NCBI RefSeq assembly: GCF_022655055.1
Contig: NZ_CP093384.1
Coordinates: 1,116,001 to 1,180,000 of the forward strand
Direction: 5' to 3'
DNA from: Vagococcus sp. CY52-2
Lineage (GTDB): Bacteria > Bacillota > Bacilli > Lactobacillales > Vagococcaceae
DNA length: 64,000 bases
In this document: positions 1-64,000 of the stretch, in pieces
How positions within the stretch are numbered: the first letter of the stretch is position 1
Layout of the letters: each line of letters starts with the position of its first letter
Translations under genes and position numbers: made by a program
The notes under the pieces: generated by a model
What the model was told of the DNA's origin: nothing
The model's input: the letters and a program-made list of their open reading frames with translations, nothing else
Database searches by the model: none

Positions 1-181
1 TACTTGCTAACCCTCTTGCCACTGCATTAGGACGATAATCCAATCTTTCGATTACCTCTAATACTTTTTTTCTAGTTGCAGGCTTTACGTTTGGGTTTCC
101 ATTAACAACACGTGATACAGTCGCCATAGAAACCGCTGCTTCTCTTGCAACATCATAAATTGTAATAGTCTGTTTTTCCAT
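1..181 (-). CDS. ccpA: Catabolite control protein A, N-terminal part (gene runs off the window)
   Basis: Sixty codons of a LacI/GalR-family regulator read from an ATG at 179-181. The N-terminal helix-turn-helix (TIYDVAREA...[12 protein letters not shown]) and the hinge-side stretch [13 protein letters not shown] match CcpA of enterococci closely. CcpA with HPr-Ser46-P binds cre sites and controls carbon catabolite repression. A good RBS (AAAGGAG) lies just upstream of the start. The ligand-binding domain is outside the window. It is relevant to the cre-like sites at 254-267, 10469-10482 and 11589-11602. Confidence 0.93.
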
Positions 182-229
182 ATTATGTTCTCCTTTAATT
201 CATTGTACTGTCAACTGTAAGTCACACAT

Positions 230-267
230 AGATTATCAGAAAAGCATTGATTTTGCAAGCGTTTTAT
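230..267 (-). promoter_or_regulatory. ccpA promoter with overlapping cre-like site
   Basis: On the minus strand a -35 TTGCAA (253-258) and a -10 TAATCT (230-235) are separated by 17 bp. A 12/14 match to the cre consensus TGWAARCGYTWNCW (plus-strand TGCAAGCGTTTTAT, 254-267) overlaps the -35. This suggests autoregulation of ccpA. The positions are read directly; the regulatory role is inferred. Confidence 0.55.
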
Positions 268-418
268 AGATGTTTTCATGAAAATGTGTGAAATTTACAA
301 AAAAACTATAGGAATATAAACCATTATTTAAAGAAATAAATAACCTTTTAATGCAAAATAAATAAAGATAGTTTTTTGCACCAAAAGGTTTACCTATTAT
401 TTTTTAATATGTGTTCTA

Positions 419-1336
419 TTAATCATCTAAGCTACTTAAATAATTATAAACTTCTTGTCCCGCGATACTACCGTCTCCAACAGCTGTCGCAATTTGTCTC
501 AAAACAGTTTCTCTAACATCTCCAATTGCGTAAATACCTGGAATGTTAGTTGCCATATGATTGTCTGTTTCAATCCATCCATTAGCATTTGTAATACCTA
601 AATCTTTAACAAAATCAGTCAACGGATCTAATCCAATATAAATAAATACACCATCCGCTAATAAGTCTTCTACTTCACCTGTTTTAGTATCCTCTAATTT
701 AATTGATTGCACACTCATATCATTTCCGTTTATCTCAATTGGAACTTTATTCCACATAAATTCAATTTTTTCATTTTTAAATGCACGATCTTGTAATATT
801 TTTTGCGCTCTTAATTCATCTCTTCTATGAACAATGGTTACTTTACTTGCAAACTGAGTTAAGTACATGCCTTCTTCAATCGCTGAGTCTCCTCCCCCAA
901 TCACAACTAAATGACGGTCTCTAAAGAATGCCCCATCACAAACTGCGCAATAAGATACACCACGTCCAGCGTACTCTTCTTCACCAGGGATATTGATTTT
1001 ACGATGTTCACTTCCTGAAGCAATAATCACCGTTTTTCCTTCATACTCTTCATCATCACACACTACTTTTTTAATAGCACCATGGTCTTCAATACTAACA
1101 ACATTTCCATAGACATGTTCTGCACCAAAGTTAGTAGAATTTTCATACATTTTAAGTGCTAAATCAGGACCGGAAATAAGATTAAATCCAGGATAATTTT
1201 CTACCTCATCTGTATTCATTAGCTGTCCGCCTGGTGCACCTCGTTCGATTACTAATACAGATAAGCCAGAACGAGAAGCATATAAAGCCGACGTCATTCC
1301 TCCAGGTCCTGCTCCTATAATAATTACATCATACAT
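419..1336 (-). CDS. trxB: Thioredoxin reductase (NADPH, FAD)
   Basis: The 305-residue length is typical. The N-terminal FAD-binding GxGxxG motif (IIGAGPGGM, residues 7-15), the redox pair C130-A-V-C133 followed by DGAFF, the NADPH-binding VIGGGDSA and the C-terminal GIYAIGDVR are all visible. The enzyme transfers electrons from NADPH through FAD and the disulfide to thioredoxin in the cytosol. The start is supported by an AGGGGG ribosome-binding site 9 bp upstream. It is monocistronic here, between ccpA and rodA. I did not see a strong terminator between its stop and the ccpA promoter. Confidence 0.95.
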   Translation of the reverse strand: MYDVIIIGAGPGGMTSALYASRSGLSVLVIERGAPGGQLMNTDEVENYPGFNLISGPDLALKMYENSTNFGAEHVYGNVVSIEDHGAIKKVVCDDEEYEGKTVIIASGSEHRKINIPGEEEYAGRGVSYCAVCDGAFFRDRHLVVIGGGDSAIEEGMYLTQFASKVTIVHRRDELRAQKILQDRAFKNEKIEFMWNKVPIEINGNDMSVQSIKLEDTKTGEVEDLLADGVFIYIGLDPLTDFVKDLGITNANGWIETDNHMATNIPGIYAIGDVRETVLRQIATAVGDGSIAGQEVYNYLSSLDD

Positions 1337-1584
1337 AATTAATACCCCCTATAGTTTTCTACTCATACTTTAACCTTTTCTATTTTTATTGTCTATTGAT
1401 TCGTCTTAACACTTAACATAACAACACTAAACTTTCTAAATTTAAACATAAGTAGGAAAAAAGATTAAAAATTCATTTAATTTCATTATTACTATATACT
1501 ATTATCAATAAAAGTGGTAGCTTATTACAAGTATGGACTTAAAATTTTTAATTAATATAACTAAATAAAGGATAAGATGACGGC

Positions 1585-2736
1585 ATGAAACGACAAGAAT
1601 ATCAACAACAAAACAATTTTAACTACGCGTTATTATTGCCAATATTTTTAATGCTTATTTTAAGTATTTGGCTACAGTATTGGGTAGCGTATTATGACCA
1701 AAATAATCCCACTAAACAAGCATTAAAACAACTGGTGTTTGTTGGACTAGGAACCGTTTTAATGTTTGGGGTAAAATACATCAAACGTGATATCATTTGG
1801 AAAGCTGTCCCATGGTTTTATGTGTTCTCACTACTTCTTATGGGTTCCTTGTATTTCTTTTACGACCCTCACATGTATGATTTAACCAACACAAAACGTT
1901 GGCTAGACATTTTTGGCTTTCAATTCCAACCATCAGAAATCGCTAAAACAGCTTACATTCTCTTTATATCTAAAGAACTCGTAAAATACAATAAGAGAGT
2001 CCCTGAAAAGGATATTCGTACTGATTTGGATATGGTAAAAAAATTAGCCTTGTATTCTCTTCCATTATTCTTTTTAATGTTTGTGCAAAAGGATTTTGGA
2101 ACAAGTTTAGTTTTCATTTGCGTTCTTGGCGCACTTATTGTGGCATCGGGTATTAACTGGCGAATTGTGGCTGTTCTGGGTGGTATTGCTGCTGTTTTAG
2201 GAGGAACACTCATTTTCTTGGTGTTTACTGATTTTGGTCAATCAATACTTTCCTCGCTACATTTTAAAGAATACCAATTAAACCGTATTAGAGCTTGGGT
2301 CAATCCTTTTGAGTATGCAACGTCTATTGCTTACCAGCAAGTACAAGGCCTCTTAGCTATTGGTTCTGGTGGATTATTTGGAACTGGAACAACCGGGGTA
2401 CAAGTTTATGTGCCAGTTAGAGAGTCTGACATGATTTTCACTTTCGTGGGTGAAGCATATGGTTTTGCTGGCGCAACGGCTGTTATTTTACTTTATTTTT
2501 ATCTGTTCTTCCAAATTTTCTATACTGGCATTAAAAGTAATTCTACCTTTAATATTTATATTTGTGTAGGAATTGTCTTTATGTTGGTTTTCCAAACATT
2601 CGAAAACATCGGAGCCTCAATAGGTTTGTTACCATTAACAGGTATTCCTCTTCCCTTCTTAAGTCAAGGAGGAACAGCCTTGGTCTCAACAATGTTAGCT
2701 CTTGGTTTAATTTTTGGAATGGATTCTAAAGCATAA
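1585..2736 (+). CDS. rodA: Rod-shape peptidoglycan polymerase RodA/FtsW family (SEDS)
   Basis: A 383-residue integral membrane protein with about ten hydrophobic segments. Family signatures are visible: KRWLDIFGFQFQPSE (substrate-site loop), AWVNPF, the long extracellular loop ending VPVRESDMIFTFVGEAYG, and the C-terminal GIPLPFLSQGG. SEDS proteins polymerise glycan strands from lipid II together with a class B PBP. RodA is favoured over FtsW because of length and the absence of a division-gene neighbourhood. RBS AAAGGATAAG precedes the ATG. A hairpin terminator follows immediately. Confidence 0.88.
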   Translation: MKRQEYQQQNNFNYALLLPIFLMLILSIWLQYWVAYYDQNNPTKQALKQLVFVGLGTVLMFGVKYIKRDIIWKAVPWFYVFSLLLMGSLYFFYDPHMYDLTNTKRWLDIFGFQFQPSEIAKTAYILFISKELVKYNKRVPEKDIRTDLDMVKKLALYSLPLFFLMFVQKDFGTSLVFICVLGALIVASGINWRIVAVLGGIAAVLGGTLIFLVFTDFGQSILSSLHFKEYQLNRIRAWVNPFEYATSIAYQQVQGLLAIGSGGLFGTGTTGVQVYVPVRESDMIFTFVGEAYGFAGATAVILLYFYLFFQIFYTGIKSNSTFNIYICVGIVFMLVFQTFENIGASIGLLPLTGIPLPFLSQGGTALVSTMLALGLIFGMDSKA

Positions 2737-2779
2737 AAAAACAATCAAATGCCGTCATGTGCATTTGATTGTTTTTTTA
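2735..2779. terminator. Bidirectional intrinsic terminator between convergent rodA and the 2777-3139 gene
   Basis: A perfect 12-bp stem (acaatcaaatgc 2741-2752 with 2761-2772) has an 8-nt loop and is flanked by an A-run on the left and a T-run on the right, so it can serve both strands. Confidence 0.85.
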
Positions 2780-3139
2780 TAAATAAATGTCTTTTTCAGC
2801 CAAATTATCTAAACATTCTTTTAAGTAGTCATCATGGTGCTCCGGATAAATTGGGGTTTCTATTGGAACTTCTGGTAACTTTGTATAAGCATCAATTGCT
2901 TTCCCTCTATACAAAGGATGTTTCCAAAGTGTATCAGGTTTATAACCTCTGTTTTCCATCTCGTTCATAATCAACCAATGGTATTGCACTAATTTATACG
3001 GGCTATGATCAAACACATAATTAACAGTTGAATGTGGTTTTCCCCACCCTTTACCTCTTAGCGCACAACACTCTCTATGCTGACCTAGTAGTTGTTGCCT
3101 TGGTAACTTAGGTATTAATACTTCATGCCATAATCTCAT
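2777..3139 (-). CDS. Pyrimidine-dimer DNA glycosylase-like protein (TIGR02328/PF03013 type)
   Basis: A 120-residue protein beginning MRLWHEVLIPKLPRQQLLGQHRECCALRG-like, which I recognise as the TIGR02328 family related to T4 endonuclease V. Conserved features seen are the near-N-terminal RLWHE, LPRQQLLGQHRE, the CCALRGKGWGK segment and HSPYKLVQYHWL. The family is predicted to cleave UV-induced pyrimidine dimers, but catalytic activity in these short proteins is inferred from homology only. It stands alone, convergent to rodA and sharing its terminator. RBS GGAGAG lies before the start. Confidence 0.72.
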   Translation of the reverse strand: MRLWHEVLIPKLPRQQLLGQHRECCALRGKGWGKPHSTVNYVFDHSPYKLVQYHWLIMNEMENRGYKPDTLWKHPLYRGKAIDAYTKLPEVPIETPIYPEHHDDYLKECLDNLAEKDIYL

Positions 3140-3216
3140 ATTTACTCTCCTATCAGATTATTTTACTGTTGGTATCCTACCATAAAATAACTAAATTTCA
3201 AAAAAATTAGTCTAAT

Positions 3217-4278
3217 TTACTTATTTCTTTTCTTTGCAAACAAAAAGTAACTAACAATCCCTAATACTAGAAGGACATTTAAACTAACTGCTAAAACTAA
3301 CCATTTATTTAATCCAACCGTTTTATCTGTTACTAAATCATCTAATTCATTTAGTTCCTTAGCTTGTTTTTGATCAATGTTTATTGTATCTGTTAATACC
3401 CACTCTAATCGTTCCTGATCTTCTTTATTTAATTCTCCTGTCATCCCACTAACCACTGCTTTATAAAAATACTCTCCATCTTCTAATTTCTTACCATTTA
3501 AAAAAGTCGGAAACTCAAAAATTGAATTAGGTGCAATCTGCATTTGCTCTTTTTTGTATTCATAATAAGGCTCGTTACTTCCTTTTTTTGTTAACGTACT
3601 CTTAATCGTTACTTGATTTAAATAAGCTGAAGATAAGTTTCTAATAGGTGCCGATACGCTTGTTTTAGTATTCAGTTCCATCGCTTTAACTTTCCCTAAC
3701 TTTAACTCAGGTTGTGTCTCAATACTGGCTGACTGTTGCATCAACAACGCTAGTACATAAGAAAACTTATTATTAACCGTTGTTTGACTAGATAATTGAT
3801 TCGATTTAACATTCCCCTCTTCTTCAAAAGAGATACCACTAGCTATAACTCCTGGAATATCTTTATTTGGCATGCTCACTTTAACTGACACTATTTTTTC
3901 TTCTTTAGGGGATAAAGTAATTATTTTATCTACTGTTATTTGCTTTGATAAATTTATCGGTAACGTCTCGTCAACTTTATTTTTTGTTGGACTATAATCA
4001 ATCACACCATTGATATTCGTCGTTGCACTCGCAACAGATGTTTTTAAGACCATTTCTTTTTCTGTATGATTTTTCAATTCAACGCTTAATTGTTGCTTAT
4101 TTCCTGCTTTTAATTGAATATGAAAATACCCACTTTCTTTATCAATCTGATTAGATGGTAATACTGGTGCTACTGAAAATCCAACTTGATTGGCGTATGT
4201 TACAATTGAAAACGACATATTTATCAAAACAAATAATACCATTACATAACCAATTTTTCGTACATTTTTCATCTTCAT
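3217..4278 (-). CDS. WxL-interacting cell-surface protein (DUF916 + DUF3324)
   Basis: 353 residues: a signal peptide (cleavage about residue 29, VTYA|N), a DUF916-type beta-sandwich (about 33-155, with VAPVLPSNQ and LSPKEEKIVSVKVSMP), a DUF3324-type domain (about 160-310), and a C-terminal membrane anchor (about 326-348) ending in KKRNK. Members bind peptidoglycan and partner WxL proteins at the cell wall. It follows the WxL gene at 4348-6675 on the same strand with a hairpin in the 69-bp gap, so it is probably co-expressed at a lower level. The start is preceded by AAGGAG. Confidence 0.85.
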   Translation of the reverse strand: MKMKNVRKIGYVMVLFVLINMSFSIVTYANQVGFSVAPVLPSNQIDKESGYFHIQLKAGNKQQLSVELKNHTEKEMVLKTSVASATTNINGVIDYSPTKNKVDETLPINLSKQITVDKIITLSPKEEKIVSVKVSMPNKDIPGVIASGISFEEEGNVKSNQLSSQTTVNNKFSYVLALLMQQSASIETQPELKLGKVKAMELNTKTSVSAPIRNLSSAYLNQVTIKSTLTKKGSNEPYYEYKKEQMQIAPNSIFEFPTFLNGKKLEDGEYFYKAVVSGMTGELNKEDQERLEWVLTDTINIDQKQAKELNELDDLVTDKTVGLNKWLVLAVSLNVLLVLGIVSYFLFAKKRNK

Positions 4279-4295
4279 TCTCCTTAATTAATAAA

Positions 4296-4334
4296 CATAA
4301 AAATCGACAGACTAGTGTTTTTCTAGTCTATCGA
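4296..4334 (-). terminator. Hairpin between the WxL gene and its DUF916 partner
   Basis: Stem 4304-4315 / 4323-4334 (11 of 12 pairs, G-U possible) is followed on the minus strand by TTTTTATG. It lies after the WxL stop and just before the RBS of the next gene, so it may attenuate rather than fully stop transcription. Confidence 0.6.
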
Positions 4335-4347
4335 CTAACATTTGACC

Positions 4348-6675
4348 TTATGGTGTTGGAACCATTGATAATTTATAAGTAATATTTGATTGATAAACTG
4401 TTTCTTTTGGATTTGCCGTACTTGGAACAGTTAAAATAACAGATGATTGACTAGCATCATTTGCGTTTAATTGACCTATATTATTGTCTTTACTTTGACC
4501 ATAAGACAATACCCACGTCCCCATTCCTTGACCTTTATTTGCTTTTAAAATAATTTGACTTTGTCCTGGAATTAATTCCATTCCTCCAGATAAAGTAGCA
4601 TCAGTCGCTTTTAATGGATGCGCTAAATGTTGTGGCATTGTTTTCACATCATAACCATCTTGTAACATATTAGGTGAATTCAATTGACCATTCCCTAATG
4701 TTAATTTCGCTCCAGTCAATTCATCATTGGTTGATGATTTAAACTGATTATCTTGTACAATCTGTAATACCCATCCTGATTGTGTTCCGCGTTTATCTGT
4801 TACCTGAACATAATTACCACGTAAAGCATCCGTTTCTTTAAATCGTTGAGCAAATGCTCCATAGTTTTTCAACGTTGGCTCAATCGTTGGTTGTCCAAAA
4901 GAAAAACTTGACGCATAATCAACCGATAATAATCCACCAGTACCTGGTTTAGTTTCAGTCCCATCAGGATTAAGTGGTGTTTGTGGTTCATTTGGGTTTT
5001 CAGGGTCTACTGGTTTTACTGCATCATCTGATTTTTTAAACTGAATTTGCCCAATGACACTATAGTCTAATGTTTTATTCTCCTCTTCTGGTTGAGGTAT
5101 CGGTGTTTCTGTTGCGCCATTTGAAATAGTGATGCCTTGTGTTAACACATTATTTTTGCCAAGTTTCACTCGGAAATTATACTCTCCTTCAAACTCAACT
5201 AAATACTCAACTTCTATACTTGCTGCACCTTTATCATCAGCAGATACAGAGAATTTTTCAGAATATCCTATTTTTTCGCTTAGTGCTTTATCAGCAACTT
5301 TTGTTTTCGCCACTTGATTTCCAAGTTCAAATCCATTTTGAGCAGTTGGGGTGTAGACGCCAAATTGATAATCAGATACGACTGAATTTGGTTTTAACCC
5401 TTCCATCTTAATAGTTGCTTTATTTATTTTATTTGCTACTGGCTTATCAGTAAAAACAACTGAAGTTGATGGTTGTGCTTGTGCTTTTTCAGCTGAACCA
5501 AAACTACCTGGTGCAAATGTTTTAGAATCAAACCATTTATAGTTAGCTTGTGGCGCTGCCCACGGCTCATCTTGAGGTTCAGTTGTCTTTTCTGGTACTT
5601 CATAATCATGAATTTTTGTAATACTTGATAGCACAGTACCACTTTCTGTAAATGTTTTATAGGTTTCTTTTTCTGATAACCAGTCAACTAATTGCATCAA
5701 AATCTTTTCATCATCAGCTTCTTTAAATCCATCATATGTTTTTTTAGATTTTCCATTTTCTTCTCTTAAATATTTTGGTGATGCATCTTCAACTAAAGAT
5801 GTGTCACCTAAAAAGGCTGCTTTACCATGATCACGTTTACTAATGGCAACATAAGGTCCTTCTTCAATCCCACCACCATTATAAACTCCTTCATCAACAG
5901 CGTGACCCCATTTATTGGCACTTGTTAATCCTTTAGGTGGATAAATCAAACCCTTAGCACGAGTATTATCAGTGATTGCTAAAGTACTTCCAGCATGAAG
6001 CCCTATTTTTTTTACGCCTTCTGTAATACCAAATGCATCCTCAATAATCCATTCTTGTGTTTTATTATTAATATTATCAAGTGCATTGTATCTAAAACGA
6101 ATACCAAATGTGTCACTTAGCCAATCACTACTTTTAACATCTTTCATAGCATCTGAGTTTTTTTCTTCAGTTGTCATGTCTTTTGTCATATCTTGATAAG
6201 CACCACGTCGATACCCATTAAACGCTTCGCTTGAATCAATACGGTTTTTATTGCGATCAGCGTTATAATGATCAGCTATATAAAAGACAGCTCCACCTTG
6301 GCTAACATAATCAGCTATAGCTTGTTGTTCACCAATTTTGTAAGGAATATTTGCTTCGGGTAAAACAAATACATCATACTCTTCTAAATCTGAGAGCGTA
6401 ATGGGGGGTGTTTTCCTTAATTCTTTCACAAAATACCCTTTTTCCGATAAAGCGTTTGCAAAATCTGAAAATGCTCCATCTATAACCCAGTCAGCAGCTC
6501 CTGCTGTTTGGCCATGTGTGTTATCAAATAATACTTTTTTATTATTATTCGTCACACTTGAAGCGTTAATTTCTGGCGCTTTATCCAGTGCTGTTTCAGC
6601 TCCAACTGAAACAGAAAATAGCATTGTGCTCGCCAACACTACCAACAAACGCGAGGTGAACCTAGACTTTCTCAT
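4348..6675 (-). CDS. WxL-domain surface protein with N-terminal amidotransferase-like (GIFT/DUF4350-like) domain
   Basis: 775 residues with a signal peptide (about 1-26, SVGA|ET). Residues about 46-350 form an alpha/beta domain starting KVLFDNTHGQTAGAADWVID; similar stretches occur in Bacillus secreted proteins and have a class-I-amidotransferase/GIFT-like look, with no obvious catalytic triad, so the activity is unknown. A linker follows (about 350-535). The C-terminal WxL region (about 535-775) carries a Pro-rich PENPNEPQTP spacer, the first motif GWVLQIV (W635) and an extra TWVLSYG (W721). The terminal motif reads YQSNITYKLSMVP, with Tyr where the family usually has Trp. WxL domains bind peptidoglycan non-covalently. 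Its partner DUF916 protein lies downstream. Confidence 0.82.
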   Translation of the reverse strand: MRKSRFTSRLLVVLASTMLFSVSVGAETALDKAPEINASSVTNNNKKVLFDNTHGQTAGAADWVIDGAFSDFANALSEKGYFVKELRKTPPITLSDLEEYDVFVLPEANIPYKIGEQQAIADYVSQGGAVFYIADHYNADRNKNRIDSSEAFNGYRRGAYQDMTKDMTTEEKNSDAMKDVKSSDWLSDTFGIRFRYNALDNINNKTQEWIIEDAFGITEGVKKIGLHAGSTLAITDNTRAKGLIYPPKGLTSANKWGHAVDEGVYNGGGIEEGPYVAISKRDHGKAAFLGDTSLVEDASPKYLREENGKSKKTYDGFKEADDEKILMQLVDWLSEKETYKTFTESGTVLSSITKIHDYEVPEKTTEPQDEPWAAPQANYKWFDSKTFAPGSFGSAEKAQAQPSTSVVFTDKPVANKINKATIKMEGLKPNSVVSDYQFGVYTPTAQNGFELGNQVAKTKVADKALSEKIGYSEKFSVSADDKGAASIEVEYLVEFEGEYNFRVKLGKNNVLTQGITISNGATETPIPQPEEENKTLDYSVIGQIQFKKSDDAVKPVDPENPNEPQTPLNPDGTETKPGTGGLLSVDYASSFSFGQPTIEPTLKNYGAFAQRFKETDALRGNYVQVTDKRGTQSGWVLQIVQDNQFKSSTNDELTGAKLTLGNGQLNSPNMLQDGYDVKTMPQHLAHPLKATDATLSGGMELIPGQSQIILKANKGQGMGTWVLSYGQSKDNNIGQLNANDASQSSVILTVPSTANPKETVYQSNITYKLSMVPTP

Positions 6676-6989
6676 TTTTTTCTCTCCTTTTCTTCATCAG
6701 TTATTTTACTGATTAATTAAAGTATAGATTTGAATTGTAAAGTTTATGTAAAAAAAACGTAAACTTTAACAAATAACTCATTTATACCTTAAAAGGTTCG
6801 GTTATAAAACGAACATTCTGAATTGATAGCGCTATATACATAATAGTTATTCTATTATTAAAGTATATGTTACTTATATCAGTAAAAAACCTTTAAAAAT
6901 AACTAATGCTTTTTTATTTAACGTGCTATAAAAATAATATTCATTGTTTTTTATTTTTATGATATACTTTAAAGAAATGTTAGGACGTG
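6676..6989. other. Divergent intergenic region with inverted repeats
   Basis: This AT-rich 0.3-kb stretch separates the WxL gene (minus) from the acetyltransferase (plus). It contains an imperfect 11-bp inverted repeat (6739-6749 / 6757-6767, arms AAAGTTTATGT and ACGTAAACTTT) about 65 bp upstream of the WxL start, and a smaller one, GTTCG...CGAAC, around 6798-6816. Either could be an operator. I see no gene here. Confidence 0.4.
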
Positions 6990-7556
6990 ATGTGTTTGCT
7001 ATATTTTAAATTACCTGTCAATTCGACGATTGCTTTAGTTAAACCTGAATGCCATATGGCTGAAGAATTTTTTCTTCTTGTTAGAAAAAATAAAGAACAT
7101 TTAGAAACATTTCTCGATTTTGTTGCTTTCACTAATGTCGTAAAAGATAGTGAACATTTCATCGCTCGCTCAATTAAGCAAGAAGCTGAACAAAAAGAGG
7201 TTGTTTTATTTATTTTGGATAATACAAAAATTATTGGATGTATTGACCTCCACAATATCAATACAACTCATAAAAAGGCTGAAATTGGCTACTGGCTGGA
7301 TTATGATTACAATGGGAAAAATATCATGACAGAATGTGTCAAATGTCTAACTGACATTGCTTTTAATAACTTAAAATTAAATAAATTGGTTATAGTTGCT
7401 GAAGATACTAACATAGCAAGTAACCAAGTAGCTAAAAAATCAGGTTTTCATTTTGATGGAGTGGATAGAGAAGATATTTATAGGCAACATCATTTCGTCA
7501 ATTTAAACCGATATAGTTTACTAAAATCTGAATATCAAAAAGCAAAAAAAGATTAA
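6990..7556 (+). CDS. GNAT-family N-acetyltransferase, RimJ/RimL type
   Basis: About 188 residues. It shows the RimJ/RimL layout: a basic N-terminal strand, IIGCIDLHNIN, EIGYWLDYDYNGKNIMTECVK (acetyl-CoA pyrophosphate loop region), KLVIVAEDTNIASNQVAKKSGF and a C-terminal YSLLKSE. Members acetylate ribosomal-protein N termini or small molecules; the substrate here cannot be told. The start is uncertain: GTG at 6987 and ATG at 6990 are adjacent, and the AGGA at 6982-6985 is rather close. Monocistronic with its own terminator. Confidence 0.8.
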   Translation: MCLLYFKLPVNSTIALVKPECHMAEEFFLLVRKNKEHLETFLDFVAFTNVVKDSEHFIARSIKQEAEQKEVVLFILDNTKIIGCIDLHNINTTHKKAEIGYWLDYDYNGKNIMTECVKCLTDIAFNNLKLNKLVIVAEDTNIASNQVAKKSGFHFDGVDREDIYRQHHFVNLNRYSLLKSEYQKAKKD

Positions 7557-7585
7557 CCCTTTCATTAAAGGTTAATCTTTTTTTG
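7541..7585. terminator. Bidirectional terminator between acetyltransferase and GH85 genes
   Basis: An 11-bp stem AAAGATTAACC (7548-7558) / GGTTAATCTTT (7570-7580) is flanked by an A-run and a T-run, and lies between convergent genes. Confidence 0.85.
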
Positions 7586-7594
7586 TGTTTACTC

Positions 7595-10429
7595 TTACAT
7601 ACCCAAAATATCAATACCATAAATTCTGGCAGCTGAATCGGCACCTTGACTTGGTTTATCAAGTGTAATTCGAACATACTGTGCTTTAACTGGTGCAAAG
7701 GTATCTGTTGTTTCAGCAGCAGCATTACTAATAACACGCTTAACTTGTTTGAACTCTTTTCCATCTTCACTCACTTCGATTTTATAAGCTTTTGAGTTCA
7801 TATCTGGACTTTCTCCACCTGCTTCTGCATGGAACATGTTTACTTGGCTTACTGTTTTAACAGCACCTAAATCAATTGTAATATCATGTGGTGCTGAGCC
7901 AACTGCACACCATTTTGTCTCTAAATTACCGTCTAAAACAAATTGTGGGGCTTCACCATCATTGATAAATGATGATGCTTCAACTTGACTGTCTTTTGTC
8001 GATAACTTTTCAAGTTCATCTTTGATTTCTTCGCTCACAACAATGAATTTTTCTTGTTCCATCACTGACTCACCAGATTTATTTTTAGCTGTTAATTTAA
8101 CTTTATAACTTCCTTCTTTCTCAAAGGTTACAACTGGATTTTCTTTAGTACTAGATTTTATGTCACCACCCTCAAATTCCCAAATAAGTTCATCAGCATT
8201 ATCTGTTGATTGATTAGTAAATGTTACTTCTTTACCTGGTGCAATTAATGTTTGTGATGCTGTAAAGTCGGCTTTTGGCAAACTATTATCAGGCCATTCC
8301 AAAACGATTGTTTCTGTCTGTTTTCCTCTTTTACCAAATACATCAACTGGCACAACTTCAAGGGTTGTCTTATTCGATTCTCCTACTCTTTCTAATGCAT
8401 TGATATAGTGAGTAGTTGATAGTGTTGCACCAATAAAGGAGCGAGACTTATCATCGTTCACTTGATAAATATCATAGTGACTTAGACCATCTGTTTTATC
8501 TGATTCCCACGTTAAGCGCACACCAGCAAAATTGCTTTCTTCTTCATCAAATATGGCGTCTTCTATTGTTAACTTTTTAACATCCATCACTGATTTTTCT
8601 TCTTTTGGTAACATAGCCAATTCACCCAACTTAAACTCATAATCAGGTGCATCTGATGTTGTTTTCCACTCATAAGAGATATCAGTAATCGTTTTTCCAA
8701 CTAGTTTATCTGTGTCATAAGTCACTCGTGTCCAATCTTCCTTAATTGCTCCATTTGGACTAAGAACTTGTTTTTTACCATTTTTTAATGTTGCAACCAG
8801 ATTTAATTCTGTTTCTTCATTGGCTTTAGCCGTTGTAGATATCTTCGTATTTTTATCTATGGTCATATCTGTTCGATATAAATGAATCGTATTGGTGGCA
8901 TTTTTCTTCATGTTTCCACGATATTTTAGTGAATTCCCTCCGTTATAAGCATCGGCATAGTCAATCGACATGCTCCCTTCATTTCCTTTGCCATGATCAA
9001 TTTCCCAACGATATGTTGGCATGATATCTTGTAAACTTCGATTGTTCCAATTTCTACTAGAGACTTTTTCCCCATCAATGAAATAATTATAACCATTTCC
9101 TAGATTAAAATTCGTTTTAAATGGCACACTAGTAATCGCTGTTTGCTCGATAGAAAATGTCGAAATACCAGGCCATTCGCCCTCTTTTGGTAATACGGCT
9201 TGTCTTGGATCTGATTGGGAATTTACCCAAAAAATATTCTCTTTCATTTGGAAATCATCAGGGTTATCTGTTGAAGCGTACGTCCAACTTGGAACATAAA
9301 GACCTAACGATGTATAAGGTTTCCCTTTTTCATTCATAAATAAATCCCACTTAACAGGTGTTGAGTAACCATTTTCCTGAACATCAATCCCTGCATAAAG
9401 TGAATAAGGATCAATCCCTTCTTTTTGTGCTTTAATATTCGATTCTTTTAATAAATCATCTTTGGCAAATTTTTCCGTATTCCACCAGAAATTTAAAAAC
9501 ATGGAATCAGATAACGGATTCATCTGACTATCAACAAGATACGATTTATTTTCATCTGTTAACGCATTTTGCCAATCCATTTTTCCTTTAGATGTCATCG
9601 AATCATACCACATAATATCTAATGTTTCTGGTGCTGTTTCTTTAAATTCTTTGATTAACTCCATCATTAAAGTAGCATGTTCTTTTGTTAAACCATCTTC
9701 TGTCGTCTTCTCTGTTTCTTTTCCATCTTTTACATCATCAAAACTAGTCACAAGATTATCTGTTTCTTGATTGATAAACCAGCCATCAAATCCATACGTT
9801 TCTGCAACCTCAATCATTTTATCAACTGCAGGAAAATGACCTTTATTATCTTTTTGTAAAAATTCATCTAGCCATTCAATTTTTCCTCCATGCTCTGTTT
9901 GTGGGAAAAAGATTGTTCCTAAAACCGGCACGCCATTTTTATGAGAGGCATCAATCACATCTGGACTAGGTGGAACAATAATTCCTTCTCCTGCAGAACC
10001 ACCCCAATAAACCAACTGATCAATGTATTGCCAATAAGAAAAAACATTGGCATCAAATGTATTAATACCAAACGGGGCGTTACCACTTGTACTGCTATTC
10101 ATAATCGATAAAGCAACCACTTTCGTTTGTTTATCCTGAATATCATTAGATGGTGTTAATTCTTTTTTATCTACTCGTTTTGCTAACGGAATATTACTGA
10201 CATTATATTTTGCATCTGAATCTTTAGTAACATCCCACGCTAAAAAATCTTCCGGGAACCAATAAGAAGATTCTGGTTGATTATCCATCCCACGATCTAT
10301 TTTGCTTGATGGTGTTTCTGAATAGACAAAGTCATTGGCTGATTTACTATTAGAACATCCTGAAACCACTAAACCTGTCGACATTAACATAATAATCATT
10401 GATGAGTGTGTCATTCTTTTTTTATGCAT
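7595..10429 (-). CDS. Endo-beta-N-acetylglucosaminidase, GH85 lipoprotein with PKD and F5/8C-like domains
   Basis: 944 residues. A lipoprotein signal ends in VVSGC (lipid-attached Cys25). The GH85 catalytic domain spans about 55-470, with the signature GFDGWFINQETD placing the catalytic pair at N220 (oxazoline-orienting) and E222 (acid/base). GH85 enzymes cleave the GlcNAc-GlcNAc core of N-glycans. Downstream come a beta-sandwich (about 480-620), a fibronectin-like stretch, a PKD-type domain (about 715-800, VTFTNQSTDN...WEFEGG) and a C-terminal F5/8 type C (CBM32-like) domain (about 820-944). It should act on host glycoproteins from the cell surface. A strong RBS (CGGGGGAA) and an upstream cre-like site are present. 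Confidence 0.9.
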   Translation of the reverse strand: MHKKRMTHSSMIIMLMSTGLVVSGCSNSKSANDFVYSETPSSKIDRGMDNQPESSYWFPEDFLAWDVTKDSDAKYNVSNIPLAKRVDKKELTPSNDIQDKQTKVVALSIMNSSTSGNAPFGINTFDANVFSYWQYIDQLVYWGGSAGEGIIVPPSPDVIDASHKNGVPVLGTIFFPQTEHGGKIEWLDEFLQKDNKGHFPAVDKMIEVAETYGFDGWFINQETDNLVTSFDDVKDGKETEKTTEDGLTKEHATLMMELIKEFKETAPETLDIMWYDSMTSKGKMDWQNALTDENKSYLVDSQMNPLSDSMFLNFWWNTEKFAKDDLLKESNIKAQKEGIDPYSLYAGIDVQENGYSTPVKWDLFMNEKGKPYTSLGLYVPSWTYASTDNPDDFQMKENIFWVNSQSDPRQAVLPKEGEWPGISTFSIEQTAITSVPFKTNFNLGNGYNYFIDGEKVSSRNWNNRSLQDIMPTYRWEIDHGKGNEGSMSIDYADAYNGGNSLKYRGNMKKNATNTIHLYRTDMTIDKNTKISTTAKANEETELNLVATLKNGKKQVLSPNGAIKEDWTRVTYDTDKLVGKTITDISYEWKTTSDAPDYEFKLGELAMLPKEEKSVMDVKKLTIEDAIFDEEESNFAGVRLTWESDKTDGLSHYDIYQVNDDKSRSFIGATLSTTHYINALERVGESNKTTLEVVPVDVFGKRGKQTETIVLEWPDNSLPKADFTASQTLIAPGKEVTFTNQSTDNADELIWEFEGGDIKSSTKENPVVTFEKEGSYKVKLTAKNKSGESVMEQEKFIVVSEEIKDELEKLSTKDSQVEASSFINDGEAPQFVLDGNLETKWCAVGSAPHDITIDLGAVKTVSQVNMFHAEAGGESPDMNSKAYKIEVSEDGKEFKQVKRVISNAAAETTDTFAPVKAQYVRITLDKPSQGADSAARIYGIDILGM

Positions 10430-10468
10430 TATTTTTCCCCCGAATATTATAATTTTATTCCACTAATA

Positions 10469-10482
10469 TAATAACGCTTACA
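10469..10482 (-). promoter_or_regulatory. cre site upstream of the GH85 gene
   Basis: Minus-strand TGTAAGCGTTATTA matches 13 of 14 positions of the CcpA-binding consensus TGWAARCGYTWNCW, 40 bp upstream of the start codon. Carbon catabolite repression of the endoglycosidase is the natural reading. Confidence 0.65.
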
Positions 10483-10541
10483 TAAAGAAGTTTTAATGAA
10501 CAAACTAAATATTTGATTCAACAAACTATATAATATTCAAC

Positions 10542-10590
10542 AAAAAAACACAGTTTAAATTTTATATGTTCACATAAAATTCAAACTGTG
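10542..10590 (-). terminator. Terminator of the PanE-family gene
   Basis: A 17-bp stem with one mismatch (10549-10565 / 10574-10590) and an 8-nt loop is followed on the minus strand by seven T. Confidence 0.9.
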
Positions 10591-10597
10591 ATGTTTT

Positions 10598-11539
10598 TTA
10601 TTTTGCTCCAACAATTTCTTCTTTGGAATGAATTAATAAAGTTAAAAATTCACAATAAGGTGTTTCTATACCATATTCTTTTCCTTTACGAACAATTGCA
10701 CCATTGATGTAATCAATTTCTGTTAAACGATTATTAATAACTAAATCTTGATACATTGAAGGATGGTGTAAACCAATTGTCTCTCTATTAAAACAACCAT
10801 TAATTTGTTCAATAACAGCTTCTTCATCTAAAAAAACATTTTCAACACGAGCAACCGCTAAAAATTCAGAAACAATTTTTTTAATGATTGTATTAGCACT
10901 TGATGTATCACCAAAATCTGCCATATTAGAATCTAAAATAGTACAAAGCCCATTCATCGTACCATTTACACATGCTTTTCGATAAATTGACGTTAAAATA
11001 TCTTGAGATACTCTAGCATTTAGATCTGCATTCGTTAACACGTCAGCTACTTTTTGTGCCACATCTTCTTTACCTTCACCCAAATTTTGTAGATCAATAC
11101 TTCCGTTACCAAATAAAGTCACTTTACCTGGTCCTTCCATACCAGCTGTCCACATTGTATTTCCAAGCAAAATATTGTCATAATCTACATATTTTTTAAT
11201 CACATCTTCATGCCCAATACCATTTAACAGGCATAACACGATGGTATCTTTACCTAACATATTATCAAGTGATTGAAGCATGTTATCTAGTTGCATTGCT
11301 TTAGTAAATAAAATAACTAAATCAGCTGAAAATTCAACCTCTGACAAGTCATTTTGATTATAAGCTGGGATAAATTCTGTTATTTCTTCTCCATTAAAAT
11401 TGGCTTTTAATCCATTTTGGTTAATCTCGTCAATGTGTTGTTGCCAACCATCAACTAAAATAACATTTTCTCCTGCTTGTTTTAACATAATACCAAAACG
11501 GCTACCCATTGCTCCTGCACCTGCTATTACTATATTCAT
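10598..11539 (-). CDS. panE: 2-dehydropantoate 2-reductase family protein (PanE/ApbA)
   Basis: 313 residues. The N-terminal NADP-binding Rossmann motif GAGAMGSRFG (7-16), the central NG(I/M)GHEDVI segment, the NMWTAG-type loop and the C-terminal RKACVNGTMNGLC helix, with the conserved Lys of the family, are visible. Family members reduce ketopantoate to pantoate in pantothenate/CoA synthesis, but ApbA/PanE paralogs also act on other 2-keto acids, so the substrate is only probable. It lies 410 bp downstream of an EIIC_2-type membrane protein on the same strand. RBS GGAGG precedes the ATG. Confidence 0.78.
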   Translation of the reverse strand: MNIVIAGAGAMGSRFGIMLKQAGENVILVDGWQQHIDEINQNGLKANFNGEEITEFIPAYNQNDLSEVEFSADLVILFTKAMQLDNMLQSLDNMLGKDTIVLCLLNGIGHEDVIKKYVDYDNILLGNTMWTAGMEGPGKVTLFGNGSIDLQNLGEGKEDVAQKVADVLTNADLNARVSQDILTSIYRKACVNGTMNGLCTILDSNMADFGDTSSANTIIKKIVSEFLAVARVENVFLDEEAVIEQINGCFNRETIGLHHPSMYQDLVINNRLTEIDYINGAIVRKGKEYGIETPYCEFLTLLIHSKEEIVGAK

Positions 11540-11949
11540 TTAAACTTCCTCCAACTAAGTATTTACCATTTTTTATAGTACTATTAATATAGAACGTTTA
11601 CAATATCATCTTTTTGTCTTATGTTTTAAATATTACTTGATAAGACATCCTTTTATCACAATTTTGTAAACAAATCCATATAATATATTGAGTTATCTCC
11701 TAATACATTACTGTTAAACCTTTAAAAAGAGCCTACTTTATCCTTATCAACTAACTACATAATGATGCCATCTATATATTAGAAAAAATCATTTTTTTTT
11801 AAATATAAACTAGACTTTTTTACATGATGATTGTTTGCAAGTGTTAATCCATAATCTATAAAAAAACGATTCTATCTAATCATTTCTAGTTGAACTTATT
11901 GTAATAAAAGTTTTAATACCCCTTAATCCTTCCAAACTATTAAAGGAAA
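11540..11949 (-). promoter_or_regulatory. Intergenic region: EIIC_2 gene terminator and panE upstream region with weak cre-like site
   Basis: No gene is seen. On the minus strand a short terminator (7-bp stem 11865-11871 / 11878-11884, then TTTTTT) lies about 65 bp after the membrane-protein stop. A 12/14 cre-like site (minus TGTAAACGTTCTAT, 11589-11602) lies about 50 bp upstream of the panE start. The two genes therefore probably have separate promoters. Confidence 0.4.
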
Positions 11950-12999
11950 CTAACCTTGATAAGCGAACACTATTTTACTGTCATAAAGTTTTAATACTTT
12001 TTCAAAAATGAATTTTGACAGAAGTCCTGCTGCAATTGGAACAACAAACCAACATATGATTAATAGAATAATATTTAATCCTGAATCAAGTGAAGCAAGT
12101 GGTCCAACTAACCCAACAAGCCCAAAACCAGCTGATTGAGGTATTCCAGAAATATTTAGCAAAGCCACTGGAATAGCAGAAATAATTGCTGTAAATAACA
12201 CCGGTACTAAAATAATTGGATATTTAAATAAGTTAGGCATCATCATTTTCATCCCACCTAATGCAATGGCTAAAGTTACACCCGATTCATTAGTTTTCCA
12301 TGAATTAATAACTAATACAATCGTTGTCGCTGCTATTCCCATAGCAGCTGCACCAGCCGATACACCATTTAACCCGATAGCAAGTCCAATCCCTACTGTT
12401 GTAATTGGAGAAATAATCAGTGTGGCAAAAGAACAGGCAATTAAAATACTCATCACAATTGGTTGGAAATCAGTAAAATTATTAATTAATTTTCCAATAG
12501 CAACTGTAATTTGTGTTACAAATGGATAAGCTATCATACCGATTAAACCGGCACCTACACCTATAACAATTGGCATGGCAATAATTTCAACTGAACCAAA
12601 TTTACTTCCAATGTATAACATCATCAATACAGCGACCGATGCAGTAATCATAATATTAATAATATCTCCAGTACCTGCACCTACATAAGAGTTGATATCT
12701 GTATTAAATTTAATAACACCTGATCCCGCAAAAGCAGCACCTCCAGCAATCATCATTTTTGTTGGAGTTAAACCAAATTGATGAGCAATTAACGCTCCTA
12801 TGATTAATGGGGTTGCTAATTGAAAAATTAATCCAGCATGAATAATCATTTGTATAATGTCATATTGTGAGAAATATTTTAAAATTGCTCCTAATACCGC
12901 GTTTGGAATCAAGGCAATAATTGTACCTTGAGCTGTACCAGCTAAAACCTTATTAAGAAACAGGCGTGGGGTTAATTTTGTTTCTTCTGTTTTTGTCAT
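11950..12999 (-). CDS. PTS EIIC_2-type membrane transporter (PF13303-like), substrate unknown
   Basis: 349 residues with about nine to ten membrane segments rich in Gly/Ala/Ile, and an N-terminal motif TPRLFLNKVLAGTAQGTIIALIPNAV that I associate with the PF13303 EIIC family. NESGVTLAIALGGMKMMMPN and PLASLDSGLN are the most conserved-looking loops. No EIIA or EIIB gene lies nearby, so phosphotransfer dependence is doubtful and the protein may act as a secondary transporter. Proximity to a PanE-family reductase may reflect a shared metabolite. RBS TAGGAG. A long upstream region (13000-13377) may form a leader. Confidence 0.7.
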   Translation of the reverse strand: MTKTEETKLTPRLFLNKVLAGTAQGTIIALIPNAVLGAILKYFSQYDIIQMIIHAGLIFQLATPLIIGALIAHQFGLTPTKMMIAGGAAFAGSGVIKFNTDINSYVGAGTGDIINIMITASVAVLMMLYIGSKFGSVEIIAMPIVIGVGAGLIGMIAYPFVTQITVAIGKLINNFTDFQPIVMSILIACSFATLIISPITTVGIGLAIGLNGVSAGAAAMGIAATTIVLVINSWKTNESGVTLAIALGGMKMMMPNLFKYPIILVPVLFTAIISAIPVALLNISGIPQSAGFGLVGLVGPLASLDSGLNIILLIICWFVVPIAAGLLSKFIFEKVLKLYDSKIVFAYQG

Positions 13000-13377
13000 A
13001 TCAAAAACTCCTATTAATATTATTTTTATAGTTTGGGAAAAATTTCACTTACTTAAATAAATAATGAGACCTCCTGATTATCTCAAGAAATCTATCTTTA
13101 TCCATAACGTTTGGTAGGTTAAACTAAACCCAATAACTATTTGATTCAGATGAAAAATTTATTTTAACATCTTTTAAACAAGCCCTAATTTGTTAACCAT
13201 CCAGAATTCTGTAATCAATTGATAGACATAAGTTTATCATATTCGTAGTTTGAAATCTACTATCTTTTTTATACAATATATTTTGTTTATTAGATATTTT
13301 TTGATATTATTGTATCTTTTATTCTTAACTTATATTGACTATTTTAGTTTTCTGCTAAACCGTTTGCTTTTTTGAAA
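13000..13377. other. Long upstream region of the EIIC_2 gene, no recognised element
   Basis: Nearly 400 bp of AT-rich sequence without a credible gene. Read on the minus strand it has candidate -10 sequences around 13230-13250, giving a leader of roughly 200 nt or more. A small inverted repeat (TGAGATAATCAGGAGGTCTCA, with arms TGAGA/TCTCA) lies near 13065-13085. I could not match it to any riboswitch class. Confidence 0.3.
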
Positions 13378-13408
13378 ACAAAAAAAGACCTCGATTTCTC
13401 GAGGTCTT
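13378..13408 (-). terminator. Terminator of the ABC-F gene
   Basis: Stem AAGACCTCGA (13385-13394) / 13399-13408 with a 4-nt loop, followed by TTTTTTT on the minus strand, just after the ABC-F stop. Confidence 0.92.
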
Positions 13409-13413
13409 ACGTT

Positions 13414-14955
13414 TTACATCATTTTTCCTAACGCAACATCATAAACTTGATCTACTAAGTCTTCCAAAAAGTCCATTTCGTGAGAAACAAGTAACACAGT
13501 TCCTTCAAATTGATTCAGTGTTTCTTTTAATGCATCTTTGCTTTGTTGATCCAAATGGTTTGTTGGTTCATCAAGTACTAATAAGTTACTCTTAATTAAA
13601 GTCAAATGACACAATTTCACTTTACACTGCTCTCCCCCACTAAGTTGGGATAACGGTTTACTCATGTTATCATCATTAATGCCACTTTTAGAAAGAACTC
13701 TACGCACTTCTTTATTAGATAGTTTTGGATGAACAACTTGTAACCAATCAATTGCTGACTGGTTTGGGTGTTCCCAATTTAAATCTTGTGAAAAGTAATT
13801 AATCTTCACGTCACGACTAATTTCAATCGTTCCCGATAGCTTATCTATCTCACCGATTAACGTTTTTAATAAGGTTGATTTACCAATCCCATTAAATCCT
13901 TTAATCGCAATTTTCTCACCCTTATGAAGTCTGAAATTAATGTCTTCTAATAAAGGAAACTCATATCCTACTGATAAATCATTTGTTTCAAGAACTAAAT
14001 GACTATGACTCATTTCATACGGAAATTCAAATTTACCTGGTTTACCACTTGGTGGCGCAGCTAGTCTATCAATTTTATTTAATTGTTTCTCACGACTTTT
14101 GGCCATATTCGAACGACTTCCGGCTTTGTACTTTCTTACATAAGCTTCCAATTTATCAATTTCTTTTTGTTGTTTTTCATAATCTCTTTGATGTTGTTCT
14201 GCTTTTGCTTGTTTTTGTTTCATTGCAGCTTCTAGATTACCATTGTATTTCGTCAACGTATGGTAATCAATATCACAAATACATGTCGTTACTTTGTTTA
14301 AAAAGTCTCTATCATGAGAAATTACGATATAGGTACTATCTAATTGATTTAAATAATCTGATAGCCAGTCAATATGTGAAACATCTAGGTAGTTTGTCGG
14401 CTCATCTAGTAAAAAGACGTCTGCTTTTTCTAGTAATAATTTTGCCAAACTAACTTTCGAACGTTGTCCACCACTTAACTTAGCCACTTCTTTATCTAAA
14501 CCAATTGCAGTCAATCCTAGTCCATTTGCAACTTGTTCGATTTGTGTTTCTATTGAATAAAAGTCACTGGCTTCAAGTTTTTCTTGTTTTTTCCCAATTG
14601 TTTCAAGCAACTCATCATCATACGTTGTGGCATATTCTTCATACATCTCTTGGATGTCATCACTCATTTTATATAAATGACTAAATGCTTGCTTTAAATA
14701 ATCAAACATTGTGTCACCTTCACTATAGGTTAATTGTTGCTCCAAATAAGAAATCGTGATGTTATTTTGCCAAACAATTCGACCTTCATCAGGCATAATC
14801 TCACCCTGAATCATTTTTAATAAAGTTGATTTTCCTGCCCCATTTTTTCCTGTTAAACCAAGATGTTCACCCTTATTTAAACGAAGTGATCCATTTTCAT
14901 AAAGCATCTTATCTGGTAATTCATACTTTAAGTCATCAATCTCTAAAATACTCAC
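13414..14955 (-). CDS. ABC-F family ATPase (YfmM-like), ribosome-associated type
   Basis: 513 residues with two ATP-binding cassettes and no membrane segments. Walker A motifs GKNGAGKST (about 36-44) and GFNGIGKST, signatures LSGGQRSK and LSGGEQCK, and Walker B LLDEPTN / VLDEPTNHLD are all present. A charged coiled-coil linker (EQHQRDYEKQQKEIDKLEAY region) of the P-site tRNA interaction type joins them. ABC-F proteins act on the ribosome as translation factors or antibiotic-target protection proteins. Sequence flavour is closest to YfmM, a housekeeping group, rather than Lsa/Msr resistance factors. RBS AAAGGAG. Confidence 0.85.
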   Translation of the reverse strand: MSILEIDDLKYELPDKMLYENGSLRLNKGEHLGLTGKNGAGKSTLLKMIQGEIMPDEGRIVWQNNITISYLEQQLTYSEGDTMFDYLKQAFSHLYKMSDDIQEMYEEYATTYDDELLETIGKKQEKLEASDFYSIETQIEQVANGLGLTAIGLDKEVAKLSGGQRSKVSLAKLLLEKADVFLLDEPTNYLDVSHIDWLSDYLNQLDSTYIVISHDRDFLNKVTTCICDIDYHTLTKYNGNLEAAMKQKQAKAEQHQRDYEKQQKEIDKLEAYVRKYKAGSRSNMAKSREKQLNKIDRLAAPPSGKPGKFEFPYEMSHSHLVLETNDLSVGYEFPLLEDINFRLHKGEKIAIKGFNGIGKSTLLKTLIGEIDKLSGTIEISRDVKINYFSQDLNWEHPNQSAIDWLQVVHPKLSNKEVRRVLSKSGINDDNMSKPLSQLSGGEQCKVKLCHLTLIKSNLLVLDEPTNHLDQQSKDALKETLNQFEGTVLLVSHEMDFLEDLVDQVYDVALGKMM

Positions 14956-14986
14956 TTTTGACTCTCCTTTTTACTAAAATCATCAT

Positions 14987-15025
14987 AAAAAAAGAAAACA
15001 ATTGAAAAATCAATCAATTGTTTTC
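14987..15025 (-). terminator. Terminator of the TRIC-like gene
   Basis: A perfect 12-bp stem (14994-15005 / 15014-15025) with an 8-nt loop and a T7 run on the minus strand, located after the 15096 stop. Confidence 0.9.
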
Positions 15026-15095
15026 AACTTAACACTTAATGATTCTATATAACGTCTTTAGTCTATATTATCTGTAAAATATATCACGCAACGTT

Positions 15096-15740
15096 TTATA
15101 AGTCAATTTTTAGAGTTGGGTGGCTATTGTCATCATCATGTTTATTAAATTTAGACTTCGGTAAATTCCAATCATATGTTAACCCAACAACTCTTAGTAA
15201 CACTGTTACCACAATGATAAAAAGATATACTAATGAGTGCGTTGGACGATAAACATAAAGAGCGATTGCTATTAAAATCGACCAGCTACCATATATTTCA
15301 GCACATAAGACACTTGGTTTTTTTCCGGCAAGAAGATCTCGTATTAATCCTCCTCCTGTACCTGTCAATAACGCCGCCATAATAACAGGACCTATATGAC
15401 CATTAATTCCTAATCCATACAAAGCCCCTTGAATACTAAATGCCGCTAGCCCGATTGCATCAGAAATAAGTTCTAACATTTTCATTGATGATAGCCTTTT
15501 CGGAAATAAATAAACAATGCCAATTGTTGCAAATGACACATAAAACAGTGTTGTCTGACTCCAAAAAATATCCATTGATAATCCTAAAATCAAATTTCTT
15601 AAAGCACCGCCACCAAATGCCGTGACAAATCCTAATACTGCAATCCCTAATAAATCATATTTTTCTTCTATGGCAACAAGTGCTCCAGAAAACGAAAAAG
15701 CAATCGTCCCAATGATACTTGTAATCTCTAAAATATCCAT
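15096..15740 (-). CDS. TRIC-type cation channel family membrane protein (UPF0126, YvgT/YicG)
   Basis: About 214 residues with six to seven hydrophobic segments arranged as two repeats, each holding a glycine-rich GGG motif: FVTAFGGGALRNLILG and LTGTGGGLIRDLLAG. This is the PF03458 signature. Bacterial relatives form trimeric monovalent-cation channels; the physiological role is not settled. I place the start at ATG 15740 because a GGGGG RBS lies 8 bp upstream. A TTG start at 15761 is possible but would overlap the RBS. Confidence 0.85.
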   Translation of the reverse strand: MDILEITSIIGTIAFSFSGALVAIEEKYDLLGIAVLGFVTAFGGGALRNLILGLSMDIFWSQTTLFYVSFATIGIVYLFPKRLSSMKMLELISDAIGLAAFSIQGALYGLGINGHIGPVIMAALLTGTGGGLIRDLLAGKKPSVLCAEIYGSWSILIAIALYVYRPTHSLVYLFIIVVTVLLRVVGLTYDWNLPKSKFNKHDDDNSHPTLKIDL

Positions 15741-15859
15741 TGATCCAACCCCCTGAAACAATATAATACTACTTAAGTCATAAACTCTTCCATATTATAA
15801 CTATTTCAAGGCAAATTTACGTCAATTTTCAAATTTTTTGGTTTAATAATCGTTTTTTA

Positions 15860-16150
15860 CTACAAAGCAGTTAAAAAAGTAATTATCCCAAAAATGACTC
15901 CCGGAAAATTTGCTAGTACAATCGGCCAATCTCGTGGCATTTTTTTAAATCCGTACATCACCCAAAGTGAGCAGTTAATTGCTGCAACTAAGGGTTGAAC
16001 AGGACTACCTTTATCTCCAGCTAAATTATTACTTATTTGTGGAATGTACGATACATACATTAGAATTGCTGTAATGGTTGCAATCCAACTGATATACTTA
16101 ATAAATGTGGTTTCAGACTGATTTGTTTTGGCAGATTTATTGTCTCCCAT
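15860..16150 (-). CDS. SemiSWEET sugar transporter (MtN3/PQ-loop family)
   Basis: 96 residues with three predicted membrane helices (about 19-39, 52-70, 76-94). It has the bacterial half-SWEET layout: a Pro-containing first helix with the PQ pair (VSYIPQISNN), a conserved N/W region (AAINCSLWVMYG) and KMPRDWPIVLANFPGVIFG. SemiSWEETs dimerise to form a facilitated pathway for mono- or disaccharides. It is transcribed toward the TRIC gene with a 119-bp gap. The upstream neighbours are the beta-glucoside genes, which are separated by a terminator. RBS GGAGG precedes the ATG. Confidence 0.88.
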   Translation of the reverse strand: MGDNKSAKTNQSETTFIKYISWIATITAILMYVSYIPQISNNLAGDKGSPVQPLVAAINCSLWVMYGFKKMPRDWPIVLANFPGVIFGIITFLTAL

Positions 16151-16224
16151 GTTTTTTCCTCCTATACGAAGCTCTTCTTATATAGTAGGATAACACACTT
16201 TAAAAAATAGGTTAATTAATAGCT

Positions 16225-16261
16225 ATTAAAAAAACTATTAGCCAGTACAGACTAATAGTTT
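16225..16261 (-). terminator. Terminator of the beta-glucoside operon
   Basis: Stem AAACTATTAG (16232-16241) / CTAATAGTTT (16252-16261), 10-nt loop, T-run on the minus strand. Confidence 0.85.
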
Positions 16262-16268
16262 TATATAT

Positions 16269-19579
<3,311 letters not shown>

Positions 19580-19611
19580 GATTCGCCTTCCTCTCTAAAT
19601 TTTATATACAA

Positions 19612-19640
19612 ATAATAATTGTGCATGCACAATTTGTCAA
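19612..19640 (-). promoter_or_regulatory. bglP promoter with palindromic operator in the spacer
   Basis: On the minus strand -35 TTGACA (19635-19640) and -10 TATTAT (19612-19617) have exactly 17 bp between them. The spacer is almost entirely the perfect 18-bp palindrome AATTGTGCATGCACAATT (19617-19634). A repressor bound here would block RNA polymerase. The divergent GntR-family protein is the obvious candidate ligand-responsive repressor. Confidence 0.75.
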
Positions 19641-19722
19641 TACCTATCTTTTTTATTTTTTTGTGATAAAATAAAGAAAACTATCGTAACAAAACTTTAG
19701 GGATATAAATGAGGGAATTATT

Positions 19723-20436
19723 ATGATGTTAAAATACGAAAAAATTGCATTATTAATTGAGGAATCAATTGTTGAAAATAACTTAAACCATGGTAGTAGG
19801 TTACCAAACTTTAAAGAATTGATAGAGACTTATCACGTCAGTAAAAGTACTATTGTTAAAGCATTGGATTTATTAGAAAAACGAGGAATTATCTACCAAA
19901 TACAAGGTAGTGGTGTATTTGTTAGGAGAAAAAAAAGAAAAGGTTATATTAATTTCAGTGAAAATCAAGGATTTACAGCTGATTTAGGTGAATTTGATAT
20001 TACGTCTAAAGTATTAGAACTTAGTGAATTAATTCCACCATTAGAAGTTAGGGAGCATTTAAGTTTAGATGATAAAGAGAATGTCTATTATGTTAAAAGA
20101 ATACGATATATTAATTCTCAAGTTCTCTGTATAGAAGAATCCTATTACAATAAAGCGATCATCCCTTACTTAAATGTTGAAATAGCAGAGCATTCTATTT
20201 TTGATTACTGTAAAACAGCTTTGAAATTGAATATTAGCTTCTCTGATAAATATATCCATGTCATAAAATTAAATAAAGATGAAAGTGACTTATTAGAATT
20301 AAATGAGGGGGATCCAGGATTATTAATTGATGAGTTATTTTACTTATCATCTGGAGAGGCTTTTGATTTTTCTAAAACAATCTACCATTATGTTAATTCT
20401 CAATTCTTTTTACAAAGTACAAAAATATATTCATAA
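19723..20436 (+). CDS. GntR-family regulator with UTRA domain, probable repressor of the bgl operon
   Basis: 237 residues. The N-terminal winged helix (about 1-70; SRLPNFKELIETYHVSKSTIVKALDLLEKRGIIYQIQGSGVFV region) is followed by a UTRA effector domain (about 85-230; YYVKRIRYINSQ...IEESYYN, LLIDELFY, FDFSKTIYHY). UTRA domains bind sugar phosphates or similar ligands. It is divergent from bglP, with an 18-bp palindrome in the 143-bp shared region. RBS GAGGGAA precedes two consecutive ATG codons. Confidence 0.88.
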   Translation: MMLKYEKIALLIEESIVENNLNHGSRLPNFKELIETYHVSKSTIVKALDLLEKRGIIYQIQGSGVFVRRKKRKGYINFSENQGFTADLGEFDITSKVLELSELIPPLEVREHLSLDDKENVYYVKRIRYINSQVLCIEESYYNKAIIPYLNVEIAEHSIFDYCKTALKLNISFSDKYIHVIKLNKDESDLLELNEGDPGLLIDELFYLSSGEAFDFSKTIYHYVNSQFFLQSTKIYS

Positions 20437-20440
20437 AATA

Positions 20441-20476
20441 AAAAATAACCTTAACTTTTTAGCCAAGGTTATTTTT
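20441..20476. terminator. Bidirectional terminator between the GntR and YaiI genes
   Basis: 12-bp stem AAAAATAACCTT (20441-20452) / 20465-20476. It overlaps the last codons of the minus-strand gene. Confidence 0.8.
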
Positions 20477-20914
20477 TATCTTAATAATATCCAATATTTT
20501 CCCAATAAATATCTCTTTATCTTTTTGGGTAAATGCTTTAGGACCTTTTGTTTTCTTTCCTGCCTTACGCATTTGACTACCTATAAAACGTTGATTAAGT
20601 AACGTATCAATCGTGCGTGTTGTATACTCTTGTCCGCTATGATGAAATACTCGCACTGGTTTTGTTAGTAAAAGAGAAGCCAAACCATAATCTTGAGTAA
20701 TAATAATATCATGATCCTCTACTTCTTTTACGATACGATAATCAGCACTGTCACTTCCTTTATCTACGTAAATAAACTCAATAAAGTCTGGATAAATTTT
20801 ATTTGTGTAGTGATCAATACTTGTCACGATAACAACAGGAATTTGATACGTTTCTCCTAATTGGATCACTTCATTTTTTACCGGAGACCCATCCCCATCA
20901 ATGACAAAACGCAT
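20459..20914 (-). CDS. YaiI/YqxD family protein (UPF0178)
   Basis: 151 residues matching UPF0178: N-terminal FVIDGDGSPVKNEVI, central VDKGSDSADYRIV and ITQDYGLASLL (Asp-rich PIN-like pattern), and C-terminal RKAGKKTKGPKAFTQKD. The pattern of conserved acidic residues suggests a PIN-like nuclease fold, but the function is not established. It is 22 bp downstream of the DUF1456 gene, so probably co-transcribed. RBS TAGGAGGTG is strong. Confidence 0.88.
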   Translation of the reverse strand: MRFVIDGDGSPVKNEVIQLGETYQIPVVIVTSIDHYTNKIYPDFIEFIYVDKGSDSADYRIVKEVEDHDIIITQDYGLASLLLTKPVRVFHHSGQEYTTRTIDTLLNQRFIGSQMRKAGKKTKGPKAFTQKDKEIFIGKILDIIKIKNNLG

Positions 20915-20936
20915 AAGTCACCTCCTAAAATAATCA

Positions 20937-21401
20937 TTATCTATAATCAGTCATTAAGCCTTTTAAAAAATGTCTTGTGTAGTTGTCTCCACATACTTTG
21001 TAATTTCGATGTCCTTCTTTTCTTAAAAAAGCACTTAATTCACTTTTAGAAACACTTGCCCCTGCCTCATCTAAATAATGAAGCATATCATCAGTTGTAA
21101 GAGATAATGCAATTTTTATTTTCTTTAAAAAAACATTATTTGCGTTTCCTTCATGCAATTCATAGACTACCTGGTCATCATCTTTTTTCCCACGCTGTGA
21201 AATAATCATGCCATTTAAAAATCTCTCAAACATTTCATCTTCTAACATATTTTCATACAAGTCGTCATCAATTTTATTTAACATTGATAAATACTCTTCT
21301 TTTGTAACAGTCACGCCACCTAAAGAAAAAAGCTCGACCATATCATTATCTTTAATATCAAGTGCGTATCTTAAACGCGTTAACCGATCATTGTTATTCA
21401 T
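20937..21401 (-). CDS. DUF1456 (YehS-like) protein
   Basis: About 154 residues from ATG 21401 (RBS AGAGG 5-6 bp upstream). It has two repeats of the same fold: NNDRLTRLRYALDIKDNDMVELFSLGGVTVTKEE and NVFLKKIKIALSLTTDDMLHYLDEAGASVSKSEL, which is the DUF1456 duplication. The C terminus NYKVCGDNYTRHFLKGL is also typical. Function unknown. It is the first gene of a pair with the YaiI gene. Confidence 0.87.
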   Translation of the reverse strand: MNNNDRLTRLRYALDIKDNDMVELFSLGGVTVTKEEYLSMLNKIDDDLYENMLEDEMFERFLNGMIISQRGKKDDDQVVYELHEGNANNVFLKKIKIALSLTTDDMLHYLDEAGASVSKSELSAFLRKEGHRNYKVCGDNYTRHFLKGLMTDYR

Positions 21402-21461
21402 ACCATACCTCTTTTTATGTAATAGAACCATTATAACATAGCCAATTCATTTATGAGCAGC

Positions 21462-21490
21462 AAAAAAAATAGGCCTAACCCTATTTTTTT
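21462..21490 (-). terminator. Terminator of the CmpB-type membrane gene
   Basis: 11-bp stem AAAAAAATAGG (21463-21473) / 21480-21490, with a T-run on the minus strand, overlapping the gene's stop. Confidence 0.75.
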
Positions 21491-22194
21491 AATTTTAAAT
21501 TCGGATAGTTTTTAAGCAAACGATTTAGATTGTGATGTTTTAATTTTAGTGGTTTATTTTTCAAGTCTTGTAAAACTTTCAATCTATTATGGTCTGATTC
21601 TTTATTTTCAAATAAGTGTTTTAAACGATATTCTTTAATACCAGCATTTTCCTTATCACTCGTATCAATTGATGAAGCAACTTCTTTTTTGGTAGTCGCT
21701 GTAAAAATTAATGTTGAGATAACATCTACCGTAAATAAAACAAATAAAATAATGGGACCAATATTGTTAGTGGCATTTATAAAGTTTGTAATGCCATCTT
21801 GTATGACTGGATTAATCACTTTAATTAGGAATAAACATCCCACTCCCCAGAACATTGAGACTGGGACAGCTACTCGTCCTTCAATATTAAAGGGAACATT
21901 TTTATAATCCCACAATGACATATTAAATAATTTTTCTAGTAACCAACTTGTTATAAATTCAATAATAGTCACAATCACAACAGAATTAAAATAAAGATTT
22001 AAAAGTGTACCTGATTTGTCTGGGACAAGTAATAAAACAGCTGTCACACCAAACCCATAAACAGGACAATATGGGCCTAATAAGAAGCCTCGATATACAA
22101 AATGTCGCGCTTTTAACGAACAATAAACACTTTCCCACAGCCATCCTACAATGGAATAGGTTATAAATGTCATAAAGATATTTTCCACTATCAT
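21481..22194 (-). CDS. Putative membrane protein, CmpB/PF06541 family
   Basis: 237 residues with about five membrane segments. The N-terminal motif YSIVGWLWESVYCSLKARHFVYRGFLLGPYCPVYGFG and the later LLEKLFNMSLWDYKNVPFNIEGRVAVPVSMFWGVG are the family hallmarks. It is labelled an ABC-transporter type IV component in databases, though no ATPase partner lies nearby and a transport role is unproven. The C-terminal cytoplasmic tail is basic. The start at 22194 has AGGGGAGATGAT upstream. Confidence 0.8.
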   Translation of the reverse strand: MIVENIFMTFITYSIVGWLWESVYCSLKARHFVYRGFLLGPYCPVYGFGVTAVLLLVPDKSGTLLNLYFNSVVIVTIIEFITSWLLEKLFNMSLWDYKNVPFNIEGRVAVPVSMFWGVGCLFLIKVINPVIQDGITNFINATNNIGPIILFVLFTVDVISTLIFTATTKKEVASSIDTSDKENAGIKEYRLKHLFENKESDHNRLKVLQDLKNKPLKLKHHNLNRLLKNYPNLKLKK

Positions 22195-22308
22195 CTCCCC
22201 TTTTTGTATACATTATATGTCTATGTTATAATCAATTAACTACATTCTACCATGATGATAGAATAAATGCTTTTATTAATAGAATTTAACATAGAAAGAA
22301 GACTTATT

Positions 22309-22677
22309 ATGACATTTTTTGGGAATATTATTTGGTTTATTTTTGGAGGATTTATTGGGGGCTTTTCATGGCTTTTAACCGGTTGTATTTGGTGTATAAC
22401 CATTATTGGCATCCCTATCGGCCTCCAATGTTTTAAAATAGCTGGACTTTCCTTTTGGCCTTTTGATAAGAAAGTTATCTATATAGGCAGTGGTCTATCC
22501 ATTGTTGTCGATATCTTTTGGTTACTTATTTCCGGAGTTCCTTTAGCTATGATGCATGCTATAAGTGGCATTCTTCTCTGCATTACTATTATCGGAATTC
22601 CTTTTGGTAAACAATCATTTAAATTAGCCAGACTAGCCTTGATGCCTTTTGGTGCACAAGTTGTTTATAAAAGATAA
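22309..22677 (+). CDS. yccF: YccF family inner-membrane protein
   Basis: About 122 residues from ATG 22309 (RBS GAAAGAAGA). Two copies of the YccF half are visible: NIIWFIFGGFIGGFSWLLTGCIWCITIIGIPIGLQCFKIAGLSFWPF and AISGILLCITIIGIPFGKQSFKLARLALMPFG. Four membrane segments are predicted. Function unknown. The gene stands alone, followed by a structured 230-bp region before the next operon. Confidence 0.88.
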   Translation: MTFFGNIIWFIFGGFIGGFSWLLTGCIWCITIIGIPIGLQCFKIAGLSFWPFDKKVIYIGSGLSIVVDIFWLLISGVPLAMMHAISGILLCITIIGIPFGKQSFKLARLALMPFGAQVVYKR

Positions 22678-22750
22678 CAACTATCTGCTATAACATTTAC
22701 TCTTAATGATTACTTCTATGAACAACATACCTGCTACATGCAATCCTTGA

Positions 22751-22817
22751 AGTTGGATTTGCTAAACTACATTAGTTTAGTCGGCTATTAAAATGCCATG
22801 AGAATTTAAGTCCAACT
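22751..22817 (+). ncRNA. Candidate structured RNA: closed multi-stem fold in the yccF 3' region
   Basis: A 10-bp outer stem (22751-22760 / 22808-22817, one G-U) encloses a 7-bp hairpin CTAAACT-ACATT-AGTTTAG (22762-22780) and a short GGC...GCC stem (22783-22797), which looks like a three-way junction. A further stem (22835-22844 / 22851-22860) and a strong terminator follow. It matches no riboswitch class I know. It may be a regulatory RNA, a 3' UTR element or chance. Confidence 0.3.
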
Positions 22818-22875
22818 GAAAACAAAGAATGATAGTTAAAAAACTAAACCGTTTTTTAATATTTTTGGTAAAAAG

Positions 22876-22919
22876 CACAAGCTTTATGTTAGATTATCTT
22901 ACATAAAGCTTGTGTTTTT
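22876..22919 (+). terminator. Strong terminator upstream of the amino-acid ABC operon
   Basis: A perfect 14-bp stem CACAAGCTTTATGT (22876-22889) / 22901-22914, 11-nt loop, then TTTTT. It ends the yccF transcript, or attenuates the following operon if that is transcribed from further upstream. Confidence 0.85.
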
Positions 22920-22939
22920 CTATTTTTTTAAACTATAAT
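22910..22939 (+). promoter_or_regulatory. Probable promoter of the amino-acid ABC operon
   Basis: A perfect -10 TATAAT (22934-22939) with a weak -35 TTGTGT (22910-22915), 18-bp spacing. It lies right after the terminator stem and about 30 bp before the start codon. Confidence 0.45.
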
Positions 22940-22969
22940 GAAAAAAACAGAAAAAAAAGGAGAACCTTC

Positions 22970-24415
22970 ATGAAAAATAAATATTCTTTATTTTCATTCA
23001 TTGCTTTATTAACTTCAATAATTATCCTAGCTTTCGGAGTTAACGTAAAAGCAGAAGAAAAAACTTATACAATTGGGACTGACTTAACGTTTGCTCCTTT
23101 TGAGTATCAAAACTCTAGTGGAACTTACATAGGAATTGATGTTGATTTAATAAATGCTATCGCAAAAGATCAAGGATTTAAAGTAGATTTAAAACCTCTA
23201 GGATTTGATAGTGCGGTACAAGCTGTTCAATCGAAACAAGTCGATGGTATGGTAGCTGGTATGAGTATCACAGACGAGAGAAAAAAATCATTTGATTTCT
23301 CAGATCCTTATTTTGACAGTGGCATTTCAATGGCTGTTAAAAAAGGAAATACCTCTATCAAACGTTATGATGATTTAAAAGGAAAGACGGTCGCTGCAAA
23401 AGTGGGTACTGAAAGTGCTGCTTTCTTAGAAAAAAACCAAAAAAAATATGGCTACACGATTAAAAATTTTGATGATGCTACCGGACTTTATAAATCACTA
23501 GAAAACGGTGAAACAGTCGCAATTTTTGATGATTATCCTGTTCTTGGATATGCCATTACAAATGGGCAAGCATTAGAATTAGTTGGCGAAAAAGAAACAG
23601 GTAGTGCTTATGGATTCGCTGTTAAAAAAGGACAAAATCAAGAATTATTAGAAAAATTCAATACAGGTTTAAAAAATCTAAAAACGTCTGGTGAGTACGA
23701 TAAAATTATCAACAAATACATTTCATCAGGTAAAGATACAAGTACTGAAGAAACTGCAGTAGATGAAACAAGTTTTGCTGGCATGATTAAAAATAACTGG
23801 AAAAGCTTATTAAACGGATTATGGATGACCATTAAATTAACTTTAATCTCATTTATTTTAGCTTTAATTATTGGGATTATTATTGGATTATTTAGTGTCT
23901 CTCCTTCTAAAGCACTCCGAATCATTGCAACAATCTACGTGGATATTATTCGTGGTATCCCATTGATGGTACTAGCTTTCTTTATTTACTTTGGTATGCC
24001 AGGTATACTAGGTTTTAATATTCCTGTCTTTTTAGCTGGTATCATTACCTTAACTCTTAACTCCAGTGCTTATCTATCTGAAATTGTCCGAGGAGGTATT
24101 AATGCCGTACCTGTCGGTCAAATGGAAGCCTCTCGAAGTCTAGGGCTTTCTTACCACCGTGCAATGCAAAAAATTATCCTACCACAAGCAATTAAAATTA
24201 TGATTCCATCATTTGTTAATCAATTTGTTATTTCTTTAAAAGATACCACAATTTTATCTGCCATTGGATTAATCGAATTATTACAAGCTGGAAAGATTAT
24301 CGTAGCAAGGAATTTACAAAGTACAATGGTTTACTTTACTATCGCATTGATTTATTTGATTTTGATTACAGCATTAACAAAATTAGCAAAAGTTTTAGAA
24401 AAGAAGGTGAACTAA
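22970..24415 (+). CDS. Amino-acid ABC transporter, fused substrate-binding protein and permease
   Basis: 481 residues from ATG 22970 (RBS AAAAGGAG). Signal peptide/anchor about 1-27, then a type II periplasmic-binding domain (about 30-260; GTDLTFAPFEY, GMVAGMSITDERKKSFDFSDPYF, GTESAAFLEK) and a permease domain (about 270-481; NSSAYLSEIVRGGINAVPVGQMEASRSLGLS, the EAA loop). Such fusions are common in Lactobacillales and import polar amino acids such as glutamine, glutamate or arginine; the exact substrate cannot be told. The stop codon abuts the TTG start of the ATPase gene. Confidence 0.9.
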   Translation: MKNKYSLFSFIALLTSIIILAFGVNVKAEEKTYTIGTDLTFAPFEYQNSSGTYIGIDVDLINAIAKDQGFKVDLKPLGFDSAVQAVQSKQVDGMVAGMSITDERKKSFDFSDPYFDSGISMAVKKGNTSIKRYDDLKGKTVAAKVGTESAAFLEKNQKKYGYTIKNFDDATGLYKSLENGETVAIFDDYPVLGYAITNGQALELVGEKETGSAYGFAVKKGQNQELLEKFNTGLKNLKTSGEYDKIINKYISSGKDTSTEETAVDETSFAGMIKNNWKSLLNGLWMTIKLTLISFILALIIGIIIGLFSVSPSKALRIIATIYVDIIRGIPLMVLAFFIYFGMPGILGFNIPVFLAGIITLTLNSSAYLSEIVRGGINAVPVGQMEASRSLGLSYHRAMQKIILPQAIKIMIPSFVNQFVISLKDTTILSAIGLIELLQAGKIIVARNLQSTMVYFTIALIYLILITALTKLAKVLEKKVN

Positions 24416-25153
24416 TTGGCTGAAAAAATATTAGTTGAGCATTTAGTAAAAAAATATGATGAACACACTGTATTAAACGATATTAATGTTTCTATCAAAA
24501 AAGGCGATGTGGTCTGTATCATTGGCCCATCAGGTTCTGGGAAAAGCACATTTCTTCGTTGCTTAAATCAATTAGAAGAAATTACGAGTGGAAATATTAT
24601 TGTTGACGGTACAAATCTAACGGATAAAAATACTAATATCAATAAAGTCCGTCAACATATTGGGATGGTTTTCCAACACTTTAATCTTTTTCCTCATTTA
24701 ACTATTTTAGAAAATATAACATTAGCTCCTGTTGACCTAGGTAAATTATCTAAAGCTGAAGCAAATGAAAAAGCAATTAGTTTACTTGAATCAGTTGGCT
24801 TAGCTGATAAAAAAGATAGCTACCCAGATTCTTTATCAGGAGGACAAAAACAGCGTGTCGCCATTGCCAGAGCATTAGCCATGAATCCAGATATTATGCT
24901 CTTTGATGAGCCAACCTCAGCACTTGACCCTGAAATGGTAGGAGATGTGCTAAATGTTATGAAAGATTTAGCTGAGCAAGGTATGACAATGGTAATTGTC
25001 ACTCATGAGATGGGATTTGCTAAAGAAGTGGCAAATCGTGTGATGTTTATTGATGGGGGTAATTTCTTAGAGGATGGTTCACCTGAACAAGTCTTTGAAA
25101 ATCCTCAACATGACCGTACAAAAGACTTCTTAAATAAAGTATTAAACATATAA
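24416..25153 (+). CDS. Amino-acid ABC transporter ATP-binding protein (GlnQ-like)
   Basis: 245 residues: Walker [11 protein letters not shown]-loop [14 protein letters not shown], signature [15 protein letters not shown], Walker [15 protein letters not shown] and the H-loop VTHEMGFA. It energises the SBP-permease fusion encoded immediately upstream. The start is a TTG directly after the upstream TAA, with AAGGTG 7-8 bp before it, indicating translational coupling. Confidence 0.93.
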
Positions 25154-25154
25154 T

Positions 25155-25203
25155 AAAAAGGAATGACAGTAAGGTGATAAACCTTGTGTCATTCCTTTTT
25201 TAT
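25155..25203. terminator. Bidirectional terminator between the ABC operon and topB
   Basis: 14-bp stem AAAAAGGAATGACA (25155-25168) / 25187-25200, with an inner AAGGT/ACCTT extension, T-runs on both strands. Confidence 0.9.
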
Positions 25204-27287
25204 TAGTCTTCTTTCATTGCTGCTTTTAAAGCTGCCGCAAGTGGGCTTTCCATCTCTTCTGCTTGATTATATTTTTTAATCAATTTTCGCTCTTCATGTT
25301 TCGAGATTTTTTTCTTACCTTTTGAGCCACTTTGCATTTTTTCTGTGTATTGACAGCCACCGCACTTGAAATATGAACCATTTTTATTTTCTAATATCAT
25401 CATTTTCTTTTTACATTGCGGGCAACGCTTATTGGATACTTTTGGATCTTTACGTCGTTTGTAATGACAAGTCTCACTGCTACATACATAGATTTTGCCA
25501 TCTCTTGTATTCTTTTCTTTTAATTGGCTACCACAATCAGGACAAGTTTTATTGGTTAATGAATGATCGACATACTTTTCTTCACTCATTTTAATTTCTT
25601 TAACTAAACGAGTGGTTTCTTTTTCAATGTCTTTAATAAAAGATTGATGTTTTAATTGGCCATTCGCTATTTTTTCTAAAGATAGTTCCCATTTTTGTGT
25701 TAACTCTGGCGTTACAAGGGATGGATTAACCAACTGTAATAATTGTTTTCCTTTTGCTGTGACGACTAAGCGATGAGTTTGGCGTTCAATTAAATCTGAA
25801 CTAATTAATTTTTCAATAATTTCGGCACGTGTTGCAGGTGTTCCTAAATTATGTTTTTCCATCTTTCCAAGCAACGTTCCCTCTGATAATGGGTTTGGTG
25901 GAGTTGTCAGTTGTTTATTAATCTTATAAACAGCTTTGATTGCCGTTCCTTTTTTAAAGACAACCGATTGTTTGGTTGTTTGTTCAACTTGTTTCCACCC
26001 CGTTTCAAGAACACGTTGTTGTTTAAAAACAAAGATTGATTGGTCTACTTTAGCTGTAATCGTTTCAATTGATACTTTATATGGCGGTAAAAATAAGCCT
26101 AAGAAACGGTCCACAATCATGCGATAGATTTTCATTTCATCATTATCTAATTTTTCAAGTCGAGCTGATTGTTCAGTTGGAATCAAACCATGATGATCGG
26201 TCACTTTTGCATTTTGGAATACGTTTTGCTGTTTTACTACTGCTCCATCTTTAACCAAACGTTTTACTAGTTCTGGTGACATTTGTGTCACTGCAATCAA
26301 ACGTTCTTTCATCGTTGATTTCATATCAGTCGTTAAATGTTTTGAATCTGTTCTTGGATAAGTAACCACTTTATGAGTTTCATAAAGTCGTTGAATAATC
26401 GATAACGTTTTTTTAGCAGAATATTGGTAACGTTGATTTGCTTCACGCTGAATTTCTGTTAAATCATAAGGAAGTGGTGCATACTCTGTTTTTTCATTCA
26501 CTTGAATCTCTTCAACCATTAACGATTTTCCATCAAATGATGCGACTAAATCTTCTAATGCTTGTCTCTCTTTATACTGTCTAGGATTTTTTAATTGCAA
26601 ATGTCCTACCACACCATCATATTCAGCATCTAGCGTAAAATAGGTTTCCGGTCTAAATTTCTCAATGACTTCTTCTTGTTGTCTAACCATCGCAAGAGTC
26701 GGTGTTTGAACACGTCCTGCTGATAAACTATCTTTGTATTTTACAGTTAACGCTCGTGTCACATTTAACCCAACCAACCAATCAGCCTCGGCACGAGCCA
26801 CAGCTGAGTAGTATAAATTGTCATACTCTTTACTCGGTCTTAATTGTTTAAATCCTTGTTTAATGGCTTTATCTGTTTGAGAAGAAATCCATAAACGCTT
26901 CACTGGCTTTTTGAACTTGACATATTGTAAAATCCAGCGTGCAACTAGCTCTCCTTCTCGTCCTGCATCAGTTGCGATAATGGCTTCAGATACATCTTTG
27001 CGATTAGCTAATTGACTAATAGCTTTTAATTGCGGACGTGTTTTAGGTAGTGGTTTTATCCCTACTCGTTCAGGAATCATTGGTAAGGTATTCATGTTCC
27101 ACTCTGCCCAGTCTTTGTTATAATCTTCAGGCATTTTTAAGCCAAGTAAATGACCTAAAGCCCAAGTTACGATATATCTATCTCCCTCGATATAATTTTT
27201 AGTTTTCTTGGTTGCCCCTAGCACTTTGGCTAAATCTCTGGCAACACTTGGTTTTTCTGCTATTACCAGTTGCTTCATCTGAGTCAT
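25203..27287 (-). CDS. topB: DNA topoisomerase III (type IA)
   Basis: 694 residues. TOPRIM domain (about 5-150; VIAEKPSVARDLA, ATDAGREGELVARW), the SAGRVQTPTLA motif, and the active-site tyrosine in TYPRTDS. The C-terminal domain has three Cys-rich zinc-finger-like segments (CPDCGSQLK...CSSETCHYKRRKD, RCPQCKKKM...CGGCQYTEK). It decatenates and relaxes single-stranded-containing DNA. The start is ambiguous: ATG 27287 has AGGAG only 3 bp away, while the in-frame ATG at 27278, giving the usual MKQLVIAEKPS N terminus, has 12-bp spacing. It overlaps the upstream DUF1033 gene by up to 89 bp. Confidence 0.93.
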   Translation of the reverse strand: MTQMKQLVIAEKPSVARDLAKVLGATKKTKNYIEGDRYIVTWALGHLLGLKMPEDYNKDWAEWNMNTLPMIPERVGIKPLPKTRPQLKAISQLANRKDVSEAIIATDAGREGELVARWILQYVKFKKPVKRLWISSQTDKAIKQGFKQLRPSKEYDNLYYSAVARAEADWLVGLNVTRALTVKYKDSLSAGRVQTPTLAMVRQQEEVIEKFRPETYFTLDAEYDGVVGHLQLKNPRQYKERQALEDLVASFDGKSLMVEEIQVNEKTEYAPLPYDLTEIQREANQRYQYSAKKTLSIIQRLYETHKVVTYPRTDSKHLTTDMKSTMKERLIAVTQMSPELVKRLVKDGAVVKQQNVFQNAKVTDHHGLIPTEQSARLEKLDNDEMKIYRMIVDRFLGLFLPPYKVSIETITAKVDQSIFVFKQQRVLETGWKQVEQTTKQSVVFKKGTAIKAVYKINKQLTTPPNPLSEGTLLGKMEKHNLGTPATRAEIIEKLISSDLIERQTHRLVVTAKGKQLLQLVNPSLVTPELTQKWELSLEKIANGQLKHQSFIKDIEKETTRLVKEIKMSEEKYVDHSLTNKTCPDCGSQLKEKNTRDGKIYVCSSETCHYKRRKDPKVSNKRCPQCKKKMMILENKNGSYFKCGGCQYTEKMQSGSKGKKKISKHEERKLIKKYNQAEEMESPLAAALKAAMKED

Positions 27288-27585
27288 TATCTCCTAAATC
27301 TAATTTTTTGTACTCACTTACCAGCATTAATCCTCTGTATGCTTGTAAATCTTCATCACAGTCTTCACAATATACGTATTCTTCATCGTTCCAAAAAGCG
27401 ACTAAATAAGGATCTTTGCATTTTACTTCTTCGTAGTCTTGTTTTAATTGATCATATTGTTTCATAAATGCTTTTTCCGCATCATGAAATTTATCAAAAG
27501 CCTCTTCTGATTTTATATTTTTTTCCCATTCTTCAAAAAACCACCAAGGTTCATCTTCACTATAAGTCTGAATAACTTGATACAT
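27199..27585 (-). CDS. DUF1033 family protein with extended C-terminal tail overlapping topB
   Basis: 128 residues. The body (about 1-95) matches DUF1033: MYQVIQTYSEDEPWWFFEEWEK, DPYLVAFWNDEEYVYCEDCDEDLQAYRGLML. The CxxC pair in the last motif could bind metal. The tail after about residue 95 (SEYKKLDLGDNDSDEATGN...) is longer than I expect for the family and is encoded in a different frame of the first 89 bp of topB. Function unknown. The genes are translationally linked by the overlap. The start has AGGTAG upstream. Confidence 0.82.
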   Translation of the reverse strand: MYQVIQTYSEDEPWWFFEEWEKNIKSEEAFDKFHDAEKAFMKQYDQLKQDYEEVKCKDPYLVAFWNDEEYVYCEDCDEDLQAYRGLMLVSEYKKLDLGDNDSDEATGNSRKTKCCQRFSQSARGNQEN

Positions 27586-27675
27586 CTACCTGTCCACCCT
27601 TCTTTTACACTTTACTTATAGACTATGTGAAAATGTCCAAATTGACAAATCTTACGACTTATCTATTTTATCGTG

Positions 27676-27714
27676 TTAAAAAAAAAGAAACAAGTTATCA
27701 CTCGTTTCTTTTTA
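27676..27714 (-). terminator. Terminator of mgtA
   Basis: 14-bp stem (27683-27696 / 27701-27714, one G-U on the minus strand), 4-nt loop, long T-run, 9 bp after the mgtA stop. Confidence 0.88.
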
Positions 27715-27722
27715 AATTTCTA

Positions 27723-30452
27723 TTATAATAACTCACCAAAACGGTTTACATAGATTTTTTTAACAATCATTACAAGCATTAGATAAGCAACGATAGTCAG
27801 TGCTAAATAAATCCAGTATTGCCCTGGTAATGGCATTAATCCTAAATCTTGACCAAACGCTGTAAATGGTAAGAATGAACCAATTGCAATACCAATAGAC
27901 GTAATCGTTGTTAAAATAAATGATGCTCTACTTTGAATAAATGGTAATTTTGGTGTTCTTAATGTATGAATAACTAATGTTTGAGACCATAATGATTCAA
28001 CAAACCAACCGGCATGGAATACAGCAATAAACAATGCTTGTTGTTCAGCTCCTAATGTGTGATATGACCCACCAACCACTGCTGGACAAATGACAAAATA
28101 CATTAAAGCATACGTTGTAATATCAAACACTGAACTTGTAGGTCCAAGCCACTTCATAAATGACCCAATACGGCTTGCATCCCATTTTTTGGGTTCTTCT
28201 AAATAATCTGCATCCATATTATCCCATGGAATTGACATACAAGAAATATCGTAAATTAAATTCAAGAATAACAATTGAATTGGCAACATTGGTAAAAACG
28301 GTAAGAAGATACTTGCCACAACAACTGAGAACATATTTCCGAAGTTTGAGCTTGCTGTCATTTTGACATATTTCATAATGTTACCAAACGTTGTACGTCC
28401 TGCTAAAATACCTCGTTCTAACACCATTAAGTCTTTTTCTAATAGAATAACATCCGCACTTTCTTTAGCAATATCAACCGCTGTATCTACTGAAATACCC
28501 ACATCAGCTTCTTTCATAGCAGGTGCATCATTAATACCATCACCCATGAAGCCAACAGTGTGACCTGCATCTCGTAATACTTTTACTAAGCGTGTTTTTT
28601 GAGACGGTGTTAATTTAACAAAAATATTGTATTTTTCTGCAATAACTTTTAATTCAACATCATTCATACGAGAAATTTCAGACCCTGTAATTAACTCTTC
28701 ATCTTCTAATCCGACTTGTTTACACACAGATTTAGTGACTAAAGCATTGTCCCCTGTTAATACTTTAACACCAACACCATGCTCTTTTAATGCTTTTAAA
28801 GCGTCTTTCGTTGTTTCTTTTGGTGGATCGAGGAATGCTAAATAGCCAATTAATACCATGTCGCTTTCGTCCTTAACAGAAAACTCACCCACCACACTTG
28901 GATTTGTTTTTTGAGCAACCGCAATCACACGTAATCCATCTTCATTTAGTTCATCCACTGTTTTTAAAATAGTTGATTTAATGTCTTCTGTTAAGGGAAC
29001 CACACTGCCGCGGTAGTCAACATAGCTTGATACGTCAAGCATCTCTTCAACAGCACCTTTAGTAATCATTTGAGTTTTTCCAAACGCATCTTCAATCACA
29101 ACGCTCATGCGACGACGTTGGAAATCAAATGGAATTTCATCGACTTTTTTATACGCATTGACATTCATGTTTAACTCTTCTTCAGCTGATTCTATAATGG
29201 CTTTATCCATTAAGTTTTTTAATCCTGTTTGATAATAACTGTTAAAGAATGCATGTCTTAATACTCTGTCGTCTTCTTTTCCATCAACGTCTAGGTGATA
29301 CTCTAAAATGATTTTGTCTTGTGTCAAAGTTCCCGTTTTATCTGTACACAATACATCAATTGCCCCAAAGTTTTGAATAGAGTTTAAATTTTTAATGATA
29401 GTGCCTTTTTTCGCCATTGTTGACGCACCTTTTACAAGGTTCGTTGTCACAATCATTGGTAACATTTCAGGTGTTAATCCTACTGCAACTGATAAACCAA
29501 ATAGGAATGCTTCTAACCAATCGCCTTTTGTCAAACCATTAATTAAAAATACTGTTGGAGCCATCACCATCATAAAACGAATTAATAACCAGGATGTCTT
29601 TGAAATGCCAACATCAAAACTAGTAATCGTATGTTTTTCGGAAACATCTTTGGCAATTTGACCAAACAGTGTACCATTTCCAACTGCTATGACTAATCCA
29701 ATGGCACTACCACTCACAACATTACTACCCATAAAGGCAATGTTCTCGTAATCTGTTTCTGTGTCTTTGTTTCTCATAGTAAATGTGTCTTTTTTCTCAA
29801 CAGGATAACTTTCACCAGTCATAGCAGCTTGTGAGACGAACAAGTCTTTTGTACGAATCAATCTAACGTCTGCTGGTAACATATCTCCAGCTGATAATTT
29901 AATAATGTCGCCACACACAATTTCTTCGATAGGTAGTTCAACTTCTTCACCTTTTCTTAAGACAGTTGCTGTCACTTTTACCATATTACTAAGCTTTTCA
30001 GCTGCATTATTTGATTTGACTGATTGAATAAGTGTCATAGTTCCACTTAAAACAACCATTGCCACAATGATTAAGACTCCTGTTAAATCTCTTTCATCTG
30101 TTGGAACAATCACATAATCTGTAATAAACGAAATAATAGCTAATGCTAATAGTACTGTCGTAAACGGTGTAAAATATGCTTTTAATACTTCTACAATAAA
30201 TGGTGTTTTCTTTTTATGTGAAATAACATTTTCACCATATTCACCCCTTAATACTTCTGCTTCGTTATTATTTATTCCACTAAGGCTTGTTTTAAATGTT
30301 GAAAATAATTTATCAACGCTTGTTTGTGCAAAAAATTTGTAGTTTGCTGCTTCTTTTTTTTCCATTGTAGTAACCTTCTTTCTCACCAATTGTATCCATA
30401 AGAAACACCCGACCATAAAAAAGAGTATGCCACTCAAATTTGTATGTATCAT
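27723..30452 (-). CDS. mgtA: Magnesium-importing P-type ATPase
   Basis: 909 residues of P3B type: actuator loop [10 protein letters not shown] (T212-G-E-S215), phosphorylated D371 in CTDKTGTLT, hinge [17 protein letters not shown], and C-terminal membrane segments. It imports Mg2+ at low external concentration. An M-box riboswitch upstream confirms the role. The start at 30452 has an excellent RBS (AAGGAGG, 6-bp spacing), which adds 29 residues with a hydrophobic segment (about 9-22) before the more usual-looking start at M30 (30365), which has its own AAGG. Monocistronic after the leader. Confidence 0.93.
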
Positions 30453-30506
30453 GTGTATTCCTCCTTATTATTGGGTCCTTTTGAGAAGTGGTTACAAGCT
30501 ATCAAC

Positions 30507-30605
30507 TTATCTCTCTGAGGTAGAAACAGATAGACAATAATAAACTTTTTTTATTTCCCACTCTTCATGACCCTTATAACTTCGACCGTGACTACTATCT
30601 TCCAT
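30507..30605 (-). CDS. Candidate 32-codon leader ORF of mgtA
   Basis: An ATG at 30605 opens a 32-codon frame ending TAA at 30507-30509. The peptide is polar (begins MEDSSHGRSYKG, contains EEWEIKK, ends STSER). AAAGGAG lies 10 bp upstream. It sits between the riboswitch terminator and the mgtA RBS, so it is made only when the riboswitch allows read-through. It overlaps another candidate leader ORF in a second frame. No homologue is known to me; coding status is unproven. Confidence 0.35.
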   Translation of the reverse strand: MEDSSHGRSYKGHEEWEIKKVYYCLSVSTSER

Positions 30606-30661
30606 GTGTTTCCATCTCCTTTGTTTGCTATTTTTATAAGAATAATAGTTTTAAAAAACAA
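30551..30661 (-). CDS. Candidate 36-codon leader ORF of mgtA (TTG start)
   Basis: A very strong Shine-Dalgarno GGAGGGG (minus strand, 30665-30671) precedes a TTG at 30661 by 3-5 bp, opening 36 codons that end with TAA at 30551-30553. The peptide begins MFFKTIILIKIANK and is hydrophobic then basic. It overlaps the 30507-30605 ORF by 55 bp. At most one of the two may be real. The strength of the SD in an otherwise non-coding leader is the main evidence. Confidence 0.3.
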   Translation of the reverse strand: MFFKTIILIKIANKGDGNTWKIVVTVEVIRVMKSGK

Positions 30662-30691
30662 TTACCCCTCCTTTGATTGATTAGAAAACGC

Positions 30692-30725
30692 AAAAAAACC
30701 TTCCGTCCAAAAACTCGACGAAAGG
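30692..30725 (-). terminator. Rho-independent terminator of the M-box riboswitch
   Basis: 9-bp stem CCTTTCGTC / GACGGAAGG on the minus strand (30717-30725 / 30699-30707), then T7. The loop GAGTTTT (30710-30716) can pair with AAAACTC (30766-30772) at the end of the aptamer, giving a plausible antiterminator. Confidence 0.88.
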
Positions 30726-30749
30726 CGTAAAGACACATTAAATAAATTT

Positions 30750-30915
30750 GTGAGATCCAATCGTTGAGTTTTAGCACTATACAACGTAAAAGTTACCAAG
30801 AACTTTAGCTACGTTAAAGAAAACCTTATATCGATCATCTCTGTTATACCCATTGGCGTCTCTCGACATTTTTGGGCAGTAGCCTATGTTTGTATAGGAG
30901 CCTCACCTAACTAAT
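30750..30915 (-). promoter_or_regulatory. M-box (ykoK leader) magnesium riboswitch aptamer
   Basis: On the minus strand the sequence contains, in order, the conserved M-box blocks GTTAGGTGAGGCTCCTATA, AGGCTACTGCCC, TGTCGAGAGACGCCAATGGG, AACAGAGATGATCG, AAGGTTTTCTTTAACGT and TTGGTAACTTTTACGTT. High Mg2+ compacts the fold and favours the terminator at 30692-30725, lowering mgtA expression. Confidence 0.95.
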
Positions 30916-30935
30916 CTATTTTTCTTACACACAGA

Positions 30936-30964
30936 ACTATATCGTATTAAAAACATTCTGTCAA
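30936..30964 (-). promoter_or_regulatory. Promoter of the mgtA leader
   Basis: -35 TTGACA (30959-30964) and -10 TATAGT (30936-30941) with 17-bp spacing, about 20 bp before the M-box. It lies directly after the mnmA stop. Confidence 0.85.
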
Positions 30965-30976
30965 CACCTTTTTTAA

Positions 30977-32125
<1,149 letters not shown>

Positions 32126-32218
32126 TTATAGATTCTGAAAATCTACTACGATTTGAAGGTCGTATTTTTTCAGTTATTATATTATAGCGTTTTTGCTTAA
32201 TAAAATCATCTCTTTGAC

Positions 32219-32251
32219 ACAAAAAAAGAACTGTCACATGACAGTTCTTTT
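32219..32251 (-). terminator. Terminator of the DUF1831 gene
   Basis: Stem AAAAGAACTGTCA (32224-32236) / 32239-32251, T7 on the minus strand. It separates the desulfurase/DUF1831 unit from mnmA. Confidence 0.85.
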
Positions 32252-32257
32252 ATCATT

Positions 32258-32599
32258 TTATGCTTTTTCAAGGCAATCAAAAGACATTAAATCTTCCATA
32301 ATGTAGTAAAATTGCTCTTGTTTATCTTTTTGATCATCCGATTTAAAAATATTAATCGTTTTTAATCCATTAGCAGTTGTTAAAGACATTTTTAAAGTCT
32401 TTAAGTCTTTTGCTACAGTAATTTTTAATTTTGGACTTTGTTTAGCTTGTGGTGAAATATCTAATGGTCTCACCAATTGTAAATTTCCTGAAGGTGTTGC
32501 TTGGAAACCATAATCTTTAAACGTATAGGCTCTTGCCTTTGGATTTATTTTGTAGAACTGTGGGCACCCTTCTACTGTTGCCTTTTCTAAAAATGACAT
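32258..32599 (-). CDS. DUF1831 family protein
   Basis: 113 residues matching the small Lactobacillales family DUF1831 (PF08866): KINPKARAYTFKDYGFQATPSGNLQLVRPLD and a C-terminal FYYIMEDLMSFDCLEKA. It is regularly found beside a NifS-like desulfurase, as here (59 bp gap). It may have a role in sulfur transfer or amino-acid metabolism, which is inference from context only. RBS TAGGAGGG is strong. Confidence 0.85.
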   Translation of the reverse strand: MSFLEKATVEGCPQFYKINPKARAYTFKDYGFQATPSGNLQLVRPLDISPQAKQSPKLKITVAKDLKTLKMSLTTANGLKTINIFKSDDQKDKQEQFYYIMEDLMSFDCLEKA

Positions 32600-32658
32600 A
32601 ATAACCCTCCTAATAAAATTGATACTTTCATTATAATGACTCTGTCTACAAATACCAA

Positions 32659-33807
32659 CTAATTTTTCAACATTGATTGAATCGTCGATACTAAGGTTTG
32701 TGCAAATTCAATAATTTGCTCTTCTGTCACCCCATAGCCAAAACTCATTCTGACTGATTCTTTAGCTGCATTACTGTCTTTTGAATAAATGGCTTGAATA
32801 ATGCGTGACGGTTTTACGTCTCCTGCACTACATGCAGATCCAATTGATATGGCAAAACCAGCTAAGTCTAAACGAGATAACAAAATGTTATTAGGAACAT
32901 TTTTAAACCAAATGTTTAAAATATGAGGTAATTTATTTTCTGTGTCTCCATTTATCTGATACTCTATATGTTGCTCATCTAATGCCTCTAAAATAAGACG
33001 TTCGAATTGTTTATAATGTTCTTTATTTTCAGCTTTTTTCTCTGCTGTAAGAAGTGATACAGCCGTTTTTAGTCCCACTATTCCAGCAAGATTTTCGGTT
33101 CCTGCTCGTCTTTTTTCTTCTTGGTCACCACCCTGTATTAAAACAGGCGTTGGTTGACCTGAACGAATATAAGTAAACCCAACCCCTTTAGGTCCATTAA
33201 TTTTATGAGCAGAAATGGTCAGATAATCAACTAACAACTCATTCACATCTATTATTTCACTACCAAATGCTTGTACTGCATCTGTATGGAATAAAACATT
33301 TTCTTCATGAAGTAACTGACCAATTTCTTTAATTGGATTTAACGTTCCAATTTCATTGTTTCCATACATTATTGATACTAATATGGTGTCAGGAGTTAAC
33401 GCTTCTTTAATTTGTTCTATTGTAACCTTACCAGTGTTGTCTACTGGTAAAAAAGTCACATCAAATCCTTGCTCCATTAATTTTTTTAGTGGGTTCATTA
33501 CTGCTGAATGCTCAACATTAGTGGTAATGATATGATTCCCTTGATGTTTCATTTGTCTAGCAATATCCAACAACACTGTATTATCACCTTCAGAACCACC
33601 ACCATTAAAGACGATTTCGCGTGACTGTGCACCAATCGAAGAAGCAACGACATCTCTTGCCATATCTAATTCAAACTCAGCTTGGCGACCAAATTGGTGC
33701 ACACTAGATGGATTACCAAATGTTGATGACATAATTCGTGTCATTTCTTCAATCACTTCAGGAACCATCGGAGTCGTTGCGGCATGATCTAAATAAACTG
33801 CTTGCAT
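32659..33807 (-). CDS. Cysteine desulfurase (NifS/IscS-like)
   Basis: About 382 residues. PLP-dependent class V aminotransferase fold: YLDHAATTP, EIVFNGGGSEGDN, FHTDAVQAFG, PLP-Lys in SAHKINGPKG, and the mobile sulfur-accepting Cys loop SIGSACSAGD. It supplies persulfide sulfur, most likely to MnmA for tRNA thiolation given the neighbourhood. The start ATG 33807 has GAGAG about 9 bp upstream; a GTG at 33816 is in frame but weaker. It precedes the DUF1831 gene in the same transcript. Confidence 0.92.
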   Translation of the reverse strand: MQAVYLDHAATTPMVPEVIEEMTRIMSSTFGNPSSVHQFGRQAEFELDMARDVVASSIGAQSREIVFNGGGSEGDNTVLLDIARQMKHQGNHIITTNVEHSAVMNPLKKLMEQGFDVTFLPVDNTGKVTIEQIKEALTPDTILVSIMYGNNEIGTLNPIKEIGQLLHEENVLFHTDAVQAFGSEIIDVNELLVDYLTISAHKINGPKGVGFTYIRSGQPTPVLIQGGDQEEKRRAGTENLAGIVGLKTAVSLLTAEKKAENKEHYKQFERLILEALDEQHIEYQINGDTENKLPHILNIWFKNVPNNILLSRLDLAGFAISIGSACSAGDVKPSRIIQAIYSKDSNAAKESVRMSFGYGVTEEQIIEFAQTLVSTIQSMLKN

Positions 33808-33842
33808 ATTTTTCACTCTCTCATTTTTCTATCTTTTTGTTA

Positions 33843-35378
33843 TTACAATAACGGGGCAAAAACCGATAAACACGCCTGTAAAACTTTTTTAGGGAATGAC
33901 ACGTTTTTTGCTTCTTCTAATGTAATTAATTGACTTAATTTTTCTGTTTCTAAGTGATCTTGTAGGACATCGTCTACTCCTTTCGTTTTATACATCCACA
34001 CACCACATTCAAAATGTAAAAATAAACTACGATAATCTAAATTGACTGTGCCGACAGTTGCATACTCTCCATCCACCACACAGGTTTTAGAATGGATAAA
34101 ACCTGGTGTATATTCATATATTTCTACTCCTGCTTCAATTAGTTGAGCATAGTTTGATTTGGTCACAGCATGGACATACCACTTATCAGGAATATGTGGG
34201 GTAATAATCCTCACATCGACACCACCTTTTGCGGCATTACACAGAGCTTCCATCAATAAATTATCAATGACCAAATAAGGAGTAGTAAAATAGACATAAT
34301 CCGTCGCACGATTGATTAGATTTAAATAGACATTCATTCCAACTGTTTCTCTATCAAATGGAGAATCCACATAAGGTTGATAATATCCTTTTGTTTCCGG
34401 TAGTTCATTGGCCTCATAGATTGGAATAAATTCTTCTACTCTACTTTCAGTTGAATTTACAAAATCCCACATAGATAAAAATAACAAAGAAAATCCCCAT
34501 GCTGCCTCTCCGACAAGTTTGATTGAATTATCTTTCCAATGACCAAAACGCTCAATCGCATTAATGTATTCATCAGCTAAGTTAATCCCACCTGTATAAG
34601 CGATTTTTCCATCAATGACAGTTATTTTCCTATGATTACGATTATTGAAAATTGGAGATAATACAGGAATAAATGGATTAAAAACACAACACTTTATGCC
34701 TTCTTTTCTTAACTTTTTATCATATCCATGAGGTAATGTAAACAAACATCCAAAATCATCATAAATAAATCGAACATCTACACCTTCTCTTGCTTTTTTT
34801 ATCATAATATCAAGAATAGTTTGCCACATTTCACCATCATTAACGATAAAAAATTCCATAAAAATGTATTTTTCAGCTTTTTTTAAATCCTCAATCATGG
34901 CTTCAAAAGCTTGTTCACCCAATGGATAATATTCACTGGTTGTATGTGTAAACAAAGAAGATTCTCCATATTTACTTAAATAATTAGACTGTATTATAGC
35001 ATTTTGATTCCCATCTGTTATTTTTGCTTTTGGCACTGTTCGCTCATTGGCAAGTTGTTCTCTTTCTTGAATGACTTCCATTTTCGTTTTTTCTTTTTTA
35101 CTAAAGCGAACACGTCCAAATACTAAATAAATAACTGTCCCAAAAACAGGAATTAACATAATTGGAATAATCCAAGCAATTTTGTAAGCTGGATTACTTC
35201 GACTATTAATAATTTTTATCACAACAAAACTGGAAATTAATAAATAGAACGTATAAAAATAAACAAAATAATTTTGAAATCTAAACACAATCGCAAATAA
35301 CACACCTAATTGAAGAAGGATTAATAACACAATAATAACAGCTCTGTTTGAGATAACTTTTAATAACTTTTCCATCAA
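33843..35378 (-). CDS. cls: Cardiolipin synthase
   Basis: 511 residues. Two N-terminal membrane helices (about 13-30 and 38-58) with a short phospholipase-D nuclease N-terminal region (AYKIAWIIPIMLIPVFGTVIYLVFG), then two HKD motifs: NHRKITVIDGKIAYTGG and IHSKTCVVDGEYATVGT. It condenses two phosphatidylglycerols to cardiolipin at the membrane. The ATG at 35378 (or its neighbour 35375) follows GGGAGAAATTG. It lies between a desulfurase and an aldo/keto reductase, each with separate signals. Confidence 0.93.
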   Translation of the reverse strand: MMEKLLKVISNRAVIIVLLILLQLGVLFAIVFRFQNYFVYFYTFYLLISSFVVIKIINSRSNPAYKIAWIIPIMLIPVFGTVIYLVFGRVRFSKKEKTKMEVIQEREQLANERTVPKAKITDGNQNAIIQSNYLSKYGESSLFTHTTSEYYPLGEQAFEAMIEDLKKAEKYIFMEFFIVNDGEMWQTILDIMIKKAREGVDVRFIYDDFGCLFTLPHGYDKKLRKEGIKCCVFNPFIPVLSPIFNNRNHRKITVIDGKIAYTGGINLADEYINAIERFGHWKDNSIKLVGEAAWGFSLLFLSMWDFVNSTESRVEEFIPIYEANELPETKGYYQPYVDSPFDRETVGMNVYLNLINRATDYVYFTTPYLVIDNLLMEALCNAAKGGVDVRIITPHIPDKWYVHAVTKSNYAQLIEAGVEIYEYTPGFIHSKTCVVDGEYATVGTVNLDYRSLFLHFECGVWMYKTKGVDDVLQDHLETEKLSQLITLEEAKNVSFPKKVLQACLSVFAPLL

Positions 35379-35407
35379 TTTCTCCCAATCTACTCATCTT
35401 TTTAATG

Positions 35408-35437
35408 AAGAAAAAGGCTCTTAATAAAGAGCCTTTT
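35408..35437 (-). terminator. Terminator of the aldo/keto reductase gene
   Basis: 11-bp stem AAAAGGCTCTT (35412-35422) / 35427-35437 with a 4-nt loop and T-run on the minus strand. Confidence 0.85.
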
Positions 35438-36287
35438 AGAAGGTAACTTCATCCGGATTTCTTGCCTGACCAGCTTTTCCTTGTAAAGCATCAATGAGTC
35501 CCATCTCAAATTCAGATAGTTCAAAATCAAACAACTCAATATTTTCTTTAATTCGACTAGGAGTGACAGACTTAGGAAGTGGCACAAATCCCTTTTGAAG
35601 AGACCAACGTAATACAACTTGTGCTACAGTCTTACCATGCGCTTTAGCGATTTCTTCTAATTCATCTAATTTAAAAATATCACCTGTCCCTAGTGGACTA
35701 TATGCCTCTAGTAAAATCCCCTTATTTTTACAATAACTAACAATTTCTTGTTGTTGATCACTAGGATTTAAATAAATTTGATTCACCACTGGTTGAAAAG
35801 AAGCTATCTCTTCTAACGCCTTCAAATGATGTATCATAAAATTGGAAACGCCGATACTTTTTACTTTTCCAGAGTTGAGAGCTTCTTCCATTGCTTTCCA
35901 AGCACCAGCATTCGCTTCTTGCCAATGGTCCCGATAATCAACTGGATTTGGCCAATGAATTAAATATAAATCTAAATAATCAAGACCTAATCTCTCTAAG
36001 GACTCATCGATAGCCAGTTTTGCTTTATCGTATGAATGATCTTTGTTCCATAACTTTGTGGTAATAAATAATCTTTCACGTGGAATACCACTTTCTTTAA
36101 TTGCTTCGCCTACACTTTCTTCGTTACCATAAATCATTGCTGTGTCAATATGACGATAACCCGCTTCTAGTGCAGATTTTACTGCTTGTTTTGCTATTTC
36201 ACCACTTTCAGCTTGCCACGTACCAAATCCCACTACTGGAATTCTGTTACCATCCTTTAGAGTATAGTAAGTCTGTTCTGTCATCAT
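35436..36287 (-). CDS. Aldo/keto reductase
   Basis: About 284 residues from ATG 36287 (a second ATG follows; RBS AGGGAGG). Catalytic tetrad of the superfamily is visible: Asp in HIDTAMIYGNE, Tyr in the same motif, Lys in TTKLWNKD, His in LYLIHWP. The C-terminal cofactor motif PLPKSVTPSRIKEN indicates NADPH. It is of the 2,5-diketo-gluconate reductase/YvgN type with broad carbonyl substrates. It lies 30 bp downstream of the carboxypeptidase gene, so read-through is possible. Confidence 0.9.
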   Translation of the reverse strand: MMTEQTYYTLKDGNRIPVVGFGTWQAESGEIAKQAVKSALEAGYRHIDTAMIYGNEESVGEAIKESGIPRERLFITTKLWNKDHSYDKAKLAIDESLERLGLDYLDLYLIHWPNPVDYRDHWQEANAGAWKAMEEALNSGKVKSIGVSNFMIHHLKALEEIASFQPVVNQIYLNPSDQQQEIVSYCKNKGILLEAYSPLGTGDIFKLDELEEIAKAHGKTVAQVVLRWSLQKGFVPLPKSVTPSRIKENIELFDFELSEFEMGLIDALQGKAGQARNPDEVTF

Positions 36288-36317
36288 TACATCCTCCCTT
36301 ATTTTTTTCAACGAAAA

Positions 36318-37733
36318 TTACCTTCGAGAATAGCGTTTCATTCTCTCTTTAATCCTTTTTCGTCGGTTTCTTTTAATAATATACCATATTATTAAAAATA
36401 GTAAAAAAATTAAACTAATAAATCCAATAACTATTTCTTTCCAAAATCGTTTTGCTATCTGCAACCATTCAGATTGCGTTGTTGGGATACTTAATGCTAT
36501 TGATTCAACAGGTGTATTTTTTAATGCTTTTTTAACAGAATGTTCTTCTTCTTTTTCTTTATAGGACACTTCCACTACTGGAATAGTCGCTGAAATTTTT
36601 TCTATCCCATTAACAACAAGTACATTGCCATCATCTAAACTCAATGTATAAGATTCATCTTTTTTCACTGTGTCATATAGCGACTTATCTGTCATAATAA
36701 CTTTACCATCTATTTCATGTTCACCAGACTCTAAAATAGTTTTGTATTCATAATGACTGAAGCCGTAATTTAACATTGCATTGGCAAAGGGATGGCGTTT
36801 GTATTCTCCCGTTTGATCTGCCCAATCTCCCACACCTAACACAATCGCGATAAGACGTAAATCCCCTTTTTGGGCTGTCATATCTATATTAAATCCACCC
36901 GAAGGACTCGAACCTGTCTTTAACCCATCTACCCCTTCATAAGAATATTCTAATCCTGGTAGCGAATAATTATACGTGTCAAATGTTTCTTCAAATGGTG
37001 TTCCAAGCATTGATGTCACTTTTGGTGAGTTAGTGATAGTTAAAATATCAGGATATTTGGATAGTAAAAAATAAGTAAATGTTGCTAAATCTCTTGCTGT
37101 TGTTGTATTAGATGCCTCCACTTCTAAGGTTGATGTATCTACCCATTCTGCTGCATACATCCCTTGAAACGCACTAATTTCTGCCCCTGTTATATTAACT
37201 ATTTTAGTATTTGTCATACCTAACTCTTTTGCTGTATCATTCATTTTTTGTAACATTAATACCGCATTTGGTTCAACTAAATCAGCTAACATGACCGTCG
37301 CGACGTTTGAAGAGGGTACAACTGCCATTTTTAGCAATTCTCTTACTGGATAGGAAGCTCCTAACTGAATCTTATTATTACTTAATTGATAAATTTGAGA
37401 AATTGCCACATAGCGCTCGTTGGCTTCAATTGTTGTATCTAGTGTGAGTTGTCCTTCTTCAATTGCTTGATAAACTAAATAAACAACCATCAGCTTCATG
37501 ATACTTGCTGGATTATGTGGCGTATCAGGATTTTCTCCCCACAAGAATTGTCCTGTATTTGCATCTATCAAAACAGCACCTTTTGGTTTATCTGCTTCAT
37601 TGACAGTAAAACCCGATTCATTAATTAAATCCATCATGCTTGGCATCTCTTCTGCTGAAACCTGTGTTACAAATAGAAAACTAAAAAAGATCATTCCCAC
37701 AAATAATCTTTTTAAACACTTTTTTAATACCAT
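36318..37733 (-). CDS. dacA: D-alanyl-D-alanine carboxypeptidase (PBP5/DacA type, S11)
   Basis: About 471 residues from ATG 37733, chosen because AAAGGAG lies 7 bp upstream. Signal peptide ends near residue 27 (VSA|EE). Active-site motifs: S77-I-M-K80, S141-S-N143 and VDGLKTGSS. A PBP5 C-terminal domain and a C-terminal membrane anchor (about 435-455, followed by a very basic tail) complete the family plan. It trims the terminal D-Ala of peptidoglycan pentapeptides outside the cell. Confidence 0.92.
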   Translation of the reverse strand: MVLKKCLKRLFVGMIFFSFLFVTQVSAEEMPSMMDLINESGFTVNEADKPKGAVLIDANTGQFLWGENPDTPHNPASIMKLMVVYLVYQAIEEGQLTLDTTIEANERYVAISQIYQLSNNKIQLGASYPVRELLKMAVVPSSNVATVMLADLVEPNAVLMLQKMNDTAKELGMTNTKIVNITGAEISAFQGMYAAEWVDTSTLEVEASNTTTARDLATFTYFLLSKYPDILTITNSPKVTSMLGTPFEETFDTYNYSLPGLEYSYEGVDGLKTGSSPSGGFNIDMTAQKGDLRLIAIVLGVGDWADQTGEYKRHPFANAMLNYGFSHYEYKTILESGEHEIDGKVIMTDKSLYDTVKKDESYTLSLDDGNVLVVNGIEKISATIPVVEVSYKEKEEEHSVKKALKNTPVESIALSIPTTQSEWLQIAKRFWKEIVIGFISLIFLLFLIIWYIIKRNRRKRIKERMKRYSRR

Positions 37734-37800
37734 CCCAATCTCCTTTAATATATTATCCCATTTATAATACCAAACTTTTATTTGTTTTTCTGTCCTTTTA

Positions 37801-37848
37801 AATAAAAAAACAATTAGCACATGATTATTATCACATACTAATTGTTTT
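37801..37848 (-). terminator. Terminator of pheST
   Basis: 11-bp stem (37807-37817 / 37838-37848) with a 20-nt loop and T7 on the minus strand, just after the pheT stop. Confidence 0.8.
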
Positions 37849-37852
37849 TATA

Positions 37853-40279
37853 TTATCTGAATTCAATGTTTAACTCATTAACTAACGCTTTTTCTATCTT
37901 CTTCATAACAGAAACCACTTCGTCTTCAACTAAAGTTGAGTCGTCATTTTGGAATACAAGAGAGTAAGCAAGAGATTTTTTCCCTTTACCCAATTTTTCT
38001 CCTTTGAATAAATCAAACAGATGAATAGATCTTAAGTTTTTACCACCATTTGCTTCAATAACGTCCACAATTTGTTGATATGTCACTGCTTCGTCCACTA
38101 ACAAGGCGATATCACGTTTAATTGATGGGTATTTACCAACTTCTTTATAAACATTATCTTCTGGAACAAATTCAAATAATTTATCTAAGTCAATTTCAAC
38201 AACATATGTTTCTTTTAAATCCATATCTTTAGAAAGTTTAGGATGGATTTGTCCAACAAATCCAACGCGAGTTTCACCTACTAAAATATCTGCTGTGCGT
38301 CCTGGATGCATCTCTTTTAGTGTTTGATTTGGTTGATAAACCACTTCATTTTCAAGTCCTAAGAAGCTAATTAATGATTCAACAATACCTTTCATTGTAT
38401 AAAAATCAACTACTTCTTGTGATTCTTTCCAGTCTTTTTTACGAGAAACACCTGTCATCGCCATACCTAAATGAGTTGTTTCTTTAGGTAAATCTGATTT
38501 ATCATACCAATTAAAGACATGACCTATTTCGTAAAATGCTACACCATTTGCTTTTCTCGCGACATTATAAGAAACATCTTTAAGTAAGCCATTAATTAAA
38601 CTTTGACGTAAGACTGAATGTTCTTCACTCATTGGAAAATCAAGTTCAACAATGTCTTCTGAATTTTTCGTATCTAGTTTAAATTGAACAGCTGATTCAG
38701 GGGACATTAACGCATAGCTAATCGCTTCAGTTAATCCTTTTCCTTCTAATAATGATCTAATATGACGAGTCATTTGTTGTTTAAATGATAATTTACCTGG
38801 TAATGAGGCACCACTTGGCAAAGTAGATGGTAAGTTGTCATAGCCGTAAATACGAGCAACTTCTTCAATCAAATCAGCTGGAATCTTAATGTCCCAACGT
38901 CTTAATGGGATTGTGACATCAAATGTTTCAGCACTTAATGACACATCAAATCCTAATTGTAAGAAGATTTTTTCTACATCCATTGCTGATAACTCAGTTC
39001 CTAATGAACGATTGATTTTCTCTAAGGTGATGGAGATAGTTGGTTCTGTTGGAACACTTGATTCAACAAGAGCTTCACCTGTCACAATCGTACCACCACC
39101 AAGTTCAGCGATTAAGTTGGCAGAAAATTCACTAGCTTGACGAATCACAGACCAATTAATTCCACGTTCAAAGCGACGGCTCGATTCACTTGATAAAGCT
39201 AGTCTTCTTGCTGTACGACGAACGCGAGTTGGGTTGAAAACAGCTGTTTCTAATGCAATCGTTGTGGTATTATTTGTGATTTCAGTATTTTCTCCACCCA
39301 TTACACCAGCTAAAGCGATGGCTTTTTTACCATTTGTAATCACTAAATCTTCAGTAGTTAATTCTCTTTCAACTCCGTCTAAGGTTGTCAACTCTTCCTT
39401 GTCTGTTGCACGGCGAACGTAGATTTCTTTTGAATCAAGTTTATCATAATCAAACGCATGTTGTGGTTGACCAAATAATAATAAGGTATAGTTTGTTACG
39501 TCGACAATATTATTAATCGGGCGAATGCCTTCATTCATCAAACGAGTTTGTAACCACATTGGGCTTTCTTTAATTGTGACATCTTTAATGATTTTCATAC
39601 CATAAGATGGCACATCTTCTTCATCTTCCAATCTGATTGATACATAACTTTCAACTGGTTCATCTGGATTTTCATTGATTGTCACCGTTGGTAACGTGAT
39701 ATCTTTGTCATAAATCGCGGCTACTTCATAAGCCACCCCTAGCATGCTTAAAGCATCGGCTCTGTTTGGTGTGACAGATAATTCAATAATCGCATCATCC
39801 ATTTCCAAATATGGGAATACTGGTTGACCTGGTACTGCATCTTCTGGTAAGAAATAAATCCCTTCAGCGTATTCTTTTGGCACCACACTGTCTGAATAAC
39901 CTAATTCTTGTAATGAACAAATCATACCTAATGACACTTCACCACGCATTTTACCTTTTTTAATTTTGACATTTCCAGTAATACGTGAATTTGGTAAAGC
40001 CACAATCACTTTTTTGCCTGCCGTGATATTTGGCGCACCACAAACAATTTGATACAACTCTTCTTCGCCAACATCTACTTGGCAAATTGATAGGTGATCA
40101 CTATCTGGATGAGGAACACATTCTTTAACGTCTCCAACAACAATTTTTTTCAGTCCTTCTTCAGGGATCGTCACATCTTCTACTTCAATACCTGAACGAG
40201 ACATTTTATCTGCTAATTGATTTACATCAATATCTTTTACATCAACTAATTCTTGTAACCATTTATATGATACTAGCAT
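37853..40279 (-). CDS. pheT: Phenylalanyl-tRNA synthetase beta subunit
   Basis: 808 residues. N-terminal tRNA-binding (EMAP-like) domain (about 40-150; [24 protein letters not shown]), B3/4 editing domain (about 210-390), B5 domain, catalytic-like core, and C-terminal ferredoxin-fold anticodon-binding domain (about 715-808; [14 protein letters not shown]). It forms the alpha2-beta2 enzyme with PheS. RBS AAGGGG. It follows pheS by 6 bp and is under the T-box leader. Confidence 0.96.
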
Positions 40280-40285
40280 TTATCT

Positions 40286-41332
40286 CTACCCCTTTACCTT
40301 AAATTGTTCTAAGAATCTGACGTCATTTTGATAGAAATAACGGATATCATTGACACCATATTTCAACATTGCGACTCTATCAGGTCCTAATCCAAAAGCA
40401 AATCCACTGTATTCACTTGAATCAATGCCTGACATTTCAAGAACGCTTGGATGCACAATGCCTGCTCCAAGAATTTCAATCCAACCAGTGTGTTTACATA
40501 CGTTACAGCCTTTACCACCACATTTGAAACAGCTAATATCCACCTCAACTGATGGCTCTGTAAATGGGAAGTAACTTGGTCTTAGACGGATATGACGATC
40601 TTCCCCGAATAATTTTTTAAGTAACACTTCAAGCGTTCCTTTTAAGTCTGCCATTGTGATATGTTTATCAACAACTAATCCTTCAATTTGATGGAATTGA
40701 TGACTGTGAGTGGCATCATCACTATCACGTCGGTAAACTTTCCCTGGACTAATCATACGAAGTGGTGCTTTTGAAAAATCATGTTTTTCCATCGTACGTG
40801 CTTGAATAGGCGAGGTATGCGTACGTAATAACATATCATCTGTAATATAAAATGAATCTTGCATATCACGAGCTGGGTGATCTTTAGGTAAGTTCATTCT
40901 CTCAAAGTTGTAGTAATCTTTTTCAACTTCGTAGCCTTCAATAATTTCATAACCTAGACCTAAAAAAACATCTTCAATTTCTTGCATCACTTGCGTTAAG
41001 ATATGTGGTGTACCAGTACTTGATACTTTACCCGGTAAAGTCACATCAATCGTTTCATTTAATAACGCCTGATTAAGTGCTTCTTCTTCAAGTTCTTGTT
41101 TTTTCTCATCTATTTGTGTGGATAATACATCTCTAATTTCATTAGCCAAACTTCCGACAACTGGTCGCTCTTCATTTGATAAATCTTTCATTCCACGAAG
41201 TATTTCTGTCATACTTCCTTTTTTTCCCATTACCTCAACCCGTATGTTATTTAAATGGTCTAATGTTTCCACTTGCGCAATCTTTTCAATAAAATCTTTA
41301 CGTAGTGATTCCAATCTTTCTTTGATTTCCAT
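40286..41332 (-). CDS. pheS: Phenylalanyl-tRNA synthetase alpha subunit
   Basis: 348 residues from ATG 41332; AAAGG lies 8 bp upstream, whereas the in-frame ATG at 41341 overlaps the RBS. N-terminal coiled coil (about 1-85), class II motifs 2 and 3 ([40 protein letters not shown]), PDHPARD motif, and four Cys in [16 protein letters not shown]. It charges tRNA-Phe. First gene of the pheST operon. Confidence 0.95.
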
Positions 41333-41357
41333 TTGTTTCATCCTTTCTTAATCCAAC

Positions 41358-41591
41358 AAAAAAGACACCATTCCTTTATGAAAAGGAACGATGTCTCGTG
41401 GTACCATCCAATTTTTATGCTAAAAGCATCTTTATTTGTTAACGATGATAATAATCACCGGTTTGATAACCAAACAACTAAGGAAGTGAACTTCGTCTAG
41501 ATTTTTCACAGTTTGCTTTCAGTCTTTGACAAACCTCCCTGAGCGAGAAAAATACTAAATTACTCGTTTCCGTAAACGTTTTTTACTATAT
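41358..41591 (-). promoter_or_regulatory. T-box leader of pheST (Phe-specific)
   Basis: On the minus strand stem I carries CAGGGAGG (AGGGAG-type element), followed by a candidate specifier TTC (41488-41490) within GAAGTTCACTTCC, and the T-box sequence TGGTACCACG (41397-41406). A terminator stem (41364-41376 / 41383-41395) with a T6 run follows. Uncharged tRNA-Phe would stabilise the antiterminator and switch on pheST. Confidence 0.93.
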
Positions 41592-41597
41592 GTCTAA

Positions 41598-41626
41598 AGT
41601 GTACAAGAAATAAAATGGTCCGTCAA
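41598..41626 (-). promoter_or_regulatory. pheST promoter
   Basis: -35 TTGACG (41621-41626) and -10 TACACT (41598-41603), 17-bp spacing, just upstream of the T-box. Confidence 0.75.
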
Positions 41627-41634
41627 GATGATTC

Positions 41635-41961
41635 TTACATCCATTTTTCTCCCCAGCTTTGAACTTCATTCATAACAGAACGTAACGCTTCTCCTTTTTC
41701 AGTTAAAGAATAATCAATGCGTTTTTTCTCTATAGGGTGTTCATCTCGTGTTATAATTCCCTTTTCTTCCAATTCTTTCAATCGCTCAACCAACACTCGG
41801 TCACTAACATCTGGTATTTTATTAGCTAACTCAACAAATCGCTGTGTGCCATCCTCTAGTAATACATCAATAATCAAACCATTCCATTTTTTACCTAACA
41901 TATCAAATGTTTTTTCAAATTTTGGACAAAGTTCAAATTGTCTTTTCTCACAAGAATTCAT
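41635..41961 (-). CDS. HxlR-family transcriptional regulator
   Basis: About 108 residues from ATG 41961 (RBS GAGGAGG, 6 bp). HxlR pattern: LCPKFEKTFDMLGKKWNGLIIDVLLEDG, RFVELANKIPDVSDRVLVERLKELEEKGIITRDEHP, VDYSLTEKGEALRSV-type C terminus. Three Cys sit in the N-terminal arm region; some family members sense thiol-reactive compounds through such Cys. No divergent target gene is adjacent, so the target is unknown. Confidence 0.85.
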   Translation of the reverse strand: MNSCEKRQFELCPKFEKTFDMLGKKWNGLIIDVLLEDGTQRFVELANKIPDVSDRVLVERLKELEEKGIITRDEHPIEKKRIDYSLTEKGEALRSVMNEVQSWGEKWM

Positions 41962-42046
41962 AAACTGCCTCCTCACCATCAACTATCAATTTTTATACGA
42001 TATCTTCTAGTATAAAACAATAAGCTGACAAATACTATCTGTCAGC

Positions 42047-42547
42047 TTACAAATGTACCACTTTAGAATACTCAGCGGCTTTTAATTTTACTTTTTTAAA
42101 CAATGGTTTAATAACTTCTTCACAGGCACAATATTTATCAACCAGTGTGACAATATAGCTTTCTTTATATTTAGGTGGTGCAATTGTCGCACCAAACATA
42201 TGCTTAATAATGATATCTTCTTCTAATGGTGAGATATCTGTTAATTTTTTGGCATTTTCTAAAGCAATACGCGGATGAACATAAGCATGTGTGCCTTCGC
42301 CCATTTTTTGTTCACGCCAATCATAGAAAAATAAATCATGAAGTAAGCCTGCTCGAGCAGTCGCCCTAACATTTCCACCCCATTTTTTTGCGAGTTTGTA
42401 ACTCTTATAAGATACTTGAATCGAATGTTCTAAACGGTTTGAGTAATGATGTTGTGTGTATTTTTTTAAACTTTGAACGTCATCTGTATAAATTAAATCT
42501 TCAACAAGTTCTAAGTAAGCAGTATCTTCTTGCCAATTTAACGACAT
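42047..42547 (-). CDS. HD-domain phosphohydrolase-like protein
   Basis: 166 residues with the HD pattern: H in RLEHSIQVSYKSYKLAKKWG, HD in AGLLHDLFFYDW, a further H in EGTHAYVHPRIAL, and IIIKHMFGATI. Such small HD proteins are metal-dependent phosphohydrolases of unknown substrate. It stands between an rRNA/tRNA methylase gene and an HxlR regulator, apparently as its own unit with RBS AGAAAG. Confidence 0.8.
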   Translation of the reverse strand: MSLNWQEDTAYLELVEDLIYTDDVQSLKKYTQHHYSNRLEHSIQVSYKSYKLAKKWGGNVRATARAGLLHDLFFYDWREQKMGEGTHAYVHPRIALENAKKLTDISPLEEDIIIKHMFGATIAPPKYKESYIVTLVDKYCACEEVIKPLFKKVKLKAAEYSKVVHL

Positions 42548-42663
42548 TTACTATCACTTTCTTTCTTAAACAATAACTTTATCAATCGTTTCATGATAAC
42601 AATATATCAGTTATTTTTTAAAAAACATATCAAAAAACATGACTTTAATAAATTTATAATAAT

Positions 42664-43455
42664 TTAAAAGTGAAACATAACAATCCCAGCAGCAACTGCG
42701 ACATTTAACGACTCTGCTTGGCCTTTCATTGGAATGTACACTTTTTTATCAACTTGTGATAAGACTTCCTGTGACACGCCTTGGCCTTCATTCCCCATAA
42801 TAATAGCAATTGATTCTGTTAGCTTTAATTCTTTAAAAGACATCGCAGTATCATCTAATGCTGTTGCAACTGTTAAAATATGTCGCATTTTTGCCTGTAC
42901 TATCCATTTATCTAACGCAACATTAGTCACAATAGATACATGAAATTGACTGCCTTGTAATGCTCGTTGCACTTTTGATTGATAGACATCTACGCATCCT
43001 TCACTTAATATAACTTGATCAAAACCAGCTGCATCTGCTGTTCGGATCATCGTTCCCACATTTCCAGGATCTTGCACATGATCTAAAACTAAGATTTTTT
43101 CCCCAAATCCTGTTAATTCTTCTGACTTTTTCATAATCGCGATAATTTCTTGTGGTGTTGGTAATTCAGATAGTTGCTTTAATATCCCATCAGTTACAAC
43201 AACCAATTGTTCCTCTGATACCTTTGATAGAATAGACTTATATTTTAATAATCCATCATCAGTTGTAATCACGCAATCAATCAACCCATTATTTTCTAAA
43301 GCTTCCTGAACAGAATGCTCTCCTTCTAAAATATATTGATTGGTTATATCACGATACTTCTTTTTATGTAATTTCTTGGTTTCTTTTACCCATTGATTGG
43401 TCAAAGATTCGATTCGCTTCATATCTATATTCATTCCTCTCAATTCTGGATTCAT
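42664..43455 (-). CDS. TrmH/SpoU-family RNA 2'-O-methyltransferase (YsgA-like)
   Basis: Up to 263 residues; the real start is probably an internal ATG (43434 or 43422) because no RBS precedes the first ATG while AGAGGA sits just before 43434. N-terminal RNA-binding domain (LEGEHSVQEALEN), then the SPOUT knot: LVLDHVQDPGNVGTMIRTADAAGFDQVIL, IIMGNEGQGVS, VYIPMKGQAESLNVAVAAGIVMF. It methylates a ribose in rRNA or tRNA. Divergent from acyP. Confidence 0.88.
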   Translation of the reverse strand: MNPELRGMNIDMKRIESLTNQWVKETKKLHKKKYRDITNQYILEGEHSVQEALENNGLIDCVITTDDGLLKYKSILSKVSEEQLVVVTDGILKQLSELPTPQEIIAIMKKSEELTGFGEKILVLDHVQDPGNVGTMIRTADAAGFDQVILSEGCVDVYQSKVQRALQGSQFHVSIVTNVALDKWIVQAKMRHILTVATALDDTAMSFKELKLTESIAIIMGNEGQGVSQEVLSQVDKKVYIPMKGQAESLNVAVAAGIVMFHF

Positions 43456-43537
43456 TATATCAGATTTTTTATTTGTTTAACCCCTTTATCATTAAAAATT
43501 GTATAATAGAATAAAAAAACACAAAGGAAGTGATTAA

Positions 43538-43813
43538 ATGAAAATTTCTATGATCGTTCATGGTCGAGTTCAAGGTGTCGCGTTTCGTTATATGACAAAG
43601 ATAGTCGCTGATGAGTTAGGGGTTTATGGAATTGTCCGTAATTTAGATGACGGTGGTGTTTACATCGAGGCGAACGGAGATAAATTAGCTGTTCAACAAT
43701 TTATTGAAGAAGTAAAAAAATCACCTGCTCCGATGGGAAACGTAACAAACTACTCGATTGATTTTGAGCCAAGTTTTAAAGAGCATCATCAATTTAACGT
43801 TGTTTATTCTTAA
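43538..43813 (+). CDS. acyP: Acylphosphatase
   Basis: 91 residues. The phosphate-binding loop VHGRVQGVAFRYMTK and the catalytic Asn in GIVRNLDDGGVYIEANG are intact. It hydrolyses acylphosphates. The C-terminal FNVVYS matches the family end. RBS AAGGAAG. It lies upstream of yidC with a 92-bp gap, a conserved Firmicutes arrangement next to a TrmH gene. Confidence 0.94.
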   Translation: MKISMIVHGRVQGVAFRYMTKIVADELGVYGIVRNLDDGGVYIEANGDKLAVQQFIEEVKKSPAPMGNVTNYSIDFEPSFKEHHQFNVVYS

Positions 43814-43905
43814 ATTATTTCTATAAAATAATTGAATTATAGCGAAAAATTCGATATAGTAATGCTTGTGTAGATTTATGAAGATTATAGTAAAGGAAGA
43901 AATAA

Positions 43906-44823
43906 ATGAAAAATTTAAAACGTTGGATGATTGGTTCTGGACTGTTTGGATTATTAATCTTTTTATCCGGATGTGTAAAGACCGACTCAACAGGTGCTCC
44001 TACAGGCGAGGGATTCGTCTATAATGTATTAGTAAAACCCATGAGTCATTTGATTACCTTCTTTGCAGAGAATTGGGGATTAGGATTTGGTTGGTCAATT
44101 ATCTTATTAACGATGATCGTTCGATTAATCATTTTACCACTTGGTTTAAGCCAAATGAAAAAATCAATGATTCAACAAGAAAAAATGGCAGCGATCAAAC
44201 CGCATATGGATGTTATTAATGAACGTATGAAAACTGCCACATCACCAGAAGAAAAAATGGCAGCACAACAAGAACTACAACAATTTTATAAAGATAATGA
44301 TATCAATATTATGGGAGGAATTGGGTGTCTACCCTTATTGATACAAATGCCAATTTTTACAGCACTATTCTTTGCTGCAAAAGTGACCCCTGGTATTTCT
44401 GAATCTGTGTTCTTTGGAATAAATTTAGGGAAACCTAGTTTAATTTTAGTGGCATTAGCTGGTATTAGTTACTTTTTACAAAGTTACATCAGTATGATTG
44501 GGATGAGTGATGAACAGAGAAAACAAATGCGAATGATGACGTATCTGTCTCCTCTTATGATTATTTTCTTCTCATTCAAAGCTCCTGCTGGTGTGACATT
44601 GTATTGGGTTATTGGTGGTATCTTTAGTTGCATCCAATCATTGATTACTAACCTATATCATAAACCAAAAGTAAAAAAAGAAATTGCTGAACATTTTGAA
44701 AAAAATCCAGTGAAAGTGGTTAAATCAGCTGTTAAGCCAACACCAAAAAAACAGAATACACCGAAAAATAAGATTACTACAAATAACAGTGGACGTAATC
44801 AAGGCAAACAAAATAAAAAATAA
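43906..44823 (+). CDS. yidC: Membrane protein insertase YidC/OxaA (lipoprotein form)
   Basis: 305 residues. Lipoprotein signal ending FLSGC (Cys23), five membrane segments, the Arg in the first core helix (TMIVRLIILPLGLSQMKKSM), the cytoplasmic helical hairpin (EKMAAIKPHMDVINERM...EEKMAAQQELQQFYKDNDI), GCLPLLIQMPIF, and a Lys-rich C-terminal tail. It inserts and folds membrane proteins. The basic tail, able to contact ribosomes, resembles the YidC2 type. RBS AAAGGAAG; terminator follows. Confidence 0.94.
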   Translation: MKNLKRWMIGSGLFGLLIFLSGCVKTDSTGAPTGEGFVYNVLVKPMSHLITFFAENWGLGFGWSIILLTMIVRLIILPLGLSQMKKSMIQQEKMAAIKPHMDVINERMKTATSPEEKMAAQQELQQFYKDNDINIMGGIGCLPLLIQMPIFTALFFAAKVTPGISESVFFGINLGKPSLILVALAGISYFLQSYISMIGMSDEQRKQMRMMTYLSPLMIIFFSFKAPAGVTLYWVIGGIFSCIQSLITNLYHKPKVKKEIAEHFEKNPVKVVKSAVKPTPKKQNTPKNKITTNNSGRNQGKQNKK

Positions 44824-44829
44824 GACTAG

Positions 44830-44866
44830 AACTGATGAAAACTTCCTGTTTTTCATCAGTTTTTTT
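44830..44866 (+). terminator. Terminator of yidC
   Basis: 12-bp stem AACTGATGAAAA (44830-44841) / 44850-44861, then TTTTT. Confidence 0.9.
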
Positions 44867-44907
44867 ATACGTTACTCTATTAATGATCTTTTTCTTTAAA
44901 TTATTAG

Positions 44908-44936
44908 TTGCAATGATACTTTTTAAATGATATACT
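44908..44936 (+). promoter_or_regulatory. Promoter of the small gene at 45004
   Basis: -35 TTGCAA (44908-44913), 17-bp spacer, -10 TATACT (44931-44936). Between it and the gene lie two near-identical 11-bp direct repeats TTTCGTTAYGA (44948-44958 and 44973-44983), 25 bp apart. Confidence 0.55.
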
Positions 44937-45003
44937 TATAAATGGAATTTCGTTATGAACGTTTTAGTTGCCTTTCGTTACGATTAAGAAAGGAGAATGC
45001 TAT

Positions 45004-45153
45004 ATGACATTCAATAACACTACAATAGAGTACCGTGTAACTTTAGACACTGAGTTAAACTTATTTATCGTTTTTCTAAAAGATGATGAAACTAAAATGG
45101 CTACTGGTACTACTATTCAAAACGCAGTACATGAATTACAAAAAATTGCATAA
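45004..45153 (+). CDS. Small conserved-looking protein of unknown function (49 aa)
   Basis: 49 residues from ATG 45004, chosen because AAAGGAG lies 8 bp upstream; a TTG at 44968 is in frame but overlaps regulatory repeats. The sequence is soluble and beta-rich in its first half (IEYRVTLDTELNLFIVFLKDDE) with a helical end (TTIQNAVHELQKIA). I do not recognise a named domain. It has its own promoter and terminator, so it is likely a real small gene. A 7-codon ORF with a coupled RBS follows. Confidence 0.6.
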   Translation: MTFNNTTIEYRVTLDTELNLFIVFLKDDETKMATGTTIQNAVHELQKIA

Positions 45154-45167
45154 GGAGTAACGACCTA

Positions 45168-45191
45168 ATGGATGACACCAGTTCGTACTGA
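45168..45191 (+). CDS. Possible 7-codon ORF (MDDTSSY) coupled to the preceding small gene
   Basis: The upstream stop codon is part of TAAGGAG, a clean Shine-Dalgarno 10 bp before this ATG. The frame ends TGA at 45189-45191, just before the terminator stem. It could be a micro-peptide or simply chance. Confidence 0.2.
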   Translation: MDDTSSY

Positions 45192-45193
45192 AG

Positions 45194-45237
45194 AGCATTT
45201 ACCTTTTAATAACTATTAATGGTAAATGCTTATTTTA
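45194..45237 (+). terminator. Terminator of the small gene at 45004
   Basis: 10-bp stem AGCATTTACC (45194-45203) / 45221-45230, 17-nt loop, T-rich tail. Confidence 0.7.
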
Positions 45238-45279
45238 TTGCATAAAAAGAGAGACAAATTTTATTTTCTCTATAAAAAA

Positions 45280-45311
45280 GAAAAAATAAAAACCACTATT
45301 CTAAGTGGTTT
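45280..45311 (-). terminator. Terminator of the gene at 45319
   Basis: 8-bp stem AAACCACT (45290-45297) / 45304-45311, 6-nt loop, T-rich run on the minus strand. Confidence 0.75.
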
Positions 45312-45318
45312 AACTAAC

Positions 45319-45537
45319 TTAACTTCGACTATACCTATTCTTGTACACATAGGTTTCATCATCTACTGTCATCCCGTCCTCTTCTAGCGTTTTAATCAGA
45401 ACGAGATGAGTATCCTCAAACCTATCCCTCACAACAACGGTATTTTTTAAAATCAATTCTACTTCACCAATAACATGTTTCTCGTGAACGGTAGGGTAAT
45501 CAATAATCGAACCTATAGAAATTAATCCTTTAGACAA
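45319..45537 (-). CDS. Small DUF2187-like protein
   Basis: 72 residues. The core GSIIDYPTVHEKHVIGEVELILKNTVVVRDRF has the short beta-barrel look of DUF2187 (KOW/SH3-like) proteins common in Firmicutes, though the match is by eye only. The start appears to be TTG at 45537, with AAGGG about 11 bp upstream; no ATG is available nearby in frame. It has its own terminator. Confidence 0.55.
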   Translation of the reverse strand: MSKGLISIGSIIDYPTVHEKHVIGEVELILKNTVVVRDRFEDTHLVLIKTLEEDGMTVDDETYVYKNRYSRS

Positions 45538-45595
45538 ATTAAATCAATCCCTTCTTCTTTTATTATAGCACACTTTTAAAAAAGGAGTTTTTTAT

Positions 45596-45668
45596 AAAAA
45601 AAGAAACCAAAAATAAGACTGCTAAACTCTGACATATCATTGATACATCAAGGTTTAAACAGTCTTAT
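45596..45668 (-). terminator. Terminator with tmRNA-type position, now separated from ssrA
   Basis: On the minus strand the arms ATAAGACTGTTTAAAC (45653-45668) and GTTTAGCAGTCTTAT (45613-45627) enclose a 25-nt loop and are followed by a T-rich tail. It lies just downstream of the degenerate tmRNA 3' end at 45679-45689, where the original ssrA terminator would be expected. Confidence 0.65.
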
Positions 45669-45678
45669 CTTATTATTG

Positions 45679-45689
45679 GAATGGAGGCG
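45679..45689. repeat. Distal att-like repeat (degenerate tmRNA 3' end)
   Basis: GAATGGAGGCG followed by ATGGAGTAACTATCCCTAAAC, which aligns imperfectly with the tmRNA T-arm sequence at 47276-47300. Confidence 0.6.
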
Positions 45690-45931
45690 ATGGAGTAACT
45701 ATCCCTAAACCTCTAATTGATATTGATAGTTTTTATTATTATATATTTAAAATATTACACTTTTTTAAATGATTATTAAACATTATAAAATACTAACCGT
45801 ATTCTATTAGCCTTCATTAACACAAAAAAATTAATATCATATAATGAAAAACAAACTAATATCTATCAAAAATCAAGATAGAACATCATTTAATATTATT
45901 CTTTTTACATTGTAAAACCTTTATGAATAAT

Positions 45932-47017
45932 TTATCCTCCAATAGTAGTATATTTTTTGGGTAATTTTTCTATTAGCTTATCTATTTTATTTTGGAATTG
46001 TTTCATAGTCCCATACATTAAAATATTATAAAGAGACGTAAATTCTTTCTTGTCTTTATATAATCTTATTTTACTAACATTAGCTATGTAAAAATCGTAA
46101 GTTTCCGATAACTCTAATTCTAATTCTTTATTGGTCAGTTGAAGTTTTCTTTGAACATCAATAATTGAAGCTTTTATATAAGAAGTATCGATATTATATT
46201 TATGAATATTTATATAATCAGGATCAGAATTTCCCACTCCAGTTAATTCTAAAACTAAAGAAGCTAGTAAGCAATGTAAAGACTGATGTAGATTGTTTTG
46301 TGATTCATATATATCGGATTGATAGAGAAGATTACTACAGGCCGCACCATAATTTAACTCTATTAAATTTCCTCTAAAAGTTTTTTCTGAAACAAATATT
46401 GCGATTTCCTCATTAGCTTTTCCAGAATTCAGATAAGGTAATACTGTTAGAGGAGTAACTGTAAAATCTTTAGATCCATTTTTGTGTGTCCAAATAATTA
46501 GGTCGTATTTATCTACTATTCTTTGCCCTTTTTTAGTTAAATGCCATGATGGAGATAATCGATGAGCATACTCACTTTCAGATATATTATCTATAATTCT
46601 TTGTATAAGTTCACTCTTGTTACCAGACATTTTTAAATTATTTAGCTTTAAAATATTTTTTAAATCTATAACTTTTAGAGATATCAAAGATTCAGATGGA
46701 GTAGCTGTTCGAATAAAATTATGATGTTTTAATTTAGTAATCGATGTATTTGTATTTATATTATATGTTGCTGCAAAATATTGAGGTGGAAGACTACTTT
46801 GTTTTTTATTAGATAGCCACTCAATTAATAAAATTTCTCCAACTTTTAACCCATCTAATAAAAGTGAATCAGGATAATAATTATTTTGATTTATATAATT
46901 ACTTTCTATATAGGAAGATATATTGTTAATATTTTCCTGTTTATTTTGAGTTTGTGATTCCTTTTTTTTAGAATTTTTTGTATTTCTTTTTTTAGGATTT
47001 ATATTTTTTTCTTGATT
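45932..47017 (-). pseudogene. SAP-domain protein frame without a start codon; needs a -1 shift from the preceding ORF
   Basis: The reading frame is open from just after a TAG at 47018-47020 to TAA at 45932-45934 (361 codons) with no ATG in its first 110 codons and no SD near the TTG at 46687. It codes for a Lys/Asn-rich linker, a stretch LLDGLKVGEILLIEWLSNK, a SAP-type helix-extension-helix (SLKVIDLKNILKLNNLKMSG...SELIQRI), and a C-terminal helical region. SAP motifs usually bind DNA. A -1 shift in the A7 run at 47004-47010 would fuse it to the membrane-anchor ORF, giving about 395 residues. It may be a frameshift mutation or a slippage-controlled gene. Confidence 0.6.
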
Positions 47018-47118
47018 CTAAAAAAGTAAATAAGAAAACTAATAATCATTATGAGTACAGAAATATGGGGTAAAGCTATAGCTAAAATAATCAATAAGAT
47101 AATAACTACCCAAGTCAT
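46999..47118 (-). CDS. Small membrane protein (39 aa), possible N-terminal anchor of the SAP-domain protein
   Basis: ATG at 47118 with a strong RBS (AAAGGAG, 7 bp). 39 codons, almost entirely hydrophobic (MTWVVIILLIILAIALPHIS...), ending FRIKKKI and TAA at 46999-47001. The hydrophobic length allows one long or two short membrane segments. The last codons contain a seven-A run where a -1 slip enters the long SAP-domain frame. Alone it resembles small hydrophobic peptides. I favour its being the N-terminal part of the larger gene. Confidence 0.55.
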   Translation of the reverse strand: MTWVVIILLIILAIALPHISVLIMIISFLIYFFRIKKKI

Positions 47119-47143
47119 AAAATCGCTCCTTTTTAAATAAGAA

Positions 47144-47177
47144 TATCAAAAAAGACACTAGCTTTATAGTGTCTTTT
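47144..47177 (-). terminator. Terminator downstream of ssrA, inside the inserted segment
   Basis: 11-bp stem AAAAGACACTA (47150-47160) / 47167-47177, 6-nt loop, T6 on the minus strand. A second hairpin without T-run (arms AGTTTGTTTCA/TGAAACAAACT) lies nearer to the tmRNA, at about 47225-47251. Confidence 0.85.
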
Positions 47178-47264
47178 ATAAGATTATTTTTAATAAATTC
47201 ATTATTTCCTTTTTTTACATCATTAGTTTGTTTCATCATTTGAAACAAACTGATCTTACTATCA

Positions 47265-47275
47265 GAATGGAGGCG
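47265..47275. repeat. Proximal att-like repeat at the tmRNA 3' end
   Basis: GAATGGAGGCG, containing the last 8 bases of the tmRNA acceptor strand (47268-47275). Identical to 45679-45689. Confidence 0.6.
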
Positions 47276-47631
47276 GCGGGAGTCGAACCCGCGTCCAAAC
47301 ATATTGCCACTTAAACATCTACGCTCATAGTTATCCTATTTGAGTTTCACTCAAGTCTCTGCCGAATAACAGGCCGTGACTTTCGCTAGTCTGGTAATCT
47401 CTTCTAAATTTTACAGACGGAAAAATTTAGCGTATCCCACTCAATTTGAGACCCTTACTTGAGCACATGGGCGATGCCAAGAGGATCTTTACCCGCTGTT
47501 TTTAGGCAGCTAAGGCAAAAGTATTGTTTTCGTTTTTAGCAGTTATATTTAACTGTAACGTTTTAACGTAGACGTAACCTACGAAGCGCAATTCAAGCTC
47601 AAACTATGCCTGTCGAATCCGTAACGCCCCC
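47268..47631 (-). ncRNA. ssrA: tmRNA (10Sa RNA)
   Basis: 364 nt. The 5' GGGGGCGTTACGGATTCGAC (from 47631) pairs with the 3' CGCCTCC (one G-U), the T-arm GGTTCGACTCC is intact, and the tag frame GCT...TAA (47502-47540) encodes AKNENNTFALAA, typical of Enterococcaceae. The discriminator A (47268) is followed by TTC, so CCA is not encoded. It rescues stalled ribosomes by trans-translation. The 3' end doubles as the insertion site of the 45.7-47.3 kb segment. Confidence 0.97.
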
Positions 47632-47649
47632 TTATTTATTAACTAAGCT

Positions 47650-47678
47650 AGTATAACATAACTTTACACTGTTTTCAA
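47650..47678 (-). promoter_or_regulatory. ssrA promoter
   Basis: -35 TTGAAA (47673-47678) and -10 TATACT (47650-47655) with 17-bp spacing, placing transcription start about 12 nt before the mature 5' end. Confidence 0.8.
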
Positions 47679-47744
47679 TTATCCAACAACTAAAATTGAA
47701 TCACTGTATTGAACAAAGAAACACAATGCTAATTGCTACACATA

Positions 47745-47776
47745 AAAACTAAGCCTTAAAGCAATCGACCTTTAAG
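47745..47776 (-). terminator. Weak terminator after the ArsR gene
   Basis: 7-bp stem CTTAAAG (47755-47761) / 47770-47776 followed by TTAGTTTTT on the minus strand. Confidence 0.5.
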
Positions 47777-47786
47777 ACTTATGAAT

Positions 47787-48089
47787 TTAGTCATGATTTA
47801 TGTGGTTCATATGGTCAAATGTTTGTGATAAGATACTTTTCACGTGCTTATCATCCAAACAATACACCACACTTTTTCCCTCTTTACGTGATTTCACCAA
47901 ATGATTTTCTCGTAACAATTTTAATTGATGAGAAACAGCAGATTGCTCCATATCTAAAAATTCAGTAATACTACTAACATTCATTTCTTTTTCAGATAGT
48001 GCTACAAGAATTTTTAAACGAGTAGAATCTCCGATTGTTTTAAAAAAACGACTTGTTTGTTGAATCGTTTGAGGATTTAATTCTTTCAT
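47787..48089 (-). CDS. ArsR/SmtB-family metalloregulator (CzrA-like)
   Basis: 100 residues with the winged-helix pattern DSTRLKILVALSEKEMNVSSITEFLDMEQSAVSHQLKLLRENHLVKSRKEGKSVVYCLDD. The C-terminal helix has D-K-H, then eleven residues later H-M-N-H, matching the DxH...HxxH alpha-5 zinc/cobalt site of CzrA. No metal transporter is adjacent. It follows pgcA by 15 bp and is probably co-transcribed with it. RBS GGGGGAG. Confidence 0.88.
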   Translation of the reverse strand: MKELNPQTIQQTSRFFKTIGDSTRLKILVALSEKEMNVSSITEFLDMEQSAVSHQLKLLRENHLVKSRKEGKSVVYCLDDKHVKSILSQTFDHMNHINHD

Positions 48090-48104
48090 ATCGATAACTC
48101 CCCC

Positions 48105-49826
48105 TTAATCACGATATTTTGCTAGCTCTTCACCAAATCTATCCATTTTATTGTCAACAGCTTCTTGCGTTTCATCGACAGCACCAATATAAAACTTAAT
48201 TTTTGGTTCCGTTCCAGAAGGTCTAATCGCAATCCAGCTACCATCTTCTAAAAAGAATTTTAGAACATTAGCATTTGGCAAATCTAGCAATTCTATTTTA
48301 CCATCAGAAAGCATTCTTTTACCAACAGAATAATCTTCCGTGAAGTTTACTTTAATCCCACCAAATGAGGTTGGTAAGTTATTTCGAATGTCTTGCATCA
48401 AGCGAGTAATTTCTTTTAATCCTTCCATCCCTGATTTTGTTACTGAAATGGTTTTTTCTTTAAAATAACCAAATTCTTTGTAGATTTCTAATAAAGCATC
48501 ATATAATGTTTGATTTTTTTCCATGTAGTAAGTCGCCATCTCTGCTAATAAAACCAATGCTTGAATCGCATCTTTATCACGGACAAATGGTTTGACTAAA
48601 TAACCATAACTTTCTTCAAAACCAAACAGAAATTCATTTGATTGTGTTCTTTGGGCTTCTTTAATTTGTTCCGCAATAAATTTAAAACCAGTCAAAACAT
48701 TTTTCATTTCAACGTCATATTTTTCACAAATACGTGTTGGTAATTCGCTCGAAACAATTGATTTTAAGACTAGACCGTTCTCAGGTAATTCTTGTTTCTC
48801 GTTTTTTTTAGTTAAAATATAATGAACCATTAAACTGGCTAATTGATTTCCAGTCAACACACGATACTCGCCATTTGGCAGTTTTACTGCTGCTCCCAAT
48901 CGATCCGCATCTGGATCAGTGGCCACTAATAAGTCAGCTGATAATTCTTCACCCAAACGAATAGCATATTCAAAAGCAGATAATTCTTCTGGGTTAGGAG
49001 ATGTTACAGTAGTAAAATTTGGATCCGCAATCGCTTGCTCTTCTACTAATGAAACATTTGTAAAGCCAATTTGTGATAAGGCACGCTCACCTAGCATTTT
49101 GCCTGTCCCATGAAGTGGAGTAAAGACCATATTTAATTTTGAACCGCTTCTATTAATTAATTCATCATCAATGGTAACAGTTAATATGTCTTTCAAATAA
49201 CTATCGTCTACTTCTTTACCAATTATAGTGATAAAATCGTTTGACTGGCTATCATCAATGATTTCTATTTCAAGTGGATTTGCCACACTACGAACAAATT
49301 CAGTCACCTTATCGGCATCTTGTGGTGGCATTTGAGCCCCGTCTTCACCATACACTTTAAATCCATTATAATTGGCAGGATTATGACTGGCAGTAATCAT
49401 AATTCCAGCTACACAGCCAAAATAACGTACAGCAAATGATAACTCAGGCGTCGGTCTTAAACTCTCAAATACATATGATTTGATGCCGTGACTAGCTAAA
49501 GTCTTAGCTGATTCCATCGCAAATTCAGGAGATTGATGTCTTGAATCATACGCAATCGCAACACCTCTTTTTTTTGCGTCTTCACCTAATGTACTAATAA
49601 ATAATGCTAAACCGTTTGCTGCTTGTCGAACGGTATAAATGTTCATACGATTAATACCAACACCTAATATTCCTCGCATACCAGCTGTACCAAACTCTAG
49701 AGGAGCATAAAATGCCTCCTGTAATTCGTTTTCATTTTTCTCTAATTGATTTAAATTATCTTTTAAAGTTGTCTCTAACTCTCTAAATTGTTTCCATGTT
49801 GAATATGTTTCTTTCCAATCCATCAT
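48105..49826 (-). CDS. pgcA: Phosphoglucomutase/phosphomannomutase (alpha-PGM, PgcA type)
   Basis: 573 residues, four-domain hexose phosphomutase. Substrate-entry TAGMRGILGVG, phosphoserine loop GIMITASHNPANYNG, metal loop ATDPDADRLGAAV, sugar loop GFEESYGYL, and phosphate-binding RPSGTEPKIKFY. It interconverts glucose-1-P and glucose-6-P for cell-envelope and glycan synthesis. Start may be ATG 49826 or 49823; GAGGTG is better spaced for the second. First gene of a pair with the ArsR regulator. Confidence 0.94.
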   Translation of the reverse strand: MMDWKETYSTWKQFRELETTLKDNLNQLEKNENELQEAFYAPLEFGTAGMRGILGVGINRMNIYTVRQAANGLALFISTLGEDAKKRGVAIAYDSRHQSPEFAMESAKTLASHGIKSYVFESLRPTPELSFAVRYFGCVAGIMITASHNPANYNGFKVYGEDGAQMPPQDADKVTEFVRSVANPLEIEIIDDSQSNDFITIIGKEVDDSYLKDILTVTIDDELINRSGSKLNMVFTPLHGTGKMLGERALSQIGFTNVSLVEEQAIADPNFTTVTSPNPEELSAFEYAIRLGEELSADLLVATDPDADRLGAAVKLPNGEYRVLTGNQLASLMVHYILTKKNEKQELPENGLVLKSIVSSELPTRICEKYDVEMKNVLTGFKFIAEQIKEAQRTQSNEFLFGFEESYGYLVKPFVRDKDAIQALVLLAEMATYYMEKNQTLYDALLEIYKEFGYFKEKTISVTKSGMEGLKEITRLMQDIRNNLPTSFGGIKVNFTEDYSVGKRMLSDGKIELLDLPNANVLKFFLEDGSWIAIRPSGTEPKIKFYIGAVDETQEAVDNKMDRFGEELAKYRD

Positions 49827-49944
49827 GTCACCTCATCATTATTTTCGTATTGTTATTATAGCACTATGTCCCTTGATTTACTAAAGATAAAAAGTCATCT
49901 CTTGCAATTTTTTATTTCAATACTCTTCTCTTTAATCAATTAGA

Positions 49945-50003
49945 TGAAAAAGGGTCATCCTTTAGGAGTGATCTTAATACACTGTTCCTAAAAGTGACCT
50001 TAA
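49945..50003 (-). terminator. Terminator of the YdcF gene
   Basis: A long imperfect stem (arms around 49951-49967 and 49984-50000, AGGGTCA...TGACCT) followed by TTTTTC on the minus strand. Confidence 0.75.
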
Positions 50004-50012
50004 TTCAATAGA

Positions 50013-51089
50013 TTAATTCGCTATAAAATATATTATTAACTGTAATAAAAAAATAACAAAGAAAAATCCTATGAAAAGTAGATGTTTTCGTTTTGTCATC
50101 ACTAAATACCCTACATATTCACGAATAAATGCAGCCGGTAAATAATACAGTTTTGTCTTAGAACCTACACCTCTAGCCTGTACGCCCAAACGTGCTGCTA
50201 TTTTTCCAGCACGCAATAAATGATAATTATTGGTTGCAATCACAACCTGTTTATCTTTAAAGTCACTAATGCCATCTCTTACCCCAGCAAGTTTTTCAGA
50301 GAACTTAATATTTTCCTGCGTATTTGTTGACTGTTCTTCCAAATAAACTGTTTTTACAATGACTGGTAATGAATCCAAATAGTCTTTCATCGCTTGTGCT
50401 TCTGATATTTTTTCATCTGAACCTTTACCCCCAGACAAAATAATCGTTGGTTCATGTCCATATTTTCTTTTTTGTCTAACATACAGCGCTATTCCCCGAT
50501 CAATTCGACTAGCTAATAAAGGGGTCACACGCTCACCATCAATTAATCCAGCACCTAAAATAATGATATAATCTACTTTTTTGGTAATGGGAAAATAATT
50601 ATATAAAATGGCTGTTGTCCCATACATAATAAACAAAAAAATAAGATAGGATAATGTTACAGTTAAAAAACCTAATAATGTTGTTATAAAAATGTTCCCT
50701 GAATAAAACGTAACAAATAATATTAATATCTGAACACCTAATAAACCTAAGGCAACAATCAAAGGGACCAAATTACTAAATGAGCGTCCCTCTCTTTTTA
50801 ATAAAACTTTTTCGTTCCAAAATAATCCAACAATACTAGAACTTAATCCTAACACACTTAAAAATAAAATAACTAAGATAGCCGGAATTAAAAAGACAAG
50901 TGCAATATTTTCATTAACTTTATCCAATAATAGAATAAACGATAGATAGAGCATTCCTGAAGAGATTAAAAAGAAAAAGCCATTCCATAAACTAGTTGGT
51001 CTAAAATAATTCCAATATAAAAAACAGACTAGTGGAACTCCAACACAAATGACATAAAAAAATACGGTCATATTTAACAAGATAGACAC
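50013..51089 (-). CDS. YdcF/SanA-like membrane protein (DUF218)
   Basis: 358 residues: five or six N-terminal membrane segments (about 1-165), a cytosol/exterior DUF218 domain (about 175-325; IILGAGLIDGERVTPLLASRIDRGIALY, IILSGGKGSDEKISEAQAMKDYL, EQSTNTQENIKFSE, VIATNNYHLLRAGKIA), and a C-terminal membrane helix. The DUF218 core binds nucleotide-like ligands; roles in envelope maintenance are proposed. It lies 24 bp downstream of the ECF transporter ATPase and so may belong to that operon. Confidence 0.85.
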   Translation of the reverse strand: MSILLNMTVFFYVICVGVPLVCFLYWNYFRPTSLWNGFFFLISSGMLYLSFILLLDKVNENIALVFLIPAILVILFLSVLGLSSSIVGLFWNEKVLLKREGRSFSNLVPLIVALGLLGVQILILFVTFYSGNIFITTLLGFLTVTLSYLIFLFIMYGTTAILYNYFPITKKVDYIIILGAGLIDGERVTPLLASRIDRGIALYVRQKRKYGHEPTIILSGGKGSDEKISEAQAMKDYLDSLPVIVKTVYLEEQSTNTQENIKFSEKLAGVRDGISDFKDKQVVIATNNYHLLRAGKIAARLGVQARGVGSKTKLYYLPAAFIREYVGYLVMTKRKHLLFIGFFFVIFLLQLIIYFIAN

Positions 51090-51113
51090 TCCTTTCCACC
51101 ATAAAATGGTAAA

Positions 51114-52517
51114 TTAACTCACTATTTTACCATCTTTCATTTGTAAAATATGTGACGCTGTTTTGGTTAAAAATTCATTATCATGACTGATGACTAAAAC
51201 AAATAAGCCATATGACTGAACTTTTTTCAATAATTGGCTAACAGAAACCATGTGACGATAGTCTAAGCCGCTTGTTGGCTCATCTAATATAATCCATTCT
51301 TTACCAGATAAAATAGCACTGGCTATAGCTACACGTTGTTTTTCACCACCAGACAAGTTTTGAGGGTGTAACTGTAATAAAGACCCTAAACTTAATTCCT
51401 CAACAACTTCATCAAACAACTCTTTTCTCTTCGATTGCACTAATAATTCTTTTTCTACAGTTTCAAAAAATAATTGCAAATTCACATCTTGCATAACAAG
51501 AAAACTACGATTAAGGCGTTCTTTAGCAGATAATGGTACACCATCAATTAAAAACTTGGATCTTTGACAATTATCAGATAACAATCCTGTTAACATTTGA
51601 ACAAAAGTTGTTTTTCCAGAACCATTCTGACCGATTAATCCCGTGATATGTGACGTATCAAGCGATAAGTCGTCTATGCTAAGGATAGTATTTGAATGCT
51701 TATAATGAAAATTAAGATTCATTATATGAAGTTTAGAAGAATGAATTACTTCTTTAGAACAGTTATTTATTAATAATTCACTTGGCTCATTTAACGTACG
51801 CAAACCCATCTCTTTCTGAATAGTTGGAAAGAGTGAATAGAAGTCTTCAGAAGGTAAATTATAGCAAACCTTTCCCTTATTTAACACAATATATCTATCT
51901 GCTAAATGTGTTAAATAAAACAGACGATGTTCTGCAATAATTAATGTACAACCTTGTTGCTTTAAAATTGATAAATAAGATGATAGTTGTTTGATTGTTG
52001 AATAATCAAGATTGCTAGACGGTTCATCAAATAAAAACAAACGATGTGGTAGCATACAAGCTGATGCAAAGGCTATCCGCTGCTTTTGTCCGCCTGAGAG
52101 TTCCGTTACTTTTTTTCCTATCAACTCTCTCAAATTGAACAATTCTATAATGTCATCTATACGAGTCTCAATCTGATTAGCAGGTACTCCATAATTCTCC
52201 ATTGAAAAAGCCAATTCACTAAATACAGAAGTAGTGAAAAACTGCGTTTTAGGGTTTTGAAATACTACCCCTATATCTTTTACATAGTGATTAAAATCTA
52301 ATGGTGGTAAACTTGTTTCTAATACAGTTGCATCACCGGTTACTTCACCTTCGTACAATTCGGGGATTAAACCATTTAGTAGACTAATAAGCGAGCTTTT
52401 CCCACTGCCACTTTCTCCAGTTAATACAACTACTTCACCAGTAGTGATTGATAACTGAATGTCTTTTAACACAGTTTTATCATCTCTTAAGAGGTTAACA
52501 TGGTCAAAATGAATCAT
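51114..52517 (-). CDS. ECF-type transporter ATPase with two fused cassettes
   Basis: 467 residues with two complete ABC domains: Walker A GESGSGKSS and GQNGSGKTT, signatures [14 protein letters not shown] and NLSGGEKQRVAIAS, Walker B LFLFDEPSSNLD and WIILDEPTSGLD. It is a fused EcfA pair of the YkoD kind. It overlaps the EcfT gene by 4 bp (ATGA), showing coupling. With the S-component gene first, the operon forms a dedicated energy-coupling-factor importer. Confidence 0.9.
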   Translation of the reverse strand: MIHFDHVNLLRDDKTVLKDIQLSITTGEVVVLTGESGSGKSSLISLLNGLIPELYEGEVTGDATVLETSLPPLDFNHYVKDIGVVFQNPKTQFFTTSVFSELAFSMENYGVPANQIETRIDDIIELFNLRELIGKKVTELSGGQKQRIAFASACMLPHRLFLFDEPSSNLDYSTIKQLSSYLSILKQQGCTLIIAEHRLFYLTHLADRYIVLNKGKVCYNLPSEDFYSLFPTIQKEMGLRTLNEPSELLINNCSKEVIHSSKLHIMNLNFHYKHSNTILSIDDLSLDTSHITGLIGQNGSGKTTFVQMLTGLLSDNCQRSKFLIDGVPLSAKERLNRSFLVMQDVNLQLFFETVEKELLVQSKRKELFDEVVEELSLGSLLQLHPQNLSGGEKQRVAIASAILSGKEWIILDEPTSGLDYRHMVSVSQLLKKVQSYGLFVLVISHDNEFLTKTASHILQMKDGKIVS

Positions 52518-53224
52518 AATATAACACCTCCCTCAATTAATAACAATACCAATAAACTTGCCAGTAGTAAATAGTCTTGAACCTTTAATCTAATCGAGAT
52601 AACACTCGTATGCTGGCCTTCATATCCCAAACCACGCACAAGTGCTGTAGCAGATAATTCTTGAGCTGTATAATCAACTTGCTTTAAAATTGGAACTAAA
52701 AAATATTCCATTGTTTGAATAGGATGTTTAACCACTTGAGAAAAAGATAAATAAATCCCTCTAAATTTCATAGCCTGTCTAATTGATTTAAAATCATGAC
52801 GTAGTGTCGGAAAAAAACGACAAATGACAATAAAAGGAATAATTAAAAAGTTCGGCATATGCCATTTTTTCATAGCAGCTACCCACTCACCTACAGAGGT
52901 ATTTTGTGTTGCAAACATTCCTGCGGCAACTGGTGGAAGCAAACTTTTATAGACAACTAAAATAAATGAGATTATAGCGGATAATACTCCTGTAATCTCA
53001 TGAAAGAACTGTGTTGTGAGAAAAACTAATGCAATATAACTCATAAATATGACCATCGCTTTTTTTATCGAACCACTCAAACACAATAAACAGGTCATAA
53101 ATACCATAAAAATAAGTTCCATTGATGGATTGGCTCGTGACATTAAGATTAAACTGGCAAAAATAACGGTCACTAATTTACTTCTTGGATCAAATATAAT
53201 ATATCTATTATTTTTCAAAACCAA
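52514..53224 (-). CDS. ECF transporter transmembrane subunit EcfT
   Basis: 236 residues with four to five membrane segments and the coupling-helix motif around the ARG-like signature (SATALVRGLGYEG), plus the RQAMKFRGIYL element. EcfT connects S-components to ATPases. It sits between the S-component (17-bp gap) and the double ATPase (4-bp overlap). RBS TAGAGGTGG. Confidence 0.85.
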   Translation of the reverse strand: MVLKNNRYIIFDPRSKLVTVIFASLILMSRANPSMELIFMVFMTCLLCLSGSIKKAMVIFMSYIALVFLTTQFFHEITGVLSAIISFILVVYKSLLPPVAAGMFATQNTSVGEWVAAMKKWHMPNFLIIPFIVICRFFPTLRHDFKSIRQAMKFRGIYLSFSQVVKHPIQTMEYFLVPILKQVDYTAQELSATALVRGLGYEGQHTSVISIRLKVQDYLLLASLLVLLLIEGGVIL

Positions 53225-53240
53225 TCCACCTCTAACTTAT

Positions 53241-53819
53241 TTATTTTGCAAAATGTTTATTATAAATAATCTGCCCAATTTTAAGTCCCACAAAACTTGT
53301 AATCACGACTAATATCATTGATACAAAAAAACTAGCAGTACTAACTCCCTCAAAAACGCTATTAACATAAGTCATATCTTTTCCTTTAGCTAATAAAGAA
53401 TCTATATAAGCATCTCTCATAAACCAAAGTGGTAAAATAGGACCAGTCAAACCAAAACTAAAAATAGTATAACTCAACATTATTTTGGGTTTATCTGCTA
53501 TTTTTGTTTTAGTTTGAACAAAGTCAGCTAACAAAGGAAATAAAAAACTAGGTAAGAACGCTAACGGAAAGTATCCAAAAGCAAAAAAGAAAACAGCCAT
53601 AACAGACCCAACAATAGTAATTGCACCAAATTTTGGTATTTTATTTACCACAATAAGGTATATTGTGCCAGAAATAAGTGCTGACATGCTCGGAACAAGC
53701 AAACTATGAAAAACCGGCACGGTAAAACGCATCAACATCGTGGCAATAAATACTGTAAAAAAATAGACTGTTGCATACACACCTATAGAAATCAAATCTT
53801 GAACTTTTAACTTTTTCAT
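53241..53819 (-). CDS. ECF transporter S-component, Trep_Strep (TIGR02185) family
   Basis: About 192 residues from ATG 53819 (AGGGAG 10 bp upstream). Six membrane segments. VQDLISIGVYATVYFF at the N terminus and FGYFPLAFLPSFLFPLLADFV are typical of the family, whose substrate is not established. First gene of the ECF operon. The longer in-frame extension to 53906 lacks an RBS. Confidence 0.82.
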   Translation of the reverse strand: MKKLKVQDLISIGVYATVYFFTVFIATMLMRFTVPVFHSLLVPSMSALISGTIYLIVVNKIPKFGAITIVGSVMAVFFFAFGYFPLAFLPSFLFPLLADFVQTKTKIADKPKIMLSYTIFSFGLTGPILPLWFMRDAYIDSLLAKGKDMTYVNSVFEGVSTASFFVSMILVVITSFVGLKIGQIIYNKHFAK

Positions 53820-54061
53820 AACATAAAAACTCCCTAAAAATTTTTTTAACTTAGTCATTATAACATAGTTAAAAATTATGAGACATTTTTTCACTAAAAA
53901 ATTCACAGAGCTTTTCTTAAAATAACAAACTATTCCAATCTTTACATGAGATGATTATCATATAATTTATCATTCTTTAAATTAATAATAATCTGTAATT
54001 CTTCCATATAATGCTCATATTTTAATAACAAGCCACTAACTTTTTTAATATATAAAACGAA

Positions 54062-54100
54062 ACAAAAAAGCAACGACGAAAGGTTATCATCGTTGCTTTG
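54062..54100 (-). terminator. Terminator of the ytxH-like gene
   Basis: 10-bp stem AAAGCAACGA (54068-54077) / 54091-54100, T6 on the minus strand. Confidence 0.9.
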
Positions 54101-54104
54101 GCTA

Positions 54105-54545
54105 CTATTTTTGTCTATCATCAATTGCTTCAGTTACATCATATGCAATATCATCAGCACTTAACACAATATCATCTTCTATAATAGGGTTTACAGTGGA
54201 CTTTAGTTTATCAGAATTAGTTTGAAAACCTTCACTCAACGTTTGTGTTTGATTTTTAAAATTATCTAATAACTCAGAAGAATCATCTTTCAATTGGGAA
54301 ATCTGTTCTCCTACCCAAGGGTATTCAGCAGTTTTTTCTTTTGCTAACTCTCCTAATTCAACCCCTTTTTCTTGAGCTAAATCAACTAATTCACTTGCTT
54401 TACCATCAGATAAGTCATCTAATTGTTCTATTAAATCTTTTCTCAATTTTTTTCCACTGGTTGGTGCTAATAAAAGAGCTGCTGTTGCTGCTGCTACTCC
54501 TCCAATAACTGCACCTGCTAAAAAGCCACTTGATTTTTTGGACAT
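54105..54545 (-). CDS. YtxH-domain protein
   Basis: About 146 residues from ATG 54545 (RBS TAGGAGG). The N-terminal glycine/alanine-rich membrane segment SGFLAGAVIGGVAAATAALLLAPTSGKKLRKDL is the YtxH signature. The remainder is acidic and helical, probably a coiled coil. Related genes are general-stress associated. It follows the DUF948 gene with a 22-bp gap, as ytxG-ytxH do in Bacillus. Confidence 0.87.
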   Translation of the reverse strand: MSKKSSGFLAGAVIGGVAAATAALLLAPTSGKKLRKDLIEQLDDLSDGKASELVDLAQEKGVELGELAKEKTAEYPWVGEQISQLKDDSSELLDNFKNQTQTLSEGFQTNSDKLKSTVNPIIEDDIVLSADDIAYDVTEAIDDRQK

Positions 54546-54567
54546 GCTATTTCCTCCTAATATTATT

Positions 54568-54996
54568 CTATTTATTTTTCTTAAACAAGTGAGAAGCTGT
54601 TTGTGCTGCCTTTCCCACAACTGTTGCAGTAGCTGCTGTCTTACTTGCTTCCCCTACTTTTGATAATATTGTTTTGCTTGAACTGTTTAATTCTGATACG
54701 CTTTCACTTAAATCAGCTACTGCATGAAATAGTGGATCAATTGTTTCTACTTTTTGCGTCACATCAGATAGTAAATCATTTCCAATGACTAATAAATCCT
54801 CACTTTGTTTTAACAGTATATCAACATCTTGTGTTAAAACTGTGACAGTTTTGTCCGCCTCATCTAAAATTCCATTAACTTTTTCCATTGATTTGGTTAT
54901 ATTTTTATTTAATTGCAATAAAAAAATGACTAGCACTACTACTAATACTGCAAACGCTACAGCTGCTATTATAGCGGCTACTTCGGTCCCTGTCAT
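54568..54996 (-). CDS. DUF948 (YtxG-like) membrane-anchored protein
   Basis: About 142 residues from ATG 54996 (AGGAG 9 bp upstream). One N-terminal membrane helix (about 5-28) followed by a long amphipathic helical region (NKNITKSMEKVNGILDEADKTVTVLTQDVD...) of the DUF948 pattern. Probably a stress-related envelope protein acting with the YtxH-like product encoded next. Confidence 0.87.
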   Translation of the reverse strand: MTGTEVAAIIAAVAFAVLVVVLVIFLLQLNKNITKSMEKVNGILDEADKTVTVLTQDVDILLKQSEDLLVIGNDLLSDVTQKVETIDPLFHAVADLSESVSELNSSSKTILSKVGEASKTAATATVVGKAAQTASHLFKKNK

Positions 54997-55117
54997 ATAA
55001 AACATCTCCTACCTCTCTTGTAAATTACTAACAATAGAATACCATTATCTACTTGATTTCACAACAATTTATACATTATTATAGTAAGTAATGCTTGATA
55101 TGAAAGGAGTGTTTATT

Positions 55118-56017
55118 TTGCAAGAAACAACAACAAGTTCTCAGACACCAGAAGTACTAAATGAGGCTGCAAAAAATGTGAGAGGGATCAATCATTTTTT
55201 GAATCAACTTGACTGGAATAAAATAATTGCTTCGGTTATTAATAAGGCTATCTTAATTTTAATCGTTTTACTATTACTGACGATTATTCGTAAAATCTTA
55301 TTTAAAGTGATTGATAAATCATTTAAGAATAACAATAAAAAGAAAGATAATTTTAGCGAAAATAGAATGCATACGTTAAGAACCTTATCCCGCAATGCAG
55401 TACAGTATAGTTTATTTTTCATAGGTATCTATTCATTCTTGACCATTATAGGTGTCCCTGTTGGATCATTAATAGCTGGGGCTGGAATTGCCGGTATCGC
55501 TATTGGTCTTGGAGCACAAGGGTTTATTAATGATGTATTAACAGGATTTTTTATTATTTATGAACGTCAATTAGATGTAGGTGATCATGTTGTAATTGAT
55601 GATATTGAAGGAATTGTCAATGATATTGGACTACGCACTACTCGTATTAAAAGTTTTAATGGGACAATGAACTATATACCTAATCGCCAAATCCTTATTG
55701 TTAGTAACTTATCTAGAGGCAATCAATTAGTTGTAGTAGATATCAGAGTTAACCCAACCGATGATATTGATCAAATAATGGCTATTATGAAATCAATTAA
55801 TGAAGAACAAATTATTAATTTAACCGATATCCGTTCTGAGCCTAACCTTGTTGGATTAGTTGATTTAGGTAATGGTTATTTCGCTATTCGTTCAACTGTT
55901 TATGCTATTAGTGGGTCTCAATTTGGAGTCAAAACACAAATGATGACGGCTTACATTGAAGCTTTAACAAAAGCAGGCATAAAACTTCCTTCTACACCGC
56001 TTAACCTTAAACTATAA
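55118..56017 (+). CDS. mscS: Small-conductance mechanosensitive channel (MscS family)
   Basis: About 299 residues. The start is probably TTG 55118, with AAAGGAG 7-8 bp upstream; an ATG at 55091 overlaps the RBS. Two to three membrane segments, the Gly/Ala pore helix GSLIAGAGIAGIAIGLGAQGFINDVLTGFFI, then the beta domain (DVGDHVVIDDIEGIVNDIGLRTTRI, YIPNRQI) and the C-terminal alpha/beta domain. It releases solutes on hypo-osmotic shock. Divergent from the ytxGH pair. Confidence 0.92.
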   Translation: MQETTTSSQTPEVLNEAAKNVRGINHFLNQLDWNKIIASVINKAILILIVLLLLTIIRKILFKVIDKSFKNNNKKKDNFSENRMHTLRTLSRNAVQYSLFFIGIYSFLTIIGVPVGSLIAGAGIAGIAIGLGAQGFINDVLTGFFIIYERQLDVGDHVVIDDIEGIVNDIGLRTTRIKSFNGTMNYIPNRQILIVSNLSRGNQLVVVDIRVNPTDDIDQIMAIMKSINEEQIINLTDIRSEPNLVGLVDLGNGYFAIRSTVYAISGSQFGVKTQMMTAYIEALTKAGIKLPSTPLNLKL

Positions 56018-56026
56018 CATAGTGAT

Positions 56027-56056
56027 AGAGTCTTCTACTATTAGGTAGGAGACTCT
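56027..56056. terminator. Hairpin between convergent mscS and M20 genes
   Basis: 12-bp stem (56027-56038 / 56045-56056, one G-U) but without a clear T-run on either strand. Possibly a weak terminator. Confidence 0.45.
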
Positions 56057-56063
56057 ACCATTA

Positions 56064-57197
56064 TTAATCTTGCGATATAAAATAATCAGTCATCAGTGTT
56101 ACGCCCTTTATTAAAGCAGACTCATGAGGATTAAATGATGGATGGTGTAGTCCATATTGGCTGTCCACTCCAAGCCAAAACATTGTCCCTGGTATTTGCT
56201 TTAATAAATAACCAAAATCTTCAGCCGTCATCAATGGAGTGGCTGCTTCAAATAGAATATTTTGTTGTTCATTAAAAAAATCAATTAATTTTTTTGTCGT
56301 AAAGTAATTGTTTACAACTGGAACATATCCAAGCTGATCAAAATTAATATCGACTTTACACTGATAGGAAATCTCAATACCTTTTGCAATATCTTTTACA
56401 CGCTGAACAACTAAATCAGTCATCTCATGTGTCAATGTTCGAATCGTTCCAGTTAAATCAGCTGACCCAGGTAAAACATTGCTCGCAACACCAGCATTGA
56501 GTTGCCCAAAGGTAATAACAGCTGATTCCATTGGATTAACATTTCGACTCACAATAGTTTGAATTTGTTGAACAAACGATGACACTGCAACAATCATATC
56601 ATTTCCTTCATGAGGTAATGCTGCGTGGCTTTCTTTTCCGTAAAAACGAGCACTAAACCCACAATCTCCAGCAAACAATGTTCCCACACACGTTGAAACA
56701 CTTCCTACTGGTAATGTTGGGCTCACGTGTAATCCATAGATTTCATCAATCATTGCTACATCTAAAAAATGATTATCTGTATATATTTTAGCACCACTTT
56801 TATTTTCTTCAGCTGGTTGAAAAAAGAAAACCACATCATTATTTAATTGGGCATTCACCACATTTTTTAATAATCCTAAGGCAATGGTCATATGGAAATC
56901 ATGACCGCATGCATGCATAACGCCTTCATGTGTTGATTGAAATGCTAAATCAGTGTTTTCTAATATTGGTAATGCATCCATATCTGTACGCCAAGCAATC
57001 GTCTTTGATGGGTTTCTCCCCTTAACAATCACTATAATAGCAGTATCTTGTACTTTAATAATCAATCTATCTTGAGGTAATGCATAGATGTTTTCTAGTA
57101 AATAGGTCGAAGTTTTTTCTTCTTCCAGGCCAATTTCTGGTATTTGATGTAACTTTCTTCTAATTCGAATCAACTCATCTTCTGAAATACGTTCCAT
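56064..57197 (-). CDS. M20 amidohydrolase, probable N-acetyldiaminopimelate deacetylase
   Basis: 377 residues. Metal-binding motifs ACGHDFHM, QPAEENKSGAK and YGLHVSP, plus the RTDMDALPI and lid-domain GKESHAALPHEGND. Length and motif spelling fit the YkuR-type deacetylase of the acetyl branch of lysine/DAP synthesis, but no dap genes are adjacent, so other N-acyl amino-acid substrates remain possible. It lies 15 bp downstream of cbpB; likely co-transcribed. Confidence 0.82.
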   Translation of the reverse strand: MERISEDELIRIRRKLHQIPEIGLEEEKTSTYLLENIYALPQDRLIIKVQDTAIIVIVKGRNPSKTIAWRTDMDALPILENTDLAFQSTHEGVMHACGHDFHMTIALGLLKNVVNAQLNNDVVFFFQPAEENKSGAKIYTDNHFLDVAMIDEIYGLHVSPTLPVGSVSTCVGTLFAGDCGFSARFYGKESHAALPHEGNDMIVAVSSFVQQIQTIVSRNVNPMESAVITFGQLNAGVASNVLPGSADLTGTIRTLTHEMTDLVVQRVKDIAKGIEISYQCKVDINFDQLGYVPVVNNYFTTKKLIDFFNEQQNILFEAATPLMTAEDFGYLLKQIPGTMFWLGVDSQYGLHHPSFNPHESALIKGVTLMTDYFISQD

Positions 57198-57212
57198 ATA
57201 TGTCCCCCTTAC

Positions 57213-57677
57213 TTATTTCATCATCACGTTATATTCCGTTTCTAATTCATGTGCCAAATGATTAACAGCTTTTAATATTTCTTTTCTCGTAATGATCCCC
57301 ATAAATTGATTGTCTTTATTCACAACAGGAATAAAATTATTATTAACTAATAAATGAAGTGTTTTTTCTAAATCTATCGGTAATTGTGCAGGTGAAACAT
57401 TGGTATCCATTACATCAGATACTTTTTTACCAGACAAATTTTGTGGTTCAAAATCTTCTATCCCAAACATTTGATCAACTACTTGGGACAAAGAAACCAA
57501 ACCTACTAATTGTTCTTCTTTATTTAAAACTGGTACTCGAGAATACCCTATTTTCGTTAAAACAAGTAGAGCATGTTCAAGTGAATTTATTTCATTTAAT
57601 GTCGCCACATTTTCTGCGGATATTAAAAAATCTGCTTCATTTTCTAACAATAATTTTTTTACGGTCGATCCAATCAT
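57213..57677 (-). CDS. cbpB: CBS-domain protein CbpB/YkuL (c-di-AMP-binding type)
   Basis: About 154 residues from ATG 57677 (GGAGG, 7 bp). Two CBS motifs: ALLVLTKIGYSRVPVLNKEEQLVGLVSLSQVV and TLHLLVNNNFIPVVNKDNQFMGIITRKEIL. In Listeria and Bacillus the orthologue binds cyclic di-AMP and controls the stringent-response enzyme Rel. The position downstream of a YfcE phosphoesterase and murI matches the usual Lactobacillales order. Confidence 0.88.
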   Translation of the reverse strand: MIGSTVKKLLLENEADFLISAENVATLNEINSLEHALLVLTKIGYSRVPVLNKEEQLVGLVSLSQVVDQMFGIEDFEPQNLSGKKVSDVMDTNVSPAQLPIDLEKTLHLLVNNNFIPVVNKDNQFMGIITRKEILKAVNHLAHELETEYNVMMK

Positions 57678-57704
57678 ATCATTTCCTCCATACACCTTAA
57701 ATCA

Positions 57705-58223
57705 CTAATCCATTAAAAAGAAATGGGTTAATTCTTTTTGTAATTCATGTCTTTCATTATAATATTCAACTAAATATCCATCTGATTGATGTGTAATGAT
57801 AGCATATGTCTTTAAATAGCTATACTTACCCCGTGGTTGAGAAATACTACCTGGGTTTAATAACAAAATATCATCGACCATGTCCACAAATAACTGATGT
57901 GTATGTCCATATAATACGATGTTTGCCTGTACTTCTTCAGCCTGATAGAGTAATTTATCAAATGTCATATTCACGTTAAATAAGTGCCCATGTGTTAATA
58001 AAACTTTATCCTCTGATGTCTCTATAACTTCAACAGTATCGTATTCCTGATAATAGTCACAATTTCCACGCACAACATGAAACGTTGACCAAATATCGTC
58101 CTTAGGAGATAATTCCGAGTCCCCACAATGAAAAAAATAATCCACATCATTTAACCATTTTGCTTTTATATCTTCTAAATAAGATACCACACCATGATTA
58201 TCACTCACAATTAAATATTTCAT
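57705..58223 (-). CDS. YfcE/MJ0936-type metallophosphoesterase
   Basis: 172 residues. Calcineurin-like motifs: [26 protein letters not shown] and YGHTHQL. Such enzymes hydrolyse phosphodiesters with Mn2+ or similar; the natural substrate is unknown. The start overlaps the stop of the rph-rdgB fusion by 4 bp (ATGA), giving translational coupling. Confidence 0.9.
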
Positions 58224-59581
58224 TTACTTTTCTCTCCTAACCAAGTATCTATTTTTTTATCCAATTCATGTAAAGCCTTTGCTCGATGACTAATCTTGTT
58301 TTTTTCATCTGCCGTCATTTCTGCTAAGGTTTTATCTGTTTCTGGAATAATAAATAATGGATCATAACCAAACCCATTATTTCCACGTGGAATACGCCCA
58401 ATCATACCTGATAATTCGCCTGATACCACCAAACTTTCTTTTCCTGGTTCAGCAAGTACTAGCGTACAATGAAACTGTGCTGTACGTTCATTCATTGGTA
58501 TATCAGTTAATTCATGTAATAACTTAGCATTATTCGCTGCATCACTTTTTCTCTCCCCTGCATATCTTGCTGAATAAACGCCTGGTTGTCCACCCAACGC
58601 ATCTACTTTTAAACCAGAATCATCTGCTAAAACCAAGCAATGTAACTCTTTAGCAATCCCTTCTGCTTTTAGTCGAGCATTTTCTTCAAATGTTTTTCCT
58701 GTTTCTTCAATATCTGCCATTTCTGGATAATCAAGTAATGTTTTAATCTCGTATCCTCTTGATTTAAATAAGTCAACAAACTCTTTTGCTTTTCCTTCAT
58801 TTCTTGTCGCAATTAATAAATGATTGTTCAAAACAGGTGCTTCTTGTTTTTTCGCAACATTTCTTAACGCTAACGCATTTTTTTGCAAGCGAATAAGTTC
58901 TGTCACGCTTTTTTCAGCATAATCTAATAATTGATTCAACTCTCCTCTTGTAAAGGTTGCCTCTTCACCTGTCCCTTGAATCTCAATTAATTCTAATTTT
59001 TCTGTCATCACAACATTACAATCAACTTGAGCTGCTGAATCTTCTTCGTAATCTAAATCTGTGATTACTTCTCCGTAGTGATTTAACCCCACACTAATCG
59101 CAGCCAAGTAAGATGTAATTGGATTTTCTGTTAATTCTCCGCTTTCTACTAAAGTGTCTACTGCCATTTTTAAGGCTAAAAATGCACCCGTAATACTAGC
59201 TGTTCTAGTACCTCCATCTGCTTGAATCACATCGCAATCAATTACAATCGAGCGTTCACCTAATTTTTTCAAATCAATCACCGAACGTAGTGATCGACCA
59301 ATCAATCGTTGTATTTCCATTGTACGACCTGTTAGTTTACCCTTGCTACTTTCCCGTCTATTTCGAGTATGCGTTGCTCGTGGTAACATACTATATTCGG
59401 CCGTTACCCATCCTGTTCCTGTCTCTCTTAAAAATGGAGGAACAGAGTTTTCTATCGTTGCATTAACAATAACCTTTGTATTTCCAAAACTAACTAAAAC
59501 TGACCCTTCAGGATAATCTAAATAGTCTAATACAAAAGATACTTTTCTCATTTCATTATTTTTTCGTTTATCATGTCTCAT
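58220..59581 (-). CDS. Bifunctional RNase PH / XTP-dITP pyrophosphatase (Rph-RdgB fusion)
   Basis: 453 residues. Residues about 1-245 are RNase PH ([69 protein letters not shown]). After a short linker, residues about 255-453 are RdgB/HAM1 ([63 protein letters not shown]). The first trims tRNA 3' ends, the second removes non-canonical purine nucleotides. Both halves look catalytically complete. It is 3 bp downstream of murI; start has GGGAG at 8 bp. Confidence 0.95.
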
Positions 59582-59584
59582 TTT

Positions 59585-60400
59585 CTAATCTCCCATACGT
59601 GTAATATCTACATGTTCTACTATTATGTTTTCTAATGACAACCAATCAGAACTGATTTTTTCAAAGTTTCGAACCGATCCTGTTGTGTAAAATTGGTGAT
59701 CTTTTAATGTTGTATCTGGTAGGGCTGCTATTTCATAATAATCAAGTAACACACTCACTTCAGTAATTGTTTCAGCTCCTGAATCAATTAATTTAACCTT
59801 TTTTCCCATGACATCTTTAATAAATGGTTTTAATAATGGGTAATGAGTACATCCCATTACTAACGTATCGATGTCTGATGTCTTAAAATACTCCAACGTT
59901 TCAGCTACAACTTTTTTAGCGATAGTTGATTGATACTCATGACTTTCTACAATAGGAACAAATTTTGGGCAAGCAAGCCCTAATACATTAACATTTAATG
60001 ACTTACGTTTTATTTCTTTGGTATATTCTTCACTATTTATCGTTCCAACCGTTCCGATGACACCAATACGTCCATTATGCGTTTCTCGTAAAGCAGCTCG
60101 AGATCCTGGGACTATTACCCCTACAACAGGAATATCTAATGACTCTTTAATTTCTTCCAAAGCGACAGCAGTTGCAGTATTACATGCAATCACAATCATT
60201 TTGACATTCTTTTTTAATAAAAAGTGAACCATATCCCATGTGAATTCCTTAATTTGTTCAACTGGACGTGGTCCATATGGACATCTAGCAGTATCTCCAA
60301 TGTAATACAGTGTCTCATTTGGTAGTTGTTTTAATGCTTCTCTTACAACTGTTAATCCTCCTACACCAGAATCCAAAAAACCGATTGGCTGATTGTTCAT
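59585..60400 (-). CDS. murI: Glutamate racemase
   Basis: About 271 residues from ATG 60400 (GAGGT upstream). GFLDSGVGGLTVVREAL at the N terminus, catalytic Cys pair in VIACNTATA and VMGCTHYPLL, and TVGTINSEEY. It supplies D-glutamate for peptidoglycan. First gene of the tightly packed run murI, rph-rdgB, phosphoesterase, cbpB, M20 hydrolase. Confidence 0.95.
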   Translation of the reverse strand: MNNQPIGFLDSGVGGLTVVREALKQLPNETLYYIGDTARCPYGPRPVEQIKEFTWDMVHFLLKKNVKMIVIACNTATAVALEEIKESLDIPVVGVIVPGSRAALRETHNGRIGVIGTVGTINSEEYTKEIKRKSLNVNVLGLACPKFVPIVESHEYQSTIAKKVVAETLEYFKTSDIDTLVMGCTHYPLLKPFIKDVMGKKVKLIDSGAETITEVSVLLDYYEIAALPDTTLKDHQFYTTGSVRNFEKISSDWLSLENIIVEHVDITRMGD

Positions 60401-60515
60401 GACGTCTACCTCATTCTTTATATAATTCATCCAACCTCTATTTTCTCTTTATTTCATTGATAATTCAAGTTAAAGCGTTAAATTTTAATGCTTTATTATA
60501 TCTTGTCTTATTAAC

Positions 60516-60545
60516 GCAAAAGAGTAACAGTTTCCTGTTACTCTT
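60516..60545 (-). terminator. Terminator of the tsa operon
   Basis: Stem AAGAGTAACAG / CTGTTACTCTT (60520-60530 / 60535-60545), 4-nt loop, TTTTG on the minus strand. Confidence 0.85.
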
Positions 60546-60551
60546 AACAAA

Positions 60552-61568
60552 TTATAGTGTTAAACTTGGTTTAGCATTTAAATGCCAATCAGAAACATGC
60601 TGTTTTTGATACTCCACAAATCCAGCTGCTCCAATCATTGCTGCGTTGTCTCCACATAAACTAATTGGTGGCACAACTAGTGTCACATTTGGTAATTCTT
60701 TTGCTAATTCAATTTTCAAGGTATCTCTAAGCCCCTTGTTAGCAGCGACACCACCTGCGACAATTAATTGCTTCACATCATACACTTTACAAGCTCTTAT
60801 AGTTTTATCGACTAAAACATCAATCACACTTTGCTGAAAACTTGCTGCTAAATCAACATCACAAAGTACTTCGTCACGTTGTTTGGCATTGTGCACCAGG
60901 TTAATCACTGAACTTTTTAGTCCACTAAAACTAAAATCAAAATTATCTTCTTTTATCATGCCTCTTGGGAAATGATAATTATCCTGACCTTTGTGAGCTA
61001 GTTCGTCAATTTCTTTTCCACTAGGATAGGTTAATCCTAATACTCTACCTACTTTATCATAAGCTTCTCCTGCTGCATCATCTCGTGTTTCACCAATGAC
61101 TTCAAATTCACCATGTTCAGTCATATACACAAGTTCAGTGTGTCCACCACTTACAAGTAATGCCATTAAAGGAAATGTCATCTCTTCCACAAAGCGAGCT
61201 GCATAGATGTGACCAGCCATATGATTAACGGGAATAAGTGGTAAATCATTTGCCCATGCAAATGATTTTGCTGCAGTAATCCCAATCAATAAAGACCCTA
61301 CTAATCCAGGTCCATAAGTTACTGCAACAGCCGACAAATCAGAAACTGTGATATTAGCTTCATCTATAGCTAATGACATACACTGTATAATTTGTTCTAC
61401 ATGATGACGACTAGCGACTTCTGGAACCACTCCACCAAATCGCTTGTGGCTATTTATTTGAGATGCAACAATATTAGATAAAATATCATTGCCATTTTTA
61501 ACAACAGCAACGCTTGTTTCATCACAACTACTTTCTATTGCAATAATATATATTTCTTTTTTTTCCAT
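60552..61568 (-). CDS. tsaD: tRNA N6-threonylcarbamoyltransferase TsaD (Kae1 family)
   Basis: 338 residues. [12 protein letters not shown], metal site HxxxH in [48 protein letters not shown] and [12 protein letters not shown]. It transfers the threonylcarbamoyl group to A37 of ANN-decoding tRNAs, with TsaB, TsaE and TsaC. Last gene of tsaB-rimI-rimI-tsaD. RBS AGGAAGTG. Confidence 0.96.
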
Positions 61569-61579
61569 TTTTTCACTTC

Positions 61580-62008
61580 CTAAATCTCTAACTGCATTAT
61601 TTTCGCATCATCACTTGGGTGTTTGTAATAATTTTTTCGTATTCCTAACTCTTTAAAACCGTGTTTATCATAAAAAGAAATTGCTTCTATATTTTTGACT
61701 CTCACTTCTAAAAATAAGTGTGACACTTTTTTCTGTTTTAATCGTTGACACATATCTTTCAACAATTGTGTTGCAATTCCTCGATGTTTATAACTAGGGA
61801 TAACACCTATCAATAATAATTCAGCTTCATCCAATACTCTTTGACAAATGATGTACCCTATCATTTCATCATCTTCACAATGGTAAATGATTTCAGTATT
61901 TGCTTGCATAAGTTGTGATTCAAACTGTGATTCAGTCCATGGGCTGCCATGTTCAAAAATAGTATCACTTACTTTTTTTAACTGCCTAGCCAAATTTTTA
62001 TTATTCAT
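61580..62008 (-). CDS. rimI: RimI-type ribosomal protein/GNAT N-acetyltransferase (copy 1)
   Basis: 142 residues with the RimI core: [44 protein letters not shown] and [45 protein letters not shown]. It is the better match of the two neighbouring paralogues to canonical RimI (bS18 N-alpha-acetylation). It lies between the second GNAT gene (10 bp) and tsaD (11 bp). RBS AGGACGTG. Confidence 0.9.
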
Positions 62009-62018
62009 AACTCACGTC

Positions 62019-62477
62019 CTAAAGTCTTAAAGACATTTCAATTGCATCTTCATTCGAAGAAATATAATAATTTTCTTTCACACCAATTTGTTTAAATCCA
62101 AATACTCGATATACTGAAATGGCTTGATGGTTAGATGCTCTTACTTCTAAACTCATGGTTAAACAATTCATTTTAACTGCTTCTTTTCTTAATTGATGAA
62201 GAATCTGCGTTCCAATACCTTGTAATTGGTAATTTTTCAATACAGCAATATTCGTAACATGAGCATCATCACACTCTATCCGAATACCACCAAATCCGAC
62301 TAATTCATGATTTAATTGTGCTTTGATGTACCGACCATACTTTTTTTTACTTAGTTCCATCCACAAAATAGCCGTACTCCAAGGAGACTCACCATCGTAA
62401 ACATTTTTTAATAATTGATGAAACGCCATAATGTCAGTTATTTTGGCTATTTGAAATTCCAAATCCGCTTCAATCAT
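62019..62477 (-). CDS. RimI-like GNAT N-acetyltransferase (copy 2)
   Basis: About 152 residues from ATG 62477 (GAGGGGTG, 5 bp). The GNAT core HVTNIAVLKNYQLQGIGTQILHQLRKEA and LEVRASNHQAISVYRVFGFKQIGVKENYY is intact and paralogous to the next gene, but the N-terminal half is divergent. It probably acetylates a different protein or helps TsaB complex formation; this is inference. It lies 18 bp after tsaB. Confidence 0.85.
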   Translation of the reverse strand: MIEADLEFQIAKITDIMAFHQLLKNVYDGESPWSTAILWMELSKKKYGRYIKAQLNHELVGFGGIRIECDDAHVTNIAVLKNYQLQGIGTQILHQLRKEAVKMNCLTMSLEVRASNHQAISVYRVFGFKQIGVKENYYISSNEDAIEMSLRL

Positions 62478-62495
62478 AACATCACCCCTCATTGA

Positions 62496-63221
62496 TTAAC
62501 TTAAACGTTCAACGTAAGACTGTGTTTCAACTTCCCCATACTGTTTTTTTAACCATTCTTCTTCTGCTTCAACTTTTTTCAAATAAGTTGGAACAAAGAC
62601 ATCGATATCTGTTATTTCTTCCATAAGATATTCTAATTCCAACATAACAGCTGGATTAGAAGGTTGAATGATTAACTCGATTTCTGCTTCAAGGGAAAAT
62701 GTTTCAAATAAACTTTGTAATTTACCAAAATCTTCTCCGATAAAAACAATCGATTCTCCATAACTTAGTAAGATTTTAGTCCACTCTTCAAATGATATAT
62801 ATTGATCTTCAATAACATTCATTAATTTAGAGCCGTCATATTTATAAGCACCTGTATATAAAAAGCCTCGCCTAGCATCCATAAATGGCACAATTAATTT
62901 AGTTGTTTGTTGAATATTTTTTGCTAAACAAGCAAGTGAAGATATAGCATATAAAGAGGCATCCAAGCTCCAACTTAATGTTTTAGCTGTTGTCACACCA
63001 ATTCTTAACCCCGTATAGGAACCTGGCCCTTTTGCCACAATTATTTTAGTGATATCTGTCGGTGCTAACCGACTTTCACGAACACAAAAATCAATCGCTG
63101 GCATCAATGTTTCACTATGATTTTTACTTGCTTGACTGTAATAAGACGAGATGAGATTCTGTTCTTCTCCAAGTACGACACCTAGCGCTTTATTTGATGT
63201 ATCAATACCTAGTACTGTCAT
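62496..63221 (-). CDS. tsaB: tRNA threonylcarbamoyladenosine biosynthesis protein TsaB
   Basis: About 241 residues from ATG 63221 (AAGGA about 11 bp upstream; a longer form to 63257 is possible). ASKHA fold: VLGIDTSNKALGVVL, IIVAKGPGSYTGLRIGVTTAKTLSW, and VPFMDARRGFLYTGAY. TsaB scaffolds TsaD and TsaE in t6A synthesis. First gene of the operon. Confidence 0.93.
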   Translation of the reverse strand: MTVLGIDTSNKALGVVLGEEQNLISSYYSQASKNHSETLMPAIDFCVRESRLAPTDITKIIVAKGPGSYTGLRIGVTTAKTLSWSLDASLYAISSLACLAKNIQQTTKLIVPFMDARRGFLYTGAYKYDGSKLMNVIEDQYISFEEWTKILLSYGESIVFIGEDFGKLQSLFETFSLEAEIELIIQPSNPAVMLELEYLMEEITDIDVFVPTYLKKVEAEEEWLKKQYGEVETQSYVERLS

Positions 63222-63533
63222 AATTATACCAATCCTTTTTCTATTTTTCTGTTTCATTGTAGCATAAAAGACTACCTTCTTGTGTTATTTAGAAATAAAA
63301 AAGAAAAAGAGTCTTCTTACTTGTTTTGATAATAAGAAGATTAGATAAGGATTCAACTAACCAAAGCAGTCAAAATGATATGTATCGATTCATTCATATA
63401 ACTATTAAACTTCCAGTATGATTGATATCTTTTAGGCAACATGATAATACATGTTTTTACATTATAGTTTGGCTTCATAAAAGTTAAATCATTACCTTTA
63501 AAATATACAATAAAAATAGAATAGGAGTACTTT

Positions 63534-63740
63534 ATGTTAAATTACTATAAACAATTGGCCAAGAACCATCCATATTGGCATGTCATTTTTATTTTAAGTA
63601 TCGCTAGTCTAGTTGGAATACTAATTGAGTATTTAATTAATAAAAATTTTATTGGTTCAGGTATATATGCTAGTGTTCTTTTAGGAATAATTGAAATAGC
63701 CAGAGTTAAAAAAAAAAGCATCATCACAATTGGTAATTAA
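63534..63740 (+). CDS. Small membrane protein of unknown function (68 aa)
   Basis: 68 residues with two hydrophobic helices (about 15-33 and 40-56) and a basic end. RBS ATAGGAG 5-6 bp before the ATG is good. No family recognised. It is alone between divergent tsaB and the convergent ohr-like gene. A terminator hairpin shared with the latter follows. Confidence 0.55.
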   Translation: MLNYYKQLAKNHPYWHVIFILSIASLVGILIEYLINKNFIGSGIYASVLLGIIEIARVKKKSIITIGN

Positions 63741-63751
63741 ACTCTCTCAAC

Positions 63752-63791
63752 ATAAAAAAAACCCCTCGATATTAAAAATAATCGAGGGGTT
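63752..63791 (-). terminator. Terminator of the Ohr/OsmC gene
   Basis: 11-bp stem AACCCCTCGAT (63760-63770) / 63781-63791, 10-nt loop, T8 on the minus strand. Confidence 0.9.
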
Positions 63792-63818
63792 AACACTATA
63801 TGAAATAACGTCATAATA

Positions 63819-64000
63819 TTACTCTGCAAGTAATGTAATATCAACATTTCCTTTAATTGCCTTTGTATAAGGACAAATGGTTTCAGTTTCCTTTAGATAT
63901 TTCATTGTATCATCTTTAGATAAACCGTCTATTTTACCAATTAAAGTGACTTCAAGATGTAAACTGTGTTCATCAGGTAAATCACCAAGTAACGTAACTT
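63819..64000 (-). CDS. Ohr/OsmC-family peroxidase, C-terminal part (gene runs off the window)
   Basis: The last 60 codons are visible, ending ...ETETICPYTKAIKGNVDITLLAE. The CPYTKA...GNV pattern is the second active-site Cys region of organic hydroperoxide resistance proteins (Ohr/OsmC). The first Cys and the start are outside the window. It uses thiol chemistry to reduce organic peroxides. A clear terminator follows. Confidence 0.85.
   Translation of the reverse strand, partial: VTLLGDLPDEHSLHLEVTLIGKIDGLSKDDTMKYLKETETICPYTKAIKGNVDITLLAE

Follow-up and report, generated by a model that had tools for sequence, protein, structure and literature searches.

Two open frames at an A7 run

On the minus strand of the 64-kb window, by which we mean the whole stretch of DNA that was analysed, a short hydrophobic ORF is followed by a much longer open frame for which no conventional start was found. 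The short ORF (47118-46999) has 39 codons, starts with an ATG downstream of the Shine-Dalgarno (SD) sequence AAGGAG and ends AAG AAA AAA ATA TAA; a first-pass annotation of this DNA had described it as well initiated and with this same ending. Its product, MTWVVIILLIILAIALPHISVLIMIISFLIYFFRIKKKI, reaches a maximal hydropathy of 2.99 over 19 residues and is probably a membrane anchor. The two open frames overlap by about 20 bases, from TAG at 47020-47018 to TAA at 47001-46999, and the A7 run (47004-47010) lies inside this overlap. Past that TAG, no stop interrupts the -1 frame until the one at 45932; counted from 47002 it contains 356 codons, so that the position of the run and the openness of the frame were correctly annotated, whereas the length of 357 codons was not. 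The frame encodes, at its start, a basic linker with one more A7 and an A8, followed by a predicted winged-helix-like module with a SAP domain (approximately residues 45-175), and a helical C-terminal part.

The first-pass annotation stated that this frame has neither an ATG nor an internal SD sequence before its SAP motif, and both statements held. The first ATG, GTG or TTG is the TTG at 46687, which is already within the SAP region, and none of the near-cognate codons preceding the conserved core has a convincing SD sequence at proper spacing. An ATA codon (47000-47002) overlaps the stop of the anchor ORF as AUAA and is a possible weak re-initiation site, with no good SD upstream. Since 356 stop-free codons would be expected by chance with a probability of about 1e-15 at the local base composition, the frame is coding now or was so until recently. 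The A7 at the junction is itself ordinary, because among the 53 ORFs in the window that reach 100 aa, 34 contain a run of A7 or longer and keep their frame.

A small insert at ssrA

These frames appear to lie in what is left of a prophage or satellite, flanked by att sequences and inserted at ssrA, a setting that had gone unnoticed in the first-pass annotation. The tmRNA gene ssrA, the insertion target, was located by ARAGORN at 47268-47631 on the minus strand (tag AKNENNTFALAA), directly upstream. An 11-bp att core, CGCCTCCATTC on the minus strand, is present at the 3′ end of the tmRNA (47265-47275) and is directly repeated at the distal junction (45679-45689). The 1,586 bp delimited in this way (45679-47264) contain both the anchor ORF and the SAP frame, with a GC content of 24% against 33% for the window. 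The genome of a sister species (G008) has the empty site, with the same core stretch; there the tmRNA continues without interruption into what, in the window, comes after the distal repeat. Thus, the insert bears both marks of an ssrA-integrated mobile element: two copies of the att core enclose it, and a relative has the site unoccupied. No ORF for an integrase or a repressor was found in the 1,586-bp insert, and the rest of the genome holds distant integrases only. Because integrase and repressor are missing, we read the insert as the remnant of a prophage or a phage satellite, in which both genes were presumably lost along with the rest of the element.

The same target is used in other lactic acid bacteria. 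Latilactobacillus sakei prophages, including TMW 1.23 P1 and FAM18311 P1, are integrated at ssrA with the att sequence AATGGAGCCGGCG (PMC9641780), which corresponds to the core of the insert at the 3′ end of the tmRNA; those prophages are complete and carry an integrase, whereas the insert described here is 1.59 kb long and has none. In a congener (G001), the same ssrA site holds a different element of about 12 kb with a tyrosine integrase, a repressor and replication genes (L065, G001:C11:1-13600, at about 700-13026), and this element is satellite-like, with no structural genes recognised in it. Another congener carries an arsenic-resistance-like cluster at the site downstream of ssrA (L067, G012:C1:1246000-1257000; 3600-4000 and 9542-9905, minus strand), the ORFs of which were named by eye as ArsR-like, ArsD-like, two ArsA-like, Acr3-like and arsenate-reductase-like. 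This cluster is bounded by a second, 5′-lacking copy of the tmRNA comprising approximately its last 220 nt, a duplication that covers more than half of the tmRNA gene and extends beyond the att core alone.

Between the tmRNA and the ORF pair there is an intrinsic-terminator-like hairpin (47150-47177, minus strand) with an 11-bp stem followed by a T-rich tail; one such hairpin was found where 0.7 were expected. A short ORF (MNLLKIIL; 47140-47205, minus strand) with AGGAAA upstream ends just before this hairpin, which precedes the anchor ORF. The layout resembles an attenuator and may be a product of chance.

The SAP protein and its relatives

The first-pass annotation's call of a SAP domain in the startless frame was substantiated by Pfam, which placed PF02037 at residues 108-139 (46586-46681, minus strand) with an E value of 1e-6 and a score exceeding the gathering score. 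The body also matches phrog_10777 (E 2.4e-8), and Pfam, phrog_10777 and the alignments together indicate that it has both the SAP domain and a conserved N-terminal module of the form G-E-I-x-L-L-x-W ... P-x-Y-F. From its sequence, we assign the body to the phage lysogeny-module SAP proteins, phrog_10777-like. By sequence, its solved SAP relatives are THO1, MKL1 and SIZ1. When the open frame was modelled, confidence was good at about residues 45-175 only and low elsewhere; in the confident part, helices 54-64, 75-80 and 84-93 and strands 97-99 and 153-155 surround the three SAP helices, an arrangement that suggests a winged-helix-like fold into which SAP is inserted. Significant Foldseek matches to the body were viral (phage) SAP proteins only, with E values down to 1e-11. 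A weak match to FAN1 (E 2.4e-3, TM-score 0.26) was not used. The SAP domain and the modelled fold suggest that the protein probably binds DNA, and no match to a defence system was found for it.

Roughly 30 relatives were examined. The order, class and G152-family searches covered samples of genomes, so the survey is not exhaustive. No close orthologue (core identity above about 43%) was found among viral contigs, genome contigs, phages, plasmids, and the genomes of the genus and family; comparison of the insert with phages at the DNA level gave no match, and the anchor plus linker used as a query retrieved generic TM-plus-lysine proteins only. Homologues lie between a repressor and an integrase in Latilactobacillus phage TMW 1.46 P2, Streptococcus phage Javan617, L073, L071 and the G152 prophage. 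The family is encoded in the lysogeny modules of temperate Firmicutes phages, where the order is repressor, SAP gene, integrase. This position is usual in the family, is not required for homology, and is not seen in the insert. L089 and L090 are SAP relatives that occur as solo chromosomal genes. In L069 (L069:5827-6810) the N-terminal SAP module is kept, but the domain at the C-terminal end is Mu F-like (Pfam PF04233), a layout that L005 resembles, and the family seems to swap its C-terminal domains.

Most relatives are soluble, have short amphipathic N-termini (e.g. MGLFSKFFKS and MNFFKNIFNKK), and begin near the point at which the open frame of the window begins. The proteins of TMW 1.46 P2 (WAX23980.1; 30.7% identity over 302 residues, 85% of the query) and Javan617 share the N-terminal module and the SAP region with the window product; they differ in being soluble, in one frame with their own start, and encoded by complete phages with an integrase. 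A TM segment and a SAP body in a single frame were found in two relatives, L073 and L086. L073 (IMGVR_UViG_2895226163_000001) has an N-terminal TM anchor, a basic linker and the SAP module in 394 aa, compared with 395 for the fused window product; unlike the latter it is read in one frame, its gene lies directly between a cI-type repressor gene and an integrase gene, and its 34% identity is confined to the SAP region. L086, from genome G852, is the best-scoring relative (E 2e-31) and has the same order of TM hairpin, KK, linker of about 50 residues, SAP core and helical C-terminus, and the read-through window product is collinear with it from the anchor through the C-terminal part, no gap exceeding 3 residues. 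It differs from the window product in that anchor and body share one frame, and its extreme N-terminus is not clean. Because the TM segment resembled those of L086 and L073 no more closely, letter by letter, than shuffled hydrophobic sequences did (400/1000 for L086), the comparison with L086 is one of architecture and spacing only. At about 2760-2670 on the minus strand of L086, a TTG frame preceded by an SD sequence is ended by a TAG after 15 codons. Downstream of that TAG lies an ATA that may serve as the start, with GAGGTG six bases before it; the N-terminus of L086 may reflect an unusual start or a nonsense mutation.

The comparison of orthologues that the first-pass annotation had proposed was made with distant relatives only: L073 and L086 are in a single frame, and the split anchor/body layout was seen in none of the roughly 30.

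Possible origins of the split layout

We consider it reasonably probable that the two frames derive from one phage gene for a membrane-tethered SAP protein, which an indel in its A-rich linker recently disrupted, within the prophage or satellite remnant at ssrA. According to this account, what remains of the temperate phage or satellite in the ssrA attachment site, 1.59 kb, would have retained one lysogeny-module gene. Its product would have begun with a TM anchor and a basic linker and continued with the winged-helix-like/SAP module and a C-terminal part made of helices. Since no close orthologue was found, the ancestral frame is reconstructed from distant relatives only, two of which have TM and SAP parts in one frame, and the exact lesion is placed by inference, core identity to the nearest relatives not exceeding about 43%. 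Anchor and body would have been put out of frame by a small indel, whose likeliest place is the A-rich, lysine-coding stretch at the A7 or next to it, leaving the full protein at a trace level or absent. Ribosome sliding on lysine codons, a subject of PMC4363877, may provide such trace-level expression. The membrane-tethered SAP product of about 395 residues proposed by the first-pass annotation is plausible as the ancestral protein. Single substitutions would create a stop in the SAP frame in 6.4% of cases, with a median of about 11 to the first stop, and none is present; because the frame is still open, the break would be recent or some selection would remain.

One alternative, which we hold to be unlikely, is that the overlapping frames are two genes, one for a small membrane peptide and one for a soluble SAP protein whose start is coupled at the AUA overlapping the stop. 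The ATA/TAA overlap (AUAA) is arranged just as in the common AUGA overlap, and an ATA start would place 51 residues before the core, compared with about 49-57 in the soluble relatives P0002, L005 and L087; however, ATAA before TAA stops is frequent by chance in such A-rich DNA, and the amphipathic FF/K N-terminus seen in the soluble relatives would be missing from the ATA-started product. As a start codon AUA is very poor, and here no SD sequence precedes it. Even CUG reaches just 0.86% of AUG (PMC11497404). In no relative does the SAP gene overlap with a small membrane ORF of its own standing. L016 was considered as a parallel two-gene layout and rejected, its membrane ORF being the tail of a larger frame-broken gene that is whole (264 aa) in L022.

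It is also rather unlikely, in our judgement, that the deletion of most of the prophage brought a small membrane gene at one end up against a SAP gene deprived of its own start, with the A7 as a coincidence. Large deletions did occur, as the repressor, the integrase and all structural genes are gone, and the short soluble N-terminus with which most relatives start would agree with such a fusion. The single-frame TM-SAP proteins L073 and L086 argue against it, as does the linker length, which in L086 matches that of the window product.

The first-pass annotation had offered three options, an inactivating indel, programmed -1 frameshifting and transcriptional slippage, and it is the indel, as in the broken-gene account above, that fits best. 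Recoding at the A7, by programmed frameshifting or by slippage, with the short peptide made alongside a full-length SAP protein tethered to the membrane, strikes us as quite improbable. The A7 does lie within the short overlap with the frame of the body intact, and the 106 nt from the A7 fold better than shuffled sequences (z -3.0; 3/200), but the fold is weak, at -8 kcal/mol in all with stems of 4-5 bp and wide internal loops. The heptamer is G_AAA_AAA_A and not X_XXY_YYZ, so a tandem -1 slip of both tRNAs is not possible at the junction, and there is no internal SD sequence. Slippage by E. coli RNA polymerase requires more than 7 A and is undetectable on fewer than 8 (PMC6260861), and selection against runs typically starts at nine, with a length that varies by organism (PMC1088944); the A7 thus falls short of the run of about 8-9 or more of a transcriptional-slippage gene, a threshold that varies between organisms. 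The layout also recurs in none of the relatives, all of which are distant.

We give equally little credit to an assembly error in the homopolymer that would leave the gene intact in the organism. Homopolymers are the usual site of such errors, but the other genes in the 64 kb are in frame with 50 runs of A7 or longer, the suspicious overlapping ORF pairs in the window proved to be separate families, and the genome was scored 100% complete in 2 contigs. Homopolymer error as a window-wide problem was not seen in the 64 kb. Finally, we regard as very improbable the idea that the insert at ssrA still functions, as a non-autonomous cargo element for bet-hedged lysogenic conversion, in which one gene gives a constant small membrane peptide and, by slippage, lysine-codon sliding or AUA re-initiation, a rare membrane-tethered SAP protein.

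On the broken-gene account, then, this locus is a case in which a plausible-looking frameshift site most likely represents decay in a phage remnant. Judging from gene position and domain content only, the intact protein probably worked at the membrane of lysogens, perhaps conferring immunity to other phages. The locus draws attention to an uncharacterised winged-helix-like/SAP family of lysogeny modules, some members of which are TM-tethered, and for which a role in immunity or superinfection exclusion is conjectural.
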